This document shows positions 1 through 64,000 of a DNA stretch of 64,000 nucleotides, piece after piece. The stretch is from an uncultured Opitutia bacterium. GTDB taxonomy: Bacteria > Verrucomicrobiota > Verrucomicrobiia > Opitutales > UBA953. The stretch spans positions 142,875 through 206,874 of the forward strand of contig CAIOAN010000013.1 of the NCBI GenBank assembly GCA_903855995.1. Direction: 5' to 3'. The translations under genes were made by a program, and so were the position numbers. Position 1 is the first letter of the stretch, and every line of letters begins with the position of its first letter. The notes beneath the pieces are model-generated. The model did not search any database, was not told the origin of the DNA, and saw only the letters and a list, made by a program, of their open reading frames with translations.

Positions 1-584
1 GGCTCGGTGGACCAGAGAGAGGCATATGAGCTGGCCAGTTGACAAGTTGACACGGGGACAAGGGAGGCAGCGCGGCGGAGCCGCGACAAGATGAGAGGCC
101 CGGAGGCTAGGAGGCTTGGTTGAACAGAGCGAGGCACTTCAATCAGTGCAAAGGTGAAAATCTGCATAGGGCCTGTGCAAAAGTGCAAAGGTGGGAGACA
201 ACGTTTCGGGTGGCAGGTGGCGGCCTCAGGTGGCGGTTGGCGGGCAAGCGACAGAGATACAATGGAGACCGGAAACCGGAGAGGCAGGGCTAAAGGGGGC
301 AGAATGGGGAGACTGGATGATTGGCTGGGGCACACATCTTCGGGTGACGGGCACGGGCATCGGGAATTCAGGAGTCGGCCATTCGGCCATCGGAAGCTGG
401 CACCCGGGTTCTGGCGGCTGAAGGCTGAACGACTGGCACCCGAAAGGCTGACCACCGTGGCCGTCACCCGTCACCTGGAATGAATTCCCTACAGCGGATG
501 CGATGTCATCGCATCCCTACCCGATGCAATCTCCTGCCACCTGCCACCCGGGGCTGCCACCCGCCACCTGAGAGTGATTGGCAA
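1..584. repeat. Intergenic repeat mosaic at window start
   Basis: No credible gene is seen here. The stretch is assembled from modules that recur elsewhere in the window: a GAGGCCCGGAGGCT-type block near 95-135, TGCAAA repeats near 146-198, a GGTGGCGGGTGG-type block at about 204-245, a REP-like palindrome at 496-521 and an inverted copy of the GGTGGC block at about 534-572. A block near 240-480 is closely similar to parts of 3020-3180 and 8570-8710. Short open frames are only translations of these repeats. Confidence 0.75.
496..521 (-). repeat. REP-like palindrome with GTAG head
   Basis: A 9-bp stem (GGATGCGAT / ATCGCATCC) with a 3-nt loop is followed by CTACC. Read on the minus strand this is GGTAG followed by the hairpin. 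Identical or nearly identical copies occur at 6108-6133, 11351-11376 and 26970-26995. Confidence 0.8.
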
Positions 585-1370
585 TTAGCCCCAAGGATTC
601 AGTTTAAGTTTTTCGAGCTGGGCTCCGGGCAGACCGAGCAGGCATTCGCCGACTTTGAGGCGGCTGAGATCGGTGCCAAGCTGGCTAGCAGGCGTGGCGA
701 GAGGCTGGCCGAAATGATTCAGCGGCATGGGTCGGTCGCCGGAAATCTGGCGCGAGGGATCGGTCGAGAGCAGCGCCTGCGACATGACCTTGAGGCAACG
801 TTTGAAGAAGTGGTAGAAGCACACGTGGGTGCTGAACAGGGCGAAGAGATCGTCGTCGAGGGCGCTGGGCGATTGGCAGGTGACGATGAGGGTGAAGCCG
901 TTCTTGACGGCTTCGCGCAGGAGAATGATGAAGGTCGAGAGAGCCGAGGATTGATGAGAGATATCGACGACGAGATAGCGGCGCACGGCGCGATCGGGCG
1001 GATTCTTGGTGAGCTCGTAATAAAGCGAGCGCAGCAGGAGCTCGGCCATGGCATCCCGCCCGGCGCGATCGCAGGCGAGCGTGGCGATGGCGGAAGATTT
1101 CAGGAGATCGGGCGCGGGCGAAGGGGCGTTGGGACTGGAGATACCAAAGGTCTCTTCGCCATAGACCTCGCGCCGGAGGCCTTTGATCTTGGCGCCGATG
1201 ACGTCGGCGTAATCGATGACGAGCACCTGGGCGCCCGCAGCGACGAGTCCGGGGACGATGGCTTCGCGTAGGAGATGGGATTTACCGGCTCCCGGAGCAC
1301 CCGAGATCAGCACATGCCCGCCCTCGATCACCCGTTGGGTGTGATGAGGGGTCCAGAGGGCGAGATGCAT
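585..1370 (-). CDS. P-loop ATPase of the HerA/TraD-like conjugation-ATPase type
   Basis: A predicted cytoplasmic NTPase of about 261 residues. The Walker A motif GAPGAGKSH lies at residues 24-32. A Walker B-like strand reads YLVVDISH, with no acidic residue after the Asp, where HerA/VirB4/TraD relatives usually have Asp-Glu. A later TLIVTCQSPSALDDDLF segment resembles the sensor strand (T-Q-S-P) of these ATPases. I chose the ATG at 1370 rather than the upstream TTG at 1409 because similarity-like sequence starts there; neither has a clear ribosome binding site. It diverges from the RAYT gene, with three REP palindromes between them (1411-1513). No relaxase, T4SS gene or NurA partner is visible, so its role in DNA pumping, conjugation or REP biology is unknown. 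It could be an orphan of a lost element. Confidence 0.6.
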   Translation of the reverse strand: MHLALWTPHHTQRVIEGGHVLISGAPGAGKSHLLREAIVPGLVAAGAQVLVIDYADVIGAKIKGLRREVYGEETFGISSPNAPSPAPDLLKSSAIATLACDRAGRDAMAELLLRSLYYELTKNPPDRAVRRYLVVDISHQSSALSTFIILLREAVKNGFTLIVTCQSPSALDDDLFALFSTHVCFYHFFKRCLKVMSQALLSTDPSRQISGDRPMPLNHFGQPLATPASQLGTDLSRLKVGECLLGLPGAQLEKLKLNPWG

Positions 1371-1410
1371 TGGGCGATGGGAGGGTAAAGCGAAGCGGAA
1401 AGCAATCAAA

Positions 1411-1437
1411 GGTAGGGGCGTGCGGCCCGCACGCCCG
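1411..1437 (+). repeat. REP-like palindrome, GTAG head on plus strand
   Basis: GGTAGG is followed by a GC-rich near-perfect palindrome (GGGCGTGC / GCACGCCC). Relatives with the same stem are at 2067-2092, 20866-20890 and 26848-26872. Confidence 0.75.
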
Positions 1438-1451
1438 AGGGAATTCGGGGC

Positions 1452-1513
1452 GGATGACCGGGCCGGTCATCCCTACCTCGAGACAACGGACGACCGGGCC
1501 GGTCGCCCCTACC
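1452..1513 (-). repeat. Tandem pair of REP-like palindromes 5' of the RAYT gene
   Basis: Two copies at 1452-1477 and 1488-1513, each with a GA(C)CGGGCCGGTC core and a CCCTACC tail, separated by a TCGAGACA-containing spacer. The same palindrome recurs at 2012-2037, 2169-2194, 20907-20932 and 26890-26915. The arrangement of REPs on both sides of a RAYT gene is typical of REP/RAYT loci. Confidence 0.85.
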
Positions 1514-1573
1514 TAGATGCAGCTGGGGTATTCCCTATGTTTCCTCGCTTGGGCGGATAGTTTCGATGGGTGG

Positions 1574-2017
1574 ATGCTTCAAAGGAAGATCCTCCCACAT
1601 GGTATCCCTGAATGGGTCGACCGAGATGACCACTGGTTCATCACGATTTGCTGTCATCCACGCGGGTTAAATCAATTGGCCTACTCGCGCAGCTTCGGAG
1701 CAATAGTCGAAAGCCTGAGATTCAGGGAAGCCAGGGGTGACCTGAAGGTAGCCATCGTTACCGCCATGCCGGATCACCTCCACCTCATCTGCAGAGTCAA
1801 TCATCACCGCGGAATGTCCAAAATGATTCAGGACTTCAAAACCTACATGGCCAAATCGCAATCGGTGAAATGGCAGGATGGATACTTCGACCATCGCCTG
1901 AGAAGTCCTGCGGAGTATCTGGACAAATACGCCTACGTCAGACGCAACCCCGTCCGAGCGGGACTTTGCGCAAGGCCAGAGGATTGGTGGTATACATGCG
2001 AACGTACCGACGGATGA
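1574..2017 (+). CDS. REP-associated tyrosine transposase (RAYT, Y1-type)
   Basis: A Y1-transposase domain protein of the IS200/IS605-related REP-associated family, expected to bind and nick single-stranded REP hairpins. From the ATG at 1574 it is 147 residues. The metal-binding HUH-like motif PDHLHLI places His68 and His70. The C-terminal YVRRNPVRAGL signature is characteristic of the family, as is the preceding WQDGYFDHRLRS region. I did not assign the nucleophilic Tyr. An upstream ATG at 1517 would add 19 residues, but the family-like sequence starts near GIPEWV, so 1574 is preferred. The gene is flanked by REP-like palindromes at 1452-1513 and 2012-2037, and its TGA stop lies inside the downstream one. 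RAYTs are usually domesticated single-copy genes, and this one looks intact. Confidence 0.85.
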   Translation: MLQRKILPHGIPEWVDRDDHWFITICCHPRGLNQLAYSRSFGAIVESLRFREARGDLKVAIVTAMPDHLHLICRVNHHRGMSKMIQDFKTYMAKSQSVKWQDGYFDHRLRSPAEYLDKYAYVRRNPVRAGLCARPEDWWYTCERTDG

Positions 2018-2037
2018 CCGGGCCGGTCATCCCTACC
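2012..2037 (-). repeat. REP-like palindrome overlapping the RAYT stop codon
   Basis: The same GGATGACCGGGCCGGTCATCC palindrome core as upstream of the RAYT gene, with a CTACC tail. The TGA stop of the transposase (2015-2017) is formed by the first arm of the palindrome. Confidence 0.85.
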
Positions 2038-2066
2038 TCGAGACAAAAGTCTATCGCGTCGACCTG

Positions 2067-2130
2067 GTAGGGGCGTGCGGCCCGCGCGCCCGAGGTATTG
2101 GGGCGGACGACCAGGGCCGGTCATCCCTCC
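2067..2130. repeat. Inverted pair of REP-like palindromes
   Basis: A plus-oriented GGTAGG palindrome at 2067-2092 faces a degenerate minus-oriented copy at about 2104-2130, whose tail is CCCTCCC rather than CCCTACC. Such head-to-head pairs resemble BIME organisation. Confidence 0.65.
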
Positions 2131-2133
2131 CGA

Positions 2134-2161
2134 CAAAAAAGCCGCCCGATTGGGCGGCTTC
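2134..2161 (-). terminator. Intrinsic terminator of the first DUF1080-like gene
   Basis: On the minus strand GCCGCCC-AATC-GGGCGGC forms a 7-bp GC stem followed by TTTTTT. It lies about 40 bases past the stop at 2197, with a REP-like palindrome (2169-2194, tail CCCCACC) between stop and terminator. Confidence 0.85.
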
Positions 2162-2196
2162 ATAAGACGGACGACCGGGCCGGTCGTCCCCACCTT

Positions 2197-2940
2197 TTAC
2201 TTCGCCGACGCGTTCCAGATCTTGATATCGTCGAAGAAACCGAAGTGGCCGCCGCAATTGAGTTCGATCTTGGACTTGGTGGGATGGGCGATGCCGGAGG
2301 ACTTGAGGTAGGCGACAGGCTTGCCGTCGATGGAAGCGCGCATCTGGTCGCCGACGGTCTCGAGGACAAGGGTATACCACTTGTCGGTCTCGAGGGCGGG
2401 TGCGATGGGATAGGTGATACCGCGACCAACGAGGCGCTTGGCGCGCTCGGCCTTCATCTCGGGCTTACCTTCCATGGCACGGATCTCTTCGTTCATACCG
2501 CCGTCGCGCTGATCCAGCAGGATCACGGCGTTGGGCTTGACCTGCACGAGGCAGAGGTGGCCGTAGTGCGAGCCCTTGAAGGCGCGGTCATCGAATTCGA
2601 CGGAGAGGCTCGTGGCGCCGGCGAACTTGATCTTCACCTCGATGATGCTGTCCTTGGTAGCGACATCGCTGCCGATGACGGAGTTGTGGCCCTTGATGGC
2701 CGGCTTGCCGTCCTTGGCCGGGACGTCGAGCTTGGTGGTGTTGCCGCGCAGGGCGCCGTCCTCGATCGTGAAGGTCGGGACGACCGGACCCCAGGCCTTA
2801 CCAAGGTCGGCGCGATTAAAGTCGTCGGAGAAGAGCAAAGCGCCCTTGGCCGCGAGCGGCTCGGTGGGGACCGGAGGGAGTTTGGGGGCGTCGGCCGCGA
2901 AGGCGGTGGCGGCGAGCAGCAGCGGGAGGAGGGATTTCAT
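2197..2940 (-). CDS. Secreted DUF1080/LamG-like protein, paralog 1
   Basis: A 247-residue exported protein. An 18-residue signal peptide (MKSLLPLLLAATAFAADA) precedes a single domain that opens with LLFSDDFNRADLGKAW and ends with FGFFDDIKIWNASAK, the layout of a concanavalin-like beta-sandwich of the DUF1080 (3-keto-disaccharide hydrolase/LamG-like) group. It presumably binds or acts on glycans outside the cytoplasm; the reaction is not shown by the sequence. Start 2940 was chosen for the signal peptide; longer in-frame sequence upstream is only repeat DNA. A paralog with the same start and end motifs lies at 5168-5923, also minus strand, on the other side of the sulfatase gene. This pair of relatives bracketing a sulfatase suggests local duplication. 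Confidence 0.7.
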   Translation of the reverse strand: MKSLLPLLLAATAFAADAPKLPPVPTEPLAAKGALLFSDDFNRADLGKAWGPVVPTFTIEDGALRGNTTKLDVPAKDGKPAIKGHNSVIGSDVATKDSIIEVKIKFAGATSLSVEFDDRAFKGSHYGHLCLVQVKPNAVILLDQRDGGMNEEIRAMEGKPEMKAERAKRLVGRGITYPIAPALETDKWYTLVLETVGDQMRASIDGKPVAYLKSSGIAHPTKSKIELNCGGHFGFFDDIKIWNASAK

Positions 2941-3345
2941 GGGGAGAAGCAAAATACAGGTGCAAACGTGCAAAAGTGCAAAGGTGAATGCGCGAGTATC
3001 GAGTATAGGGAGAGGCATCGATTCGGGTGGCAGGTGGCAGCCTCAGGTGGCGGGTGGCGGGCAAGCGACGGAGACACAAGGGAGACCGGAAACCGGAGAG
3101 GCAGAACTCAAAGGGGGCAGCAGAGGGGAACCGGATAGTTGGCGGGGGCACACATCTACGGGTGACGGGTGCGGGTGCGGGATATGAAGTGCAAAGGTGC
3201 AAAAGTGAAGACAAAGGTACCCGGACCTGAACCTGTACCTGTACCTGAACACCTGAACCCGGGACCTGACGGCCGAGACCTGGGACCTGAGAAGCGGGTA
3301 TTAGCGGTTAGCGGTTGGGAACACAGGGCGGTGGGCTAAGGGTTA
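2941..3345. repeat. Intergenic repeat mosaic between DUF1080-like gene and sulfatase
   Basis: Contains TGCAAA repeats (about 2957-2986), two GAGTATN heptads (2994-3007), a GGTGGC block (about 3027-3063), a region like 240-350 (3063-3175), a run of ACCTG units (about 3217-3290; hexamers such as CCTGTA alternate) and a TTAGCGGTTAGCGG unit near 3300. No coding potential is seen. Confidence 0.7.
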
Positions 3346-3377
3346 GAACCTTTTGTCACGAGTGGGGTTAATTATGC
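3346..3377 (+). promoter_or_regulatory. Conserved upstream box AACCTT-N-GTGGGGTTAAT (copy 1)
   Basis: AACCTTTTG, then after a short spacer GTGGGGTTAATTA, ends just before the sulfatase start. The same arrangement is found before the VWA-like gene (9843-9872) and, with variation, before the second sulfatase (29981-30008). It could be a promoter or a regulator site; the spacing does not fit a sigma-70 promoter well. Confidence 0.4.
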
Positions 3378-4796
3378 ATGCGGATGTCTGCCCTGCTCTC
3401 CCTCCTGCTTTGGTGCCTTGGCGCGAACGCCGCCGACAAGCCGAACATCCTGTTCCTGATCGCCGACCAGCACATGGTCGACGCGCTGAGCTGTGCGGGG
3501 AATCCGTACGTGAAGACGCCTAACCTGGATCGCCTGGCCGCGCGCGGCATGCGTTTCACGCGTTCCTACGTCGCCTACCCTCTCTGCGTTCCTTCGCGCG
3601 CCAGCTTGTTCTCATCGCGCATGCCGCATGAGCTCGGCATCTACGGCAACACGCTCGGCACCGATCTCGCGGACAAGAAAGTCCCGACGATGGGGGAACT
3701 CATGCGCACCGGAGGCTATGAGACGGCCTATGCCGGCAAGTGGCATGTCCACGAAGCCTTCCCCGCCTACGCGCCAAAGAAGAAGACCATGCCAGGCTTC
3801 GATGTCCTGCCGGCGACGGGCGGCAAGGACCCGCGCAAGGGCGACAAGAAGACCGAACAAAAAGGACCGCAATGCGACCCCTTCACAGCGGAAGCGGGTA
3901 TCAAGTTTCTCGGCGATAAGCACGAGAAGCCGTTCCTGCTGACGGTCTCGCTGCTCAACCCGCATGATATCTGCGAGTTCCCGACCTTCGATGGCTTCAA
4001 GACCATGGCTCCGCAGGACGAAACTCAACTGCCCCCGCTGCGTCCGAACTTCAAAGACACCGACAAGCTACCTTCGACACTGAACGACCCTAAGGCCAAT
4101 CGCGGCTCTTGGGGCTACGGAAAGTGGCAGGACCTGCGGTGGCGCCAATACCAGTGGGTCTATTACCGGCTCGTCGAATCGACCGACAAGCTGATCGGCG
4201 ATGTCCTGAACGCTCTCGAGAAATCGCCTTACAAGGATAACACCATCGTCGTCTATACGTCTGACCACGGCGAAATGCTGGGGTCGCATCGCATGATCTC
4301 AAAGGAGAAGCTCTACGAGGAATCCGTGACCGTGCCGCTCATCATCGCTCCACCCGGCCAAGCCGGCAGTGTGGATAAGACCCACAACGTCATCGGTATG
4401 GACCTCATGCCGACCTTCCTGGATTACGCCGGCGTCGCCGCTCCGGCATCGCTTCGCGGCAAGAGCCTGCGTCCGCTCGTCGAAGGCAAGCCGTTCGCCG
4501 AAAGAGACTACGTCGCGGCGGAGTCGTTCGACCCCGAAGCCCGCCTGATCCGGACCTCCCGTTATAAATATGTCCGCTATGCGCTCGGCGAGAACCGCGA
4601 GCAGCTGTTCGACCTCGAGAACGACCCGCATGAGCTGAAGAACCTCATAGCGGATGCCAGCCTAACGAAAGAGATCGAACGTCACCGCGGCTTTTTGGCC
4701 GAATGGATGAAGCTCACCCACGACCTCGAAGAAGGCAAAGGCACCGAGCTGCTTGCCAAGATCAAGGCGAGGGAGGGAGATGCGGACGGGAAGTGA
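3378..4796 (+). CDS. Secreted sulfatase (formylglycine type, S1 family)
   Basis: A 472-residue exported sulfatase that would hydrolyse sulfate esters, probably on a polysaccharide or its oligosaccharides. A signal peptide ends at ANAA (residue 19). The first metal-binding strand is NILFLIADQH. The formylglycine signature CVPSR has Cys70, so the enzyme needs a maturation factor that is not in the window. A late SDHGEMLG motif supplies further metal ligands. Length is normal for choline-sulfatase-like or other S1 members; the substrate is not determinable. ATG 3378 and ATG 3384 are both possible starts. It stands alone between two minus-strand DUF1080-like genes and has the conserved upstream box at 3346-3377. 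Confidence 0.9.
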   Translation: MRMSALLSLLLWCLGANAADKPNILFLIADQHMVDALSCAGNPYVKTPNLDRLAARGMRFTRSYVAYPLCVPSRASLFSSRMPHELGIYGNTLGTDLADKKVPTMGELMRTGGYETAYAGKWHVHEAFPAYAPKKKTMPGFDVLPATGGKDPRKGDKKTEQKGPQCDPFTAEAGIKFLGDKHEKPFLLTVSLLNPHDICEFPTFDGFKTMAPQDETQLPPLRPNFKDTDKLPSTLNDPKANRGSWGYGKWQDLRWRQYQWVYYRLVESTDKLIGDVLNALEKSPYKDNTIVVYTSDHGEMLGSHRMISKEKLYEESVTVPLIIAPPGQAGSVDKTHNVIGMDLMPTFLDYAGVAAPASLRGKSLRPLVEGKPFAERDYVAAESFDPEARLIRTSRYKYVRYALGENREQLFDLENDPHELKNLIADASLTKEIERHRGFLAEWMKLTHDLEEGKGTELLAKIKAREGDADGK

Positions 4797-5083
4797 GAGG
4801 GCCGGAGAGGAGGACTGTAGGACACGAGGGCCGGAGATAGAGGCGGTGCAAAGGTGCAAATCGGAGCGGAGCTCCTGTACAAAGGTGCAAAGGTGGGAGA
4901 CAACGTTTCGGGTGGCGGCCTCAGGTGGCGGGTGGCGGGGATCATTCTCGGGTGGCTGGTAGGGCTGGCCATCCTTGGCCGGCCGCGGTCGAGCACGGAT
5001 GCTCGACCCTACCGAATGCAATCTGCTGCCACCTGCCACCCGGGGCTGCCACCCGCCACCTGAAACGATGGTATCGGTAGGCA
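4797..5083. repeat. Intergenic repeat mosaic with an inverted REP pair
   Basis: After the sulfatase stop come a GGGCCGGAG block, TGCAAA repeats (about 4849-4891) and a GGTGGC block (about 4909-4940). Then come the inverted REP pair at 4958-5013, a GATGCAAT-like linker and an inverted GGTGGC block (about 5029-5062) that belongs to the convergent gene. No gene is seen. Confidence 0.75.
4958..5013. repeat. Head-to-head REP pair (BIME-like)
   Basis: GGTAGGG with a GGCTGGCC...GGCCGGCC-type stem (4958-4984) faces a copy with stem GGTCGAGCA/TGCTCGACC and tail CTACC (4987-5013). The two stems are unrelated in sequence while the GTAG heads are identical. Confidence 0.75.
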
Positions 5084-5110
5084 CAAAAAAGCCCCCTATT
5101 ACGGAGGCTA
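5084..5110 (-). terminator. Intrinsic terminator of the second DUF1080-like gene
   Basis: On the minus strand AGCCTCC-GTAAT-AGGGGGCT (one G-U pair) is followed by TTTTTTG. It is about 60 bases past the stop of the gene at 5168. Confidence 0.75.
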
Positions 5111-5146
5111 TTGGTTCGCAGCATGTCACCATGCCAGCAGATCCCC

Positions 5147-5167
5147 GCGCGACGCGGAGCGTCGCGC
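5147..5167. repeat. Perfect 9-bp hairpin at the 3' end of the DUF1080-like gene
   Basis: GCGCGACGC-GGA-GCGTCGCGC abuts the stop codon at 5168. It lacks a T-run and could protect the transcript 3' end or be another palindrome family; part of the same sequence is found near 27017-27035 beside the porin gene. Confidence 0.6.
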
Positions 5168-5923
5168 TTACTTCGCGGAGGCGTTATAGATTTTAAGATC
5201 GTCGAAGAGACCGCTCTGGCCGGCGACGCCGAATTCGTAGCGGGTCTTGGTGGCGTGGGCGATGCCGGAGGACTTGAGGTAACCGACGGCCTTGCCGTCG
5301 AGGACGACGCGGATCTGATCGTCGACGATTTCGACGACGAGGGTCTGCCATTCGCCGACCTTGACGTCAGCGGGGAAGGTGGCGGAGCGACCAACGAGGA
5401 GCTTGGCGACTTCAGCCTTCTTGGCCGGGTCGTTCTTCATTTCGTAGATGTCGTTGCGCATACCGCCGTCCTTTTCGTCGATGATCTGGACGGAGCCCTT
5501 CTTGGTCTTGGCGTCATAACGGACCTGGGCGCGACAGATGTGGCCGTAGTGGCAACCGGTGTATTTACGGTCGTCGAGTTCGACGTCGACCATCGAGGCG
5601 CCGTCGAGCTTGATGCGGACTTCCACGACGGAGTCCTTGTTCGGGACTTCGAGGCCATAGACGGCGGCGTGGGCGGTGATGACTCCCTTGCCATCCTTGG
5701 TCGGCTCGTTCTTCACGCGGGTCTGTGTGCCGACGAGGGCGCCATCGGCGACCTTAAAGGTATCGACCACGCGAACCCAGCGCTTGTCTGGGGTGCCGGA
5801 GAAATCATCGGCGAAGAGCAGTTCGCCCTTCTTGGCGATGGAGTCGGCGGGAATCGCCGGGAGCTTGGGAGCGTCGGCCGCGAAAACGGTGGCGACCAGG
5901 AGGAGGGGGAGGAGGGAGCGCAT
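5168..5923 (-). CDS. Secreted DUF1080/LamG-like protein, paralog 2
   Basis: A 251-residue exported protein with signal peptide MRSLLPLLLVATVFAADA. It has the same domain plan as the gene at 2197-2940: an opening ELLFADDFSGTPDKRW, a central SVQIIDEKDGGMRNDIYEMK and a closing GLFDDLKIYNASAK. It is probably a beta-sandwich glycan-acting or glycan-binding protein. Start 5923 was chosen because the signal peptide begins there; the in-frame upstream part is translated repeat. It is convergent with the sulfatase at 3378-4796. The two paralogs share their signal peptides almost exactly, pointing to a fairly recent duplication, but they differ through the middle. Confidence 0.7.
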   Translation of the reverse strand: MRSLLPLLLVATVFAADAPKLPAIPADSIAKKGELLFADDFSGTPDKRWVRVVDTFKVADGALVGTQTRVKNEPTKDGKGVITAHAAVYGLEVPNKDSVVEVRIKLDGASMVDVELDDRKYTGCHYGHICRAQVRYDAKTKKGSVQIIDEKDGGMRNDIYEMKNDPAKKAEVAKLLVGRSATFPADVKVGEWQTLVVEIVDDQIRVVLDGKAVGYLKSSGIAHATKTRYEFGVAGQSGLFDDLKIYNASAK

Positions 5924-6308
5924 GGGAGGGATGGGGGAACTGCTGGCATGGTGAACTGCTGCGAAGCAGATACACAAACTCAAAGAGGAACGGGGAGAGC
6001 TTCGGGTGGCGGGTGGCGGCCTCAGGTGGCGGGTGGCGGGGATCATTCTCGGGTGGCAGGTGGCCGGCCGCGGTCGAGCACGGATACTCGACCCTACCCA
6101 AGACAGCGGATGCGATGTCATCGCATCCCTACCCGATGCAATCTGCTGCCACCTGCCACCTAAGAATGAATAGGACAGTACGTGGTCCTGTCCCTACCTC
6201 GGGACTGCTTCGCAGCCTGCCAGCCTGCCAGCAGATCCCCCACGCGAAGCGTCACCGAACCTTTGGCTCGCCTAGGGCTAGGCCGAGCCCTACCCCTTCC
6301 CCTCTCCG
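5924..6308. repeat. Intergenic repeat mosaic upstream of tgt
   Basis: Holds an AACTGCTGGCATGGTGAACT unit (5938-5970, related to 49327-49358), GGTGGC blocks (6003-6060) and four REP-like palindromes with CTACC tails: 6072-6098, 6108-6133, 6173-6198 and about 6265-6294. Three stems are unrelated to each other. Any tgt promoter must lie within or between these repeats. No gene is seen. Confidence 0.75.
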
Positions 6309-8351
6309 ATGTCCACCAGCCGGCTCAATTTAAAACTCGAGGCGACAGCCACTGGCTCGCGGGCACGGGCTGGCACGTTCCGCACGCTGCATAACGAGGT
6401 GAAGACGCCGCTGTTCATGCCCGTGGGTACCCAGGCGACGGTCAAGGCGCAGACGTTCGACACCCTGCTCGATTCCGGCTCCCAGATCCTGCTGGCGAAC
6501 ACCTACCACCTGCTCCTGCGTCCGGGCCCTGAGGTCTTCAAGAGCTTCGGCGGCATTCATAAATTTACGGGCTGGGAGAAATCGTTCCTCACCGATTCCG
6601 GCGGCTTCCAGATCTTCTCGCTCCCGCATGCCCGTAATATGAAGGAAGAAGGCGCCGAGTTCCGCAGCTACGTCGACGGCGCGATCCACCTGCTCAGCCC
6701 CGAGACCAGTATCGCGACGCAGGTCGCCATCGGCAGCGATATCATGATGGTGCTCGACCAGTGCATCCCTTCGACCGCCGACCGGGCCACCGCCAAGGAA
6801 GCACTCGAGATCACGCACCGCTGGGCCATCCGCAGCCTCAAGGCCCGTGGCGATTCGCCCCAGTCCATGTTCGCAATCGTTCAGGGCGCCCTCTACCCCG
6901 ACCTCCGTAAGATCAGCGCCGACGGCCTGACGCAGCTGCCCTTCGACGGTTTCGCCATCGGCGGCCTTGCGGTCGGCGAAGGCAAGGCCCAGCGCGAAGA
7001 CACGTGCGAGATTGCCGCAGCCATGCTCCCGGCCGACAAGCCGCGCTATCTGATGGGCGTCGGCACCCCGCTCGACCTCCTCGAAGCTGTCCACCGTGGC
7101 GTCGACATGTTCGACTGCATCATCCCGAACAAAGTCGCCCAGTTCGGCACCGCCTACACCTCCCGCGGCATCCTACAGCTGCGTCGCTCGATTTATAAGT
7201 TCTCCGAAGAGAAGATCGACGCCCTGTGCAAGTGTCCCGTCTGCGCCAAGTATTCGCGCGGCTACCTGCACCACCTCACCAAGACCCAGGAGCCGCTCGG
7301 CTGGACGCTTCTTGGCCAGCACAACATCTTCTTCTATCACCAGATGATGCGGGAGATCCGCCAGAGCATCCTCGAAGATTCGTTCCTGGCGTATTACCAC
7401 GACCGCCGGCAAGTCCTGCAGGTCGAGGACATGGACAATCCCGCCGTCCCGCCCAAAGTCGGCAAAGAACGCCGCCCGCGCACGCTCGGTGACTACGAGA
7501 TCCATATCCACGAGATCGAGGGCTTCGCGAACATCCGCCAGATCTCGTCCGGCGAGATCATGCACCTCCGTCGGGCGCCCATGGACGAAGCCAAGGCGCT
7601 ATACATCGACCAGGCCAAGCTCTCTGAGCGCCTGAAGCTGCCCGAAGGCCAGACCCCCGAGACCGCCGCTCCGATCGTCATCTGGGATCTCGGACTCGGC
7701 GCTGCCGCCAACGCCATGGCGTCGATCCTTTGTTACGAGGCTGAAGCCGCCAAGGGCCCCGTGCGTAATATGAAGGTCATCAGCTTTGAGAACGACATGG
7801 ACTCGCTCAAGCTGGCCATGACGCACAAGAACCGCTTCGAGTACCTGCGTCACTCAGGTCCCGACGCCGTGCTTGCCCGCGGCACTTGGCAGTCGCGCCA
7901 GTATCCCGGCCTCAGCTGGGACCTGCATGTCGGCGACTTCTGGCAGCTCGCGTCCAAGGTCTCCGACGCACCCGACATCATCTACTACGACTTCTTCTCG
8001 CAGAAGACCAATCCCGACGCCTGGGAACTCGAGTCGTTTGATAAGCTCTTCTCATACTGCGACCCCAAGAAGTCCGCGCAGCTCTTCACCTACTGCTCGT
8101 CGACGACCATGCGCGTCGCGTTGCTGAACTCAGGATTCTATGTGGCGAACGGCGAGGGTACCGGCTCGAAGAAAGAGACCATCGTCGCGCTCAGCCCGGG
8201 CTTCCCGAAGCCCTGCCCCTTCCCCTTGATCGGCGAGGAATGGCTGGATCGCTGGCGTCGCTCGACCAAGAAATTCCCTGACGGACTTACGCCCGAGCAG
8301 CAGGCGGCCGTGGAGAAGCGGATTGAGGGGCACCCTCAGTTTTCGGCCTGA
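6309..8351 (+). CDS. tgt: tRNA-guanine transglycosylase fused to an MnmC-like methyltransferase domain
   Basis: A 680-residue cytoplasmic tRNA-modifying protein. Residues 1 to about 380 are bacterial TGT, which exchanges guanine-34 for preQ1 in queuosine tRNAs. LTDSGGFQ carries the general-base Asp, MFDCIIP has the nucleophile Asp269, and the zinc site is Cys307, Cys309, Cys312 and His338. The segment after the nucleophile reads NKVAQFGTAYT instead of the usual TRNARNG-type sequence. Residues from about 445 hold a Rossmann-type methyltransferase with WDLGLGAAAN (Asp460) and YYDFFSQKTNPDAW, resembling the DUF752 domain of MnmC, which completes mnm5 at U34. The FAD half of MnmC is absent. The usual tgt length is about 375-400 residues, so the extra roughly 290 residues are a true extension in one frame. 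It has no queuosine neighbours. Confidence 0.88.
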   Translation: MSTSRLNLKLEATATGSRARAGTFRTLHNEVKTPLFMPVGTQATVKAQTFDTLLDSGSQILLANTYHLLLRPGPEVFKSFGGIHKFTGWEKSFLTDSGGFQIFSLPHARNMKEEGAEFRSYVDGAIHLLSPETSIATQVAIGSDIMMVLDQCIPSTADRATAKEALEITHRWAIRSLKARGDSPQSMFAIVQGALYPDLRKISADGLTQLPFDGFAIGGLAVGEGKAQREDTCEIAAAMLPADKPRYLMGVGTPLDLLEAVHRGVDMFDCIIPNKVAQFGTAYTSRGILQLRRSIYKFSEEKIDALCKCPVCAKYSRGYLHHLTKTQEPLGWTLLGQHNIFFYHQMMREIRQSILEDSFLAYYHDRRQVLQVEDMDNPAVPPKVGKERRPRTLGDYEIHIHEIEGFANIRQISSGEIMHLRRAPMDEAKALYIDQAKLSERLKLPEGQTPETAAPIVIWDLGLGAAANAMASILCYEAEAAKGPVRNMKVISFENDMDSLKLAMTHKNRFEYLRHSGPDAVLARGTWQSRQYPGLSWDLHVGDFWQLASKVSDAPDIIYYDFFSQKTNPDAWELESFDKLFSYCDPKKSAQLFTYCSSTTMRVALLNSGFYVANGEGTGSKKETIVALSPGFPKPCPFPLIGEEWLDRWRRSTKKFPDGLTPEQQAAVEKRIEGHPQFSA

Positions 8352-9000
8352 GTATCGAGTATGGAGTATTGAGTATAGGGAGATGACACCGTTTCGGGTG
8401 GCAGGTGGCGGCCCCAGGTGACGGGATATACAGTGCAAAGGTGCAAATCGGAGCGGAGCTCCTGTGCAAAGGTGTAAAAGTGAATGTGCTAGTATCGAGT
8501 ATGGAGTATTGAGTATAGGGAGAGGCAACGCCTCAGGTGGCGGGTGGCGGGAGGAGGTAGGGGCGGACCGGATGATTGGCTGGGGCATAACTCGAGGACA
8601 CGAGGGCCGGAGGACACGAGGGCCAGAGGACCTGGCACCCAGGCTCCGGTGGCTGAAGGCTGAACGGCTGACACCCGAAAGGCTGACCACCGTGGCCGTC
8701 ACCCGTCACCTTAGCATTGGGTATTAGCGGTTAGCGGCTGGGAACGCAGAGAGCGGCGGCCGGCCAAGGATGGCCAGCCCTACCCGATGCAGAATGAAGA
8801 ACTCAAAGGGAGACCGGGGGACCTGATGATTGGCGGGGTTATCCATTCAGTCCTCGATTCAGTCCTCCATGCAGTCATCGACTCAGGCCTCCATTCAGGA
8901 GAGGTCCTATATCGTGACGCGGTCCCGACCCTACCCAGCACGGCGCGGCTTCGCGGACGTTGTCCTGAGGCATTGTCCCCAAGCGATCAGGGCTTTCCTC
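8350..9000. repeat. Long intergenic repeat mosaic after tgt
   Basis: Four GAGTATN heptads start at the tgt stop (8350-8377). They are followed by a GGTGGC block (8394-8421), TGCAAA repeats (about 8432-8483), a second heptad set (8490-8517), another GGTGGC block (8529-8553), GAGGACACGAGGGCC units (8585-8630) and a block shared with 400-478. A REP palindrome lies at 8758-8784 and a TCAGTCCTC-type array at about 8841-8904. No gene is seen. Confidence 0.75.
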
Positions 9001-9035
9001 CGCGGAGGATCGGGTCATACTTTTAATATACCCCT

Positions 9036-9590
9036 ATGAGCACACCCGCATTCGCCACTTACGGACTCGCCCTGCTGCTCGCGCTCACCTCGTCCGGCCA
9101 CGCCGCGTCGGACGACAAGCCGGCCCCCCTGACCAAGTACACCTCGAAGTATGGGCACGATTTCGAGACAGCCGACACGCTGGTCTTCGTAGACTCGTTC
9201 ATCGCGGATCGCGAACGATTCACCCCGCTCCTCGACAAGCAGTTCCCCAAATCCAAGGCGCTCTACACTTGCATCGACGAATACGTCGGCAAGGACCCCA
9301 TCCACGAGATCGAATTCGGCACCGAACATGGCGTCAAGGAAGTCCACCACCGCACACTGGTGATCATCAGCGGCTTCAAGAACGCGTCGCTGGAATTCGC
9401 CAAGCGATCGGAAGAAGAGGCCATGAAGCACTGGATCGCGACCTTCACGCCGACCCGGAAGCATAAGCCCATCAGGCTGATCCTGCTATCCACCGACCAG
9501 GAGCCGCCCGAGGAATATTTCACCTTCGCCAGGCTTTCCGGCGGCTATTACCACAAGCTGACGATGGGCAAAGACGGGAATTACGAGTGA
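9036..9590 (+). CDS. Secreted protein of unknown function
   Basis: A 184-residue protein with a signal peptide (cleavage near GHAAS, residue 24). I do not recognise a family. The last 40 residues (RLILLSTDQEPPEEYFTFAR, then LSGGYYHKL) resemble the end of the next gene's product (RLYLFSTEMEPQDLW, then VSGGEIRMVKV). This suggests that it contains part of the same alpha/beta fold as that VWA-like protein. The upstream sequence has TTTTAATATACCCCT immediately before the ATG. The gene is separated from the next by about 300 bases of repeats, so it is probably transcribed alone. Confidence 0.65.
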   Translation: MSTPAFATYGLALLLALTSSGHAASDDKPAPLTKYTSKYGHDFETADTLVFVDSFIADRERFTPLLDKQFPKSKALYTCIDEYVGKDPIHEIEFGTEHGVKEVHHRTLVIISGFKNASLEFAKRSEEEAMKHWIATFTPTRKHKPIRLILLSTDQEPPEEYFTFARLSGGYYHKLTMGKDGNYE

Positions 9591-9842
9591 GCGCTGAACT
9601 CCGTTGCGGGTGACGGTGGCGGGAAGAGGTAGGGGCGCGACGGCTCGACCGCGGGCTTAGGGCGGACGCGTCGCCGACACATCCCTACCCTGCGCGGCGC
9701 AGCCGCGAGGTGGAAGCGGTTGGCGGTTAGCGATCGGGAATGCAGACGAGGCAGCTAGGGCAGCACGCGGTGCTGCCCCACCCTAGCGCGGCGGGGTCAG
9801 ATACGTTCAGAATTCCGAACAAAGTCAGACCCCTGGTCGCTT
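9591..9842. repeat. Intergenic REP cluster
   Basis: A head-to-head REP pair at 9628-9689 (GGTAGG head on the left, CTACC on the right) is followed by a GGTTGGCGGTTAGCG unit. A further palindrome lies at 9759-9783 with stem GGGCAGCAC/GTGCTGCCC and tail CCACC. A closely related pair occurs at 29842-29906. Nothing coding is seen. Confidence 0.7.
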
Positions 9843-9872
9843 AACCTTTCCTTATCGGTGGGGTTAATATAG
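9843..9872 (+). promoter_or_regulatory. Conserved upstream box AACCTT-N-GTGGGGTTAAT (copy 2)
   Basis: AACCTTTCC, a short spacer, then GTGGGGTTAATATA. It matches the box before the sulfatase at 3378 over the 11-base core GTGGGGTTAAT and the AACCTTT head. It ends about 14 bases before the GTG start of the VWA-like gene. Confidence 0.4.
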
Positions 9873-9886
9873 CAAGAAGCGACCCC

Positions 9887-11119
9887 GTGGACGAATTCCC
9901 GCCCAAACCACCCCGCCTGCGGCCTAAGCCGCCGCAAGGGACCCCGCCGCCGACGCCGCCCGCGCCGCCCGTGCTTCCGCCGATGGCCGCCGCGACTGCG
10001 CCGGAGCCGGAACCGGAGCCAACGCGCGAAACGAAAAAAACAGGACCCATTCAGCGGAGGTTTTGGAAAATCGGCAAAGAAGGCCTGTTCACCTCCCTAC
10101 TCTTCCACGCACTCCTATTGATCACCGCGACCGCCTGGGTCGTCGTGGTCCATGACGACCGCAAGGATCCGAACAGCTTCGTCACAGGCTCGAGCGGTGG
10201 AGGCGGCGGCGACCGGGCGGCCCCGCAGCACAAGGTACGACCGCAGGGACCCAAATCGCTCTCGAAGTCTGTCACCCGCATCGCCTCCAAGGCGCCGGAC
10301 TCGCAGATCACGCTGCCGGCGATGCCGGACCTGAATCGGAATCTGCTCAGCGGAACGGCCAATGCGGCCTCCAAGGGCTTCGGCGGAGCCATGGGAGCCA
10401 ACATCGGGCGCATCGGCAACGGCGGTAAAAATTTCGTCGGCAAGACCGTCATGGGCATGAAAATCGGCGGTAGCCGCATCGCCGTCTACCTCGACAACTC
10501 CTACTCCATGATCCCGTATCTCGACGACGTCGAGAAGCAGATCAAGCTGCAGTTCCCGGGGGCCGATGTCTTCCGATATTTTGGCATCTTCGTCCGCGTC
10601 GAGAACGGCGAGGTCATGGGCTCCACGCTGAACAAGAAGTTCGAAGAAGACACCGTCGAGCAGCTCGTCGAGCAACGCAAAGGCCGCAACACCACCCCGG
10701 TCGGGACCAATCTGAACAAGCTCAGCCCGCAGGGGCGCACGATTTACAACATGCGCGATACGCAGTTCAAGGTCGGCAGCATCGGGGCGTGGACGGACTA
10801 CATGATGTCGCAGCACTACGACGCACTCGTCGTCTTCACCGATTTCGAGGACGGCATCCAGCAGTGGCGGAGGGTCAAGGACGGACGTCCGCGGCTCGTA
10901 TTTGATGCCGATTGGCGGCCGCGGGCCGATGAGCGGAACGAGGATGAAAAAGCCTGGGAGAAGCGCTGGCTAGCGCAATTCGCCAAGGCACCCGCAGGCA
11001 AGGCTCCGCGACTCTATCTTTTCTCCACCGAAATGGAGCCGCAGGATCTCTGGAAGCAGTGCGTCGAGGTGTCGGGCGGAGAGATTCGGATGGTAAAAGT
11101 CGGTAAGAAGGGGCTGTGA
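9887..11119 (+). CDS. Membrane-anchored VWA-like protein with proline-rich N-terminus
   Basis: A 410-residue protein. Residues 1-55 are proline-rich (repeated PKPP/PPTPP) and probably cytoplasmic. One membrane span lies at about 70-90 (TSLLFHALLLITATAWVVVV), and the rest would be periplasmic. A Gly/Ser-rich linker is followed by a von Willebrand A-like domain starting IGGSRIAVYLDNSYSM, where D-N-S-Y-S is a DxSxS MIDAS motif. The ending RLYLFSTEMEPQD resembles the neighbour at 9036-9590. The layout (proline-rich tail, span, periplasmic domain) recalls TonB-type energy-coupled proteins, but no TonB C-terminal domain is visible. The start is GTG at 9887; no better start gives the same frame. The function is unknown; complex assembly or surface adhesion are possibilities. 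Confidence 0.65.
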   Translation: MDEFPPKPPRLRPKPPQGTPPPTPPAPPVLPPMAAATAPEPEPEPTRETKKTGPIQRRFWKIGKEGLFTSLLFHALLLITATAWVVVVHDDRKDPNSFVTGSSGGGGGDRAAPQHKVRPQGPKSLSKSVTRIASKAPDSQITLPAMPDLNRNLLSGTANAASKGFGGAMGANIGRIGNGGKNFVGKTVMGMKIGGSRIAVYLDNSYSMIPYLDDVEKQIKLQFPGADVFRYFGIFVRVENGEVMGSTLNKKFEEDTVEQLVEQRKGRNTTPVGTNLNKLSPQGRTIYNMRDTQFKVGSIGAWTDYMMSQHYDALVVFTDFEDGIQQWRRVKDGRPRLVFDADWRPRADERNEDEKAWEKRWLAQFAKAPAGKAPRLYLFSTEMEPQDLWKQCVEVSGGEIRMVKVGKKGL

Positions 11120-11413
11120 AGTTTCATGGCAAATCTCGGGCCTCGGGGCACGGCGACAAGCTAGAGGCCCGGAGGCTCAGAGGCTCGGTTGATCAGTGGG
11201 CCAGTTGACAAGGAAGACAAAGACACCGAGCAAAGGTGAGAGATAGCGTGGCGGGTGGCGGGAATAAACCATCTTCGGGTCTCGGGTAGGGCTGCGATGG
11301 TGTCGGGACCGTCGAATCCGAAGGCAGACGCGTCCCCATCGAAAGACAGCGGATGCGATGTCATCGCATCCCTACCCGTTGCAATCCTGCCACCTGCCAC
11401 CTGAGAATGAATA
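11120..11413. repeat. Intergenic repeat mosaic between convergent genes
   Basis: Contains a GAGGCTCAGAGGCTCGG block (about 11163-11197), a short GGTGGC block near 11249, a degenerate GGTAGGG stretch at 11286 and a REP palindrome at 11351-11376 followed by CCACCTGCCACCTG. No gene is seen. Confidence 0.65.
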
Positions 11414-11438
11414 GGACAGCACGTGGTTCTGTCCCTAC
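11414..11438 (-). repeat. REP-like palindrome whose GTAG supplies the dctA stop codon
   Basis: GGACAGCAC/GTGGTTCTGTCC-type imperfect stem with tail CCTAC. On the minus strand the TAG of the conserved GTAG head (11435-11437) is the stop codon of the dctA gene. A relative of this element is at 6173-6198. Confidence 0.7.
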
Positions 11439-12676
11439 TTCAAGACAACGGAACCTTTGGAGCGGTCGAAATCCTGGTTCCAGCGGGCGATGACGAGGGT
11501 GGCGACGGCGTTGCCGATGAAATTAGTGATCGCACGGGCTTCGGACATGAAGCGATCGACGCCCAGGATAAGGGCGATGCCCGCGACCGGCACGTGGCCC
11601 GTGGTGGCCAGCGTGGCGGCCAGCGTGATGAAGCCGCTGCCCGTGACGCCCGCGGCGCCCTTGGAAGTCAGCAGCAGCACCCCGATCAGGCCGAGTTGTT
11701 GCCCAAGGGACATTGGCGTATCGGTGGCTTGGGCGATGAAGAGCGCGGCCATCGTCAGGTAGATGCAAGTGCCGTCGAGATTGAAGGAATAGCCTGCCGG
11801 GACAATGATGCCGACAGAAGTACGATCACAGCCAGCCCTTTCCATCTTCTCCATCAGACCCGGCAGTGCAGATTCGGAGGAAGAAGTGCCGAGCACGATG
11901 GCCAACTCCTCGCGGATGAGTTTGAGGATCTTCCAGAGACTGAAGCCGGCGAAGTGAGCGATCGTGCCCAACACCACGAAGATGAACAGAAAAGAAGTCA
12001 GGTAGACGCAGAGCATCAGTTTTCCCAGCTGATGCAGCGTACCCAGGCCGTATTTGCCGATCGTGAAAGCCATGGCGCCGGCGGCGGCGAGCGGGGCGAA
12101 CTTCGTCACGATATTCACGACACCGAAGAAGACATGGGAGGCCTCGGTCAGAAGATTCAGCATCGGGCGGCCCTTTTCACCCAGGCGGGCGAGCGCCATG
12201 CCGAAGAGCACCGAAATCAGCAGCAATTGCAGCGTGTCGCCCTCGACGAAGGCGCTCACGAAAGTTCTGGGAATAATATGGAGCAACGTATCGACCACCC
12301 CCAGCGAGTGGGCCGCGTCCGTGTAGGCGGCGACGGATTTTGCATCGAGCGACGCAGGGGTCGCATGGAAGCCAGCACCGGGAGTAAACGTGTTCGCGAC
12401 CGCCAGGCCGATCAGCAGGGCCAGCGTCGTCACGACCTCAAAATAAATAAACGCCTTCCAGCCAATGCGGCCTGCTTTCTTGAGGTCCCCCATGCCCGCC
12501 ATCCCCACCACCACCGTCGTGAAGATGATCGGGCCGATGAGCATCTTCACCAAAGCCACGAAAGCATCACCCACCGGTTTCAGTTGCGCACCAAACTCCG
12601 GCCACAGACAGCCGATTAATCCACCCATGATGACGCCGATGAGAACCTGGACGTAAAGATGGCGGAGGAAGCGCAT
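11435..12676 (-). CDS. dctA: C4-dicarboxylate:cation symporter DctA (DAACS family)
   Basis: An inner-membrane secondary transporter of 413 residues that takes up succinate, fumarate, malate or related acids with Na+ or H+. Family signatures are intact: the serine-rich re-entrant loop [10 protein letters not shown], the substrate-site segment [18 protein letters not shown] and the late [14 protein letters not shown]. The E. coli protein is about 428 residues. Glutamate transporters share the fold, but these motifs fit DctA best. ATG 12676 gives the standard N-terminus [14 protein letters not shown] and has the ACCCC-ATG context. The gene follows the phytase-like gene by 87 bases on the same strand and could be co-transcribed. 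Its stop codon lies within a REP-like element. Confidence 0.92.
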
Positions 12677-12763
12677 GGGGTGCGGCGGTGGGGTGACCGC
12701 ATCGTGAGGCGCGGCCCAGCAGACGCAATCACGCAGCCAACCTCCCAACCACGTGGAACGGGC

Positions 12764-14425
12764 TTATTTACCCCGGGAACCCGCTTCGAGGCGCGCGGTG
12801 TAGCCTGGCAGCGTCACTCGGTACACCAGCACGCGGTTATGATTTTCGACCGTCTCCGCGCCGGGAGTCTTGATGATACCATCATAAGCGGCACCGACCA
12901 TCATCCCGTCATGCGTAACAAAATCATTATCATTGCCGACCAGCAGGAAATAATCATCCGGGCTCGCTGGATCGAGACATGGCACCAGGCAAAGCGCCTC
13001 CCACTTTTCCGCGAGCGAGTTCTCATCCATCGCCTTGACCGCATGGCCGGCGGCACGAGCGGCCGAGGCGCCACTCTCTCCAAGCACGTTCAGGTTCAGG
13101 CCGAAGCGAGCCAGCTGACGGATATTGAGGAGATTGACGAAATCGATGGTCTTCGCGGCGACGATGCCGGAGACGGGCGATAAATCGAGAGGGACGGCGG
13201 CGGTGGTGCCGCCGCGGACCGCCGGAGCGTAGGTCGACTCGTAGACCGTGCCCGCGAGATTGGTCGCTCCCGTGATATCCACCAACGCGACATTCTTATA
13301 GACGTGGGGATGGTGGGCGTAGCCGGTCGCCGCGGCGCCGGCGTCGTAATCCGAGCGACCGGACCCGTTGCCATTGCTGTCGCGCGTCAGCACGAGGAAG
13401 GTATGGCTCGAAAGCGCGACCAATTCGGACTGCGCCGCCGTCTTATTCGGGGCGCCCCCCTTACCCTTGCCGTTCACCACTGGCAGCTCGACCAGGTAGT
13501 GCCCCGCCGGCTTCGCCGGCGTGGAATCCTTCGATATATTATAAACGAAAAGCCGGGTGTAGGCGCGGTTGAAATCCTGGTTGCCAATCGTGTCCTGATG
13601 GGTGGCGCTCTGCAGCATCGCCACCAGGTGATGGCCATCCGGGGTCACATCCAAGGCCTCCAGTCCCTGATTGGCGCGACGACCGCCGGTCTGGGACTTC
13701 GTGGCGTGGTGCTCCGTCGTGAAGCCGCTGAAGCCCGAATCATCCGTGAACTTCGGGAGCAGCGCCGGGACCGGGGTGATGAGTCCCATCATCTTTCCGG
13801 CGCGGTCAAAGTGGTAAATCGTGCAGCCGTATTCCTCCGAGACATAGAACGTACCGTCGGAGCGGAGGGCGAGCCCCTCAGCATCGACCGTCAGCTTGCC
13901 CTTGTGGGTGGGGAGATGCGGACGATCACCGAGAGCATCGCTGGTGGGATTTAGGCCCGTCGTCACGTTGCCATTGAAATCCGTGAACACCGTGGTTCCC
14001 TTGAAATTTAACTTCAGCTGGGTCTGGCCCACGGCATGGGTCGTGTAGTCCGGCGTGAAAACGATTTCAAACCTCTGGAGACGAGCCGCGTAATCGACCA
14101 AGCCCGCGACATTATAGCCGCGATCGGGGAGGACGTAGAGTACTCCGGCGTAGGAGCCATCGGCGTTGCGATGCCAGGTCAGGGGATCGACCTTGAAAGA
14201 AGAAAAGGAGCCGAGGGTATCACCCCGTTCATCCCGGGCGCTGGCGGAGACGACCCCGACGCCCACGAGCCCCTTATTGACATATTTGACTCCGCTGAAA
14301 GCAACGCTGCTACTCGCACCGACCGGCGTCGAATCCAACTGGGGGGTGCTTTTGACCGGCGGATTCGCCCGCAGGACAGACCCTGCCACGAGAAGCAGTA
14401 TGGCCGAACAAAGTCGATAAAGCAT
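12764..14425 (-). CDS. Secreted esterase-like/phytase-like beta-propeller protein
   Basis: A 553-residue exported protein with signal peptide ending near LRANP (residue 21). The body matches the pattern of the 'esterase-like activity of phytase' family (PF13449): LVGVGVVSASARDERGDTLG at the start, LYVLPDRGYN, GLALRSDGTFYVSEEYG and a final NDFVTHDG. These proteins are predicted calcium-dependent beta-propellers that may hydrolyse phosphate esters; activity is unproven for most. It is transcribed toward dctA. No dedicated promoter is evident. On the opposite side, separated by about 70 bases, lies the S53 peptidase remnant. Confidence 0.75.
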   Translation of the reverse strand: MLYRLCSAILLLVAGSVLRANPPVKSTPQLDSTPVGASSSVAFSGVKYVNKGLVGVGVVSASARDERGDTLGSFSSFKVDPLTWHRNADGSYAGVLYVLPDRGYNVAGLVDYAARLQRFEIVFTPDYTTHAVGQTQLKLNFKGTTVFTDFNGNVTTGLNPTSDALGDRPHLPTHKGKLTVDAEGLALRSDGTFYVSEEYGCTIYHFDRAGKMMGLITPVPALLPKFTDDSGFSGFTTEHHATKSQTGGRRANQGLEALDVTPDGHHLVAMLQSATHQDTIGNQDFNRAYTRLFVYNISKDSTPAKPAGHYLVELPVVNGKGKGGAPNKTAAQSELVALSSHTFLVLTRDSNGNGSGRSDYDAGAAATGYAHHPHVYKNVALVDITGATNLAGTVYESTYAPAVRGGTTAAVPLDLSPVSGIVAAKTIDFVNLLNIRQLARFGLNLNVLGESGASAARAAGHAVKAMDENSLAEKWEALCLVPCLDPASPDDYFLLVGNDNDFVTHDGMMVGAAYDGIIKTPGAETVENHNRVLVYRVTLPGYTARLEAGSRGK

Positions 14426-14496
14426 GGCAGTAAGAAGTCCCTGCCAAATCCAGAGGCAACCCTCCGAAAGTTACATTTACGAGACTGCGGTCGCAT

Positions 14497-14609
14497 CCTT
14501 AGGCCCGGGCAACACCGGCAACTATAGCGCCACGCCTAAATATGATGAAACCACGGGGCTCGGTACGCCCGTGGGACAGAACCTGATTCCAGCGCTCGCG
14601 GCGCAATAA
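14497..14609 (+). pseudogene. C-terminal remnant of an S53 (sedolisin/kumamolisin-type) peptidase
   Basis: A short reading frame ends with SLGPGNTGNYSATPKYDE, then TTGLGTPVGQNLIPAL and a stop. The pattern Y-x-A-x-x-x-Y/W-D-x-x-T-G-L-G-x-P is the calcium-binding C-terminal signature of S53 peptidases, which are normally 350-600 residues or more. No catalytic domain is present upstream; the neighbouring phytase-like gene starts in the opposite direction at 14425. I read this as the tail of a gene mostly deleted. The 5' boundary is approximate. Confidence 0.6.
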
Positions 14610-14668
14610 GCCAGGCGAGGGGATATCATTCGGCTTCCCGAACCCCTTCAGCGAAGTAAGGTAGGGGG

Positions 14669-15880
14669 ATGACGAAGACGCCATCCAGACCCCTCTTCAT
14701 CCTTGCAGTGATAGTTCTCCTGACCGGCTGCAAGCCCGACGCGCCCGTGGCGCTTGAAGATCAGAACGCGGTGACCGCTTTCGCCCTTCAGCATTTCGTC
14801 GATAGCAACGAGATCTCTGGCGCGGTCACACTCGTCACCGGACCGGACCGTATCCTCGGCTTCGAAGCTTTCGGCGTGGCCGACATCGAAGCCCGGCGGC
14901 CGATGCGGAAGGACGCCATTTTCTGGATCGCTTCAATGACCAAGCCCATCACCTCCATGGGCGTCATGATGCTCGTCGAGCAAGGCAAGGTGAAGCTCGA
15001 CGATCCTGTTGAGAAATATATCCCCGCCTTCAAAGGCCAGAAAGTTGCCGGCCCCGGTGGCCTGTCCTCACCGAAGCGGCCAGTCACCGTTAAAGATCTA
15101 CTCACGCACACCTGCGGGCTCACCGGCAAATCCGTCACGCCGGCGAATCAGCCGAGCGACACCGCCTCGCTCCAGGAGCAATGCGATTTCTACGGCGAAG
15201 AGCCCCTCCAGTGCGAACCCGGCTCCAAGTGGGCGTACAGCAACGCCGGCATGAACACCCTCGGGCGCATCATCGAAGTCGTGAGCGGTAAAAGCTACGG
15301 CGACTACATCCAGGAGAACTTCTTCACGCCGCTCGGTATGACTGAAACTGGCTTCTGGCCCAGCCAGGAGCTCCAAGCCCGACTCGCCGTCGCCTATAAG
15401 AAAGATAAGCAGACCGGGGAGCTTGTCGCCGCGAAAAACACCCGCTTCAGCCAGCCGCTCGACAACCCCAGGCGCTCGCCCATGCCGGCTGGCGGCTTAT
15501 TCTCGTGCGCCGAAGACCTCGCCAAGCTGTACCAGATGATCCTTAACGACGGAACCGCCGGAGGGCGCACCTACCTCAAGAAAGCCACGCTCAGGCAGAT
15601 GACCACGAACCAGCTGGGCGACCTGCCCAAGGTGAGTTTCGCCGAAGGCATGCACATGGGCCTCGGCTTCCACATCGTCCACGAGCCCAAGGAAGTCACC
15701 GAAAGCCTCACCGTCGGATCCTTCGGCCACGGCGGAGCATTCGGCACCCAAGCCTGGATCGACCCCGTCGCGAAGCGCGCCTACATCTTGCTCATCCAGC
15801 GCGTGGATTTGCCCAATTCGGATCGCAGCGACATTCGGCGCGAGTTCCAGAAGACGGCGAAGGAAACGTACGCGCGCTGA
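14669..15880 (+). CDS. Serine hydrolase lipoprotein, class C beta-lactamase/esterase fold
   Basis: A 403-residue lipoprotein: the lipobox LLTGC puts the lipidated Cys at residue 21. The beta-lactamase-related motifs are present: SMTK (Ser89 nucleophile, Lys92), YSN at Tyr190 and a FGHGG motif late in the protein in the KTG position. Members include EstB-type esterases, DD-peptidases and 6-aminohexanoate-dimer hydrolases. The substrate cannot be told; true beta-lactamase activity is unlikely given the HGG motif. The start ATG has GTAGGGGG just before it, which could double as a weak ribosome binding site. It is a lone gene followed by a long repeat block. Confidence 0.85.
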
Positions 15881-16261
15881 GCGAAGCTCAAGCGCGAGGG
15901 GGCACGTGAGCAAGGTGAGCGCGGCGAAGCCGCGAGGGGGCACGTGGGCAAGGTGACACGTGGACAAGGGGCGCACATGAGAGGCCCGGAGGCTCAGAGG
16001 CTCGGTTGATCAGAGGAGAGACACCGTTTCGGGTGGCGGGTGGCAGCCCCAGGTGGCGGGTGGCAGCCCTAGGTGGCGGGTGGCAGCCTTGGGTGGCGGG
16101 TGGCAGCCCCGGGGCTCGGGTGGCGGGTGGAAACCATCTTCGGGCTTTGGGTAAGATTACAGCATTCATTCCGGCCTCGGCTTCCCCGTGAGTGAAAATC
16201 CTCCCGCCACCCGCACCTGAGAGGACGCAGCCCTTCCAATCAACGACATGTTGCGGTCTGC
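15881..16261. repeat. Intergenic repeat mosaic with a 20-bp tandem array
   Basis: Order from the stop codon: two copies of the GGGGGCACGTG(G)GCAAGGTGA module (15897-15970), a GAGAGGCCCGGAGGCTCAG block (15979-16012), then four exact-length 20-bp units beginning GGTGGCGGGTGG at 16032, 16052, 16072 and 16092, with a partial unit to about 16131. The remaining bases to the next gene show nothing recognisable. Confidence 0.8.
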
Positions 16262-16291
16262 CGGGCAGAGGTCTTATCTCGGGGAGACCCC

Positions 16292-19129
16292 ATGTTGCGT
16301 GCGACTTTCATCGCCCTTATCTGCCTGCTTTGTCTGCTCGGCCAGGTCGAGGCTGCCGACATCAAACCCGCGGAGTCCGCAGCTATTCCCGATTCGGGCA
16401 AACGCCCGACGGTCGTGAGACTGACGCCGGAGCAGGTCGATAAAATCAAGCGGAGCAAAGTCGCCGCCGAGATTAGCACGGGATTCAAAATCGAAGTCGC
16501 CGCCGAGAGCCCACTCGTCACCCACCCCATCATGGGTTGCGTCGATGACCGCGGGCGGCTGTTCGTGGGCGACGCAGTGGGCGTCAATTGGAATAAAGCG
16601 CAACTCGATGCGAATCCGCCCAACCGGATCATCATGCTCGAGGATACCGACGGCGACGGCATCTATGACCAAAGCACTGTCTTCGCGGAAGGACTCACCT
16701 TTCCGCAAGGTGCGTGCTGGCATAACGGCAGCCTCTATGTGTGCAGCCCGCCCTCGCTCTGGAAATTGACAGACACCACCGGTAATGGCGTGGCGGATAA
16801 ACGCGAAGTGCTCGTGACCGGATTTGAATACACCGGCAACGCCGCGGACACCCACGGCCCGAAGATGCATCCCAACGGCCGGCTCTATTGGTGCCACGGA
16901 CGCAAAGGACACAAAGTCGTCGGCAAGGACGGCGTCATCGTGCACGAAGGCCTCGCGAGCGGCATCTGGTCGTGCAAGCCCGACGGCACCGACGTCCAGT
17001 GGCATGCGCTCGGCTGCGCCGACAACCCCACCGGCCTGGCGATTACGCCACAGGGCGACCTGCTCGGCACCGTAAATCTTTATTACAACGGCCCGCGTGG
17101 CGACACCTTGATGCATTGGTTGGACGGCGGCGTCTACGAGCGAGGTGATGTCATGAACGCCATCACTGGCCTGCCCCGGACGCTCGATAAAATGCCGATT
17201 ATCCACAATTTCGGGCACGTCGCCGTGAGCGGCTGCTCCCTCTGGCAGCCCGGCGAGGGCGTGATCGACCTCTTCGTCACCCACTTCAACACCCAGCGGC
17301 TCGTACGCATGGAACTCACCCCCAGCGGCTCCAGTTACCTGGCCACCGAAAATGAGTTCCTCAAGCTCCACGAGAACGATACGCACCTCACCGATGTCTT
17401 TGAAGACGGGCGGGGCGGATTAATGCTCGTGAACACCGGCGGATGGTTCCGCAGCGGCTGCCCTTCCTCGCTGACCGCACGTCCGGACGTGCTCGGAAGC
17501 ATCTACCGCATCACGCGCAACTCTCCCCTGCCCCCGGTCGGCAATCTCCGTTGGCGTGCACCGCTCGCCGACGATATCCTCACTGCTGACCCCGTTCGCC
17601 AACTGCGAGCCCTCGGCGGCATCGCCCGCGCCGGCGAAGCCACCGATGAGCAATGCGCCAGAATACGTGCCTTACTCGGGGGCGCGCTGGATGCACCCCT
17701 CGAACACGCCGTCATCCGCGCCGCGCAGAAACTCGGTGCCCGTGTGCTCAACGAAGGGGACCTCGTCCAGGCCAAGTCGCCCGCCGAAATTCGTCGCATG
17801 CTCATGAGCGTCGCCACGGACATGCCCGCCCGGGCTCAGGTCGCCCTGCGAAATCTCGCAAGCGAGGACGCCGCCCTTGCCGCGACGGCTACGCAAATTG
17901 CCGGCGAGCCCGCACAGCAGGCCGCCGCCCTCGGCGAGATCGGACGCTGGCTGGACGCGCCCAGCGTCACCCCGAGCCAACTGGCCGCGACCGGTCGTCT
18001 CCTGCAGCGACTCATTACCGACCCAGCCGGCCAAGCCATGGCCACTCGGATGCTCCGACATTCCGACGCAACCATCCGCGACAACGCCCTCGGCCTCCTC
18101 GACCGCAAGAGCGGCGCCGCCACCCCCAACGAGTGGGTGACCGAAATCCTCGGTCGTCTGCACGAGGGCGACCTTTCGCTCCGATTGGAGACTATCCGCA
18201 AGATCAAGGATGCGCGCTTCGACCCCGAGCTCCGTCAAATATCAGGTGACAAACAGGTGGCCATGATTTTGCGACTCAAGGCCCTCGACGCCATGAAAGG
18301 CCTGAAGCTCGACAGCGAAACTTTTGACCTATTGCTCACCACGCTGACCGAGGCGGGCAGCAGTGCGGCCGCCCGGATCAAAGCCGCAAGCATGCTGGCC
18401 GCCTTTACGCCCGAGGCGGCGCAGGTCGACAAACTCGCTGACGCCGTCAGCAACGTCGGGCCCATCGAACTCCGCGAGCTCGTCCCGCTCGGTCGGCGCA
18501 TCAAACCTGCATCCGCCGGTCGTTTCGCCGGCGCCCTCGCCAAGAATCCTGCGATCATCAGCATCCAGGAAAGCGTTTTTCGCACCGCTTTCAGCGCCCA
18601 CGCCCCGGAAGTCCTTGAGAAGGAACTCCTCCCGGCGCGGCGCCAAGCCGAGAAGCAACTCGATGCGCGCAAACGTGAGATTGGGCCCCTCGCTGATAAA
18701 GCCGCTGCGGCCGGCAGGCCCCAAGCGGGCCGCGAGCTCTTCGCCGCCGGTAAGGGTAGCTGCATCGCCTGCCATCAGATTGGCGCGGTCGGACGAAGCA
18801 TCGGCCCCAATCTTTCGCACATCGGGGGCATCCGAGTCGAGCGCGACCTCGTCGAAAGCGTCCTCTTCCCCAGCAACACCTTGGCGCGCGATTATGAAAC
18901 ACACCAACTCGAGACCACCGACGGGCAGACCGTGCTGGGCGTCATCCGCAGCCACACCGCCGAAGGCCTGCTGGTCGTCGACGTCGGTGGGCAGGAACAC
19001 AACATTCCCAACCACCATATCATCGCGGACACCTTGTTGCCCACGAGCCTCATGCCCATGGGCTTGGACCAGACCCTGGCGCCGCAAGAGTTCTCGGACC
19101 TAATCGCCTACCTGCGCTCTCTCAAATAA
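16292..19129 (+). CDS. PVC-type heme protein: beta-propeller, HEAT-like and CxxCH cytochrome domains
   Basis: A 945-residue exported protein of the 'membrane-bound dehydrogenase' type known from Planctomycetes and Verrucomicrobia. After the signal peptide (ends near VEAAD, residue 24) come an N-terminal sugar-dehydrogenase-like propeller (VDDRGRLFVGD, LEDTDGDGIYDQSTVFAEGL), a helical repeat region from about 430 to 780, and a C-terminal cytochrome c domain with CIACH (Cys824, Cys827, His828) and a methionine-rich TSLMPMGL for the sixth ligand. It probably oxidises a substrate outside the cytoplasm and passes electrons via heme c. It lies 4 bases before the dimethylformamidase-like gene, so the two are likely one operon. 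The start has GGGGAG seven bases upstream, one of the few Shine-Dalgarno-like sites here. Confidence 0.85.
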   Translation: MLRATFIALICLLCLLGQVEAADIKPAESAAIPDSGKRPTVVRLTPEQVDKIKRSKVAAEISTGFKIEVAAESPLVTHPIMGCVDDRGRLFVGDAVGVNWNKAQLDANPPNRIIMLEDTDGDGIYDQSTVFAEGLTFPQGACWHNGSLYVCSPPSLWKLTDTTGNGVADKREVLVTGFEYTGNAADTHGPKMHPNGRLYWCHGRKGHKVVGKDGVIVHEGLASGIWSCKPDGTDVQWHALGCADNPTGLAITPQGDLLGTVNLYYNGPRGDTLMHWLDGGVYERGDVMNAITGLPRTLDKMPIIHNFGHVAVSGCSLWQPGEGVIDLFVTHFNTQRLVRMELTPSGSSYLATENEFLKLHENDTHLTDVFEDGRGGLMLVNTGGWFRSGCPSSLTARPDVLGSIYRITRNSPLPPVGNLRWRAPLADDILTADPVRQLRALGGIARAGEATDEQCARIRALLGGALDAPLEHAVIRAAQKLGARVLNEGDLVQAKSPAEIRRMLMSVATDMPARAQVALRNLASEDAALAATATQIAGEPAQQAAALGEIGRWLDAPSVTPSQLAATGRLLQRLITDPAGQAMATRMLRHSDATIRDNALGLLDRKSGAATPNEWVTEILGRLHEGDLSLRLETIRKIKDARFDPELRQISGDKQVAMILRLKALDAMKGLKLDSETFDLLLTTLTEAGSSAAARIKAASMLAAFTPEAAQVDKLADAVSNVGPIELRELVPLGRRIKPASAGRFAGALAKNPAIISIQESVFRTAFSAHAPEVLEKELLPARRQAEKQLDARKREIGPLADKAAAAGRPQAGRELFAAGKGSCIACHQIGAVGRSIGPNLSHIGGIRVERDLVESVLFPSNTLARDYETHQLETTDGQTVLGVIRSHTAEGLLVVDVGGQEHNIPNHHIIADTLLPTSLMPMGLDQTLAPQEFSDLIAYLRSLK

Positions 19130-19133
19130 CCCT

Positions 19134-20645
19134 ATGGACCGTCGCCAATTCATCGCCGCCACCGGAGCTGCCGCGCTCACCACCCAACTGCCGCTTGCCG
19201 CCAATGGTATCCCTGCGCGACAGAGTGAGCTCATCCGCCAGGAGAACGCCCAGCCCGGCTCAACGGACTGGCAGCTTACGCGCGTTCGCACGGATGCGCC
19301 TGGTTTCCGTTCGCCATGGGTCGAAGGCTACTGTTCGCACCAGAGCGTAGGCGCCGGCGACACGCTGGATATCTTCCTCTCCGCGAATCCGGCCCGGAAA
19401 GTGAAACTTGAAATCTTCCGCCTCGGTTATTACGGCGGCCAAGGCGCGCGCAAGATCACCGAACTCGGCCCCTTCGACGTCAAAGCCCAAATCTCGCCCA
19501 AGCCCGGCGAGAAGAACCTGCATGAATGCCGCTGGGAGCGGACGACGCAGATTCAAATCCCGACCGACTGGGTCAGCGGCGTGCACGTCGGTCGCCTGAC
19601 CACCCTTCCTGAATCGGCCGACGAACCCTACTGGCAGAGCTACATCGTCTTCATCGTAAAGGATGAGCGCCCGGCGGATATCCTCTTCCAGTGCAGCGAC
19701 AACACCTGGCAGGCCTACAACCGCTGGCCCAATAACTTTTCCATCTACACGCACCCCAAAGGCACGCAGGGTCCCTGGGCGGACGTCAGCTTTGATCGCC
19801 CCTATGGGCGCGAGTCACAGCATGCCGGGATTGTCAACGACCCGCTCACCGTGGGCGCCGGCGAATTCATCCCCTTTGAATTCCCCATGGCCTACTGGCT
19901 CGAGCAGCACGGCTACGACGTCAGTTATTGCTCCAACAGCGACATGGTCACCCCTGAGCGCGGCCTGCGCTGCAAAGCCTTCCTAAGCGTCGGGCATGAT
20001 GAATACTGGGACATCCGCCAGTTTCGCAGCGTCGAGAAAATGCGCGACGAAGGCGTCAACCTGCTCTTCTTCTCCGGCAACGCCATCTGCTGGGTCACGC
20101 CCATGCGAGCCTCGAGCAGCGGTGCGTCGAACCGGATCATCTTTAGAGGTGGACCCTATGGCGCGAACCAGGATTACGCCGAAGAGCGGCAGAAGACACA
20201 CGGACCGTTTCCCGAGCGTGGACCTGACGAAGGCCTCCTCATGGGAGCACGCAACGTCGAGCCCATCAACGGGTGCGGCGACTGGACGTGCCAGCTACCG
20301 GAGCACTGGATGTTCGCCGGCACCGGCATGAAAAAAGGCGAGTTCATCCCCGGACTCGTCGGCTGGGAATATCACGGTAAGCCCGCGACCGAGATTCCCG
20401 GACTGGAAGTTGTCGGCTCGGGCACCGCATGGGTCGGCGGAGTCAGACCCCAGCAATGGGCGGCGACGATTTACCCAGGTCCCAAAGGAAATTTCGTGTT
20501 CAACGCCGCGACCATCTTCTGGTGCCAGGGATTGTCGACCCCACCCGGACATATTTTGCCGTGGTCGCATCACGTGCGGCCCCACGGCCCGGATCCTCGC
20601 GTGCAGAAGATTACGGAGAATTTGATGCAGCGGGCGGTCAGGTGA
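19134..20645 (+). CDS. Tat-exported N,N-dimethylformamidase beta-subunit-like protein
   Basis: A 503-residue protein with a twin-arginine signal (MDRRQFIAATGAAALTTQLP). The body follows the N,N-dimethylformamidase large-subunit-like domain found in many uncharacterised exported proteins: GYCSHQSVGAGDTLDIFLS, FRLGYYGG, SDNTWQAYNRW and FLSVGHDEYWDIRQ. True dimethylformamidases hydrolyse DMF using an iron site and need a small alpha subunit; none is encoded nearby. The natural substrate here is therefore open, and an amide or sugar-related role is equally possible. It follows the heme protein at 16292-19129 with only 4 bases between, implying a joint function. Confidence 0.75.
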   Translation: MDRRQFIAATGAAALTTQLPLAANGIPARQSELIRQENAQPGSTDWQLTRVRTDAPGFRSPWVEGYCSHQSVGAGDTLDIFLSANPARKVKLEIFRLGYYGGQGARKITELGPFDVKAQISPKPGEKNLHECRWERTTQIQIPTDWVSGVHVGRLTTLPESADEPYWQSYIVFIVKDERPADILFQCSDNTWQAYNRWPNNFSIYTHPKGTQGPWADVSFDRPYGRESQHAGIVNDPLTVGAGEFIPFEFPMAYWLEQHGYDVSYCSNSDMVTPERGLRCKAFLSVGHDEYWDIRQFRSVEKMRDEGVNLLFFSGNAICWVTPMRASSSGASNRIIFRGGPYGANQDYAEERQKTHGPFPERGPDEGLLMGARNVEPINGCGDWTCQLPEHWMFAGTGMKKGEFIPGLVGWEYHGKPATEIPGLEVVGSGTAWVGGVRPQQWAATIYPGPKGNFVFNAATIFWCQGLSTPPGHILPWSHHVRPHGPDPRVQKITENLMQRAVR

Positions 20646-21038
20646 ACTCGCACGGAGTGCAAGGGGGCGTGGAGACGGAGGGAAGGGAGAGGCCCGGAGG
20701 CTCAGAGGCTCGGTGGATCAGAAGTTACGGGAGTATCGAGTATGGAGTATTGAGTATAGCGAGAGGCGGATAACTAGCTGGCCGGTCGACAAGGGAGGCG
20801 AGTGAGAGGCATAACTCAAAGGGGGCAGCAGAGGGGAACCGGATAGTTGGCGGGGGGAATTAAAGGTAGGGGCGTGCGGCCCGCGCGCCCGCGGATGACT
20901 CAAAACGGATGACCGGGCCGGTCATCCCTACCAAACGCAGAGGCAACGAGGGCAGCACGCGGTGCTGCCCCTACCTCGAGACAGCGGTTGGCCAGCGATG
21001 GCGAGCCCTACCTGAGGCAGAGTCAACCAGGGGATATA
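20646..21038. repeat. Intergenic repeat mosaic upstream of the RND operon
   Basis: Most of this stretch is the first copy of a 278-bp direct repeat (20698-20975), described separately. A further REP-like palindrome lies at 20986-21012. No gene is seen. Confidence 0.7.
20698..20975. repeat. 278-bp direct repeat, left copy
   Basis: Nearly identical to 26681-26958: same length, no gaps, about nine mismatches counted by eye. It contains a GAGGCTC block, four GAGTATN heptads (20731-20758), a plus-oriented REP (20866-20890), a GACCGGGCCGGTC REP (20907-20932) and a GGGCAGCAC/GTGCTGCCC REP (20950-20975). The two copies bracket the RND efflux operon. Confidence 0.9.
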
Positions 21039-21077
21039 TTGTGACAAATAAGGCGAAAGGGCGTCATCCGTTGACAA
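21039..21077 (+). promoter_or_regulatory. Possible promoter/operator region of the RND operon
   Basis: A short palindrome TTGTGACAA at 21039-21047 and a consensus-like -35 hexamer TTGACA at 21071-21076 lie 60-95 bases before the ATG. No good -10 hexamer is seen at the right distance, so this is tentative. Confidence 0.3.
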
Positions 21078-21133
21078 TATCTGACACGTTTGAAACCTTT
21101 GAGGCTTACGGCGGTTATCCTACTGTCCACCCC

Positions 21134-24100
21134 ATGAATTTGCTCTCCCTGGTCCTACGTCGGCCGGTCACTTTGGTTGTCTTCGTCGTCGGGCTCGTGC
21201 TCGCCGGCCTCTTCGGCCTCCAGCGCATGGCGAAGGACGTCTTCCCCCCGCTGAACGTACCGACCATCTACGTCGCCCAGCCGTTCGGCGGCATGGACGC
21301 CGCCCAGATGGAAGGCTTCCTGACGTATTATTACGAATATCACTTCCTGTACATTACCGGCATCGAGCACGTCGAATCGAAGAACATCCAGGGGGCGGCG
21401 ATCATGAAGCTCCAGTTCCACCCCGGAACGGACATGTCGCAGGCCATGAGCGAGACCGTCAGCTACGTGAACCGGGCGCGCGCCATGATGCCGCCCGGCA
21501 CCGTGCCGCCGTTCGTGATGCGTTTCGACGCCGGCAGCGTAGCCGTGGGCCAGCTCGTCTTCGCGAGTGAGACGCGCAGCGTCGCGCAGCTGCAGGACGC
21601 CGCGCTCAACACCGTGCGCCCACTCTTCGCGACCCTCCCCGGCGTCTCCGCGCCCCCGCCCTTCGGCGGCAGCGCCCGCTCCATCCTCATCAACCTCATC
21701 CCCGACCGGCTGCGCAGCACCGGCGTCACCCCGGAAGAGGTTGCGCTCGCGCTCGCGGGCACCAACACCATCACCCCCGCCGGCAACCTCATCCTCGGCG
21801 ACCAAAACCTCATCGTCCCGGTCAATTCGACGATTAAGAATATCAAAGAGTTCGAGAACGTCCCCGTGCGACCCGGCCAGAATCCCGCGATTCTCATCCG
21901 TGACATCGCGCAAGTCGTCGACGGGGCCGACGCCGTGACCAGTTACGCGCTCGTGGACGGCAAGCGTACCGTCTACATCCCCGTCACCAAGCGATCGGAC
22001 GCCTCCACCCTTTCCGTCGTCAGCCTCGTAAAGCAGAACCTTGGCGTCTTCCAGGCCGCCGTGCCCTCCGACATCAAAGTCTCCTATGAAATGGACCAGA
22101 GCGGCATCGTCTCGCGGGCCATCGACGACCTCTTCCTCGAAGCCGTCCTTGGCGCTGTGCTGACCGGCCTCATGGTCTTGATCTTCCTCCGGGATGCGCG
22201 CAGCACGCTCATCGTCGTCATCAACATCCCGCTGGCGCTGCTCATGGCCGTGCTGGGCCTCTGGCTCTGCGGACAGACCATCAACCTCATGACCCTCGGC
22301 GGCCTCGCGCTGGCCGTGGGGATTCTCGTGGACGAAGCGACCGTCGCCATTGAAGCCATCCAACAGGAACGCGAAAGAGGCCTCCCCGTGGCGCAGGCCG
22401 TGCGTAACGCCATCCGCGTGACTGCCTTGCCGCGTTTCCTCGCCATGCTCTGCGTGGTGGCCGTTTTCCTACCCTCATTGTTCATGGAAGGCGCCGCCCG
22501 AGCACTATTCCTACCCCTCTCCTTGGCCGTCGGCTTCAGCATGATTGCCTCCTATCTACTGTCGTCGACCCTGCTCCCCGTACTGGCCATCTGGCTGCTG
22601 CGCGCTGGTGCCACGCATCAGGTCGGCTTCTTCGACGCCCTGCAGACGCGCTATGCGGGATTGCTCCGCGGCGTCCTCGCCAGGCGAGGCCTCGTCGTCC
22701 TCGGCGGACTCATCGGAGCGATCGCCGTGCTGGCTTGGCTCGCTCCGACTATCGGGCGAGAAATCTTTCCCGCCGCGAACAACGGGCAGCTGCAGGTCCG
22801 CCTGCGGGCGCCCGCCGGGACCAAGCTCGACCGCACGGAGCAATACGCCCAGCAAGCGCTCGGCGTCATCAAGAGCGAAATCGGCGCCGACAACATCGGC
22901 ACCACGCTCGGACTCGTCGGCGTGCACGCGCCGAACTACCCCGTCAGCCTGATTCACGCCTGGAACAGCGGCTCCGACGAAGCCACGCTACAGATCCAGC
23001 TCAAGCCCGGCGCGAAAGTGGACCTCAACACCGTGAAGGAAAAACTCCGGGCGCGATTGGCGACCGTGATGCCCGACGTACGCCTTTCTTTCGAGCCGGC
23101 GGATATCGTCAGCCGCGTGATGAGCTTCGGCTCGCAGACTCCGATCGAAATTGCCGTGAGCGGCCCCTCGGTGACGGACAACCGCGCACATGCGGAAGCG
23201 ATACGCAAGGAACTGGCCAAGATTCCTGAACTCCGGGACGTGCAGTTCGCGCAGGTCATCGACGCCCCTTCGCTCGACGTGAACATCAACCGTGAGAAAG
23301 CCGGCCTCATGGGCATCAAACTCAACGATGCCGCACGCTCCGTAGTGGAAGCCACGGGCTCCAGTCGGTTCCTCCTCGCCAGTTATTGGGCCGACCCCAA
23401 GACCGGCGTCGCCTTCCAGGTGCAGGTGCAGATTCCGGCCGCCCAGACCAAGAGCATCGAAGAACTCAGCAATCTTCCGGTGGGCGGAGCGAACCAGCAA
23501 ACCGTCCTGCTGCGCAACATCGCGACGCTCAAAGAAGGCACCAATGTGGCGCAGTTCGACCGCTACAACATGCAGCGCCTCGCGACCCTCACCGCCAATT
23601 ACGCTGGCACCGACCTCGGTCACCTCGCTGGGCGAATCGACGAAGCCATCGCCGCCGCGGGCAAGCCGCCGGCCAAGGTCAAAGTCGACCTTCGCGGACA
23701 AGTCACCCCGTTGCGCGAGCTCTTTGCCGGGCTTGGGCGCGGCCTCCTCATCGCCTTGTTGCTGATCCTGCTGCTCCTCACGGCTCATTTCCAGAGCCTC
23801 CGCCTCGCTGGTGTCGTGCTCGCTTCGCTACCCGTGGTGGTCGCAGGGGTGCTCGTCGGTCTGGTCGTAACGCTCTCCACCCTGAACATCGAAAGCTATA
23901 TCGGCGCCATCATGGCCGTCGGCGTCGCCGTCGCGAACTCCATCCTGCTCATCACCTCCGCCGAACAAGCTCGCCGCGCCGGCAATCCAGCCGCCGTGGC
24001 CGCCCAGGAAGCCGGCAGCGCCCGACTGCGGGCGATCCTCATGACCTCTCTCGCCATGTTGGCAGGCATGATTCCCATGGCGCTCGGTTGGTCCGAAGCC

Positions 24101-24286
24101 GGCAGCCAGACCGCCCCCTTGGCCCGCGCCGTCATGGGCGGACTGATTTTTGGCACCTGCGCCACCCTCACGCTCGTCCCGGCCCTCTACGCCTGGGCCA
24201 TGAGCAGCGTCTCCCGCGACTCCCTTTCCGTCGACCCTGACGACCCCCAAAGTACCCATTACCAAAAAGACCATGCCGTCTCCTAA
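21134..24286 (+). CDS. RND efflux transporter inner-membrane permease
   Basis: A 1050-residue trimeric proton antiporter subunit of the AcrB/HAE1-like class. Typical 12-span layout: the first span follows MNLLSLVLRRPVTLVV, a large periplasmic loop carries the porter domain, then the TM2-TM6 block with FLRDARSTLIVVINIPLALL and GILVDEATVAIEAIQ, then a second half ending in the GMIPMAL block. In TM4 the AcrB Asp-Asp proton pair is replaced by Asp-Glu (LVDEA). The in-frame region upstream of 21134 is repeat DNA, and ATG 21134 gives the canonical N-terminus with ACCCC-ATG context. It overlaps the adaptor gene by 14 bases. The substrate (drug, detergent or metal) cannot be predicted. Confidence 0.92.
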   Translation: MNLLSLVLRRPVTLVVFVVGLVLAGLFGLQRMAKDVFPPLNVPTIYVAQPFGGMDAAQMEGFLTYYYEYHFLYITGIEHVESKNIQGAAIMKLQFHPGTDMSQAMSETVSYVNRARAMMPPGTVPPFVMRFDAGSVAVGQLVFASETRSVAQLQDAALNTVRPLFATLPGVSAPPPFGGSARSILINLIPDRLRSTGVTPEEVALALAGTNTITPAGNLILGDQNLIVPVNSTIKNIKEFENVPVRPGQNPAILIRDIAQVVDGADAVTSYALVDGKRTVYIPVTKRSDASTLSVVSLVKQNLGVFQAAVPSDIKVSYEMDQSGIVSRAIDDLFLEAVLGAVLTGLMVLIFLRDARSTLIVVINIPLALLMAVLGLWLCGQTINLMTLGGLALAVGILVDEATVAIEAIQQERERGLPVAQAVRNAIRVTALPRFLAMLCVVAVFLPSLFMEGAARALFLPLSLAVGFSMIASYLLSSTLLPVLAIWLLRAGATHQVGFFDALQTRYAGLLRGVLARRGLVVLGGLIGAIAVLAWLAPTIGREIFPAANNGQLQVRLRAPAGTKLDRTEQYAQQALGVIKSEIGADNIGTTLGLVGVHAPNYPVSLIHAWNSGSDEATLQIQLKPGAKVDLNTVKEKLRARLATVMPDVRLSFEPADIVSRVMSFGSQTPIEIAVSGPSVTDNRAHAEAIRKELAKIPELRDVQFAQVIDAPSLDVNINREKAGLMGIKLNDAARSVVEATGSSRFLLASYWADPKTGVAFQVQVQIPAAQTKSIEELSNLPVGGANQQTVLLRNIATLKEGTNVAQFDRYNMQRLATLTANYAGTDLGHLAGRIDEAIAAAGKPPAKVKVDLRGQVTPLRELFAGLGRGLLIALLLILLLLTAHFQSLRLAGVVLASLPVVVAGVLVGLVVTLSTLNIESYIGAIMAVGVAVANSILLITSAEQARRAGNPAAVAAQEAGSARLRAILMTSLAMLAGMIPMALGWSEAGSQTAPLARAVMGGLIFGTCATLTLVPALYAWAMSSVSRDSLSVDPDDPQSTHYQKDHAVS

Positions 24287-25289
24287 ACTCCTCGCCCTCC
24301 TCCTGGGCGCCGCCTCGCTTCAAGCTGCGGACCTCACCGTCACGCGTCTCAAGACCGGCGACATCACGCGCAGCGTGCAGCTGCTCGGCGAAGTGCATGC
24401 CAACCAGCAGGTCGCGCTCTACGCTAAAGTCGGCGGCTACGTTAGCTCGCTCAAGGTCGACATCGGTGATCACGTCGCCGAAGGCGCCGTGCTGGCCGAG
24501 CTAGAGGTGCCCGAACTGGTCGCCGACGAAGCCCGCACCCGGGCGGAACTAACCGTGGCCGAACTTGAATTTAAGCGCATCCAGGAGGCCTTCAAGCAGG
24601 CGCCGGACCTGGTGATGCGGCAGACCGTCGACAACGCCGCGGCCAAACTCGCCGTGGCCAAGGCCCAGCAGGAGCGCAACGCCACCCTGCTTGGCTTCGC
24701 CAAGATCAAAGCCCCGTTCGCGGGGGTCATCAGCCGCCGTTCCGTGGACAAAGGTGCTTTCGTGCCGGCCGCCACCGGAGGCAGCGCCGGCGGGCAGGCC
24801 GCGCTCTTCGTGCTTACCGATGCCGCGGTCGTGCGCGTGCAGGCTGCCTTGCCGGAATATGAGGCCAACCTCGTCGCCGTCGGCCAGCCCGTCACCGTCA
24901 CCAACGAATCCAACGGTGCCAAGAGTTACGAAGCCAAGGTCACGCGCCTCTCTGGCGTACTTGAGAACGCCAGCAAGACCATGGTCGTCGAGTCCGTGAT
25001 TCCGAACCCCCAAGGTACCCTCAAACCTGGCATGTTCGCCAATGTGAAACTCGGCATCGAGACACACAAAGCCACCACCCTCCTCCCCCTGAACGCCATC
25101 GTCATGGAAAAAGCTGTCGCCACCGCTTACGTCAACGAAGGCGGCAAGGCCCGCCGCCGCGTGCTCAAGGCCGGCTTCAACGACGGCCAGAATCTCGAAG
25201 TGATTGGCGGTGTCACCGCCGGCGAGGACATCCTCGTCGTCGGCACCACGGCGATCACCGACGGCCAGGCCGTTACCCTCGCCAAGTAA
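24273..25289 (+). CDS. RND efflux periplasmic adaptor (membrane fusion protein)
   Basis: A 338-residue HlyD/AcrA-type adaptor linking permease and outer-membrane channel. Signal peptide MPSPKLLALLLGAASLQAA. The lipoyl-like halves are recognisable (VALYAKVGGYVSSLKVDIGD before, IKAPFAGVISRRSVDKGAFV after), flanking a short coiled-coil hairpin of about 60 residues rich in Ala, Glu and Lys. Beta-barrel and membrane-proximal parts follow. It overlaps the permease gene by 14 bases and the channel gene by 1 base, so translation is probably coupled. Confidence 0.9.
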   Translation: MPSPKLLALLLGAASLQAADLTVTRLKTGDITRSVQLLGEVHANQQVALYAKVGGYVSSLKVDIGDHVAEGAVLAELEVPELVADEARTRAELTVAELEFKRIQEAFKQAPDLVMRQTVDNAAAKLAVAKAQQERNATLLGFAKIKAPFAGVISRRSVDKGAFVPAATGGSAGGQAALFVLTDAAVVRVQAALPEYEANLVAVGQPVTVTNESNGAKSYEAKVTRLSGVLENASKTMVVESVIPNPQGTLKPGMFANVKLGIETHKATTLLPLNAIVMEKAVATAYVNEGGKARRRVLKAGFNDGQNLEVIGGVTAGEDILVVGTTAITDGQAVTLAK

Positions 25290-26584
25290 TGCGCCCGCTC
25301 GCCACCACCCTGCTACTCCTGGGAGCCGCCGTCGGTGCCCAGGAGCTCGCCCCAACGCCGATTGACCTGCCCACCGTCTTGAAGCTCGCCGGCGCTCAGG
25401 GAATTGAGATCGAAATCGCTGAGGCTAAGTTACACGAAGCCCGGGCGAACGAGGACGGCAGCCTCTGGCAGTTCTTCCCCGTCATCGCGCCAGGCATCGG
25501 CTACATGAATCACACCGGTCAGGCCCAAAGTTTCGCCGGGTCCGTGTCGGATATTAACAAACAGTCGACGATCGCCGGAGCCACCGTGCTCATGAAGCTC
25601 GAGATCGGCGAAGCCATCTATCATCGCCTCGCGGCCAAACAGATTGCGGTGGCTGCCGAGCAGAACGTCGCCGCCCAGCGCCGGCAGACCACCCTGCAGG
25701 CCAGCCTGAGCTACTTCGACCTCGCCAAGGCGCACCATGCCGTGCGCCTGCACGAAGAAGCCTTGAAGGTCGCCAAAGATTATCACGACCAGATCACGCG
25801 CGGCGTGCAGGCCGGCGTCGCCTTCAAAGGAGACGAACTTCGTGCCGACGCCCAGGTCACCCGCCAGGAGCTGCGCCTCAGCCAGGCCAAGGACGCCCGC
25901 CGAGCGGAAGCCGCGCACCTCGCGCAGATTCTGCGCCTGAAGATCACCGAGAGCCTTACGCCGGCGGACGATCACCCCCTCGCGCTCACCTTCGTGGAAC
26001 GCGGACGCAAGCTCGACGACTTTGTCCAGAACGCGTTGCAAAAGCGTCCCGAGCTCCTGGAAGCCGGTGCCCTGCATGAAGCCGCGCGACACAACGACGA
26101 CGCCGCCACGTATGCCCCGCTCTATCCCACGCTCGGGGCGCAAGTCTTCGCCGGCGGCCTTGGCGGCAGCACCAGTTCAGCGCGCCAGGATTTCGGCAAC
26201 AGCACCGACACCATGGTCACCCTCACCTGGAAGATCGGCGCTGGCGGACTCTTCGACAGCTCGCGGACGGAAGGTGCGCAGGCCCGCCTGAAGCAAACCC
26301 AGCTACAGGAAACTCGCACGCGCGAGGACATCATCCGCCAAGTCGTCGAAGCCCAGTCGCACGTCCAGTACCTCGACCAACAGCTCAAGGTCGCCGCCGC
26401 CGGCGTCAGGGCGGCGGAGCAAGGCCTCATGCTTTCGCTCGCGCGCAGGGAATTCTCAGTCGGCATCGTACTTGAAGCCCTGCAATCACAGCAGGACCTA
26501 ATCCAAGCCCGCCTCGATTACGCCGGCACCATCGCCGAATTGAACAAAGCGCAGGTGCGACTCAAGAGCGCGGCGGGGGAGTGA
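25289..26584 (+). CDS. TolC-family outer membrane efflux protein
   Basis: A 431-residue outer-membrane factor, last gene of the tripartite efflux operon. Signal peptide MRPLATTLLLLGAAVGAQ. The two-fold repeated structure of TolC relatives is visible: an N-terminal LPTVLKLAGAQGIEIEIAEA helix start, and long helical stretches such as ARLKQTQLQETRTREDIIR and GIVLEALQSQQDLIQARLDY. The ATG overlaps the adaptor stop (TAATG). The second copy of the 278-bp direct repeat begins about 100 bases after its stop. Confidence 0.9.
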   Translation: MRPLATTLLLLGAAVGAQELAPTPIDLPTVLKLAGAQGIEIEIAEAKLHEARANEDGSLWQFFPVIAPGIGYMNHTGQAQSFAGSVSDINKQSTIAGATVLMKLEIGEAIYHRLAAKQIAVAAEQNVAAQRRQTTLQASLSYFDLAKAHHAVRLHEEALKVAKDYHDQITRGVQAGVAFKGDELRADAQVTRQELRLSQAKDARRAEAAHLAQILRLKITESLTPADDHPLALTFVERGRKLDDFVQNALQKRPELLEAGALHEAARHNDDAATYAPLYPTLGAQVFAGGLGGSTSSARQDFGNSTDTMVTLTWKIGAGGLFDSSRTEGAQARLKQTQLQETRTREDIIRQVVEAQSHVQYLDQQLKVAAAGVRAAEQGLMLSLARREFSVGIVLEALQSQQDLIQARLDYAGTIAELNKAQVRLKSAAGE

Positions 26585-27036
26585 GCGAAATAACGCGGAG
26601 CGCGGCCAAAGGCCGCGAGCAAACAAGTTGACCGGTTGATCAGTGGGCCGGTTGGCAAGGGAAACAAGTTAGAGGCACTGAGGCTCAGAGGCTCGGTGGA
26701 TCAGACGATACGGGAGTATCGAGTATGGAGTATTGAGTATAGCGAGAGGCGGATAACTAGCTGGCCGGTCGACAAGGGAGGCGAGTGAGAGGCAGAACTC
26801 AAAGGGGGCAGCATAAGGGAGCCGGATAATTGGCGGGGGGAATTAAAGGTAGGGGCGTGCGGCCCGCGCGCCCGCGGATGACTCAAAACGGATGACCGGG
26901 CCGGTCATCCCTACCAAACGCAGAGGCAACTAGGGCAGCACACGGTGCTGCCCCTACCCTCGATGCAGCGGATGCGATGTCATCGCATCCCTACCCTGCT
27001 TCACAGCAGGTCACCACGCGGGGCGCAGCGTCGCGT
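26585..27036. repeat. Intergenic repeat mosaic between RND operon and porin
   Basis: After the stop come a GCGGCCAAAGGCCGC hairpin (about 26601-26617) and GTTGACCGGTTGATCAG units. Then come the right copy of the 278-bp repeat (26681-26958), a REP at 26970-26995 and a GCAGGTCACCACGCGGGGCGC stretch next to the porin 3' end. No gene is seen. Confidence 0.75.
26681..26958. repeat. 278-bp direct repeat, right copy
   Basis: Partner of 20698-20975 in the same orientation, including heptads at 26714-26741 and three REPs (26848-26872, 26890-26915, 26933-26958). Recombination between the copies would delete or duplicate the efflux operon. Confidence 0.9.
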
Positions 27037-28172
27037 TTACCAACTCACGCGGAAGCCGCTGGTGAAGCCCCAGCCGGCGTAAGCGCCGCCGTCGGCCGCG
27101 GAGTCATGCATGTGGGCGTGTTCGACGGCCAGCATCCACTTGAGCTTATGGCCGTAGAAATAACGGTTCAGCCCGAGGTAATATTCCTGATAACGGTCGC
27201 CGCGTCCGGGCGTGACCCAACTCTCGTAACGAATCGGGTAAATGCCGTTGGCAAGTTTGCTCTGCAGATAGGTGTAGCGGAAGACCAGCTGCCAGTCCTC
27301 GTTGAAGTTATAGATTGGCTCTAACTCGATCCCCTTCAGGTCGGACTGGGTGCCATTGCCTTCCGAGGCGGCGAGGTCGACATTCAGCGTCCAAGGACCT
27401 TGGGCGAACTGGCCGCTCAGTGAAAGCGCGTGGTCATGATTACGACTGAAGGGCTGCGGTGAACCCGTCGCGTTCTTCGGGTCATCCGATTGCTTCAGAA
27501 AATCCAGGCGCACGAAGGCCTTCTGCAGGCCCCCACTGCTCGTCGAAATGCCAGCCCGTCGAGACGAAGCCGATCGTACCCGCGTCGAAGCGGCCGAAAG
27601 TGGAATTAGCAGAACCGGCGGTAAAGACACCCGTGCGATAGAACCACTTGCCGCGATCGCCTTCGAAGCTGATGCCGGGGATCGATTCCTCGATCATGCC
27701 GATATTATTCGAAATCGCGCTGCGATCAATCGTTGGCAGCACCAGCGAAGACGTCGAACCATCGAGCGTGAAGCGAACGCCCTGACGGCCGAGCGTCCAA
27801 GCCGCCTCGGGGCCCGGAGACCACTTCACATAGGCGTCGGTCACCTTGTTAAAGAGAGGGTGCGGGGCGCCGAGATTGAAGTCGAATTCCGTGGAGAAGT
27901 ACCAATCGCGGAGGAACTGCCCTTTCAGGCCGAGGCGCGAGCGGCGATTACCCCAGCCTGTGCGGTCCTGTTCGCCATTGCCAAAGCAATACCAGTCGAA
28001 CTGCTCCCGGCCGATAAAGCGGAGCTCCTGAAAAGTATCGTCGGCACCGCCTTTCAGGAGCACCGAATGATCCCAGAGGCGGTCGTAGGCCGACGGCTCC
28101 GGGCGCGACAGCGGACGCGGCGAGAGGCAGCGAAGCGGCGAGCAGCAGGAAAGCGGTAGGCTTGAGCGACAT
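27037..28172 (-). pseudogene. Frameshifted phosphate-selective porin O/P-type gene
   Basis: A porin of the OprO/OprP family, about 375 residues if repaired, is split over three frames. The signal peptide MSLKPTAFLLLAASLPLAASA begins at 28172. Shortly after it the frame shifts (near 28085-28110) to RPEPSAYDRLWDHSV, which runs through the strand-rich body (LGRQGVRFTLDGSTSS, RSAISNNIGMIEES). A second shift occurs at a run of five G in the coding strand near 27531-27536, where QWG should continue as GLQKAFVRLDFLKQ. The end GWGFTSGFRVSW is intact, including the C-terminal aromatic residue of outer-membrane proteins. Outside the two shifts the coding sequence shows no decay, so sequencing or assembly error is as likely as real inactivation. 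Confidence 0.75.
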
Positions 28173-28296
28173 GGGCGAGGAGTCAGAGAAAGCGGAGAAG
28201 CGGCGGGAAACGAGAATTAAAGAGCAGATATATGTCATATCCACTGGTTGCTTCATATCCCGCTAGGTTTCTAAATCAACCCACCCCACCCCCACC

Positions 28297-29688
28297 ATGA
28301 CCATCTCCCGTCGAAACTTCCTGCGTACCGCGGCGCTCGCGACCCTCGCCTTCCCCGCGATTGTCAGGGCCAGGAACCTGAACTCCCAGGTCCAGATCGT
28401 CGCCGTCGGCGTCGACGGAAAAGGCGAATCCGACATCAACGAATGCGCCTCGCACCCCAAGGCCCATTTCGTCGGCTTCTGCGATATCGATGCTGGCCGC
28501 TTCGCCAAGATCGACAAGAAGCACCCCGGCGTGACGCATTACACCGATTGGCGTGAGATGTTCACCGGGCTCGGCGACGGCTTCGACGCCGTGACCGTCT
28601 CGACACCTGACCACATGCATGCGTTGCCCGCCATCACCGCCATGCGCATGGGCAAGCACGTGTATTGCCAGAAGCCCCTCACGCACACCGTGTGGGAAGC
28701 ACGTCAGCTTCGCCTGCAGGCTGCGAAATCAAAGGTACGGACCCAGATGGGTAACCAGATTCACTCCGCCAAGGAATATCGCACCGGCGTCCGCCTCATC
28801 CAGTCGGGTCGCATCGGCAAAGTCCTCGCCGTGCATTCCTGGCACCCGAACATGGGCAACGGCTTCACCAAGCGCACCACCGCACCGGCTTCGGGCCCCG
28901 TGCCGGCCGGCGTCAGCTGGGATCTCTGGCTCGGTACCGCGAAGGCCCGCGACTACGCACCTGCCGTCTACCACCCCTTCAACTGGCGCGACTGGGTCGA
29001 CTTCGGCAGCGGCACCATGGGCGACTTCGGTTGCCACCTGCTGGATCCCGTCTTCACCGCCCTTAAGCTCGGTGCGCCGATCAGCGTCAAAGCGGACAGC
29101 GTCGGCGCCAACCCACAGACCTGGTGCGCGCAGCAGACCATCGAGTGGGTCTTCCCCGGCACTGAGTACACCAAGGGCAACACCGTCCCCGTCACTTGGT
29201 ACGACGGCGGCCGTTTACCGGACGCCACCCTCGCACTGCTCCCGGCTGGCAAGACCTTGGTCAAGGGAGGCTCGATCTTTATTGGCGAACTCGGCGTCAT
29301 GATGTTGCCCCACGTCGGAATGCCGCAGCTCTTCCCTGAGGAGAAGTTCGGTAAGAACCTCAACCCCGGCGACCTCGCCCGACGTGCCCGCGCCAAGGAC
29401 AAGCCCACGGACAAGGTCGCGGTTGACCTCGCCGACTTCATTGAAGGCTCCAGCCATTATCACGCTTGGGTCGACGCCATCGCTGATGGCCACGAGACCA
29501 CGGATAATTTCGCCTACGCCGGCCCGCTGACCGAAGCCGTACAGCTCGGCAATGTCGCCTCCCGCTTCTCCGGCGTGAAACTCGACTGGGATGCCGCGAA
29601 TATGAAGTTCCCGAATAAGCCCGAAGCCGAAGCGCTGCTCACGAAGCAGTATCGGAAGGGTTGGGAGCTGATTGCCGCTGATCGCTGA
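28297..29688 (+). CDS. Tat-exported Gfo/Idh/MocA-family oxidoreductase
   Basis: A 463-residue NAD(P)-dependent sugar oxidoreductase with twin-arginine signal (TISRRNFLRTAALATLAF), so it is likely to fold with cofactor before export. The nucleotide-binding strand reads VQIVAVGVDGKGESD, a loose version of GxGxxG. DAVTVSTPDHMHAL and CQKPLTHT (Lys126, the family's catalytic Lys) follow, and GNQIHSAKEY opens the substrate domain. Exported members are widespread in Verrucomicrobia and Planctomycetes and may oxidise sugars freed by the neighbouring hydrolases. The ATG follows a pyrimidine-only run (CCCCACCCCCACC). It is the only gene between the porin and the next repeat block. Confidence 0.85.
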   Translation: MTISRRNFLRTAALATLAFPAIVRARNLNSQVQIVAVGVDGKGESDINECASHPKAHFVGFCDIDAGRFAKIDKKHPGVTHYTDWREMFTGLGDGFDAVTVSTPDHMHALPAITAMRMGKHVYCQKPLTHTVWEARQLRLQAAKSKVRTQMGNQIHSAKEYRTGVRLIQSGRIGKVLAVHSWHPNMGNGFTKRTTAPASGPVPAGVSWDLWLGTAKARDYAPAVYHPFNWRDWVDFGSGTMGDFGCHLLDPVFTALKLGAPISVKADSVGANPQTWCAQQTIEWVFPGTEYTKGNTVPVTWYDGGRLPDATLALLPAGKTLVKGGSIFIGELGVMMLPHVGMPQLFPEEKFGKNLNPGDLARRARAKDKPTDKVAVDLADFIEGSSHYHAWVDAIADGHETTDNFAYAGPLTEAVQLGNVASRFSGVKLDWDAANMKFPNKPEAEALLTKQYRKGWELIAADR

Positions 29689-29980
29689 GGGCGGCGATGA
29701 GAGGGGGCAAGTTGGCAAGAAGACACGGGCATGGGGCAGACGCTAGAGGCTCGGAGGCTTGGTGGATCAGAGAGAGACACCATTTCGGGTGGCGGGTGGC
29801 AGCCTCAGGTGACGGGTGGCGGGAAACATTCTCGGGCGACAGGTAGGGGCGCGACGGCGTCGCGACCGGGCGTTCCAGGCGGACGCATCGCCGACGCGTC
29901 CCTACCTCAAAGCAGCGGCCGCTGAGGTTGAAAAATCGGCATTCGGGAGGACGGCGAAATACCGAGTCTTACTTCCTTGC
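29689..29980. repeat. Intergenic repeat mosaic upstream of the second sulfatase
   Basis: Order: a GGGGGCAAGTTGGCAAG module (29702-29730), a GAGGCTCGGAGGCTTGG block (29744-29770), a GGTGGCGGGTGG block (29787-29823) and a head-to-head REP pair at 29842-29906. No gene is seen. Confidence 0.75.
29842..29906. repeat. Head-to-head REP pair
   Basis: GGTAGG with a GCGCGACGGCGTCGCGACC stem faces GGACGCATCGCCGACGCGTC with a CCTACC tail. The pair is a close relative of 9628-9689. Confidence 0.75.
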
Positions 29981-30008
29981 AACCTTACCCATTAAAAGGG
30001 GTTATTAA
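29981..30008 (+). promoter_or_regulatory. Conserved upstream box AACCTT-N-GGGGTTATTAA (copy 3)
   Basis: AACCTTACCC, a short A-rich spacer, then GGGGTTATTAAG. It is a looser version of the boxes at 3346 and 9843 and lies 12 bases before the ATG of the sulfatase. Confidence 0.35.
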
Positions 30009-30019
30009 GTCGAAATCAC

Positions 30020-31783
30020 ATGAAACTCCCCCGTCTTTTGGCCGTTGGTTTCCTTCTGGCCACCTCGCTCCAAGCTGCCGACGAGAAGCACCCCAATGTG
30101 CTTTTCATCGCCATCGATGACCTGCGCCCCGAGCTCGGCTGTTACGGCAACACCGTCATCAAGACCCCGAATTTCGATCGCCTCGCCCGGCGTGGCATGG
30201 TGTTCAACCACGCCTATTGCCAGCAGGCCGTCTGCAGCCCCTCCCGCGCCTCAATCATGACGGGCAAGCGCCCCGACGCCACGCGCGTGTGGGATCTCGA
30301 GACGCACTTCCGTGTTGCCCTGCCAAACGTCAAGACCATCGGCCAATACTTCAAGGAGCATGGGTACTTCTCCCAAGGCATGGGAAAAATCTACCACGGC
30401 GGCTTTGATGATGAAGCCACCTGGTCGACGCCATGGATGACCCCGAAGGCTCCGACTTACGCCAAGGACCCCACCGCCGCCGACGTCGTCAAGGAAGACG
30501 CCAAGGGCAAAGGCAAGGGCGTCGCTTTCGAAGCCGGCGACGTCGCCGATGACTTCTACACCGACGGCAAGACCGCGCACCTCGCCGTGCAGACCATCAG
30601 CGAACTCAAGAAGAAGAACCAGCCCTTCTTCCTCGCCGTCGGCCTTTCCAAGCCGCACCTCCCCTTCGTCTCCCCGAAGAAATATTGGGACCTCTACGAT
30701 CCCGCCAAGATCCCGGACACCGCCAGCGCCTTCCCTGTCGGGGCTCCGGCGTATGTTGGCGATAATGACAGCGGGGAATTCCGTGCCTACACCAACGTCC
30801 CGCCGAAGGATAAGAAACTCGCGCGCACGCCGCTCCCGCCCGCCTTCGCCGCCCAAGTGCGCCACGGCTATTACGCCGCCGTCAGTTACACCGATGCCAA
30901 TCTCGGACTACTCCTCGATGCCGTTGAAAAGGAGGGCATCGCGGACAACACCGTCATCGTCCTCTGGGGGGATCACGGATGGAAACTCGGCGACCACGAG
31001 GAGTGGGGCAAGCACACCAATTTCGAAGTCGATACGCGCGTGCCGCTGATCTTCAGCTTCCCCGGCCAGAAGAACGCCGGCCAGAAAACTAACTCCCTCG
31101 TCGAATTCGTCGACGTCTACCCCACCCTCGCGGACCTCTGCGGCTTGCCTAAGCCTGACGTCGACGGCGTCAGCCTCCGCCCCGTGCTCGAGAACCCTGC
31201 GGCCACAGTCAAGCAGGTCGCCATCAGCCAATACCCCAAGAGCGCCGGCGTAAACAAAAAGGAAGGTGCCAAGGGCACCGCCAAGCGCGACGTGATGGGC
31301 TATAGCATCCGCGACGATCGCTGGCGACTGACCCTGTGGCGCAGCCTCGCGGACAATAAAATCGTGGACACCGAGCTCTACGACGAAGTCAACGCCCCGA
31401 CCGAACCAGAGAACCTCGCCAACAAGCCCGAGAACAAGGAAGTCATCGAGCGCCTCTCCAAGTTCCTGCCTCCGCCCATCCCGGCGGCCGACCCCAACGC
31501 CAAGAAGATCGCGAAGGGAAAGAAGAACCTCATCGACCTCGAGGCCAAGAAGAGGGACGAGGATGCGACGGCCCCGGGCATCACCCCGCCTGCGACCGAC
31601 GCCACCAAGGATCGCGGTGCCATGTTCGACCGACGCGACGTCAACAAGGATGGCAAGCTCTCCAAGGAAGAATTCATGGACAAGCAGAAGGACCCGGTCC
31701 ACGCCGCCGAGAATTTCACGAAGTTCGACAAGGACAAGGACGGCTTCCTGACCAAGGAAGAGTTCGTCAAGATGGGCAAATAA
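30020..31783 (+). CDS. Secreted iduronate-2-sulfatase-like sulfatase with C-terminal EF-hands
   Basis: A 587-residue exported sulfatase, signal peptide ending LQAA (residue 20). Metal-binding start NVLFIAIDDLRPELG and formylglycine motif CSPSR (Cys72) are intact. DLRPELGCYG and TGKRPDATRVWDL are typical of the iduronate-2-sulfatase-like subgroup, which acts on glycosaminoglycan-type substrates in known members. Residues from about 536 form an EF-hand pair: DVNKDGKLSKEE at 540-551 and DKDKDGFLTKEE at 570-581, after a Lys-rich linker. EF-hands on a sulfatase are an addition to the usual roughly 480-530-residue core and suggest calcium-dependent folding or docking. An intrinsic terminator follows directly. 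Confidence 0.9.
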   Translation: MKLPRLLAVGFLLATSLQAADEKHPNVLFIAIDDLRPELGCYGNTVIKTPNFDRLARRGMVFNHAYCQQAVCSPSRASIMTGKRPDATRVWDLETHFRVALPNVKTIGQYFKEHGYFSQGMGKIYHGGFDDEATWSTPWMTPKAPTYAKDPTAADVVKEDAKGKGKGVAFEAGDVADDFYTDGKTAHLAVQTISELKKKNQPFFLAVGLSKPHLPFVSPKKYWDLYDPAKIPDTASAFPVGAPAYVGDNDSGEFRAYTNVPPKDKKLARTPLPPAFAAQVRHGYYAAVSYTDANLGLLLDAVEKEGIADNTVIVLWGDHGWKLGDHEEWGKHTNFEVDTRVPLIFSFPGQKNAGQKTNSLVEFVDVYPTLADLCGLPKPDVDGVSLRPVLENPAATVKQVAISQYPKSAGVNKKEGAKGTAKRDVMGYSIRDDRWRLTLWRSLADNKIVDTELYDEVNAPTEPENLANKPENKEVIERLSKFLPPPIPAADPNAKKIAKGKKNLIDLEAKKRDEDATAPGITPPATDATKDRGAMFDRRDVNKDGKLSKEEFMDKQKDPVHAAENFTKFDKDKDGFLTKEEFVKMGK

Positions 31784-31801
31784 GCCCTCCCCTCTGTCTT
31801 T

Positions 31802-31832
31802 AAAAGGCGAGCCACCAGGCTCGCCTTTTTTA
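31802..31832 (+). terminator. Intrinsic terminator after the EF-hand sulfatase
   Basis: AAAAGGCGAGCC-ACCA-GGCTCGCCTTTTTT: an 8-bp GC-rich stem extended by A-T pairs and followed by a T-run, 18 bases after the stop codon. Confidence 0.92.
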
Positions 31833-31870
31833 TGCCTTCCTCCCGGACGGGCCGCACCTAGTCTCCCCGC

Positions 31871-33277
31871 ATGTCCGTCGTCCTCCGATCAATCGCCCTG
31901 CTCTGCGGGCTCACACTCACCGCCGCCGAAAGTGTGCCCGCCAGCGTCGTCGTGGACACCACCCAGCCTGGGCTCACGATCCCCGCAGACTTTCTCGGCA
32001 TCAGTTATGAGAAGAACGCACTCGTCGAGCCGCACTTCAAATCCACCAACTCCGTCCTCATTCACCTTCACCGCAATCTCGGAGCGGGCACGCTGCGCCT
32101 CGGCGGAAACAAGGTCGAACTCACGCGCTGGCAGGCCGATACTCCTGCGTCGTTGGAAAAAGCGACCGGCCTCGCCGTGATCGGACGCGCCACGCTCGAC
32201 GACCTTTACGGCTTCCTGAAGGCGACGGAATGGAAATGCTTGCATGGCATAAACCTCGCCGGCAATCAGCCCGAGGCGTCCGCCGAGGAAGCCGCCTATG
32301 CACTCAAGATCGGTGCAGCGTCCGTGCTGGCGTTCGAAGTCGGCAACGAACCCAACCTCTACACCAACCACGACCTGCGGAAGAAAGGCTACGACTGCCC
32401 GACCTACCTCCCTGAGGCCTCCGCGGCCATCAAGGTCATCCGCGCTCGCAATCCCGGCATCGTCCTTGCCGGCCCCGCTACGGCCCGCCGCACGGATCAT
32501 TGGTTCGAAGACGCCGTCACCGGACTCAAGGGCCAGCTCGAGATCGGAACATCGCACCTATACGCCCTCTCTGGCGGCTCGACCAACGCCAAGTCGGCGA
32601 ACTTCCCCAACATCGAAAACCTCCTGCTCGCCGCCACCATGGCCAAGGATGTCGCGATGGTGGATGAGCATCGCAAGGCCGCGCAGGCGGCCGGCATGCG
32701 CTACCGGCTCGCCGAATGTAATTCCGTCTCCAACGGCGGACGCACAGGCGTGAGCGACACCTTCGTCTCCGCGCTCTGGGCGACCGACTTCCTCTTCTCC
32801 GTCGCCGAACACGGCGCCGACGGCATCAACTTCCACTGCAACCTCAAGCCCGGCAGTTACTCCCCCCTCTCTTGGTCCAAGACCGAGAGCACTTACTCCG
32901 TCCATCCGCTCTACTACGCCATGCTCGCCTTCAAGGAAGCCGGACATGGACGCTTCCTGCCGACCGCCGTGAAGTCAGCGGCAAATCTCACCGCCCACGC
33001 GACACTGGGTGCCGACGGCAAGATACGCGTCGTGCTGACAAACAAAGACCTCACCCACGAAGTCATCACCCACCTTACGGCCGGTCGAGCCAAGGGCACC
33101 GTCACGCGGCTCAGTGCGGCCAGCGCCGACGCCAAGAATGGCATCACCTTCGCCGGAGCCTCGGCCGGAGCTGACGGTAAATGGGCCGCCAAGACCCGAG
33201 AATCCATCACCAGCTCCGGCGCGGAACTGACCATCGTCGTGCCCGCCGGCAGCGCAGCGGTCGTCACGCTCGATTAA
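31871..33277 (+). CDS. Secreted GH79-like glycoside hydrolase (beta-glucuronidase/heparanase type)
   Basis: A 468-residue exported glycosidase; signal peptide ends near LTAAES (residue 20). A TIM barrel starts at FLGISYEKNALVE. FEVGNEPNLY supplies the acid/base Glu160 and YRLAECNSVSNGG the nucleophile Glu282, the clan A pattern of GH79. A C-terminal beta-sandwich (from about residue 365) follows, as in GH79 beta-glucuronidases. It would release uronic acids from glycosaminoglycan-like or plant/algal polysaccharides, which fits the sulfatase 90 bases upstream, though a terminator separates them. Its TAA stop shares bases TTAA with the stop of the convergent AraC-type regulator. Confidence 0.82.
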   Translation: MSVVLRSIALLCGLTLTAAESVPASVVVDTTQPGLTIPADFLGISYEKNALVEPHFKSTNSVLIHLHRNLGAGTLRLGGNKVELTRWQADTPASLEKATGLAVIGRATLDDLYGFLKATEWKCLHGINLAGNQPEASAEEAAYALKIGAASVLAFEVGNEPNLYTNHDLRKKGYDCPTYLPEASAAIKVIRARNPGIVLAGPATARRTDHWFEDAVTGLKGQLEIGTSHLYALSGGSTNAKSANFPNIENLLLAATMAKDVAMVDEHRKAAQAAGMRYRLAECNSVSNGGRTGVSDTFVSALWATDFLFSVAEHGADGINFHCNLKPGSYSPLSWSKTESTYSVHPLYYAMLAFKEAGHGRFLPTAVKSAANLTAHATLGADGKIRVVLTNKDLTHEVITHLTAGRAKGTVTRLSAASADAKNGITFAGASAGADGKWAAKTRESITSSGAELTIVVPAGSAAVVTLD

Positions 33278-34143
33278 GCTGAGCGGAGACGATCGGCCTC
33301 GCGGGTACGGAACTGGCTGGGCGTGAAGCCCGTGTGCTTCTTGAAATCCTTACTGAAGAAGTAGCGGTCCGAATAGCCCACCTGCTCCGCGATTTCCTTG
33401 ATGTCATCCGCCGTGTCGGCGAGCCGACGCTTGGCCTGGCTGATACGCTCGCGACGCAGCCAGTCGATGGGGCTCGTGCCAAATGATTGCTTATACACGC
33501 GCGAGAAGTGAGTCGGGCTCAGGCCGGCGAGACGCGCGAGCGACGGCACGGTGTGTTTCTGGAAGTAGAAGAGCTTCATCTGCTCCACGCAGCGGGCGAG
33601 TGCCGGCGGGATCTTAGGGGCGAGTTCGCCAGACTGCTGCCGGGCGCAATAGGCTTGGGCAACCAGCTCCGCCACCTGGGCATGGATTAGCGCGGGGGAC
33701 GACGGAGCGTCCTGCGGGATGAGCCGGAAAAGCTCCTTGAAAACCGGCATGGCCTTGCGCAGGTCCATCCCGCCGATCACTGGGTCGTCACGGACACTGA
33801 GTAAGTCGGACAGCTGGGCCAGACGCGGCCCCTCGGCACGAATCCAATAGACCTCCCACGGATCGTCGGCCACCGCGCCATGCTCATGCGGGTGATGGCA
33901 ATTGATCCAGACCAAGTCGCCGCGCCTGACCTGATGCGTGCGACCGGCGATACGGGTCCATCCCTTGCCGCGCAGGCAAAGGATGAGTTCATGCCCCGGA
34001 AAGTGGTCGCGTTTGATGTGATGCTCCGTGCCGGCGAGGAGATGGCCCGCGCGGGGCACGGTATAGAACACCTCCTGGTGGGACGGATTCGGGGTCGCGT
34101 AAAGCGAGACCGGGAAGCGGTTGGCGACGGGGGGCTGAGCCAT
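33274..34143 (-). CDS. AraC-family transcriptional regulator
   Basis: A 289-residue DNA-binding protein. The N-terminal half is a cupin-type sensor (GHELILCLRGKGWTRIAGRTHQVRRGDLVWI, with a His-rich NCHHPHEHG loop). The C-terminal part has two helix-turn-helix motifs: VPSLARLAGLSPTHFSRVYKQ and IKEIAEQVGYSDRYFFSKDF, ending with the family signature FKKHTGFTPSQFR. Such regulators usually sense sugars. It is convergent with the GH79 gene (4-base stop overlap) and divergent from the DUF1549 gene at 34217, so either could be its target. ATG 34143 was preferred to a TTG at 34158. Confidence 0.9.
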   Translation of the reverse strand: MAQPPVANRFPVSLYATPNPSHQEVFYTVPRAGHLLAGTEHHIKRDHFPGHELILCLRGKGWTRIAGRTHQVRRGDLVWINCHHPHEHGAVADDPWEVYWIRAEGPRLAQLSDLLSVRDDPVIGGMDLRKAMPVFKELFRLIPQDAPSSPALIHAQVAELVAQAYCARQQSGELAPKIPPALARCVEQMKLFYFQKHTVPSLARLAGLSPTHFSRVYKQSFGTSPIDWLRRERISQAKRRLADTADDIKEIAEQVGYSDRYFFSKDFKKHTGFTPSQFRTREADRLRSA

Positions 34144-34216
34144 GGTAGGATAATACAACCTGTCGGTCGGGGCTTGCCATTTAAAACTCCCGGGTTCGGC
34201 GTAGAATACACCCCAG

Positions 34217-37200
34217 ATGAATCAGCCGGCCCCGCTGCTCCTCGCCGTCATGGCTTCCCTCCTCCCCGCGTTCGCGGCGGAGCCGGTGAGCTTCAGCCGC
34301 GACGTACTGCCCATCCTTTCCGACAATTGTTTCGGATGCCACGGCCAGGATGAATCGCACCGTAAAGGCAAGCTGCGGCTCGACGTCCGGGAAGCCGCCT
34401 TGGCCAAGGAAGCGTTCGTCCCCGGCAAGCCCGAGGTCAGCGAGCTCATCAAACGCATCGTCACCCCCGACGAGGACGAGCTCATGCCTCCGCCCAAGTC
34501 GCACAAGGCGCGGCTCAGCGCCGCGCAGACCGACACCCTCAAGCGCTGGATCGCCGAAGGCGCCGTCTGGGGGAAGCACTGGTCCTTCGAACTGCCCGTG
34601 AAGGCCAGCGTCCAAGGTCACCCCGTCGACGGCTTCGTCGCCAAGAAGCTCGCGGCCGAAGGACTCACCGCGGCCAAGGAAGCGCCCAAGCACACCCTGC
34701 TGCGCCGACTGTCGTTCGACCTGACCGGACTGCCGCCCACCGAAGCCGAGACCCAGGCTTTCCTCGCGGAAACCTCGCCGCAGGCTTACGAGAAGGCCAT
34801 CGATCGCTTGCTGGCGTCGCCGCACTACGGCGAACGCATGGCCATGTGGTGGCTGGATGCCGCACGCTATGCGGACACCGACGGATTCCAGTCGGACGCC
34901 ACGCGCACCAACTGGCCGTGGCGCGATTGGGTCGTCGAATCGTTCAACCGCAATACCCCTTACGACCAGTTCACCCTCGAGCAGTTCGCCGGCGACCTTC
35001 TCCCGAACGCCACGCCTGAACAGAAGCTCGCGACCTGCTTCCAACGCAATCATATGACCAATGGCGAAGGCGGCCGTGACCCCGAGGAGTCGCGCGTCGA
35101 CTACGTACTCGATCGCGTGAACACCATTGGCACCACCTGGCTAGGCATGACACTGGGCTGCGCTCAATGCCATAGCCACAAGTTCGACCCCGTCACGCAG
35201 GCCGACTACTACGCCCTCTCGGCCTTCTTCAACAGCATCGACGAGGACGGCAAGGCCGGCGGCGCCGCCAAGCCCTTCCTCCCCTACCAATCCAAGCATG
35301 CCGCCCGGGCGATCGCTGAAGCCCAACACCTCGTCGACGCCACCAAGCCCGCCGAAGCCGCCGCGCGCGCAGCGGCCGAGGCGCCGTTCACGCTGTGGCT
35401 CGACGAACATCGCCGCGTGACGAAACCAGACTGGCAGACTTGGAAGGTACTCAAGGCTGATTCCCTCGAAACCGCCGAAGGCACCGTCTTGAAACAGGAA
35501 GCCGACGGTGCCGTGCAAGCGTCGGGACCGCACCCTAACCAGGATGAATATCGCATCGTCAGCCATGATCGACTTGAGCGAATCACTGGCCTGCGGATCG
35601 AAGTCCTGCCGCACCCCTCGCACACCAAAGGCGGGCTCTCCCGCGGGAAAGACGGCGAATTCAAGCTCACCGACCTCAAACTTCAGGTGCGCACGCGAGG
35701 CAATAATCAGATTAAAGATATCCTCATGGCAAACGCCGTCGCCGACGTCATGGCCGACAAGAAGAAGCATGGCGGCTATGGTGACGTAAAGGACACCCTC
35801 GATGACGACCCGCGTAACGGCTGGACCACCATCGGCTTCGACCAGACCAAGCCGCACGTCGCCGTCTATGCGCTCGCCGAACCGCTCGTGCTCGGCGTGG
35901 ACGACGAACTCATGATTGAATTGCGCCAGCGTTCGACCTTGGGCGACGCCAACATCGGCCGCTTCCGCCTCGCCATTGCCGCCGAGGCCGGCGACGCCGT
36001 GAACAAGGTCGGCGCCAGCCCACGCGAAGAACTCGCCGCCCTCCCCTCCGGCCAACCGATCGGCGCGAAACTCCGCGAACGTCTCCTGGGGGAATTCTTA
36101 GCGGACTATGCCCCTTACCAGATTCCCCGACAGGCCATGGATCGCGCCCAGCGACAGCTTGCCGAGACCAAGGGTGCCGCCGGCAAACTTAACGTCATGG
36201 TCCTCGCCGAACGCAAGGAACCGCGCGACACCTTCGTCCACCTCCGCGGCGTCTGGGACAAGCATGGCGAAAAGGTTGGCCCCGACGTCCCCAAGGCGCT
36301 GGCCGCTTGGCCCGCAGGCGAAGCCCGCACGCGCCTCGGACTCGCCCACTGGCTGACCTCGAAGGATAACCCCCTCACCGCCCGCGTGACCGTGAACCAC
36401 CTCTGGCAAATGCTCTTCGGTCAAGGCCTCGTGCGAACCACCGAAGATTTCGGACTACAGGGTGAGCGTCCGCTCCACCCTGAGCTACTGGACTGGCTCG
36501 CCGTCGACCTCGTCGAACATAACTGGGACCTCAAGCGCACCCTCAAGCTCATCGTCCTCAGTGCGACTTATCGTCAGGACTCCTCCGTCACGCCCGCCCT
36601 GCTGGCGAAGGATCCGGAAAACCGCCTGCTCGCCCGCGGCGCCCGCTTCCGCCTGCCCAGTTGGATGATCCGCGACTCTGCGCTGCGCGCCGCCGGCCTC
36701 TTCAATCCCGCGCTCGGCGGTCCGCCCGTGCGCCCGTATCAGCCCGACGGCGTATGGGAAGAACTCTTCATGGGTCGCTTCAAATATGAACCCAGCGAAG
36801 GCGCGGCCCAGTATCGCCGGACCCTTTACGCCTTCTGGCGTCGCTCCATCGCCCCGACGTTCCTCTTCGACTCCGCGCAGCGACGCTCGTGCGAAGTACG
36901 CACCGGCCGCACCAACACCCCGCTGCAGGCGCTAACCTTGCAGAACGACCTCACCTACCTCGAAGCCTCGCAAGCCATCGCCGCTGAGATTTTGGAAGAA
37001 AGCAGCGACGCCACCCGACTCCAGAGACTCGCCCGCAAGATCCTTTCCCGCAACCTCGGCAAGCGTGAGGCCGAGAAGCTAGGCAAGACGTTGCAGCAGG
37101 CACGCCTGCACTACCGGACCACACCCGCGGACGCCGAGAAGTTCCTGCGCATCGGCCAACGCCAGCCCACCGCCGGCACCGACCTGCCCGAGCTCGCCGC

Positions 37201-37258
37201 CTGGACCGTCGTCGCGAGCCTCACCCTCAACCTCGATGAGGCGATGACGCATGAGTGA
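34217..37258 (+). CDS. DUF1549/DUF1553 protein with N-terminal cytochrome c-like domain
   Basis: A 1013-residue exported protein typical of PVC bacteria. Signal peptide to about residue 21, then a planctomycete-type cytochrome c motif CFGCH (Cys38, Cys41, His42) with MPPPKS, the DUF1549 domain (GLPPTEAETQAF, RYADTDGFQ, FTLEQFAGDLLP), a second CxxCH at Cys315/Cys318/His319 (CAQCHSHKFDP), a middle carbohydrate-binding-like region (about 380-600) and DUF1553 (NPLTARVTVNHLWQMLFG, RTNTPLQALTLQND). The function is unknown; with DUF1501 partners it is thought to serve polysaccharide or sulfated-glycan breakdown. It is followed by the NHL-like and DUF1501 genes. It is longer than its paralog at 43960 because of the middle insert. 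Confidence 0.88.
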   Translation: MNQPAPLLLAVMASLLPAFAAEPVSFSRDVLPILSDNCFGCHGQDESHRKGKLRLDVREAALAKEAFVPGKPEVSELIKRIVTPDEDELMPPPKSHKARLSAAQTDTLKRWIAEGAVWGKHWSFELPVKASVQGHPVDGFVAKKLAAEGLTAAKEAPKHTLLRRLSFDLTGLPPTEAETQAFLAETSPQAYEKAIDRLLASPHYGERMAMWWLDAARYADTDGFQSDATRTNWPWRDWVVESFNRNTPYDQFTLEQFAGDLLPNATPEQKLATCFQRNHMTNGEGGRDPEESRVDYVLDRVNTIGTTWLGMTLGCAQCHSHKFDPVTQADYYALSAFFNSIDEDGKAGGAAKPFLPYQSKHAARAIAEAQHLVDATKPAEAAARAAAEAPFTLWLDEHRRVTKPDWQTWKVLKADSLETAEGTVLKQEADGAVQASGPHPNQDEYRIVSHDRLERITGLRIEVLPHPSHTKGGLSRGKDGEFKLTDLKLQVRTRGNNQIKDILMANAVADVMADKKKHGGYGDVKDTLDDDPRNGWTTIGFDQTKPHVAVYALAEPLVLGVDDELMIELRQRSTLGDANIGRFRLAIAAEAGDAVNKVGASPREELAALPSGQPIGAKLRERLLGEFLADYAPYQIPRQAMDRAQRQLAETKGAAGKLNVMVLAERKEPRDTFVHLRGVWDKHGEKVGPDVPKALAAWPAGEARTRLGLAHWLTSKDNPLTARVTVNHLWQMLFGQGLVRTTEDFGLQGERPLHPELLDWLAVDLVEHNWDLKRTLKLIVLSATYRQDSSVTPALLAKDPENRLLARGARFRLPSWMIRDSALRAAGLFNPALGGPPVRPYQPDGVWEELFMGRFKYEPSEGAAQYRRTLYAFWRRSIAPTFLFDSAQRRSCEVRTGRTNTPLQALTLQNDLTYLEASQAIAAEILEESSDATRLQRLARKILSRNLGKREAEKLGKTLQQARLHYRTTPADAEKFLRIGQRQPTAGTDLPELAAWTVVASLTLNLDEAMTHE

Positions 37259-37420
37259 ACGAAATACAAGGGGGCACGTGGGCACGTTGACACGGGAACA
37301 CGAAAGCATCCTCAAACAAAACTAAAATGCGGATCAATAATCATCCATCCTACATCGCCCATCCGCCCTCGGTCATCTGCCCTCCTATCCCTCATCTTTA
37401 ATCCTCCATCTTTCTTCCCG
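37259..37420. repeat. Short intergenic region with C/T-rich leader
   Basis: A GGGGGCACGTGGGCACGTTGACAC module (37270-37297) follows the stop. From about 37325 to 37420 the sequence is a pyrimidine-rich leader with CATCC/CCTC units, ending at the next ATG without a ribosome binding site. Confidence 0.55.
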
Positions 37421-38485
37421 ATGTCCTCTCTCTCCCGTCGTTCCTTTCTGGCCAGCAGCATCGCTGCGATGGCGGCGCCGCGCCTGCTCGCCCAAGCCGG
37501 GGCCACGCCTCCGCTCCACGGCGCGATTGTCGGCCATGGCGAGTTCCGCTATCGCGTGGACAAGCTCTGGTGTCAGGCCGACAAGGCCAAGCACCCCGTC
37601 AAGGATTGCCATGAGATGGTCCAGTCCGCGGATGGCCGACTCTTCCTGATCACCAACCTTAAGCAGAACAACGTCCTCGTCTTCGACGTCGCCGGCAAGG
37701 TGCTTGATGCGTGGACGCTCGGCCTGAGCGCGGGCCACGGCCTGACCTTGCACCGCGAAGCCGACGGCACCGAATACCTCTACCTCACCGACAACTCTGG
37801 GCGCGTCATCAAGGCCACTCTGGACGGTAAAGCCGTGCTCGAACTTCCCCATGCGCAGAAGTGCGGGGCTTACTCGGACAAAGAACCTTACTCGCCGACC
37901 GAGACCGCCATCGCGCCCAACGGCGATACCTACGTCGCTGATGGCTACGGTTCGCAATATGTGCTGCGCTTCGACAAGAGCGGAAAATACCTGAGCAAGT
38001 TCGGCGGCAAGAGCACCCAGCCCACGAATCCCGGCAAGTTCATGCAGGCCCACGGTGTCGCGATTGATACCCGCGGCCCCGAGCCCTTGCTCGTCTGCAC
38101 CGAACGCGTCCGCAACGAATTCAACTGGTTCACCCTCGAAGGAAAGCACGTGCGCGGCGTCTACCTGCACGGAGCGTACGTCAGCCGCCCCGTAATCGCC
38201 GGCAAGCACCTCTACTCCGGCGTCTGTTTCGGTGCCAAGCTCGACGACACCCGCATGTGGCAGGGTCGCGGCTTCGTCACCATCCTCGACGAGCATGACC
38301 GCGTCGTCTCCAATCCTGGCGGCCAGGAACCCAAGTACGTGGACGGACGCCTTCAGCTCATGCTGCAGGACCAGCCCGTCTTCAACAACTGCCACGACGT
38401 GTGCGTCGACACGCGCAGTGATCTCTACGTCTGCCAGTGGGCCAGCGGCAACGTCTACCCCTACAAACTCCATCGCCTCGTATGA
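37421..38485 (+). CDS. Tat-exported NHL/SMP-30-like beta-propeller protein
   Basis: A 354-residue protein with twin-arginine signal (SRRSFLASSIAAMAAPRLLA). The repeat pattern is a six-bladed NHL-type propeller: DGRLFLITNLKQNNVLVFD, EYLYLTDNSGRVIKATLDG, NGDTYVADGYGSQYVLRFD and SDLYVCQWASGNVYPYKL. Such proteins act as lactonase-like or sugar-binding enzymes, but no catalytic residues can be assigned. Its stop overlaps the DUF1501 start (ATGA), so the two are translationally coupled and probably function together with the DUF1549 protein upstream. Confidence 0.8.
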   Translation: MSSLSRRSFLASSIAAMAAPRLLAQAGATPPLHGAIVGHGEFRYRVDKLWCQADKAKHPVKDCHEMVQSADGRLFLITNLKQNNVLVFDVAGKVLDAWTLGLSAGHGLTLHREADGTEYLYLTDNSGRVIKATLDGKAVLELPHAQKCGAYSDKEPYSPTETAIAPNGDTYVADGYGSQYVLRFDKSGKYLSKFGGKSTQPTNPGKFMQAHGVAIDTRGPEPLLVCTERVRNEFNWFTLEGKHVRGVYLHGAYVSRPVIAGKHLYSGVCFGAKLDDTRMWQGRGFVTILDEHDRVVSNPGGQEPKYVDGRLQLMLQDQPVFNNCHDVCVDTRSDLYVCQWASGNVYPYKLHRLV

Positions 38486-39924
38486 GCCCCGACCCCCTCG
38501 ACCCTTCGCGGCGCTACTTCCTCGGCCAGTGCACGGGCCTTTCGCTCGGTGCCATGGCGCTCTCGACGCTCGTCGGCCGAGCCCTCGCCGCCGATGGTGC
38601 TGGTAAACTCGGCTTACCCAACCTCCCCCACTTCGCCGCCAAGGCCAAGCGCGTCATCTTCCTGACCCAGTCCGGCGGCCCTTCGCAGATCGAGCTCTTC
38701 GACGAGAAGCCCGGACTCATGAAACTCGCCGGGACCGAGCTACCTGAATCCGTGCGTCGCGGCCAGCGCCTGACCACCATGACCTCGGGCCAGAAGCAGC
38801 TCATCAAACCCGCCGCGACCAAGTTCGAACGGTGCGGGAAGAGCGGCCAGAGCATCGGCGAATGGTTACCGCACCTCAAGACCGTCGCCGACGATCTTTG
38901 CATCGTACGCTCGATGCATACCGACCAGATCAACCATGCGCCCGCCATGACGCAGTTCCTGACCGGGCATCAGATTCCCGGCCGCCCGAGCCTCGGCGCC
39001 TGGGCCAGTTACGGGCTCGGCAGCGAGAACCGCAACCTCCCCGACTACCTCGTCCTGCTTTCCAAGATGCAGCGGCCGAGCGACCAGCCGTTGTATGATC
39101 ATTATTGGGGGAGCGGCTTCCTCCCGTCGCGCTACCAAGGCGTCAAGCTGCGCAGCGCCAAGGACCCCGTCCTCTACCTCCGCGACCCCGACGGCCTGCC
39201 GCGCGAGCTTCGTCGCGAGATGCTAGACGGACTCGGCGCGCTGAACCAGCAGGCCCTTGAACGGAGCGGCGACCCCGAGATCTCCACGCGCATAAGGCAA
39301 TATGAGATGGCCTACCGGATGCAGGCCAGCGTGCCCGAGCTCACCGACCTCCGCGACGAGAAGGACGAAGTCTTCGAGCTCTACGGGCCCGATTCACGTC
39401 GCCCCGGCAGTTATGCCGCCAACTGTATTCTCGCGCGTCGGCTCATCGAGCGCGGCGTGCGCTTCGTCCAGCTCTTCCATCCCGACTGGGATCACCACAG
39501 CCGGCTCACCTCCTGGTGTACCGCGCGATGCCGCGACACCGACCAACCCAGCGCCGCGCTCATCAAGGACCTCAAACGCCGCGGCCTGCTCGAGGACACC
39601 TTGGTCGTCTGGGGCGGAGAATTCGGCCGCGGGGTTGCTGGTCAGGGCAAATGGGATAGCCCCGAAGCCGGCCGCGATCACCATCCGCGTTGCTTCACCA
39701 TGTGGATGGCCGGCGGCGGCAGCAAGGCTGGCACCAGTTACGGCGAGACCGATGATTTCAGTTACAACGTCGCCAAAGATCCCGTGCACGTGCACGACCT
39801 CCACGCCACCATCCTGCACCTCATGGGCATCGATCATGAGCGGTTCACCTATCGCCATCAGGGACTCGATTTCCGCCTCACTGGGGTTGAGCCGGCGAAG
39901 GTCGTGAAGGGAATTGTCGCGTAA
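38482..39924 (+). CDS. Tat-exported DUF1501 protein
   Basis: A 480-residue protein with signal PSRRYFLGQCTGLSLGAMALS. The family signature KAKRVIFLTQSGGPSQIELFD is present. WDHHSRLT and VVWGGEFGR, then RDHHPRCFTMWMAGGG, carry the Asp, His and Glu residues expected for an alkaline-phosphatase/sulfatase-like metal site. Biochemical function is not established. DUF1501 genes are nearly always next to DUF1549/DUF1553 genes in PVC genomes, as here (34217). It is less similar to the two DUF1501 paralogs at 46479 and 47891 than those are to each other. The start at 38482 overlaps the upstream stop; an earlier in-frame ATG at 38437 lies inside that gene. Confidence 0.88.
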   Translation: MSPDPLDPSRRYFLGQCTGLSLGAMALSTLVGRALAADGAGKLGLPNLPHFAAKAKRVIFLTQSGGPSQIELFDEKPGLMKLAGTELPESVRRGQRLTTMTSGQKQLIKPAATKFERCGKSGQSIGEWLPHLKTVADDLCIVRSMHTDQINHAPAMTQFLTGHQIPGRPSLGAWASYGLGSENRNLPDYLVLLSKMQRPSDQPLYDHYWGSGFLPSRYQGVKLRSAKDPVLYLRDPDGLPRELRREMLDGLGALNQQALERSGDPEISTRIRQYEMAYRMQASVPELTDLRDEKDEVFELYGPDSRRPGSYAANCILARRLIERGVRFVQLFHPDWDHHSRLTSWCTARCRDTDQPSAALIKDLKRRGLLEDTLVVWGGEFGRGVAGQGKWDSPEAGRDHHPRCFTMWMAGGGSKAGTSYGETDDFSYNVAKDPVHVHDLHATILHLMGIDHERFTYRHQGLDFRLTGVEPAKVVKGIVA

Positions 39925-40184
39925 GCGCGCGCTTACGCGAGGGGGCACGTGGGCAAGGTGACACGGGGACACGGGGAGAGTGATAATCATTTCGGGTGGC
40001 AGGTGGCGGCCCCGGGTGACGGGTGGCGGGCTTGTCTACTCAGTCCTCAATTCTGTCCTCTATTCAGACCTCCACATTGTAGCGGGCTAACCGCCATCCG
40101 CCACCACCGGATTCGGCACCATTTTCCGCCATTTGAACAAGTGCGGTTGACGGGTGTCCAAGGCAGAGTGACAAACACTACCCC
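39925..40184. repeat. Intergenic repeat mosaic before the DUF1080-heme fusion gene
   Basis: Stop, then a GCGCGCGCTTACGCG hairpin, a GGGGGCACGTGGGCAAGGTG module (39940-39976), a GGTGGC block (39989-40030) and a short TCAGTCCTC-type array (40034-40075). About 100 bases of unassigned sequence precede ACCCC-ATG. Confidence 0.7.
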
Positions 40185-43100
40185 ATGAGAAAACCCCTCT
40201 CTGCCCTGCTGGCCTTCCTGCTGGCCGGCCTCGCCCCGCTTTCCGCCCAGGATGGCTTCAAATCGATCTTCGACGGCAAGACCCTTGCCGGCTGGGACGG
40301 CAACCCCGAGCTCTGGTCCGTCGAGGACGGCTGCCTCACCGGCAAAACCAAGGGCCCCGACACCCTGACCTACAATCAATTCCTCATCTGGCGAGGCGGT
40401 GCGCCGAAGAATTTCGAACTCCACGCCAAAGCCCGCTGCTCCGCCACCAACTCCGGCATCCAATACCGCAGCAAAGAGATTGCCGGATCCAAGTGGGCAA
40501 TCGGCGGCTACCAGTGCGACATCCACTCCAACAAAGCCAACAACGGTAGCATCTACGAGGAACGCGGTCGCGGCGTCCTGCTCACCAACGGTCAGAGCGT
40601 CATCATCGACGACAAAGGCGACAAGTGGCTCGCCGCCGAGCATGACGCCGTCATCGCCGACATGAAAGAATGGCACGACTTCACCATCATCGCCCAAGGC
40701 AACCACCTCATCCAGAAGATCGACGGAAAACTCACCATCGACCTCGTCGACCACGACGAAAAAAACCGCGCCCTTGAAGGACTCATCGCCCTGCAGTTGC
40801 ACCGCGGTCCTGCCATGGTCGCCCAGTTCAAAGACATCTTCATCAAGGAACTTCCCGAGGGCGGCATCCTTTCCCTGGAAAAGAATCCGATTCCCAGCGA
40901 CGCACAGAAGATCGAGAAGCCCGCAGCCAAGAAGAAGGCTCCGGCCAAGAAGGCTGACCCGATCGTGAAGCCTGCCACCAAGGCTTTCCTCCAGTTCGCG
41001 GCCGACGTTCCCGCCGCCCCTAAGGCGAAAGCCAAAGCCAAGGCGAAGGCACCCGCCAAGCCGGCCGACCCCGACGCCGGCAAAGCCATCGGCGAAAACA
41101 AGGCCACGCCGGTCGAGCGCATCAAAGCCCCGGAAGGCTTTAAAGTAGAACTCCTCTACTCCGTACCCGGAGACACTCAGGGCTCTTGGGTGGCGCTCTG
41201 TGCGGACGACAAGGGTCGCATCTACGCCAGTGACCAATACGGCGAACTCTACCGCTTCCCCGCCCCGGCCGCCGGCCAGACCCTGCAGGCCGCTGACATC
41301 CAGAAAATGCCCGCCCAAATCCGCGCGATCAACGGCATGGTCTGGGCCTTCGGCGCACTGTACGTCGGCGTCAACGACTACGAAAAGAAAATTCCTAGCG
41401 GCCTCTATCGCCTCAGCGACAGCAAGGGCGATGACTTGATCGACAAGGTCGAGCTTCTCCGCGCGATTGAATCCGGCGGCGATCATGGTGTCCACAAGGT
41501 GCTCGTCACGCCCGACCAACAAGGCTTCTACCTCATCAGCGGCAACAACGCCGTCAAGACCGAGACCCTCGCCACCTCGCCCGTCGCTTCGCTCTGGGGC
41601 GATGACCATCTCCTGCCCCGCATGCCGGATGGCCGCGGCCACAATCGCCACGTGCTCGCCCCCGGCGGAATCGTCTACCGCATCAGCAAGGACGGAAAGA
41701 CCTTCGAGACCTTTGCCAACGGGTTCCGCAATATCTACGGCGGGGCGATCAACCGCGACGGCGAACTCTTCACCTATGACGCAGACATGGAGTATGACTT
41801 CAATACTTCTTGGTACCGCCCCACGCGCATCAATCACGTCGTCAGCGGCGGCGAATACGGCTGGCGCAACGGCGCAGGCAAGTATCCTGAATTCTACCCC
41901 GACAACCTGCCTGCCACCCTGAACGTCGGCCCCGGCTCACCCACCGGCGTCGCCTTCGGCTACGGTGCGAAATTCCCCGCGAAATATCAGGACGCCATGT
42001 TCGCCCTCGATTGGAGCTGGGGCAAAATCTACGCCATCACGCTCAAGCCCAAAGGCGCAACGTATGTCGGGGAGAAACAGGAATTCCTTGGCGGCTCGCC
42101 CCTCCCTGTCACCGACCTGCTCATCCATCCCAAAGATGGCGCCATGTATTTCGCCATCGGCGGACGCAAGGTGCAGTCCGGGCTCTATCGCGTGACCTAC
42201 GTCGGCAAGGAATCAACGGAGCCCGTCAAGTATCAGGCTCCGGCTCCGTCGGCCGAAGTCCTCGCCCGCAAGTCGCTCGAGAAATTCCACGGGCACCAGG
42301 ACCCCGCCGCGGCCGATGCAGCCTGGCCTTATCTTTCGTCCCCTGATCGCTGGCTGCGTTTCTCCGCCCGCGTCGTCCTCGAGCACCAGCCTTATGCCGG
42401 CTGGGCCGACCGAGCGTTCGCCGAAAAGAATGCGACCGCCCGACTCGAAGCCCTGCTCGCGCTCGCCCGCCAGGCAGCCAAGTGCCCTTACCACACCGCC
42501 CGAGCCTCCAAGCCGGACCCTCGCACCGGCATTGCTCCGACCCTCGCCGAGCCGACCGCGGCGGAAGCCGCCCTTCGCGATCGCCTGCTCGCCGCCCTGA
42601 AGGCGACAGATTTCCCGACGCTGACCAAGGAGCAGAAGCTCCTGCACGTGCGCCTCGCCGAAATCATTCTGCACCGCTACGGCCAGCCTGACGCCGCGGG
42701 GGTAGCTGCGCTCACCGCCCAATATGACGCCGCCTACCCGGCGGCCGACTTCGAACTCAACTGGATGCTGACCGAGACCCTTGCGTTCCTGCAATCCCCT
42801 GACCTAGCCCCCAAGGCCATGGCCCTCGTGGCCAACGCCGGCAGCCAGGAGCCGGAAATGGAGTTCATGCGCAGCCTCCGCGGGCTCAAGACCGGCTGGA
42901 CCCCGGCGTTGCGTGAGGCCCAGCTCAACTGGTTCGTCAGAGCCGCCAACTACCGCGGCGGCTCCAGTTTTGGGAAGTTCGTCGAGTTCATCCGCAACGA
43001 CTCGCTCGCAACCTTCACGCCCGCAGAACTCAACCATCACGAGAAACTCATCGCACTGGCCAAGAATCCGCCGGTCAAGACCGCGTACGAAAACGTCGGC

Positions 43101-43628
43101 GCGATGTTCGCCGGACGCACCCCGCGGAACTGGACGCTCGAAGAACTCAGCGCCGCGACTCAGACTGGCCTCAAGAATCGGGACTTCGCCCAGGGTCGCA
43201 AAGTCTTCAGCGCCGCCGCCTGCTTCACCTGCCACCGTTTCGGCAACGCCGGCGGCATGACCGGACCGGACCTGACCCTGGCTGGCGGTCGCTACAGCCC
43301 GCACGACTTTCTCGACCAGATCATCAACCCGAGCAAGGTGATCAACGAGCAGTTCGCGCCCATTATCGTGACCAAGAACAACGGTGATGTCTTCACCGGG
43401 GTGGTCGTCAACCTCGGCGGCGACCGCGTGAGCATCAACACCGATCTCTCCGACCCTTCCCAGCAGGTCTCCATCGACCGCAAGGAAGTGAAGAGCATCG
43501 AGCTGAGCAAGATCTCACCCATGCCGCCCATGCTCCTGAACATGCTCACGCAGGACGAAATCCTCGATCTCGTGGCCTACGTCCTGAGCGGAGGCGACAA
43601 GGAGAACGCTTTCTTCCAAAAGAAGTAA
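40185..43628 (+). CDS. DUF1080 (3-keto-disaccharide hydrolase-like) and PVC-type heme protein fusion
   Basis: A 1147-residue exported multidomain protein. Signal peptide to about residue 21. Residues 22-225 are DUF1080 ([31 protein letters not shown]). A Lys/Ala/Pro-rich linker follows at about 245-305 (repeated [10 protein letters not shown]). Then comes the PVC sugar-dehydrogenase-like propeller ([45 protein letters not shown] as separate blades), a helical region from about 700 to 990 and a C-terminal cytochrome c domain with CFTCH (Cys1013, Cys1016, His1017). Combining a glycoside-type domain with an electron-transfer protein suggests cleavage linked to oxidation of sugars, an inference. 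An intrinsic terminator follows at 43702. Confidence 0.88.
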   Translation: [1147 protein letters not shown]

Positions 43629-43701
43629 GCGAAGGCGCAGACGCCACACTAGAGGCTCCGAGGCCCAGAGGCCCGGAGGACCAGAAGTAAGAGTCATAAG
43701 A

Positions 43702-43732
43702 GGCCGGGGCCGAAAGGTGCCCGGTCTTTTTT
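43702..43732 (+). terminator. Intrinsic terminator after the DUF1080-heme gene
   Basis: GGCCGGG and CCCGGTC form a 7-bp stem (one G-U pair) around an 11-nt loop, followed by TTTTTT. It lies about 75 bases after the stop, behind a GAGGCTCCGAGGCCCAGAGG block. Confidence 0.8.
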
Positions 43733-43959
43733 GGGGTAGGAAAGTTTCGGGTGGCGGGTGGCAGCCCCGGGTGGCAGGTGGCGGGCTAATCCATTCTGCC
43801 CTCGATTCAGCCCTCTGTCATCAATGCAGCCATCGCCTCTTCCATTCAGTCCTCCATTCAGCCCTCAACGCAGTCCTCCATTCAGTCCTCCATTCTTCAA
43901 TACCCCCCCTTCCCCTCCTTGCCTCCTGTCATCCGGCCCTCTAGTCCTCGGGTAACCCC
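43733..43959. repeat. Repeat mosaic and C/T-rich leader shared with 49510-49648
   Basis: A GGTGGC block (43746-43786) is followed by a TCAGTCCTCCAT-type array (about 43790-43895) and then a leader CCTCCTTGCCTCCTGTC...CTCGGGTAACCCC that runs up to the ATG. The last 50 or so bases are nearly the same as those before the esterase gene at 49649. Confidence 0.8.
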
Positions 43960-46479
43960 ATGAGCGTCCGTATCGCCCTCGCCTCCCTATGCCTCACTGC
44001 CCCGTTGGCGTCCGCCGCCGAACCGGTCGAGTTCAACCGCGACATCCGTCCGATCCTTTCGGACAACTGCTTCTATTGCCACGGCAACGATGCCAGCCAT
44101 CGCAAAGCCAAACTGCGACTGGATATCCGCGAGGAAGCCTTGAAGAAGAAGGCCTTCGCCCCGGGCAACGCCGAGGAAAGTGAACTCATCAAGCGCCTCG
44201 CCTCCCTGGATCTGGAGGAGATGATGCCGCCGCCCGATTCACATAAGAAACTTACCGCGGAGCAGAAGGAGCTCCTCAAGCGCTGGATTGCCCAAGGCGC
44301 GAAATATCAGAATCACTGGTCCTACGAAACGCCGGTGAAGGCTCCCACCAGCACACCCGAGAAAGCCATCGATGAACTGGTCGACCGGCGCCTGGCATCC
44401 AAGCACCTGCAACCTGCCGCTGAAGCCGACCGCCGCACGCTAGCCCGCCGCCTCCAAGCCGACCTGCTGGGCCTGCCGCCCACGCCCGAGGAAGTCGACG
44501 CTTTCGTGAAGGACACGTCACCCGACGCCTACGCCAAGCTCGTCGACCGCCTGATCGACTCTCCTCACTACGGAGAACGCATGGCCATCGGCTGGCTCGA
44601 TGTCGTCCGCTTCGCCGACACGATCGGCTACCACAGCGACACCCCTCGCAACGTCTGGCCTTACCGCGACTACGTCATCCGCAGCTTCAACCAGAACAAA
44701 CCTTTCGACCGCTTCACCCTCGAGCAGCTCGCCGGCGACCTGCTACCCGACTCCGACCGAGAAGCCAAGGTCGGCTCAGCCTTCAACCGCCTCCTCCTGA
44801 CCACCGAAGAAGGCGGTGCGCAGGCGAAGGACTACCAGCAACGCATGCTGAACGACCGCGTCCGGGCGGTCGGAGCCGCGTGGCTCGGGCAGACCACGGG
44901 CTGCGCTCAGTGTCACGACCATAAGTTCGACCCCTTCAGCCAGCGTGATTTCTATTCCCTGGGAGCGTTCTTCGCCGACATCCATGAACCCGACATCGGC
45001 CGCCGCGAAGAAGGACTTCTCCTGACTACGCCTGAACAAGAGAAACGCCTCGCCGAACTCGCCGGAGAAGTCGCCAAGACCAAGAAGGCCCTGGACGTCG
45101 CCGCACTCACCCTCGCCGACGACATCACTGCCTGGGAAAAAGAACTCTCCGAAGAAACCCAGCCTGTATCAGCGGCCAAGAAGACCAAAGCGAAAGCCAA
45201 GCGCAAGGACCCCGACGCCAAGCTCGCCGCCCAGGCCACACCGATCCTCAAGAAACTCGCCGCCAAACGCAACGCGGCCGAGAAACTCATCATACGTGAT
45301 TATTACCTCTCAGTGCACCCTGAGATTTTGAAGTCAGAACGAGTGGCCGTCGCCACCGCCCAGAAAACCCACGACGCCTACCGGGCCGAGATCCCCAAGT
45401 GCCTTGTCACGACCAAGGCTGCCGTCGTGCGTACGGTGCGCGTCTTGCCGCGAGGCAACTGGATGGATGAGTCGGGCGTCGAAGTGAAAGCCGCCCTGCC
45501 CCATTACCTGCCGCAGCCCAAACTCGAAGGCCGCACGCCTGACCGCCTCGACCTAGCGAAGTGGCTGATTTCTCGGGAAAACCCCCTGACGGCTCGTGTG
45601 GTCATGAATCGTCTCTGGATGCAGTTCTTCGGCACCGCCCTGAGCAAGAACCCCGGCGACCTCGGAGCCCAGGGCGAACTGCCGCCCAACCAAGCGCTCC
45701 TGGATTGGCTCGCCGTGGAATTCATGGACTCCCAATGGGATATGAAGCACATGGTCCGCCTCATCGTGAACAGCGACGCGTATCGTCGTAGCTCCGTCGC
45801 CAGCCCTGCGCAGACCGCCGCCGACCCATATAATCGCGAACTCGGACGCCAGAGCCCCTACCGGCTTGACGCGGAACTCGTGCGCGACAACGCCCTCGCC
45901 ATCGCCGGCCTACTCACCCCTCAGATTGGCGGCCCCAGCGTGAAACCCTACCAACCTGAACGCTACTGGGAGAACCTCAACTTTCCGACGCGTGAATACA
46001 TGGCGGACAAAGGTGACTCCCAGTATCGTCGCGGACTCTATGTCTGGTGGCAGCGTAGCTTCCTGCATCCCAGCATGCTCGCCTTCGACGCCCCCAGCCG
46101 TGAGGAATCCTGCACCGACCGCACGCGCTCCAACATCCCGCAACAGGCGCTCGTGATGCTCAACGACCCGACCTATGTCGAAGCCTCACGCGCCTTTGCC
46201 GTCCGCGCGCTTGCCGAAAAAGGCGATGACGATCAGCGTATCACGTGGGCCTGGCGCCGCGCCCTGCAACGCAACCCTGACGCCAAGGAACTCGGCACAC
46301 TGCGCAAGGTGCTCACCGAACGTCGGGCCGCCTACAAGGCCGACCCTGCTGCCGCCAAGGAACTCTTGAAGGTCGGCCTCACGCCTCCGCCCGCGCAGGC
46401 CGACCCCACTGAACTCGCTGCCTGGACGCACGTCACCCGCGTGGTCTTGAATCTGCACGAAACCCTGACTCGAGACTAA
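43960..46479 (+). CDS. DUF1549/DUF1553 protein with N-terminal cytochrome c-like domain (second)
   Basis: An 839-residue exported protein. Signal peptide to residue 20, CFYCH (Cys37, Cys40, His41), DUF1549 with GLPPTPEEVDAF and LAGDLLPDSD, internal CAQCHDHKFDP beginning at Cys315, and a charged helical insert of about 100 residues (rich in Lys, Ala and Glu, likely coiled coil). DUF1553 follows with NPLTARVVMNRLWMQFFG, RDNALAIAGLL and RSNIPQQALVMLND. Without the middle beta-rich insert it is about 170 residues shorter than the paralog at 34217. It overlaps the first of two DUF1501 genes by one base (TAATG), so the three genes form a coupled operon. Confidence 0.88.
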   Translation: MSVRIALASLCLTAPLASAAEPVEFNRDIRPILSDNCFYCHGNDASHRKAKLRLDIREEALKKKAFAPGNAEESELIKRLASLDLEEMMPPPDSHKKLTAEQKELLKRWIAQGAKYQNHWSYETPVKAPTSTPEKAIDELVDRRLASKHLQPAAEADRRTLARRLQADLLGLPPTPEEVDAFVKDTSPDAYAKLVDRLIDSPHYGERMAIGWLDVVRFADTIGYHSDTPRNVWPYRDYVIRSFNQNKPFDRFTLEQLAGDLLPDSDREAKVGSAFNRLLLTTEEGGAQAKDYQQRMLNDRVRAVGAAWLGQTTGCAQCHDHKFDPFSQRDFYSLGAFFADIHEPDIGRREEGLLLTTPEQEKRLAELAGEVAKTKKALDVAALTLADDITAWEKELSEETQPVSAAKKTKAKAKRKDPDAKLAAQATPILKKLAAKRNAAEKLIIRDYYLSVHPEILKSERVAVATAQKTHDAYRAEIPKCLVTTKAAVVRTVRVLPRGNWMDESGVEVKAALPHYLPQPKLEGRTPDRLDLAKWLISRENPLTARVVMNRLWMQFFGTALSKNPGDLGAQGELPPNQALLDWLAVEFMDSQWDMKHMVRLIVNSDAYRRSSVASPAQTAADPYNRELGRQSPYRLDAELVRDNALAIAGLLTPQIGGPSVKPYQPERYWENLNFPTREYMADKGDSQYRRGLYVWWQRSFLHPSMLAFDAPSREESCTDRTRSNIPQQALVMLNDPTYVEASRAFAVRALAEKGDDDQRITWAWRRALQRNPDAKELGTLRKVLTERRAAYKADPAAAKELLKVGLTPPPAQADPTELAAWTHVTRVVLNLHETLTRD

Positions 46480-47891
46480 TGATGCCCTCAGAACTGAGAG
46501 CCGCGCTCACGCGCCGCGCCTTCCTGGGCAAGACCGCCCAAGGCGTCGGCGGCGTCGCGCTCGCTTCCTTGCTCGCTCCGGCCGCCATGGCCTCGCCCGG
46601 AGTGCTCTCGAGACTGGCGCTCCCCCAGAAGGCTAAGCGGGTCATCTGGCTGAGCATGGCTGGCGGCCCTTCGCACCTCGAGACCTTCGACCCTAAGCCC
46701 AAGCTCGCCGAGATGCATGGCCAGCCCATGCCCGAGAGTTTCACCAAGGGCCAACAGCTCGCCCAGCTCCAAGGCCAGAAACTCACGTGCTTCGGCCCGC
46801 AACATAAGTTCGCGAAGTTTGGCCGCAACCAGACTGAGATCTGCGAACTCTTCCCGCAGATCGGTTCCGTCATCGACGATGTCTGCCTCATCCGCTCGAT
46901 GACCACGGACGCGATCAACCACGATCCGGCTCATATGTTCATGAACACTGGCTCGCAGATCGCCGGCCGACCGAGCATGGGCTCATGGGTGACCTACGGC
47001 CTCGGTGTCGAATCCGAGGACCTACCGGGCTTCGTCGTCCTGACCTCGCTCGGCAAGGGTGGCCAGAACCAGCCCATCGCCGCGCGCCAATGGAGCAGCG
47101 GCTTCCTCCCCTCCAAGCATCAAGGCGTGCAGCTCCGCTCCAAGGGAGATCCCGTAATGTACCTGACCAATCCTCCCGGCGTCTCGCGGGACGCCCAAGG
47201 CGGCGACGTCGACGCCATCGCGGCGCTGAATCTTCATCGCGACAAGGTCGTCGCGGATCCTGAGGTGGCCACGCGTATCGCCCAATATGAGATGGCGTTC
47301 AAGATGCAGGCCAGCGTGCCCAAGCTCATGGACGTCACGGCCGAAGACCCCAAGACGCTCGCGCTCTACGGTTGCGTGCCCGGCGACGGCTCTTTCGCCG
47401 CCAACTGCCTGCTCGCCCGCCGTCTCGCCGAACGCGGCGTGCGCTTCATCCAACTCTACCACAAGGACTGGGACCACCATGGCGGCATCAAGGATGGCAT
47501 CGCCCTCAAGGCCGCCGAAATTGACCGCGCCTGCATGGCGCTCATCACCGACCTCAAGCAGCGCGGTATGCTCGACGACACCCTCATCGTGTGGGCCGGT
47601 GAATTCGGGCGCACCCCAATGTCGCAAGGCGGCAGCGGCCGTGATCACCACAGCAAGGCGATGACCGTCTGGATGGCCGGCGGCGGCATCAAGGGTGGCA
47701 TCGTCCACGGCCAGACCGACGAACTCGGCTACGCCGCTGTCGATAAGGTGACCACCGTGCACGACCTGCACGCCACCATGTTGCACCAGCTCGGCATCAA
47801 CCACGAAGCCTTCTCGATCAAGTTCCAGGGCCTCGACGCCAAGCTCACCGGCGTCGAACCCAGCAAACCCATCAAAGAGATCATCGCCTGA
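46479..47891 (+). CDS. Tat-exported DUF1501 protein, tandem copy 1
   Basis: A 470-residue protein with twin-arginine signal (LTRRAFLGKTAQGVGGVALA). Signature KAKRVIWLSMAGGPSHLETF, then MTTDAINHDPAHMFMNTGSQ and metal-site-like KDWDHHGGIK and VWAGEFGR. It is about two-thirds identical, by eye, to the next gene, with which it overlaps by one base. It overlaps the DUF1549 gene upstream by one base as well. Two ATGs in tandem (46479 and 46482) are both possible starts. Biochemical role unknown; probable partner of the cytochrome-like DUF1549 protein. Confidence 0.88.
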   Translation: MMPSELRAALTRRAFLGKTAQGVGGVALASLLAPAAMASPGVLSRLALPQKAKRVIWLSMAGGPSHLETFDPKPKLAEMHGQPMPESFTKGQQLAQLQGQKLTCFGPQHKFAKFGRNQTEICELFPQIGSVIDDVCLIRSMTTDAINHDPAHMFMNTGSQIAGRPSMGSWVTYGLGVESEDLPGFVVLTSLGKGGQNQPIAARQWSSGFLPSKHQGVQLRSKGDPVMYLTNPPGVSRDAQGGDVDAIAALNLHRDKVVADPEVATRIAQYEMAFKMQASVPKLMDVTAEDPKTLALYGCVPGDGSFAANCLLARRLAERGVRFIQLYHKDWDHHGGIKDGIALKAAEIDRACMALITDLKQRGMLDDTLIVWAGEFGRTPMSQGGSGRDHHSKAMTVWMAGGGIKGGIVHGQTDELGYAAVDKVTTVHDLHATMLHQLGINHEAFSIKFQGLDAKLTGVEPSKPIKEIIA

Positions 47892-49309
47892 TGTTGCCCG
47901 ACCTCCGCCAGATTCATCGCCGTTCCTTCATCGGCAACACCAGCCGCGGCCTCGGCGCCGTCGCGCTGGCCTCGCTCCTCGGCCGCACTGGGCTCGACGC
48001 CGCGCCTGGCATCCTCTCGAAGCTCCCGCTGCCCCAGAAAGCCAAGCGCGTCATCTGGCTGACCATGGCCGGTGGCCCCTCTCAGCTCGAACTCTTCGAC
48101 CACAAACCGAAGCTCGCCGAGATGGACGGCAAGGGCATGCCCGAAAGCTTCACCAACGGCCAGCAGCTCGCGCAGCTCCAAGGCCAGAAACTCATCTGCC
48201 AGGGCCCGCAGTTCAAATTCACGAAGCACGGCAAGAACGGTACCGAACTGTCGGAGCTCCTGCCGCACATCGGCTCGGTCGCCGACGATATCTGCGTCAT
48301 CCGCTCGATGACCACCGACGCGATCAATCACGACCCTGCGCACATGTTCATGAACACCGGCTCGCAGATTGCCGGCCGGCCCAGCATGGGCTCCTGGGTG
48401 ACTTACGGCCTCGGCACCGAAGCCGAAGACCTGCCGGGCTTCGTCGTCTTGGTCTCCACCGGCAAAGGCCGCTCTCCTCAGCCGATCGCGGCCCGCCAAT
48501 GGAGCAGCGGCTTCCTGCCCTCCAAGCACCAGGGCGTGCAACTCCGCTCCAAGGGCGATCCCGTCCTCTACCTCAATAATCCGCCCGGCGTCTCACGCGC
48601 CTCGCAGCAGGGCGACGTCGAAGCGATCAACAGCCTTAACCAGGTCCGCGCCGGCGAAGTCAGCGACACCGAGGTCGCCACGCGCATCGCGCAATATGAG
48701 ATGGCGTTTCGCATGCAGGCCAGCGTGCCCGGGCTCATGGATGTCACCGGCGAATCCGCCAAGACCCTCGAGCTCTATGGCTGCCAACCGGGCGACGGCT
48801 CGTTCGCTTCCAACTGCCTGCTCGCGCGCCGTCTCGCCGAACGCGGCAGCCGCTTCATCCAGCTCTACCATCGCGACTGGGATCACCACAGCCTCCTCAA
48901 GGAAGAGCTCCCTCTACGCGCTAAGGAAGTCGACCGTGCGTGCATGGCGCTCATCACCGACCTCAAGCAACGTGGGATGTTCGAGGATACGCTCATCGTG
49001 TGGAGCGGCGAGTTTGGTCGCACGCCGATGAAGCAGGGCGACAAAGGGCCGACTGGACGCGATCACCACAACAAGGCGATGTCCATGTGGCTCGCTGGTG
49101 CCGGCGTTAAGGGCGGCCTGACCCATGGCGCCACCGATGAACTCGGCTACGCCGCCATGGACAAAGTCTGCACCGTCCACGACCTGCACGCCACCATGCT
49201 ACACCAGCTCGGCATCAATCATGAGGCTTTCTCCATTAAGTTCCAAGGCCTCGACGCCAAGCTTACCGGCGTCGAACCCAGCAAGGTGATTAAGGAGATT
49301 CTGAGCTAG
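47891..49309 (+). CDS. Tat-exported DUF1501 protein, tandem copy 2
   Basis: A 472-residue paralog of the preceding gene, with signal IHRRSFIGNTSRGLGAVALA. It shares long identical runs with copy 1 (for example RSMTTDAINHDPAHMFMNTG) and the ending GINHEAFSIKFQGLDAKLTG. Differences cluster in the first 40 residues and around residues 240-260. It is the last gene of the DUF1549-DUF1501-DUF1501 operon; no terminator is visible in the repeats that follow. Having two DUF1501 genes after one DUF1549 gene implies tandem duplication, perhaps with a heteromeric complex or divided specificity. Confidence 0.88.
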   Translation: MLPDLRQIHRRSFIGNTSRGLGAVALASLLGRTGLDAAPGILSKLPLPQKAKRVIWLTMAGGPSQLELFDHKPKLAEMDGKGMPESFTNGQQLAQLQGQKLICQGPQFKFTKHGKNGTELSELLPHIGSVADDICVIRSMTTDAINHDPAHMFMNTGSQIAGRPSMGSWVTYGLGTEAEDLPGFVVLVSTGKGRSPQPIAARQWSSGFLPSKHQGVQLRSKGDPVLYLNNPPGVSRASQQGDVEAINSLNQVRAGEVSDTEVATRIAQYEMAFRMQASVPGLMDVTGESAKTLELYGCQPGDGSFASNCLLARRLAERGSRFIQLYHRDWDHHSLLKEELPLRAKEVDRACMALITDLKQRGMFEDTLIVWSGEFGRTPMKQGDKGPTGRDHHNKAMSMWLAGAGVKGGLTHGATDELGYAAMDKVCTVHDLHATMLHQLGINHEAFSIKFQGLDAKLTGVEPSKVIKEILS

Positions 49310-49648
49310 GCCTTAGCCTAGCTGGGGGAACTGCTGGCATGGTGAACGGCTGCGAAGCAAGCGCGGCCGGAGGCCGTAGGTAAACGAGTTGACCGGCTGG
49401 CAAAGAGGCAGTGCAAAGGTGCAACTGCGGAGGTGCCGCGTGCAAAAGTGCAAAGGTGAAGACCGAGGCAGGGCTTGGGCCAGGGCTGGGGCCAGTTGTC
49501 TGATTCCAAGACATCGTTTCGGGTGGCGGGTGGCGGCCCCGGGTGGCAGGTGGCGGGCTAATCCATTCTGTCCTTGATTCAGCCCTCCATTAAGTCCCTC
49601 CCCCTCCTTGCCTCCTGTCCTCCGGCCCTCTAATCCTCGGGTAACCCC
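49310..49648. repeat. Intergenic repeat mosaic and C/T-rich leader before the esterase gene
   Basis: An AACTGCTGGCATGGTGAAC unit (49327-49345, as at 5938), TGCAAA repeats (about 49411-49458), a GGTGGC block (49518-49558), a short TCAGCCCTCCAT array (49561-49595) and the same CCTCCTTGCCTCCTGTC...GGGTAACCCC leader as before 43960. No gene is seen. Confidence 0.8.
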
Positions 49649-50539
49649 ATGCGCCTCACCCTCGCCCTTCTCTCCCTGTTCGTCGCGCTGACCGCGGGCG
49701 CCCAGGAAAAACCCGCCAAGAAGAAAGCTGGCGGCTACCCGCCCGACATCGAAGGCACGAAGTCCGAGACGTATCGCAAAGTCGGCGACACCGAACTCAA
49801 AGTATGGATTTTCAATCCCAGCACCAAGAGCGACAAGCCCTTGCCGGCGATTGTCTTCTTCTTCGGTGGCGGATGGTCCGCCGGGACACCGACACAATTC
49901 GAGCCACAGAGCCGCCACCTCGCGGCACGCGGCATGATCGCCATCGTCGCCGACTACCGCGTGAAGAGCCGTCAAGACGCCAAGCCCACGGACTGCGTTT
50001 CTGACGCCAAGGCCTGCGTGCGCTGGGTGCGTGCCAATGCCGCTCGCCTGGGCATCGACCCCGAGCGCATCGCCGCCGGCGGTGGTTCGGCCGGCGGACA
50101 CCTCGCGGCCGCAGTCGCGACCTTGCCCGGAAACGACACCGCGAACGATGATAAGAAGATCTCCTGTCTGCCCAACGCCCTCTTGCTCTTTAATCCCGCC
50201 GTCGTTCTGGCCCCTTTCCCGGGACTGGACCTGAAAGGCTTCGGCATCGGCCTCGACAAGGAAAAGCTCGGCTGCGAGCCAACGGAACTCTCCCCCCTGC
50301 ATCATGTCCGCAAAGGCCTGCCGCCCACGATCATCTTCCACGGCAAAGCCGACACCACCGTGCCTTACACCACCGTCGAGAAATTCACCGAAGTTATGAA
50401 AGCGTCCGGCAATCGCTGTGAACTCGTCGGCTACGATGGTGAAAAGCACAGCTTCTTCAATAAATCGAAGTACGCCGAGACCCTCGCGACGGCCGATGAC
50501 TTCCTCGTCTCCCTCGGCTACATCCCAGCCAAGAAATAA
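49649..50539 (+). CDS. Secreted alpha/beta hydrolase (acetyl-xylan-esterase/BD-FAE-like)
   Basis: A 296-residue exported esterase, signal peptide MRLTLALLSLFVALTAGAQ. The oxyanion-hole region reads FFFGGGWSAG, the nucleophile elbow GGGSAGGH has Ser147, and the Asp and His of the triad are probably in HGKADTTVP and EKHSFF. Such enzymes remove acetyl or feruloyl groups from polysaccharides. It lies one base before the arylsulfatase gene at 50541, and this in turn overlaps the heme protein gene, making a three-gene operon: de-esterification, desulfation and probable oxidation. Confidence 0.85.
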   Translation: MRLTLALLSLFVALTAGAQEKPAKKKAGGYPPDIEGTKSETYRKVGDTELKVWIFNPSTKSDKPLPAIVFFFGGGWSAGTPTQFEPQSRHLAARGMIAIVADYRVKSRQDAKPTDCVSDAKACVRWVRANAARLGIDPERIAAGGGSAGGHLAAAVATLPGNDTANDDKKISCLPNALLLFNPAVVLAPFPGLDLKGFGIGLDKEKLGCEPTELSPLHHVRKGLPPTIIFHGKADTTVPYTTVEKFTEVMKASGNRCELVGYDGEKHSFFNKSKYAETLATADDFLVSLGYIPAKK

Positions 50540-50540
50540 C

Positions 50541-52304
50541 ATGCGCCACCTCCTTGCCCTACTGCTCGCCATCACCGCCACCGCGGCAGATCGACCCAAC
50601 GTGGTCGTGCTGCTCGCCGACGACGCCGGCTGGGGCGACTACTCTTTCAACGGCAACCACCAGCTCTCCACGCCGCACATCGATTCCATCGCCCAACAGG
50701 GAGCGCACTTCGACCGCTTCTACGTCGAACCGGTCTGCTCGCCGACGCGTTCGGAATTCCTGACCGGCCGCTATCACCGTCGCCTCGGCGTCTACGGCGT
50801 CTCCACCGGACAGGAGCGCATGAACCTGGACGAGAAGACTTTTGCCGACTCCTTCAAGGCCGCCGGCTATGTCACCGGCATTTTTGGCAAATGGCACAAC
50901 GGCAGCCAGTGGCCCTATCATCCCCTCGCCCGTGGCTTCGACACCTTCATCGGTTACACTTCCGGACACTGGGGCGAATACTTCGACCCCCCGCTGGAGC
51001 ACAACGGCGTCATGGAGCGCAGCAAGGGCTATATCGTCGACGTCCTCACGGACAAGGCGCTGCAGTTCATCGAACGCAACCAGGCCAAGCCCTTCCTCTG
51101 CTACGTGCCCTTCACCACGCCACACTCGCCGTTCTCCGTGCCAGCCGCGGATTGGGCGCGCTTCAAAGACATGCCGATCACGCAGCCGGCAAGCAACCCA
51201 AAGGCTGAGATTCCCGACGCCACGCGCTGTGCGCTGGCGATGCTTGAGAACCAGGACCGCAACGTCGGCCGCATCCTCGAGAAACTCAAGCAGCTCGGCC
51301 TCGAGGAAAACACCATCGTCATCTATTTCTCCGACAACGGCCCCAACACCGCGCGCTGGAACGGCGGCATGAAAGGCGTCAAAGCCATGACGGATGAAGG
51401 CGGTGTGCGCTCGCCGCTGTTTGTGCGCTGGCCCGGCAAGGTCGCGGCGGGTACTTTTGTAAAAAGCATTGCCAGCGTCATCGACATCAGCCCCACCCTG
51501 CACAGCCTCGCGGGCATCACTCGCGTCGGGGACAAGCCGCTGGACGGACGGGACCTCTCCCCGCTCCTGCGGCACGGCCAGGACGCCGACTGGGCGCCAC
51601 GGTGCATCTTCAACACTTGGGCAAACAACGTCAGCGTGCGCACCCAGACCCATCGCTTGGACAACAAGGGCAACCTGTATGACATGGTGGCCGACCCTGC
51701 CCAGCAGAAGCCCATCCAGGACCAAGAGCCCGCGCTGGCGAAAGAACTCCTCAACGCCGCCGCCGCGTGGCGCAAAGAAATGAACATGGGGCCCGCCGGC
51801 AAAGGCCCCGGAAACGCTGTCGACCCCCGTCCGTTCTCCGCCGGTTATCGGGAGTTCCCTTCGACCATGCTCCCCGCGCGCGACGGCGAACCCCGCGGCG
51901 AGATGCACCGCAGCTCCAAGGCCCCGAACTCATCGTATTTCGTGAATTGGACCAAGACCACCGACGCCGCCGTCTGGAATATCGAGATCGTCAACGCCGG
52001 CACCTACGTCGTCACGCTCGATTACACCTGCCCGCTGGCCGACGTCGGCTCCACGCTTGAACTGACTTTCAATGAAACACGTCTGCGCGGGAAAGTGACC
52101 CCGGGCTGGGATCCGCCCCTGCTGGCAAATCAAGACGTGGTTCCGCGCGGTGAGCACGGTGAATCTATCATGAAGGATTTCCATTCACTCACGCTCGGTG
52201 AGATCAAACTCGAACCCGGCAAAGGAGAATTGAAACTCCGGGCCGTGGAAATCCCTGGCAAGAGTGTGATGGATCTGCGCCGACTGACCCTGACCCTCAA
52301 ATGA
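50541..52304 (+). CDS. Secreted arylsulfatase-type sulfatase with C-terminal beta domain
   Basis: A 587-residue exported sulfatase. Signal peptide MRHLLALLLAITATAA, metal strand NVVVLLADDAGWGDYS and formylglycine motif CSPTR (Cys66). IFGKWHNG and YFSDNGPNTARWNGGMKG fit the arylsulfatase A/GalNAc-6-sulfatase-like subgroup. After the sulfatase core (to about residue 460) there is a roughly 120-residue beta-rich domain (AAVWNIEIVNAGTYVVTLDY, GEIKLEPGKGELKLR), possibly carbohydrate binding. The start was taken at 50541, one base after the esterase stop; the in-frame ATG at 50418 is inside the esterase gene. Its stop overlaps the next start (ATGA). Confidence 0.9.
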   Translation: MRHLLALLLAITATAADRPNVVVLLADDAGWGDYSFNGNHQLSTPHIDSIAQQGAHFDRFYVEPVCSPTRSEFLTGRYHRRLGVYGVSTGQERMNLDEKTFADSFKAAGYVTGIFGKWHNGSQWPYHPLARGFDTFIGYTSGHWGEYFDPPLEHNGVMERSKGYIVDVLTDKALQFIERNQAKPFLCYVPFTTPHSPFSVPAADWARFKDMPITQPASNPKAEIPDATRCALAMLENQDRNVGRILEKLKQLGLEENTIVIYFSDNGPNTARWNGGMKGVKAMTDEGGVRSPLFVRWPGKVAAGTFVKSIASVIDISPTLHSLAGITRVGDKPLDGRDLSPLLRHGQDADWAPRCIFNTWANNVSVRTQTHRLDNKGNLYDMVADPAQQKPIQDQEPALAKELLNAAAAWRKEMNMGPAGKGPGNAVDPRPFSAGYREFPSTMLPARDGEPRGEMHRSSKAPNSSYFVNWTKTTDAAVWNIEIVNAGTYVVTLDYTCPLADVGSTLELTFNETRLRGKVTPGWDPPLLANQDVVPRGEHGESIMKDFHSLTLGEIKLEPGKGELKLRAVEIPGKSVMDLRRLTLTLK

Positions 52305-55279
52305 AATTGCGCCTCGCCGCCACCCTGCTCACCGCCGGCCTCTTCGCCGCAGACACCCCGCCAGCGGGGAACGAACAAGTCGAACAGGTCATGAAATCCT
52401 TCAAGGGCCGCGGCGTGATGGCCGATGACACCCCGCCTTCGAAGCCGGCCGAGGCCTTAAAGAAATTCACCGTGCGCCCTGACCTCTCGGTCGACCTCAT
52501 GGCCGCCGAGCCTTCGCTCTCGCAACCCATCTACGGCAGCTGGGATTCCCAGGGCCGCTTCTGGGTAACTCAATATCTCCAATACCCTTTTCCGGCCGGG
52601 CTGAAAGTCGTCAGCTACGACGAGCATATCCGCGCCAAGTTCGACAAAGTCCCCCTGCCTCCGCCCCGTGGCGAAAAAGGCGCCGACATCATCAGTGTCT
52701 TTGAAGACACCCACGGGACCGGTACTTTTGACAAGCATACCGACGTCCTCAAAGGCCTCAACATCACCACCGCCGCCTTGCCGGGCATGGGACGCGTGTG
52801 GGTGATGAATCCGCCCTATCTCCTCAGCTACGCCACCCAGAGCGGACTCCCCGTCGGCGACCCCGAAGTCGAACTCAGCGGCTTCGGCCTCGAGGACACG
52901 CACAGCACTGCGACCAGCCTCAAGTGGGGGATGGACGGCTGGCTCTACGGCGCGAATGGCAGCACCACCACGGGCAACGTCAGTAGCCGAAACAGCAAGA
53001 ACATCCGCTGGGAAGGCCAGTGCATCTGGCGCTTCCATCCGCTGCGGAAGGTCTTTGAAATCTACGCTGAAGGCGGCGGTAATACCTACAGCCTCGAGAT
53101 CGATAGCAAAGGCCGCGTCTTCTCTGGCACGAACTACGGCGCGACCCGCGGGATGCACTACGAGCAAGGCAGCTACGGCATCAAAGGCTGGGGCAAGCAT
53201 GGCCCGCTCACCAATGCTTATGCGTTCGGCTGGTTCGAACACATGAAGAGCGAGGGCGAGACCCGTCGCTTCCCCCAGGCTTTCGCCATCTACGAAGGCG
53301 GCTTGCTCGGCAAGGAATACGACGGCCAGATCATCGCCCCCAACTCCCTTGCGAACAAAGTCTACGTCAGCACACGCCTTCCCGAAGGCTCCACCTTCCG
53401 GACGCATGACGAAGCCGACCTAGTCGCTAGTTCCGATCGCTGGTTCCGACCCGTCTGGACGGGGGTCGGTCCCGACGGTGCCATCTACCTCGCGGATTGG
53501 TATGATACCCGGCTCAGCCACGTGAAACCCGTCGACGACTGGGACAAGGAACGCGGCCGAATCTATCGCGTGCGCCCGGCCGGCGAAGCGCCGAAGCTCC
53601 AGCCTTTCGATCTCCACACCTGCCCACCCGCGGAACTGCTCGCCTACCTGGATCACCGCAACACTTGGTTCCGCAAGCAGGCCGTCCTCGAGATCGGCTG
53701 GCGCAACCTGCAGGAACTTGCGCCCGCCCTGCGCCAAAAACTCTCCACCGCTCACGCCCTCGAAACCCTCTGGGCACTGGACGCGCTCGGCCAGACCAAA
53801 GACGTGCCGCTCGATCACGCCGACCCCTATGTGCGGCGCTGGGCGGTGAAGATCATGGGCGAACGCAACCAAGAGCCCAATGCTACCCTCCTCAAGTTGG
53901 CGAAGACCGAAACGCATATCGAAGTCTGCGCGCAGATTTTGGCCTCGGCCAAAAAGATGCCCGCCTCGCTGCCCTTGCTCTGGGCGGGCGTCAATCAGGC
54001 CGACGACACCTGCGGCCACATCCCGTTGCTCGCCTGGTGGGCCCTCGAAGCCAAGGCTGAGAAAGATCGCGCGGACGTGCTCGCCTTCCTCCGCGAAGAT
54101 CAGGCTTTCCGGAACTCCGCGCTCTTCCGCGAACACCTCGCCGAGAAACTCGCCAAGCGTTACGCCTTGGCCGGAGGCGCCGAGAATCTGCAGACGTGCG
54201 CCGACTTGTTGACGCTCACCGAAGACAACAAACTGGCGGATAAATTCCTGACCGGCATCGCCGCCGCCTTCGAAGGCAGTGCGATTCCTTCCCTGCCGGC
54301 GAACCTCAGCGCCCGCCTGCAAGCCTACCTTGCCCGACAGTCGGGCGGAGATATCGCCGCCGAGCTCGCCCAGCCCGACGGCCTCAAGAAGGCCCTCAAA
54401 GAACTCGCCAGCGCCAAAGCGGCGGCACCGCGCCGCCTGGCGATCGCCAAAGCCCTCGCACAGACGGGCAAACCTGAAGCCGCCGACGCCATCGCCTTAC
54501 TGCTTCGCACCGGCGGAGCCACCGCCTTCAAGCGCGGCCTCCTGCCCGCCGCTGCCCAGCTGGACAGCCCCAAGATCCCCTTGGCCATCCTGGAGAAATA
54601 TGAAGGCGGCATCGCCGGGGACAAAGCCTTGCGCGAAGACGCCCTCCGCATGCTGGCCGCCCGCAAGGAATGGGCGCTCGTGCTCGTCCAATTCGCTGAC
54701 GAATGGAAGGTGCCCGAGAAGCACTTCACTCCTGACATCGTCCGCCAGCTCAGCCTCCACCACGACGCGGCCATCGACGCCTCGATCGAACGTCACTGGA
54801 AAGCCCTGCTGCTCACTGGACCAACACCCGAGAAGGATCGCGAGATGGCCCGCATCAAGGCCCTCCTCAAGACCGGCCTTGGCGACCCCGCCAAAGGCCA
54901 GGCAATCTTCACCGGCCGTTGCGCCGTGTGCCATAAACTCTTCGATCAAGGCGGGGCGATCGGGCCCGAGCTCACCGGTTATGACCGACAGAGCCTCGAG
55001 TTCTGGCTGCTCAATACCACTTACCCCAGCCTCGAGATCCGCGAAGGCTTCGGCGCCTATGTCGCCAAGCTCAAGGACGGACGCATCCTCACCGGCCTCA
55101 TGGACGCACAAGGTGGCGGCAGCATCACCTTGAAAGATCTCGCTGGCAATCGCACCGTCGTGAAACAGGTCGACATCGAGAAGCTCGCGGCCAGCCCCAT
55201 CTCGATCATGCCGGAAGGCCTGCTCACCGGCCTCTCCGACACCGAGCTCAAGGATTTCTTCGCTTATATGATGAAGTGA
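52301..55279 (+). CDS. PVC-type heme protein with propeller and C-terminal CxxCH
   Basis: A 992-residue exported protein. Signal peptide to about residue 17, propeller domain (LSQPIYGSWDSQGRFWVTQ, LKWGMDGWLYGANGS, VGPDGAIYLADWYD), HEAT-like helical repeats from about 430 to 850, and a cytochrome c domain with CAVCH (Cys874, Cys877, His878) and SIMPEGLL, which can give the Met ligand. It probably oxidises the product of the preceding sulfatase/esterase pair or serves as their electron acceptor; this is inferred from the 4-base overlap and operon order. It resembles the gene at 16292 in plan but is clearly diverged. Confidence 0.87.
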   Translation: MKLRLAATLLTAGLFAADTPPAGNEQVEQVMKSFKGRGVMADDTPPSKPAEALKKFTVRPDLSVDLMAAEPSLSQPIYGSWDSQGRFWVTQYLQYPFPAGLKVVSYDEHIRAKFDKVPLPPPRGEKGADIISVFEDTHGTGTFDKHTDVLKGLNITTAALPGMGRVWVMNPPYLLSYATQSGLPVGDPEVELSGFGLEDTHSTATSLKWGMDGWLYGANGSTTTGNVSSRNSKNIRWEGQCIWRFHPLRKVFEIYAEGGGNTYSLEIDSKGRVFSGTNYGATRGMHYEQGSYGIKGWGKHGPLTNAYAFGWFEHMKSEGETRRFPQAFAIYEGGLLGKEYDGQIIAPNSLANKVYVSTRLPEGSTFRTHDEADLVASSDRWFRPVWTGVGPDGAIYLADWYDTRLSHVKPVDDWDKERGRIYRVRPAGEAPKLQPFDLHTCPPAELLAYLDHRNTWFRKQAVLEIGWRNLQELAPALRQKLSTAHALETLWALDALGQTKDVPLDHADPYVRRWAVKIMGERNQEPNATLLKLAKTETHIEVCAQILASAKKMPASLPLLWAGVNQADDTCGHIPLLAWWALEAKAEKDRADVLAFLREDQAFRNSALFREHLAEKLAKRYALAGGAENLQTCADLLTLTEDNKLADKFLTGIAAAFEGSAIPSLPANLSARLQAYLARQSGGDIAAELAQPDGLKKALKELASAKAAAPRRLAIAKALAQTGKPEAADAIALLLRTGGATAFKRGLLPAAAQLDSPKIPLAILEKYEGGIAGDKALREDALRMLAARKEWALVLVQFADEWKVPEKHFTPDIVRQLSLHHDAAIDASIERHWKALLLTGPTPEKDREMARIKALLKTGLGDPAKGQAIFTGRCAVCHKLFDQGGAIGPELTGYDRQSLEFWLLNTTYPSLEIREGFGAYVAKLKDGRILTGLMDAQGGGSITLKDLAGNRTVVKQVDIEKLAASPISIMPEGLLTGLSDTELKDFFAYMMK

Positions 55280-55491
55280 GCACGGCTGAAGGCCGCGAGG
55301 GGGCACGTGGGCAAGTTGACATGGGGACAAGGGTAGACAGCGTCGTTTCGGGTGGCGGGTGGCGGCCCCAGGTGGCGGGTGGCGGCTTATCCATTCAGTC
55401 CTCGATTCAGTCCTCTACGCAGTCATCGACTCAGTCATCCATTCAGAGAGCCATCCTTGACGGGCTCAGCTCAAAAGACCAAGTTGGGCCC
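55280..55491. repeat. Repeat mosaic between heme protein and small membrane protein
   Basis: Order: GGCTGAAGGCC hairpin, GGGGGCACGTGGGCAAGTTG module (55299-55331), GGTGGC block (55346-55386) and TCAGTCCTCGAT-type array (55390-55446). The open frame that seems to join it to the next gene is translated repeat. Confidence 0.75.
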
Positions 55492-55695
55492 GTGAAGTTC
55501 ATGCTCCTTTTCCTGCTCGGCATGCGACTGCTGTTCCTTTCGGCCGCCGGCGCCTTCTGTATCTTTGGGCTGATGCATGCCGCCGACCCGAAGGTCCAGT
55601 GGTATTGGACCGTCGGCCATGCCCTCGTGCTCGCCGCCTGCGTCTTCTTGGTCGGCCGCGTCTGGGCCTCGCTCAAGGCAACCTGGAAAGGATAA
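55492..55695 (+). CDS. Small two-span membrane protein
   Basis: A predicted 67-residue inner-membrane protein. Two hydrophobic spans (LLFLLGMRLLFLSAAGAFCI and VGHALVLAACVFLVGRVW) are joined by a polar loop, and the C-terminus is basic (SLKATWKG). No family is recognised. I place the start at GTG 55492 (Met-Lys-Phe); ATG 55501 is the alternative. A longer frame from 55276 translates repeat sequence and is not credible. It stands alone; the function is unknown. Confidence 0.5.
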   Translation: MKFMLLFLLGMRLLFLSAAGAFCIFGLMHAADPKVQWYWTVGHALVLAACVFLVGRVWASLKATWKG

Positions 55696-55818
55696 GCGAG
55701 GAGGGCCAGCGCAACGGGCGGGCGGTACTGGGCGTTTTTATAAGAAGCGACGTTTTTTATACTTTAAACCCACAGGTTGGGATTGACCTGAGGTGAGGCC
55801 GTAGGATTTATTCCGCCC
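55696..55818 (+). promoter_or_regulatory. Probable promoter region of the gene at 55819
   Basis: An AT-rich patch within GC-rich DNA includes TATACT at 55758-55763, a good -10 candidate, preceded by TTTTTATAAG. No clear -35 hexamer is found at 16-18 bases. Confidence 0.35.
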
Positions 55819-56958
55819 ATGCGACTCCTCCCCTGCCTCGCCCTAGTGCTCACCGCCGCCCTCCTGCCAGCACAGGACTTCGACTTCAAAGGCATCCCCG
55901 CCGATTACACCGTGGCCTTCGCCACCAGCGGCACACGCGGCCTCAAGATCACCGAATCACCTGAAGCCAAGGCCTTCAAGGAACGCATGAAAGCACGCAT
56001 GGCCAAGGACGACAAGGGTGCGATGAAGAGCAACCTGGAGCTTCAGGCGGCCATCAAGGCCGCCACAGGCATCGACATGGAATCGCCGGACAGCTGGTTC
56101 GCCGGCGGCTGCTTGATCGATGATAATTTCCCGCTCATCGCCAGAAGCTCGGATAATTTCTCGGGAGGGCTCATCTACCACGCCCACCACGACAGCCGCA
56201 AATTAGCCGCCTACGCCGCCGGTAAGAAAATCCCCGCCGTCCAAGCGGGCACCACGTCGGGCTGGCAGGCCCGCGAATTACTCAGCTCCTTCGGCCCAGC
56301 CTTCGAACAGATGTTCGCCGCCAAAAAAGAGCCCGCACCCCAGGCCGTCCAAGGAGAACCCATCGGCATCTTCGACCTCGACGACAACACAATCGTCGTT
56401 GCCCAGCCCAAGGAAGCCGTGCGCATCATCGCGCTCCTCAAAGGCCAGGGCACCTCCTACGCCCTGCCCGCCGGGCTGAGCACACCGCTCGCCGTCACCG
56501 GCCGACCTTACGCAATCCTGACTTTCGATGCGTCCCGGATGCCGCCCAGCACCAGCAAGGAACTCACCCAGAGCGGATTCCAGCGAGCATTCCTCGCTAT
56601 CGGCGAAAATAACTCGAACCAGGTCTTGAAAATCAGCACGACCTTCACCTCCAAGGAGAAGGCCACGCCGCTCGCCCAGCAAGCCCAAGGCATGATGGCC
56701 ATGCTGCCGATGATGATCGCCGGCGACCCCCGCAAGCCGAAGACCGAAGAAGAAAAAGCCCTACAGGCTTTCCTCGGCGAGATCCTTGCCGGCATCCAGC
56801 CCATCGAAGCCACCGACAACCAAGTCGCTTTGATCGCTAAATGGGATACGGTGAAATTCATCGGCCTGATCGAGAAGATCATGCCCATCGTCGAAGCGCA
56901 GGCCAAGGCGGCTAAAGCCGCGCAGGCAAAGCCCGTTCCGCAGCCAGTGACGAAGTAA
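55819..56958 (+). CDS. Secreted protein of unknown function
   Basis: A 379-residue exported protein; signal peptide MRLLPCLALVLTAALLPAQ. I do not recognise a named family. The body is mixed alpha/beta, with repeated patterns of the type GIFDLDDNTIVVAQPKEAVR and RPYAILTFDASRMP that suggest two related halves. The C-terminus is an Ala/Lys-rich helix ending in a Pro-rich tail. No catalytic motif or cysteine pair stands out. It is preceded by an AT-rich promoter-like patch and followed by repeats, so it is probably a single-gene unit. Confidence 0.7.
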   Translation: MRLLPCLALVLTAALLPAQDFDFKGIPADYTVAFATSGTRGLKITESPEAKAFKERMKARMAKDDKGAMKSNLELQAAIKAATGIDMESPDSWFAGGCLIDDNFPLIARSSDNFSGGLIYHAHHDSRKLAAYAAGKKIPAVQAGTTSGWQARELLSSFGPAFEQMFAAKKEPAPQAVQGEPIGIFDLDDNTIVVAQPKEAVRIIALLKGQGTSYALPAGLSTPLAVTGRPYAILTFDASRMPPSTSKELTQSGFQRAFLAIGENNSNQVLKISTTFTSKEKATPLAQQAQGMMAMLPMMIAGDPRKPKTEEEKALQAFLGEILAGIQPIEATDNQVALIAKWDTVKFIGLIEKIMPIVEAQAKAAKAAQAKPVPQPVTK

Positions 56959-57161
56959 GCGAAGGCGGAGCCTTCAAGGGCCACGTGGGCAAGGTGACAC
57001 GTGGACACGGGTAGATACAGCACACCTAGGGGCGCGCTGTTTCAGGTCTCGGGTCCCAGGTGACCGGGTATCTGGTGCTGGTCTTCAGGTTCGGTTACGG
57101 GTGCGGGATTAGGGGTTCAATTGACTCCCCCTATCCCTACCCCTATCCCTACCCCGACCCC
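56959..57161. repeat. Repeat mosaic with hexamer array before the SGNH gene
   Basis: A GGGCCACGTGGGCAAGGTGAC module (56977-57011) follows the stop. Just before the ATG lies a run of CCCTAT/CCCTAC hexamers (about 57129-57153), giving a C-rich, purine-poor leader. Confidence 0.7.
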
Positions 57162-57833
57162 ATGTCTCGACACCTCTTAACTATCATCGCTCTGCTCTGT
57201 TTCACGCCGATGGTTTTCGCCGAGACGCTGGCGCCGCAGAAGATCCTCTTCGTCGGCAATAGCATCACCAAGCACGGCCCTAAGGCCGATATCGACTGGC
57301 ACGGCAATTGGGGCATGGCCGCGACTTCCGAAGAAAAGGATTACGTCCACCTGGTCACGAAGGCCCTCGCCGCCAAGCAAGGTGCGATGCCGGAGATCAT
57401 GATCAAGAACGTCGCCGACTTCGAACGTAACCACGTCGGCTATGATATCACCGGCAAGTTCGCCGACGCCGCCGCCTTCAAAGCCGACCTTATCATCCTG
57501 TGCATCGGCGAGAACGTCGCTGCGCTGAAGACACCCGAAACCCAGGCCAAATATCAGGAACAAGTCACCGCCTTACTGAAGACCCTCAAGTCCAACCCTC
57601 AGGCTGCCGTCATCGTCCGTAGCAGTTTCTGGGCGAACGAAGCCAAGGATACTGCGATGCGCAAGGCCTGTGAAGCCGTTGGCGGCACGTTCGTCGACAT
57701 CAGCACCCTTTCGAAGGACGAGCAGAACTACGCCCGCTCCGAACGTCCATACAAGCATGCCGGCGTGGCCAATCATCCCGGTGACCGTGGTATGGCCGCG
57801 ATCGCCGAGGCGATTGTGAAAGCGGTTAAATAA
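57162..57833 (+). CDS. Secreted SGNH/GDSL-family hydrolase
   Basis: A 223-residue exported esterase/lipase-fold enzyme; signal peptide MSRHLLTIIALLCFTPMVFA. Block I is ILFVGNSITKHG with the nucleophile Ser34. The block III-like LIILCIGENVA follows, with Glu-Asn in place of the usual Asn. The block V-like NHPGDRGM near the end supplies His. These enzymes commonly deacetylate carbohydrates. ATG 57162 was chosen for the signal peptide; earlier in-frame sequence is the hexamer repeat. Followed by a GGTGGC block. Confidence 0.8.
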   Translation: MSRHLLTIIALLCFTPMVFAETLAPQKILFVGNSITKHGPKADIDWHGNWGMAATSEEKDYVHLVTKALAAKQGAMPEIMIKNVADFERNHVGYDITGKFADAAAFKADLIILCIGENVAALKTPETQAKYQEQVTALLKTLKSNPQAAVIVRSSFWANEAKDTAMRKACEAVGGTFVDISTLSKDEQNYARSERPYKHAGVANHPGDRGMAAIAEAIVKAVK

Positions 57834-58114
57834 AGACCAAGCGGCAGCGTTTTGGGTGGCAGGTGGCAGCCCCAGGTGGCGGGTGGCGGGAGAGGCAGGG
57901 CTAGGCGTGTTCTTCGTTCTTGGTTCATTGTTTTTTGCAGCGGACTCAAGGTAGGGACGGCATAGCCGCGAGGTGGAAGCGGTTGGCGGTTAGCGGTTGG
58001 GAATACGGAGAGGCAGCGGCAGAGGATAGGAAGTCGGTCGAGGTGCGCATCTCCGTCCGCGAACGGACGACTCGGAGAGCCGTCCCTACCAAGCGACATG
58101 CCTGTATCTATGCC
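57834..58114. repeat. Intergenic repeat mosaic between convergent genes
   Basis: A GGTGGC block at 57855-57889, a GCGGTTGGCGGTTAGCGGTT unit (57979-57998) and a REP palindrome with CTACC tail at 58065-58090. No gene is seen. Confidence 0.7.
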
Positions 58115-58143
58115 CACAAAAAAGCCCCCGCGGCCGGGGGCTG
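58115..58143 (-). terminator. Intrinsic terminator of the DoxX-like gene
   Basis: On the minus strand AGCCCCCGGCCGCGGGGGCT forms a strong hairpin followed by TTTTTTGTG, about 20 bases past the stop at 58164. Confidence 0.9.
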
Positions 58144-58163
58144 ATTCGTGATGCCGTGGAAAC

Positions 58164-58622
58164 TTACTTATTACCGCCGCAGCAACCGGTCGCAGCAGGC
58201 TTCTCGGATGAGCAGCAGGAAGTTTCCTTGTCGCAGCAGCCGGCGCCACAGGAGGCCACGCAGCAAAGGGCGCAGCGCTTGGACCAGGCGACGATGAGGG
58301 CCAGGACGGCTAAGACGACGACCAGACCGTCGGTCTTACCATCAAGGAAGATACCGATGGCGAGGATGTTGATCAGGATCGGACCGATGATGAACAGGCC
58401 CCAGACGCGCGTGCGGGGCAGGATCAAAAGGACACCGCCAACGACTTCGAGCACCTTGACGAAGGTGAGATAGCCAGACTTGTACATGGCTCCGATCATG
58501 GCACCCGCGGCTTCAGAATGCGAAGGCTTCGGCACGAAGCTGAATTGGGCCCAGAAATGGACACCAAAGAAGACGAAGGCCAAGCCGAGGAGGAGCGCGG
58601 CGATGCAGGGGAGTTTTTTCAT
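58164..58622 (-). CDS. DoxX-like membrane protein with Cys-rich C-terminal tail
   Basis: A 152-residue inner-membrane protein with four hydrophobic segments in the DoxX arrangement: residues 6-25, a span beginning YLTFVKVLEVVGGVLLILP, GLFIIGPILINILAIGIF and LVVVLAVLALIVAW. After the last span comes a roughly 38-residue tail with eleven cysteines, mostly in CC or CxxC pairs (CALCCVASCGAGCC, then SCCSS and GCCGG). DoxX proteins are usually about 130-150 residues and lack such a tail. It may bind a metal or take part in thiol redox; both are inference. It runs in the same direction as the CDGSH and pirin genes upstream of it. Confidence 0.75.
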   Translation of the reverse strand: MKKLPCIAALLLGLAFVFFGVHFWAQFSFVPKPSHSEAAGAMIGAMYKSGYLTFVKVLEVVGGVLLILPRTRVWGLFIIGPILINILAIGIFLDGKTDGLVVVLAVLALIVAWSKRCALCCVASCGAGCCDKETSCCSSEKPAATGCCGGNK

Positions 58623-58668
58623 AGCAAAGGCAGGCTAGCCTAAATGACGGCGGATGAAAGGGCTAAGT

Positions 58669-58908
58669 TCAGAGGGCCTTATGGGAGCCATCGCAGAGCG
58701 CACCCTTTTTGGAGTGCTTACAGGCACAGAAATAGACGGTGCCATTGGCTTCAGCCTTATACGGCACAGGCGTGAACGCCGAGCCCTTGTGAGCGCCGTC
58801 GCAGAAGGGCTGCGTCTTGCTGTGGCCGCAAGAGCACCAGTAGTAGGTCTTACCGGCTTCGACGAGCACCGGGATGGGAGACTTCTGAGGGATATGGGGG
58901 GAGGACAT
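58669..58908 (-). CDS. Double CDGSH iron-sulfur domain protein
   Basis: A 79-residue soluble protein with two mitoNEET-type [2Fe-2S] motifs: Cys25, Cys27, Cys36, His40 (CSCGHSKTQPFCDGAH) and Cys61, Cys63, Cys72, His76 (CACKHSKKGALCDGSH). All ligands are present in both, so each domain should bind one cluster. The role is electron or cluster transfer. The start at 58908 gives the normal short N-terminus, and GAGTATN-type heptads (58916-58943) lie directly upstream. It sits between a Cys-rich DoxX-like gene and a pirin gene. Confidence 0.9.
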   Translation of the reverse strand: MSSPHIPQKSPIPVLVEAGKTYYWCSCGHSKTQPFCDGAHKGSAFTPVPYKAEANGTVYFCACKHSKKGALCDGSHKAL

Positions 58909-58915
58909 GAGAGGA

Positions 58916-58943
58916 GAGTATGGAGTTTGGAGTATCGAGTATA
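58916..58943. repeat. Heptad tandem repeat GAGTATN (4 units)
   Basis: Four 7-bp units (one GAGTTTG variant) just 5' of the CDGSH gene. The same heptads occur at 2994-3007, 8350-8377, 8490-8517, 20731-20758 and 26714-26741, always with the 7th base varying. Confidence 0.85.
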
Positions 58944-58961
58944 GGGGAAAGCAGGAAAAAA

Positions 58962-59663
58962 TTACGCTAGGTCGAAGAGGAGGGCTTCGATGGGGCCGGC
59001 GGATTTGAAGACGAAGGTGCCGGCGTCTTCCGATTTGACCGCATCGCCGGGTGAAAGTTTCACGCCACTGATTTCGACATCGCCCGCGATGAGCTGAAAC
59101 CAAAGGCCCCTGCCCTCGCGCAGGTCATGCGTAACCGTGCCGGCGGCCGGGGCCTTCACACGGTAGACATCTGCATCCTGGCTGATGTGCGCCGAGCCTT
59201 CGCGTCCATCATTCGAGATAATGAGCACCTTGGGCGCATCAAGCTGCTCCGGCGTCGGCGTCCATTCGGCGTAACGCGGCGTGAGGTTGGCGCGGTCCGG
59301 CATGATCCAGACCTGGATGAGATGGAGTCGCTCGGTCTTCGAAGGATTGAACTCGCTGTGCTTCACACCGCTGCCGGCGCTCATCACCTGAATCTGCCCT
59401 GGCAACAACTGCGCATGATTGCCCATGCTGTCCTTATGTTCAATCGCGCCCTCGAGGACATACGTGAAGATCTCCATGTCCTTGTGGCCGTGGGCTGGAA
59501 AACCCATGCCCGGGGCCACCAAGTCCTGATTGATCACCCGGAGCGAGCGAAAGGCCATGTGGGCCGGGTCATAATAGTCGGCAAAACTAAAGCTGTGGCG
59601 GGCCACCAACCAGCCGTGGTCAGCAAAGCCGCGTTCGGCGGAACGTCGCACCGTGAGGTTCAT
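58962..59663 (-). CDS. Pirin-family bicupin protein
   Basis: A 233-residue cytoplasmic bicupin. The N-terminal cupin metal site is intact: His58 and His60 (PAHGHKDMEIFTYVLEG), His102 and Glu104 (KHSEFN). This fits pirin and the E. coli YhhW-type quercetin 2,3-dioxygenase. The start MNLTVRRSAERGF is typical. The natural role may be redox sensing or dioxygenation. It is the first gene of a minus-strand group with CDGSH and DoxX-like genes, separated from the former by about 50 bases, and diverges from the tRNA gene. Confidence 0.88.
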   Translation of the reverse strand: MNLTVRRSAERGFADHGWLVARHSFSFADYYDPAHMAFRSLRVINQDLVAPGMGFPAHGHKDMEIFTYVLEGAIEHKDSMGNHAQLLPGQIQVMSAGSGVKHSEFNPSKTERLHLIQVWIMPDRANLTPRYAEWTPTPEQLDAPKVLIISNDGREGSAHISQDADVYRVKAPAAGTVTHDLREGRGLWFQLIAGDVEISGVKLSPGDAVKSEDAGTFVFKSAGPIEALLFDLA

Positions 59664-59729
59664 CCCGGCAACATGGCTCGAAAAAGGCCGAAGTCCACCA
59701 CCCCCTGCGTTTTTACCGTCGGAATTAGT

Positions 59730-59760
59730 TTGAAAACACCCCCTCCGATTGGTCTATACT
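59730..59760 (+). promoter_or_regulatory. Probable sigma-70-type promoter of tRNA-Pro
   Basis: TTGAAA at 59730-59735 and TATACT at 59755-59760, spaced 19 bases, 12 bases before the tRNA 5' end. The spacing is a little long but both hexamers are good. Confidence 0.55.
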
Positions 59761-59772
59761 TACGGCTCGTGT

Positions 59773-59849
59773 CGGGCAGTGGCTCAATCTGGTAGAGCGC
59801 TGCTTTCGGGTAGCAGAGGCTGAGAGTTCAAATCTCTCCTGCCCGACCA
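59773..59849 (+). tRNA. tRNA-Pro(CGG)
   Basis: A 77-nt cloverleaf. Acceptor stem CGGGCAG/CTGCCCG with discriminator A and encoded CCA; D-arm GCTC..GAGC; anticodon stem CTGCT/AGCAG with loop TTCGGGT, giving anticodon CGG (reads CCG); T-arm GAGAG-TTCAAAT-CTCTC. The loop has the m1G37-type G of proline tRNAs. Confidence 0.97.
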
Positions 59850-59855
59850 ATTTAA

Positions 59856-59890
59856 AGACCCCGGGGATATTTCGATGTCCCCGGGGTCTC
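59856..59890 (+). terminator. Hairpin terminator after tRNA-Pro
   Basis: AGACCCCGGGGA and its complement TCCCCGGGGTCT form a 12-bp stem around a 10-nt loop, 6 bases after the tRNA. The T-run is poor, so processing rather than pure intrinsic termination is possible. Confidence 0.7.
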
Positions 59891-59935
59891 CTGCTTGAGG
59901 ATTGATGCGACCGTTCACACCCCCTTACTGCCCTC

Positions 59936-61123
59936 ATGCGAATCACGGGGCTTCTTCTGGCGCTGCTGGCGGCGATGACCCTGCCCGCTCAGACGGGCAA
60001 ACCCGCCGCCGCCCGCCCGCTGGTGCTGGCCCACGTAATGCCTTGGTTCGAGGCCAAGAACGGCTGGGGCTGGCATTGGACGATGGACAAGTTCGACCCG
60101 TTTAAGGGCCAACTAGCCGCGCATGTGCACCCCTGGAACGGGGCTTATGATTCGTCCGACGCCCGGGTCATCGAGTATCAAGTATTGCTGATGAAAGTCG
60201 CTGGCATCGACGGTGCGATCATCGACTGGAACGGCCTCGGCGGGTTCGACGACTATGCATCGATTCACCGCAACACCCTCCTGCTCATCGCGGAACTCAA
60301 GAAAGCCGGCCTGCGCTTCGCCATCTGCGCCGAGGACAACCCGGGGCAACGCCTCGTCAAGCAAAGCGGTCTGACCCGCCCGCTGGCCGTCGAACACCTG
60401 CGAACCTCCCTCCACTGGCTCGACCAGCATTGGCTGACCGACCCGGCCTACGTCAAAATCGGCGGGCAGCCGGTGCTGTTTATCTTCGGCCCGCAATTTC
60501 TGAACGAAACCGAGTGGGTCGCCATCCGCGGAGGCATGAAGGCCAATCCGCTGACTTTCGCCCTGCCCCACCTCAGCGGCATGAAGGGCATCGACGGCGC
60601 GTTCGCCTGGATACCCGTGAGCGAAGGCAAGGCGGTTTCCAAGGAAAGCTACCTCGGCGCACTCGCCGGCCTTTACGCCACGCAAGCGCACGGCGCGAAG
60701 GTCGTCGCCGTGGCCTTTCCCGGCTACCACGATATTTACGCACAAGCCGGACAAGGAAAGAGTTATGGGTTCATCGATCCGCAGGGCGGCGTGACCTTCA
60801 CAACCACCCTCGACCAAGCGATGAAGAGCGGCGCCCCCATCGTCCAACTGGCCACCTGGAATGACTACGGTGAAGGGACCGTCATCGAACCCACCCAAGA
60901 AGCAGGCTTTCAATACCTGGAACAAGTCATGCGGCAATTGCGCCCAGGCCAGGACACCTCGCCGTTGAGCTTACCGAGAATCATCTACGAAAACCGACCC
61001 TGGGTGCTGGCCGCCGGACCGAGCCGGGCCCACGATGCCGAACTCCTCGATCAAGCGGTGCAATGGCTGCAGGTCGGCAACCTCACGGAAGCCAAGGCCG
61101 TGCTCGGCAAGATCAAGAAGTAG
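59936..61123 (+). CDS. Secreted GH99/GH71-like glycoside hydrolase
   Basis: A 395-residue exported protein; signal peptide MRITGLLLALLAAMTLPAQ. The TIM-barrel opening VLAHVMPWFEAKNGWGWHW and the late WNDYGEGTVIEPT (Trp308 to Thr320, with Glu313) match the GH71/GH99-like family, where W-N-x-x-x-E-G carries a catalytic or binding Glu. Relatives cleave alpha-mannan or alpha-1,3-glucan, but the substrate here is not evident. It starts about 45 bases after the tRNA terminator and precedes the TIM-barrel epimerase gene by 54 bases. Confidence 0.78.
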   Translation: MRITGLLLALLAAMTLPAQTGKPAAARPLVLAHVMPWFEAKNGWGWHWTMDKFDPFKGQLAAHVHPWNGAYDSSDARVIEYQVLLMKVAGIDGAIIDWNGLGGFDDYASIHRNTLLLIAELKKAGLRFAICAEDNPGQRLVKQSGLTRPLAVEHLRTSLHWLDQHWLTDPAYVKIGGQPVLFIFGPQFLNETEWVAIRGGMKANPLTFALPHLSGMKGIDGAFAWIPVSEGKAVSKESYLGALAGLYATQAHGAKVVAVAFPGYHDIYAQAGQGKSYGFIDPQGGVTFTTTLDQAMKSGAPIVQLATWNDYGEGTVIEPTQEAGFQYLEQVMRQLRPGQDTSPLSLPRIIYENRPWVLAAGPSRAHDAELLDQAVQWLQVGNLTEAKAVLGKIKK

Positions 61124-61177
61124 CACGCGGAAACGGATTGTCTCATCCGTGCAGGGTGTTGGGATGAACCCAACCCC

Positions 61178-62008
61178 ATGCGTTCGCTTCTCGCCTGCCT
61201 GCTCGCCACCACCGCCGCACTCGCCGCTCCACTGCTCGACCGAACGCCGGGCGTGGTGTCATACACATTCCGCAACGAGTTCAAGGCCGACATGCCTGGC
61301 ACGTTTGATAAAGTAAAAGCCTTCGGCATCACCGACATCGAGATGTCCAATCTCTTCGGGCAGACGCCTGCCCGGATCCGTGAACTCATGGAGGCCCGCG
61401 GTATCGCCTGCTCCTCTTATGGTTGCGCCTATGCCGACGCGCTGAAGAAGACCGACGAAGTCGCCGCCGTCGCCAAGGCGCTCGGCGCGAAATTCATACG
61501 CGTGTCGCTGCCGAGCGGCAAGGGCCCCTTCACTAAGGCGGAAGCCGAGATCCGGGCGGCCGAGATGAACGCGGTGGGCAAGCAGCTCCGCGAAAAGCAT
61601 GGCCTGACGTTCGTACTTCATAACCACGGCATGGAATTCGCCGCCGAAGGCAAAGGCACGCTTTATGATTTCCTGATGGAGCAGACCCGGCCGGAAGATG
61701 TGAGCTTCGAGCTCGACGTACTCTGGGCCTACCTGCCCGGCGCCGACCCGGTCGCGATCTTCGAGAAGTATGGCGCCCGCATCCCGCTCATGCACGTAAA
61801 GGATGTCCGCAAAGGCCTACCGCGCACTTGGGGTCATAAATATGACTCCGATAACGATGTCACGCTGGGCACGGGCCAACTCGATCAGGCCGCAATCTTC
61901 GCCGCCGCCAATAAGGCCGGCGTGAAGCATTTCTACCTCGAGGACGAGAGCTCCCACTCCCTGGCTCAGGTCCCGCAGTCCATCGCCTTCCTGAAGGCCG
62001 ACCGCTAA
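61178..62008 (+). CDS. Exported sugar phosphate isomerase/epimerase-like TIM-barrel protein
   Basis: A 276-residue protein of the xylose isomerase-like/AP-endonuclease 2 superfamily with an N-terminal signal peptide (LLACLLATTAALAAPLL). The barrel is visible from VVSYTFRNEF to FYLEDESSHS. Metal-site candidates are the His/Glu set in VLHNHGMEF, FELDVLWAY, PLMHVKD and YLEDES. It is expected to isomerise or epimerise a sugar, or to process 3-keto sugars as related exported PVC proteins are thought to do. Likely in one unit with the GH99-like gene upstream (54-base gap); ACCCC-ATG start context. Confidence 0.82.
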   Translation: MRSLLACLLATTAALAAPLLDRTPGVVSYTFRNEFKADMPGTFDKVKAFGITDIEMSNLFGQTPARIRELMEARGIACSSYGCAYADALKKTDEVAAVAKALGAKFIRVSLPSGKGPFTKAEAEIRAAEMNAVGKQLREKHGLTFVLHNHGMEFAAEGKGTLYDFLMEQTRPEDVSFELDVLWAYLPGADPVAIFEKYGARIPLMHVKDVRKGLPRTWGHKYDSDNDVTLGTGQLDQAAIFAAANKAGVKHFYLEDESSHSLAQVPQSIAFLKADR

Positions 62009-62140
62009 AGGCTGCACGGGCGGAAAAAGACGACCTTACGGCGGAATCCTGCCGAGGTTGGGATTGAAATCCCGGGGTCGGCGGTCTCTTTTATAGGCCT
62101 TCCAGCGGAACTCCCCGACTCCGCCGGCTGTCCTATCCTC

Positions 62141-64000
62141 ATGCCCCCCAAGGCCACCCTCCTTCTCGGCGTTCTCCTGAGCGCCACTGGCTCCGCTGAA
62201 CCAATCAACTTCAGCCGACAAATCCGCCCGATCCTCTCGGAAAACTGCATCGCCTGCCACGGGCCCGATGAAAAAGCCCGCAAGGCGAAGCTGCGGCTCG
62301 ATGACGAAACAGACGCCAAGCGTGACCGCAAAGGCGACTTCGTGATTCTACCTGGCAAACCAGAACAGAGCGAACTGATCAAACGCCTGGAAACCAAAGA
62401 TCCGGAAGAAGTCATGCCGCCGCCGAAGCAGCACAAGACCGTATCGCCGGAACAAATCGCGCTACTCAAGGAATGGATCAAGCAAGGCGCGCCCTGGGGC
62501 CGTCACTGGTCCTACGAACCGGTGGTGCGACCTTCGGTCCCGAAAAGCGATGAGCGCAATCCCATCGACGCCTTCCTCGCCGAACGCCAGCACCAGGAAA
62601 AACTTTCGTGGTCGCCCGAAGCCCCGAAGAATATCCTGATCCGCCGACTCGCCCTCGACATCACCGGCCTGCCCCCCACCCCCGCCGAGATCACCCAACT
62701 CTCCGGCGACAAGCACGCGGACATCGTCGCCTATTTCCTGGCGAAGCCGGCCTATGGCGAACACTGGGCCCGCCAGTGGCTCGACCTCGCCCGTTATGCC
62801 GACAGCGCTGGCTACCCGAGCGATCCCGGCCGCGAGATCTGGGCTTACCGCGACTGGGTCATCCAGGCGTTGAATCAGAATCAGCCTTTCGACCAGTTCA
62901 CGGTCGAACAGATGGCCGGCGATCTCCTGCCGAATCCAACCGAAAACCAGATCATCGCAACGGCCTTTCACCGCAACACGATGACCCAGAACGAAGGCGG
63001 TACGAGTGACGAGGAATTCCGCGTCGCGGCCGTCATCGACCGCGTCAACACGACCTATGCCGTCTTCATGGGCACCACGATGGCCTGCGCCCAGTGCCAC
63101 ACGCATAAATACGACCCCATCACGAACAGCGAATATTTCCAATCGTACGCGTTCCTCAATCAGAGCGCCGACAGCGACAAGAAAGACGAAGTCCCCCTCC
63201 ACGAAATCTACCCGCCCGGAGTCAAGACGCGCCGCAATCAGTGGATGAAGGACGCCGCGGCGGCGGAGGCGGTCTTCAAGAAGACCAACCCCGCCTGGCT
63301 GGCGGGCTACGACGATTGGCTGGCGAAAAAACCGAAACTAACTGAGAAGCCGCTCAAGGCCGCGCTCGACGCACCGAAAGACAAGCGCACCAAGGCCCAG
63401 GAAAAACTCCTGACCGATTATTACGTCCGCAACATCTCCCCGGCGACCAAGGCCGAACGCCTGCTCGCCAACGACCTCAAGAAAAAGATCGCCGACTCCA
63501 GGCCGGTGACGGTGCCGATCATGCAGGACCTGCCCGCCGCCCAACGTCGCAAGACCTTCATCCAGCTCCGTGGCAACTGGCAGGCGCTCAGCGACGAGGT
63601 TAATGAAGGCGTGCCTAAGAATCTATCCGCCTGGGACGAATCCTTGCCCAAGAACCGCCTGGGCTTCGCGCGCTGGATCGTCAGCCGCCAAAATCCGCTG
63701 ACCGCCCGCGTGACCGTCAACCGCCTCTGGGAGACGGTCTTCGGCGTGGGCATCGTGCGCACGAGCGAGGAGTTCGGAAGCCAGGGCGACCTCCCCCTCC
63801 ACCCTGAGTTGCTCGATTGGCTCGCAGCGGAGTTCATGGACAGCGGCTGGGACACGAAGAAGATGCTTTCACTGATGCTAAACAGCCGGGCCTATCGCCA
63901 GAGTTCAGCCAGCAACGGCAAGTTCAACGAGCTTGACCCCGACAACCGTTTCGTTGCCCGCGGCCCGCGCTTCCGCCCTTCCGGTGAAATGCTCCGCGAT
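62141..64000 (+). CDS. DUF1549/DUF1553 protein with cytochrome c-like domain (third, cut by window end)
   Basis: The first 620 residues of a protein that runs off the window. Signal peptide MPPKATLLLGVLLSATGSA, CIACH (Cys36, Cys39, His40), DUF1549 (GLPPTPAEITQL, RYADSAGYPSD, MAGDLLPNPTENQ), CAQCHTHKYDP with Cys316, a Lys-rich helical part (about 360-450) and the start of DUF1553 (NPLTARVTVNRLWETVFG, RGPRFRPSGEMLRD). By analogy with the two complete paralogs at 34217 and 43960, about 200 residues are missing, and a DUF1501 gene would be expected downstream. The ATG follows a C/T-rich leader. Confidence 0.88.
   Translation, partial: MPPKATLLLGVLLSATGSAEPINFSRQIRPILSENCIACHGPDEKARKAKLRLDDETDAKRDRKGDFVILPGKPEQSELIKRLETKDPEEVMPPPKQHKTVSPEQIALLKEWIKQGAPWGRHWSYEPVVRPSVPKSDERNPIDAFLAERQHQEKLSWSPEAPKNILIRRLALDITGLPPTPAEITQLSGDKHADIVAYFLAKPAYGEHWARQWLDLARYADSAGYPSDPGREIWAYRDWVIQALNQNQPFDQFTVEQMAGDLLPNPTENQIIATAFHRNTMTQNEGGTSDEEFRVAAVIDRVNTTYAVFMGTTMACAQCHTHKYDPITNSEYFQSYAFLNQSADSDKKDEVPLHEIYPPGVKTRRNQWMKDAAAAEAVFKKTNPAWLAGYDDWLAKKPKLTEKPLKAALDAPKDKRTKAQEKLLTDYYVRNISPATKAERLLANDLKKKIADSRPVTVPIMQDLPAAQRRKTFIQLRGNWQALSDEVNEGVPKNLSAWDESLPKNRLGFARWIVSRQNPLTARVTVNRLWETVFGVGIVRTSEEFGSQGDLPLHPELLDWLAAEFMDSGWDTKKMLSLMLNSRAYRQSSASNGKFNELDPDNRFVARGPRFRPSGEMLRD

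Follow-up and report, generated by a model that had tools for sequence, protein, structure and literature searches.

One gene in the window, the 64,000-nucleotide stretch of DNA analysed here, encodes a Tgt paralogue (Tgt2) fused to a SAM methyltransferase domain resembling MnmC2. Comparison with ordinary Tgts indicates that Tgt2 has kept its catalytic residues and a preQ1-type base pocket and has lost both canonical arginines. We give about an even chance to the reading in which Tgt2 would exchange guanine for preQ1 and the linked methyltransferase would then give N-methyl-preQ1. More tentatively, and at somewhat below even, we propose an undescribed pathway present in several phyla, in which Tgt2 would place preQ1 outside the GUN set of tRNAs and N-methyl-preQ1 would be made beside normal queuosine. 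The features of the gene are listed below.

6309–8351, + strand: tgt2-methyltransferase fusion gene, 680 aa (profile matches)
6309–7424, + strand: Tgt2 domain, residues 1–372 (profile match; predicted structure aligned to Z. mobilis TGT)
6594–6596, + strand: D96 codon, for the catalytic residue equivalent to Asp102 of Z. mobilis, 73/73 Tgt2
6756–6764, + strand: codons of D150-Q151-C152, which correspond to D156-E157-C158 of Z. mobilis, with D and C in 73/73 Tgt2
7113–7115, + strand: D269 codon, for the nucleophile (Asp280 in Z. mobilis), 73/73 Tgt2
7128–7142, + strand: codons of N274-K275-V276-A277-Q278, in place of canonical T-R-x-A/G-R (Z. mobilis 285–289; alignment)
7227–7322, + strand: presumed zinc ligands C307, C309, C312 and H338, 73/73 Tgt2
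7425–7476, + strand: interdomain linker (segment 376–389 of the model has pLDDT <50), overlapping the start of the segment folded as methyltransferase
7461–8348, + strand: MnmC2-like SAM methyltransferase domain, residues 385–680 (profile, alignment and fold; pLDDT 95)
7554–7556, + strand: E416 codon, within the motif GE(I/V)MH; counterpart of Asp26 of E. coli MnmC in the alignment, invariant in 36 sequences
7686–7703, + strand: SAM loop D460-x-G-L-G-A465 (alignment)
7788–7790, + strand: E494 codon; counterpart of Glu101 of E. coli MnmC (SAM ribose) in the alignment
7989–7991, + strand: D561 codon; counterpart of Asp178 of E. coli MnmC (proposed base and SAM contact) in the alignment, invariant in 36 sequences

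From the ATG at 6309 to the stop at 8351 on the + strand, a single uninterrupted frame spans the whole 680 codons. The Pfam TGT family matches residues 18–367 (E = 4.5e-137), and TIGR00430 scores 437.2 bits, above its cut-off of 306.75. Methyltransf_30 (PF05430) matches residues 535–628 (E = 8e-14; 52 bits, above the cut-off of 22), and the NCBIfam MnmC2 model NF033855 matches residues 416–628 (E = 4e-19) with 69.3 bits, below its 136-bit cut-off. Pfam and NCBIfam profile searches found no FAD domain MnmC1 in the 680 residues. GC content by codon position is the same in the two halves (0.60/0.43/0.84 and 0.59/0.44/0.84), as is expected of one coding frame, so chance read-through is ruled out and the fusion frame is confirmed as real. 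The full model has a pLDDT of 86.5 and a pTM of 0.57, and the relative placement of the two domains is thus uncertain.

We have also observed repeats around the gene. The motif GGTGGCRGGTGGC occurs 29 times in the window (0.01 expected), often paired 20 bases apart, at intergenic sites (e.g., 3026–3058, 4924–5060, 6005–6160, 8397–8548 and 16032–16104), and longer repeated intergenic blocks containing it flank the fusion gene on both sides. Within 1451–2095, a small ORF (1517–2017) lying between palindromic CGGATGACCGGGCCGGTCATCC repeats resembles by eye a REP-associated Y1 transposase (MPDHLHL motif). The − strand carries two genes that are similar to each other and have signal-like starts, at 2197–3018 and 5168–6121 (DNA repeats D2 and D6), with a sulfatase-like gene at 3378–4796 between them.

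The predicted Tgt half superposes on Z. mobilis TGT with Z of about 50 and rmsd 2.0 over about 365 residues, at 43–44% identity. In Z. mobilis TGT, Asp102 is catalytic and Asp280 is the nucleophile (PMC6165067). Among 73 Tgt2 sequences, the catalytic and base-pocket residues D96, D150, C152, Q192, G219, L220, V222, M249 and D269 are invariant, and E224 is present in 63, with D in the remainder. We take C307, C309, C312 and H338 to be the zinc ligands, from established Tgt structures. The E of the Z. mobilis D156-E157-C158 is changed to Q or V in nearly all Tgt2 sequences. The intact pocket points to preQ1 as the base, and preQ0 or another 7-deazaguanine would be compatible with it.

The segment following the nucleophile, NKVAQFGTAYT, had been predicted to be unlike that of common Tgt, and it is: both arginines of TRxxR are replaced. 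Position 275 (Z. mobilis R286) is R in 70 of 70 ordinary Tgts and in none of the 73 Tgt2 sequences, and position 278 (Z. mobilis R289) is R in 70 of 70 and in 3 of 73, respectively; since the tree itself defined the two groups, the counts characterise the clade and do not test it independently. The window fusion carries K275 and Q278, and the three Tgt2 sequences with R at 278 are the Silvanigrellales outgroup. Bacterial Tgt is held to be specific for UGU anticodon loops, and R286 and R289 of Z. mobilis presumably contact the anticodon loop, at U33 and U35 in the RNA complex. Our search of open-licence papers found none on the role of R286 and R289 in Tgt. PMC3660597 cites UGU as the minimal requirement of Tgt.

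A phylogeny of 143 Tgt domains groups Tgt2 in one clade (support 0.994, the Silvanigrellales outgroup included), to which the canonical Tgts of these genomes do not belong. The genome of the window has a separate canonical Tgt (G000:C6:11124–12200), 43% identical to the Tgt half of the fusion, and one QueA. The fusion is thus a paralogue and not the sole Tgt of the cell. Both Tgt and QueA are present in 40 of 40 genomes examined, canonical Tgt adjoins QueA in several (e.g., M. xanthus, G392:C360), and carriers have at least one Tgt beyond the canonical one. We infer a supply of preQ1 from the presence of QueA and canonical Tgt. Some Myxococcota genomes (L065, L067, L069 and L072) carry a canonical Tgt, a Tgt2 with its methyltransferase and one or two more copies, three or four Tgts in all; at least one of the extra copies is Tgt2-like and has no adjoining methyltransferase.

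Tgt entries took up the results of a structure search with the whole protein, so the methyltransferase was folded separately (pLDDT 95.2). Its best match is Aquifex MnmC2 (3vyw; Z 23.6, rmsd 3.2 over 240 residues); E. coli and Yersinia MnmC reach Z 19.5–22.2, with spermidine synthases behind at Z ≤17.4. The domain carries a family-specific C-terminal extension whose last residues are HPQF. Across a 36-sequence alignment, D561, E416 and the SAM loop are invariant and E494 is nearly so. In E. coli MnmC, Glu101 contacts the SAM ribose and Asp178 is the proposed base and a SAM contact (PMC3648344). It had been a concern that the C-terminal domain might lack SAM-binding residues; structural and sequence alignment find both the MnmC2 fold and these residues. 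A tree of 96 domains unites the Tgt2-linked methyltransferases (support 0.999) in a single clade that excludes MnmC and the fusions of MnmC2 with MnmL. A conserved active site of this kind would suit an amine as methyl acceptor and is not proof of it.

The fusion is found with the same junction in 25 of the 387 Verrucomicrobiota genomes sampled across the phylum, as a search suggested by the original prediction reveals, and all 25 sit in genomes with at least two Tgt matches; in three of them the methyltransferase is truncated. This recurrence, together with the profiles and the GC content by codon position, bears out the predicted joining of Tgt and an MnmC-like methyltransferase in one 680-residue frame. 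Named near relatives, in Spartobacteria, Chthoniobacteraceae and Opitutaceae, place the organism of the window in Verrucomicrobiota. A GTDB scan also found the fusion in Myxococcota (Anaeromyxobacter soli and Archangium MAGs), Oligoflexia, Riflebacteria, Eisenbacteria and one MAG labelled Betaproteobacteria, such MAG labels being possibly erroneous. The fusion of one deltaproteobacterial MAG (L084:7160–9251) is divided between two overlapping frames, owing to a frameshift or an assembly error.

The pair also occurs as separate, side-by-side ORFs in M. xanthus (L068), Nannocystis exedens (L071) and at least five further Myxococcota loci (L066, L070 and those in G396, G397 and G398). Fusion in some genomes and adjacency in others is strong evidence that the two parts act together. 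Across a spread of loci we found no conserved neighbour besides the methyltransferase, and gene context is shared among four close relatives only. The link is not universal, since three genomes (G394, G395 and G401) have Tgt2 and no clear Tgt2-type methyltransferase. No PF05430 protein was found in nine Verrucomicrobiota relatives lacking Tgt2. Searched viral contigs gave no relative of the fusion, and searched plasmids gave ordinary Tgt-length matches only, none spanning 80% of the query. Elsewhere in Verrucomicrobiota, PF05430 is not tied to Tgt2 and occurs as part of MnmC or of MnmL fusions; long PF05430 frames there were considered as Tgt fusions and rejected, as those read are MnmC or MnmL-MnmC2. 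The MnmL-MnmC2 fusions (L177–L200, e.g., L177:73–1977) join radical-SAM MnmL to an MnmC2-like domain in about 580–650 aa, with TIGR01212 above its cut-off in L177; they are common in other Verrucomicrobiota families and are probably a real mnm5U-forming enzyme there.

In one branch (L017, L020, L026, L046, L047, L048 and L051), the Tgt2 half is whole and the methyltransferase is truncated; the motifs around E416 and D561 are gone in those read. Tgt2 has been kept after the decay of its partner and is thus useful without it. Position 278 is K in all seven of these sequences and in none of 56 intact pairs, the seven counting as one ancestral event. The two halves of the pair may therefore co-vary. 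Three genomes of this branch were searched, and MnmM is present and PF05430 absent in each.

How the pair would work can be laid out as follows. Tgt installs preQ1, a base with an aminomethyl group on C7. From the observed architecture, conservation, linkage and co-presence with the queuosine genes, we infer which base is inserted, into which tRNA, what accepts the methyl group and in what sequence the steps run. In the simplest such scheme, Tgt2 would put preQ1 in the place of a guanine, most likely G34, of a tRNA that is not a substrate of canonical Tgt and putatively lies outside the usual GUN set; the sole tRNA in the window, a tRNA-Pro (CGG), is uninformative on this target. The methyltransferase would then methylate the aminomethyl arm at its primary amine, with SAM as the donor, to form N-methyl-preQ1 (7-methylaminomethyl-7-deazaguanosine), and this methylation could also stop QueA from converting the base to Q. 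This step would be the same chemistry as that of MnmC2 on nm5U, from aminomethyl to methylaminomethyl; in tRNA, the aminomethyl group on which the MnmC2 active site acts is that of a wobble base (PMC3648344).

A 2020 review lists preQ0, preQ1, oQ, Q with its sugar and glutamyl forms, and archaeosine as the known 7-deazaguanine nucleosides of tRNA (PMC7694415), and N-methyl-preQ1 is missing from its Q and G+ nucleosides. We found no methylated preQ1 in the open-licence literature, a scope that leaves its novelty not proven, and only general papers on Tgt combined with MnmC. If the proposal is true, N-methyl-preQ1 would be a methylaminomethyl purine analogue that mirrors the mnm5U of the pyrimidine side. 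The intact pocket, the changed motif after the nucleophile and the dedicated methyltransferase would together predict that both the nucleoside and the target tRNA are new, and the prediction is testable in Myxococcus xanthus, as the pair there consists of two neighbouring genes. Automatic annotation calls these proteins plain Tgt.

A different account is that two independent wobble enzymes have been joined for co-expression only, the Tgt half making preQ1/Q34 in GUN tRNAs and the methyltransferase converting nm5U34 to mnm5U34. Both domain families do act at position 34, MnmE is present in most carriers, the window genome included, most carriers have no other known mnm5U methyltransferase, and the MnmM of the branch with a decayed methyltransferase is a possible replacement. 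Nevertheless, every carrier checked has a canonical Tgt, the arginine pair has been lost in the Tgt2 clade, and the NF033855 score is half of the cut-off, where a real MnmC (L143) obtains 231 bits. A check for separate mnmC or mnmEG genes, called for at the outset, found MnmE, MnmG and also MnmM in the window genome, and a family search found no second PF05430 protein there; another carrier (G390) has a complete MnmC of 729 bits. In four carriers (G391, G396, G397 and G398; one isolate and three MAGs) neither MnmE nor MnmG was found, apart from partial matches to the GTPase region of MnmE or a small portion of MnmG, so there is no known source of nm5U in them. On account of these three observations (MnmM beside the fusion, the complete MnmC, and the four carriers), the methyltransferase is probably not an ordinary nm5U methyltransferase; we regard two independent enzymes as unlikely, and the predicted bifunctional wobble enzyme, making Q34 and mnm5U with one chain, is disfavoured. 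The accompanying suggestion of a further-modified deazaguanine fits much better, as a reading drawn from genomes only.

Tgt2 and the methyltransferase could also share a pathway with other chemistry: the free base might be methylated before insertion, preQ0 or another deazaguanine might be used, or the methyl might go elsewhere on the nucleoside or tRNA. Genomic linkage and conservation serve such schemes equally well, and the replacement of E157 by Q or V may change the base accepted; the MnmC2 active site, however, targets an aminomethyl group of the wobble base in tRNA (PMC3648344), and preQ1 has such a group, so that we consider them distinctly unlikely. That the Tgt2 half is a docking module, presenting the anticodon loop to the methyltransferase without base exchange, would have a precedent in QTRT2, a non-catalytic Tgt subunit (PMC6165067), and would agree with the altered motif after the nucleophile. 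Yet no catalytic residue varies among the 73 divergent members, unlike in a decayed enzyme, and the branch that loses the methyltransferase keeps the Tgt2 half, the opposite of what docking predicts; this is very improbable. Least credible of all, and hardly to be entertained, is the idea that this is an ordinary, redundant Tgt whose tail is vestigial or unrelated: TIGR00430 does score above its cut-off, but the active-site residues of the tail are invariant over several phyla, the pair occurs as two genes too, and the Tgt half has residues specific to the family.

Compared with known systems, Tgt2 shares with bacterial Tgt (TIGR00430, PF01702; Z. mobilis TGT) the fold, catalytic aspartates, base pocket and zinc site, and is about 43% identical both to the canonical Tgt of the window genome and to the Z. 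mobilis enzyme. It differs in the loss of both TRxxR arginines and in the family-specific Y121, T156, R229 and R293, and the fusion differs in its added methyltransferase domain and its coexistence with a canonical Tgt. The methyltransferase resembles MnmC2/DUF752 (the E. coli MnmC N-terminal domain and Aquifex 3vyw) in fold, SAM loop and the matches to Glu101, Asp178 and the Asp26 position, whereas it forms its own clade, falls below the NF033855 cut-off, has an additional C-terminal extension, is partnered by Tgt2 and not by MnmC1 or MnmL, and is found in genomes without detectable MnmE/MnmG. MnmL (YtqA) is a radical-SAM tRNA modification protein (NCBIfam), to which the MnmC2 domain is fused in other Verrucomicrobiota. 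MnmM (YtqB), which converts nm5s2U to mnm5s2U at the wobble position (PMC9976899), belongs to a different methyltransferase family, and the window genome encodes MnmM alongside the fusion. Human QTRT1/QTRT2 likewise combines Tgt paralogues, one catalytic and one non-catalytic, in one system, whereas Tgt2 keeps every catalytic residue and has a methyltransferase of its own.
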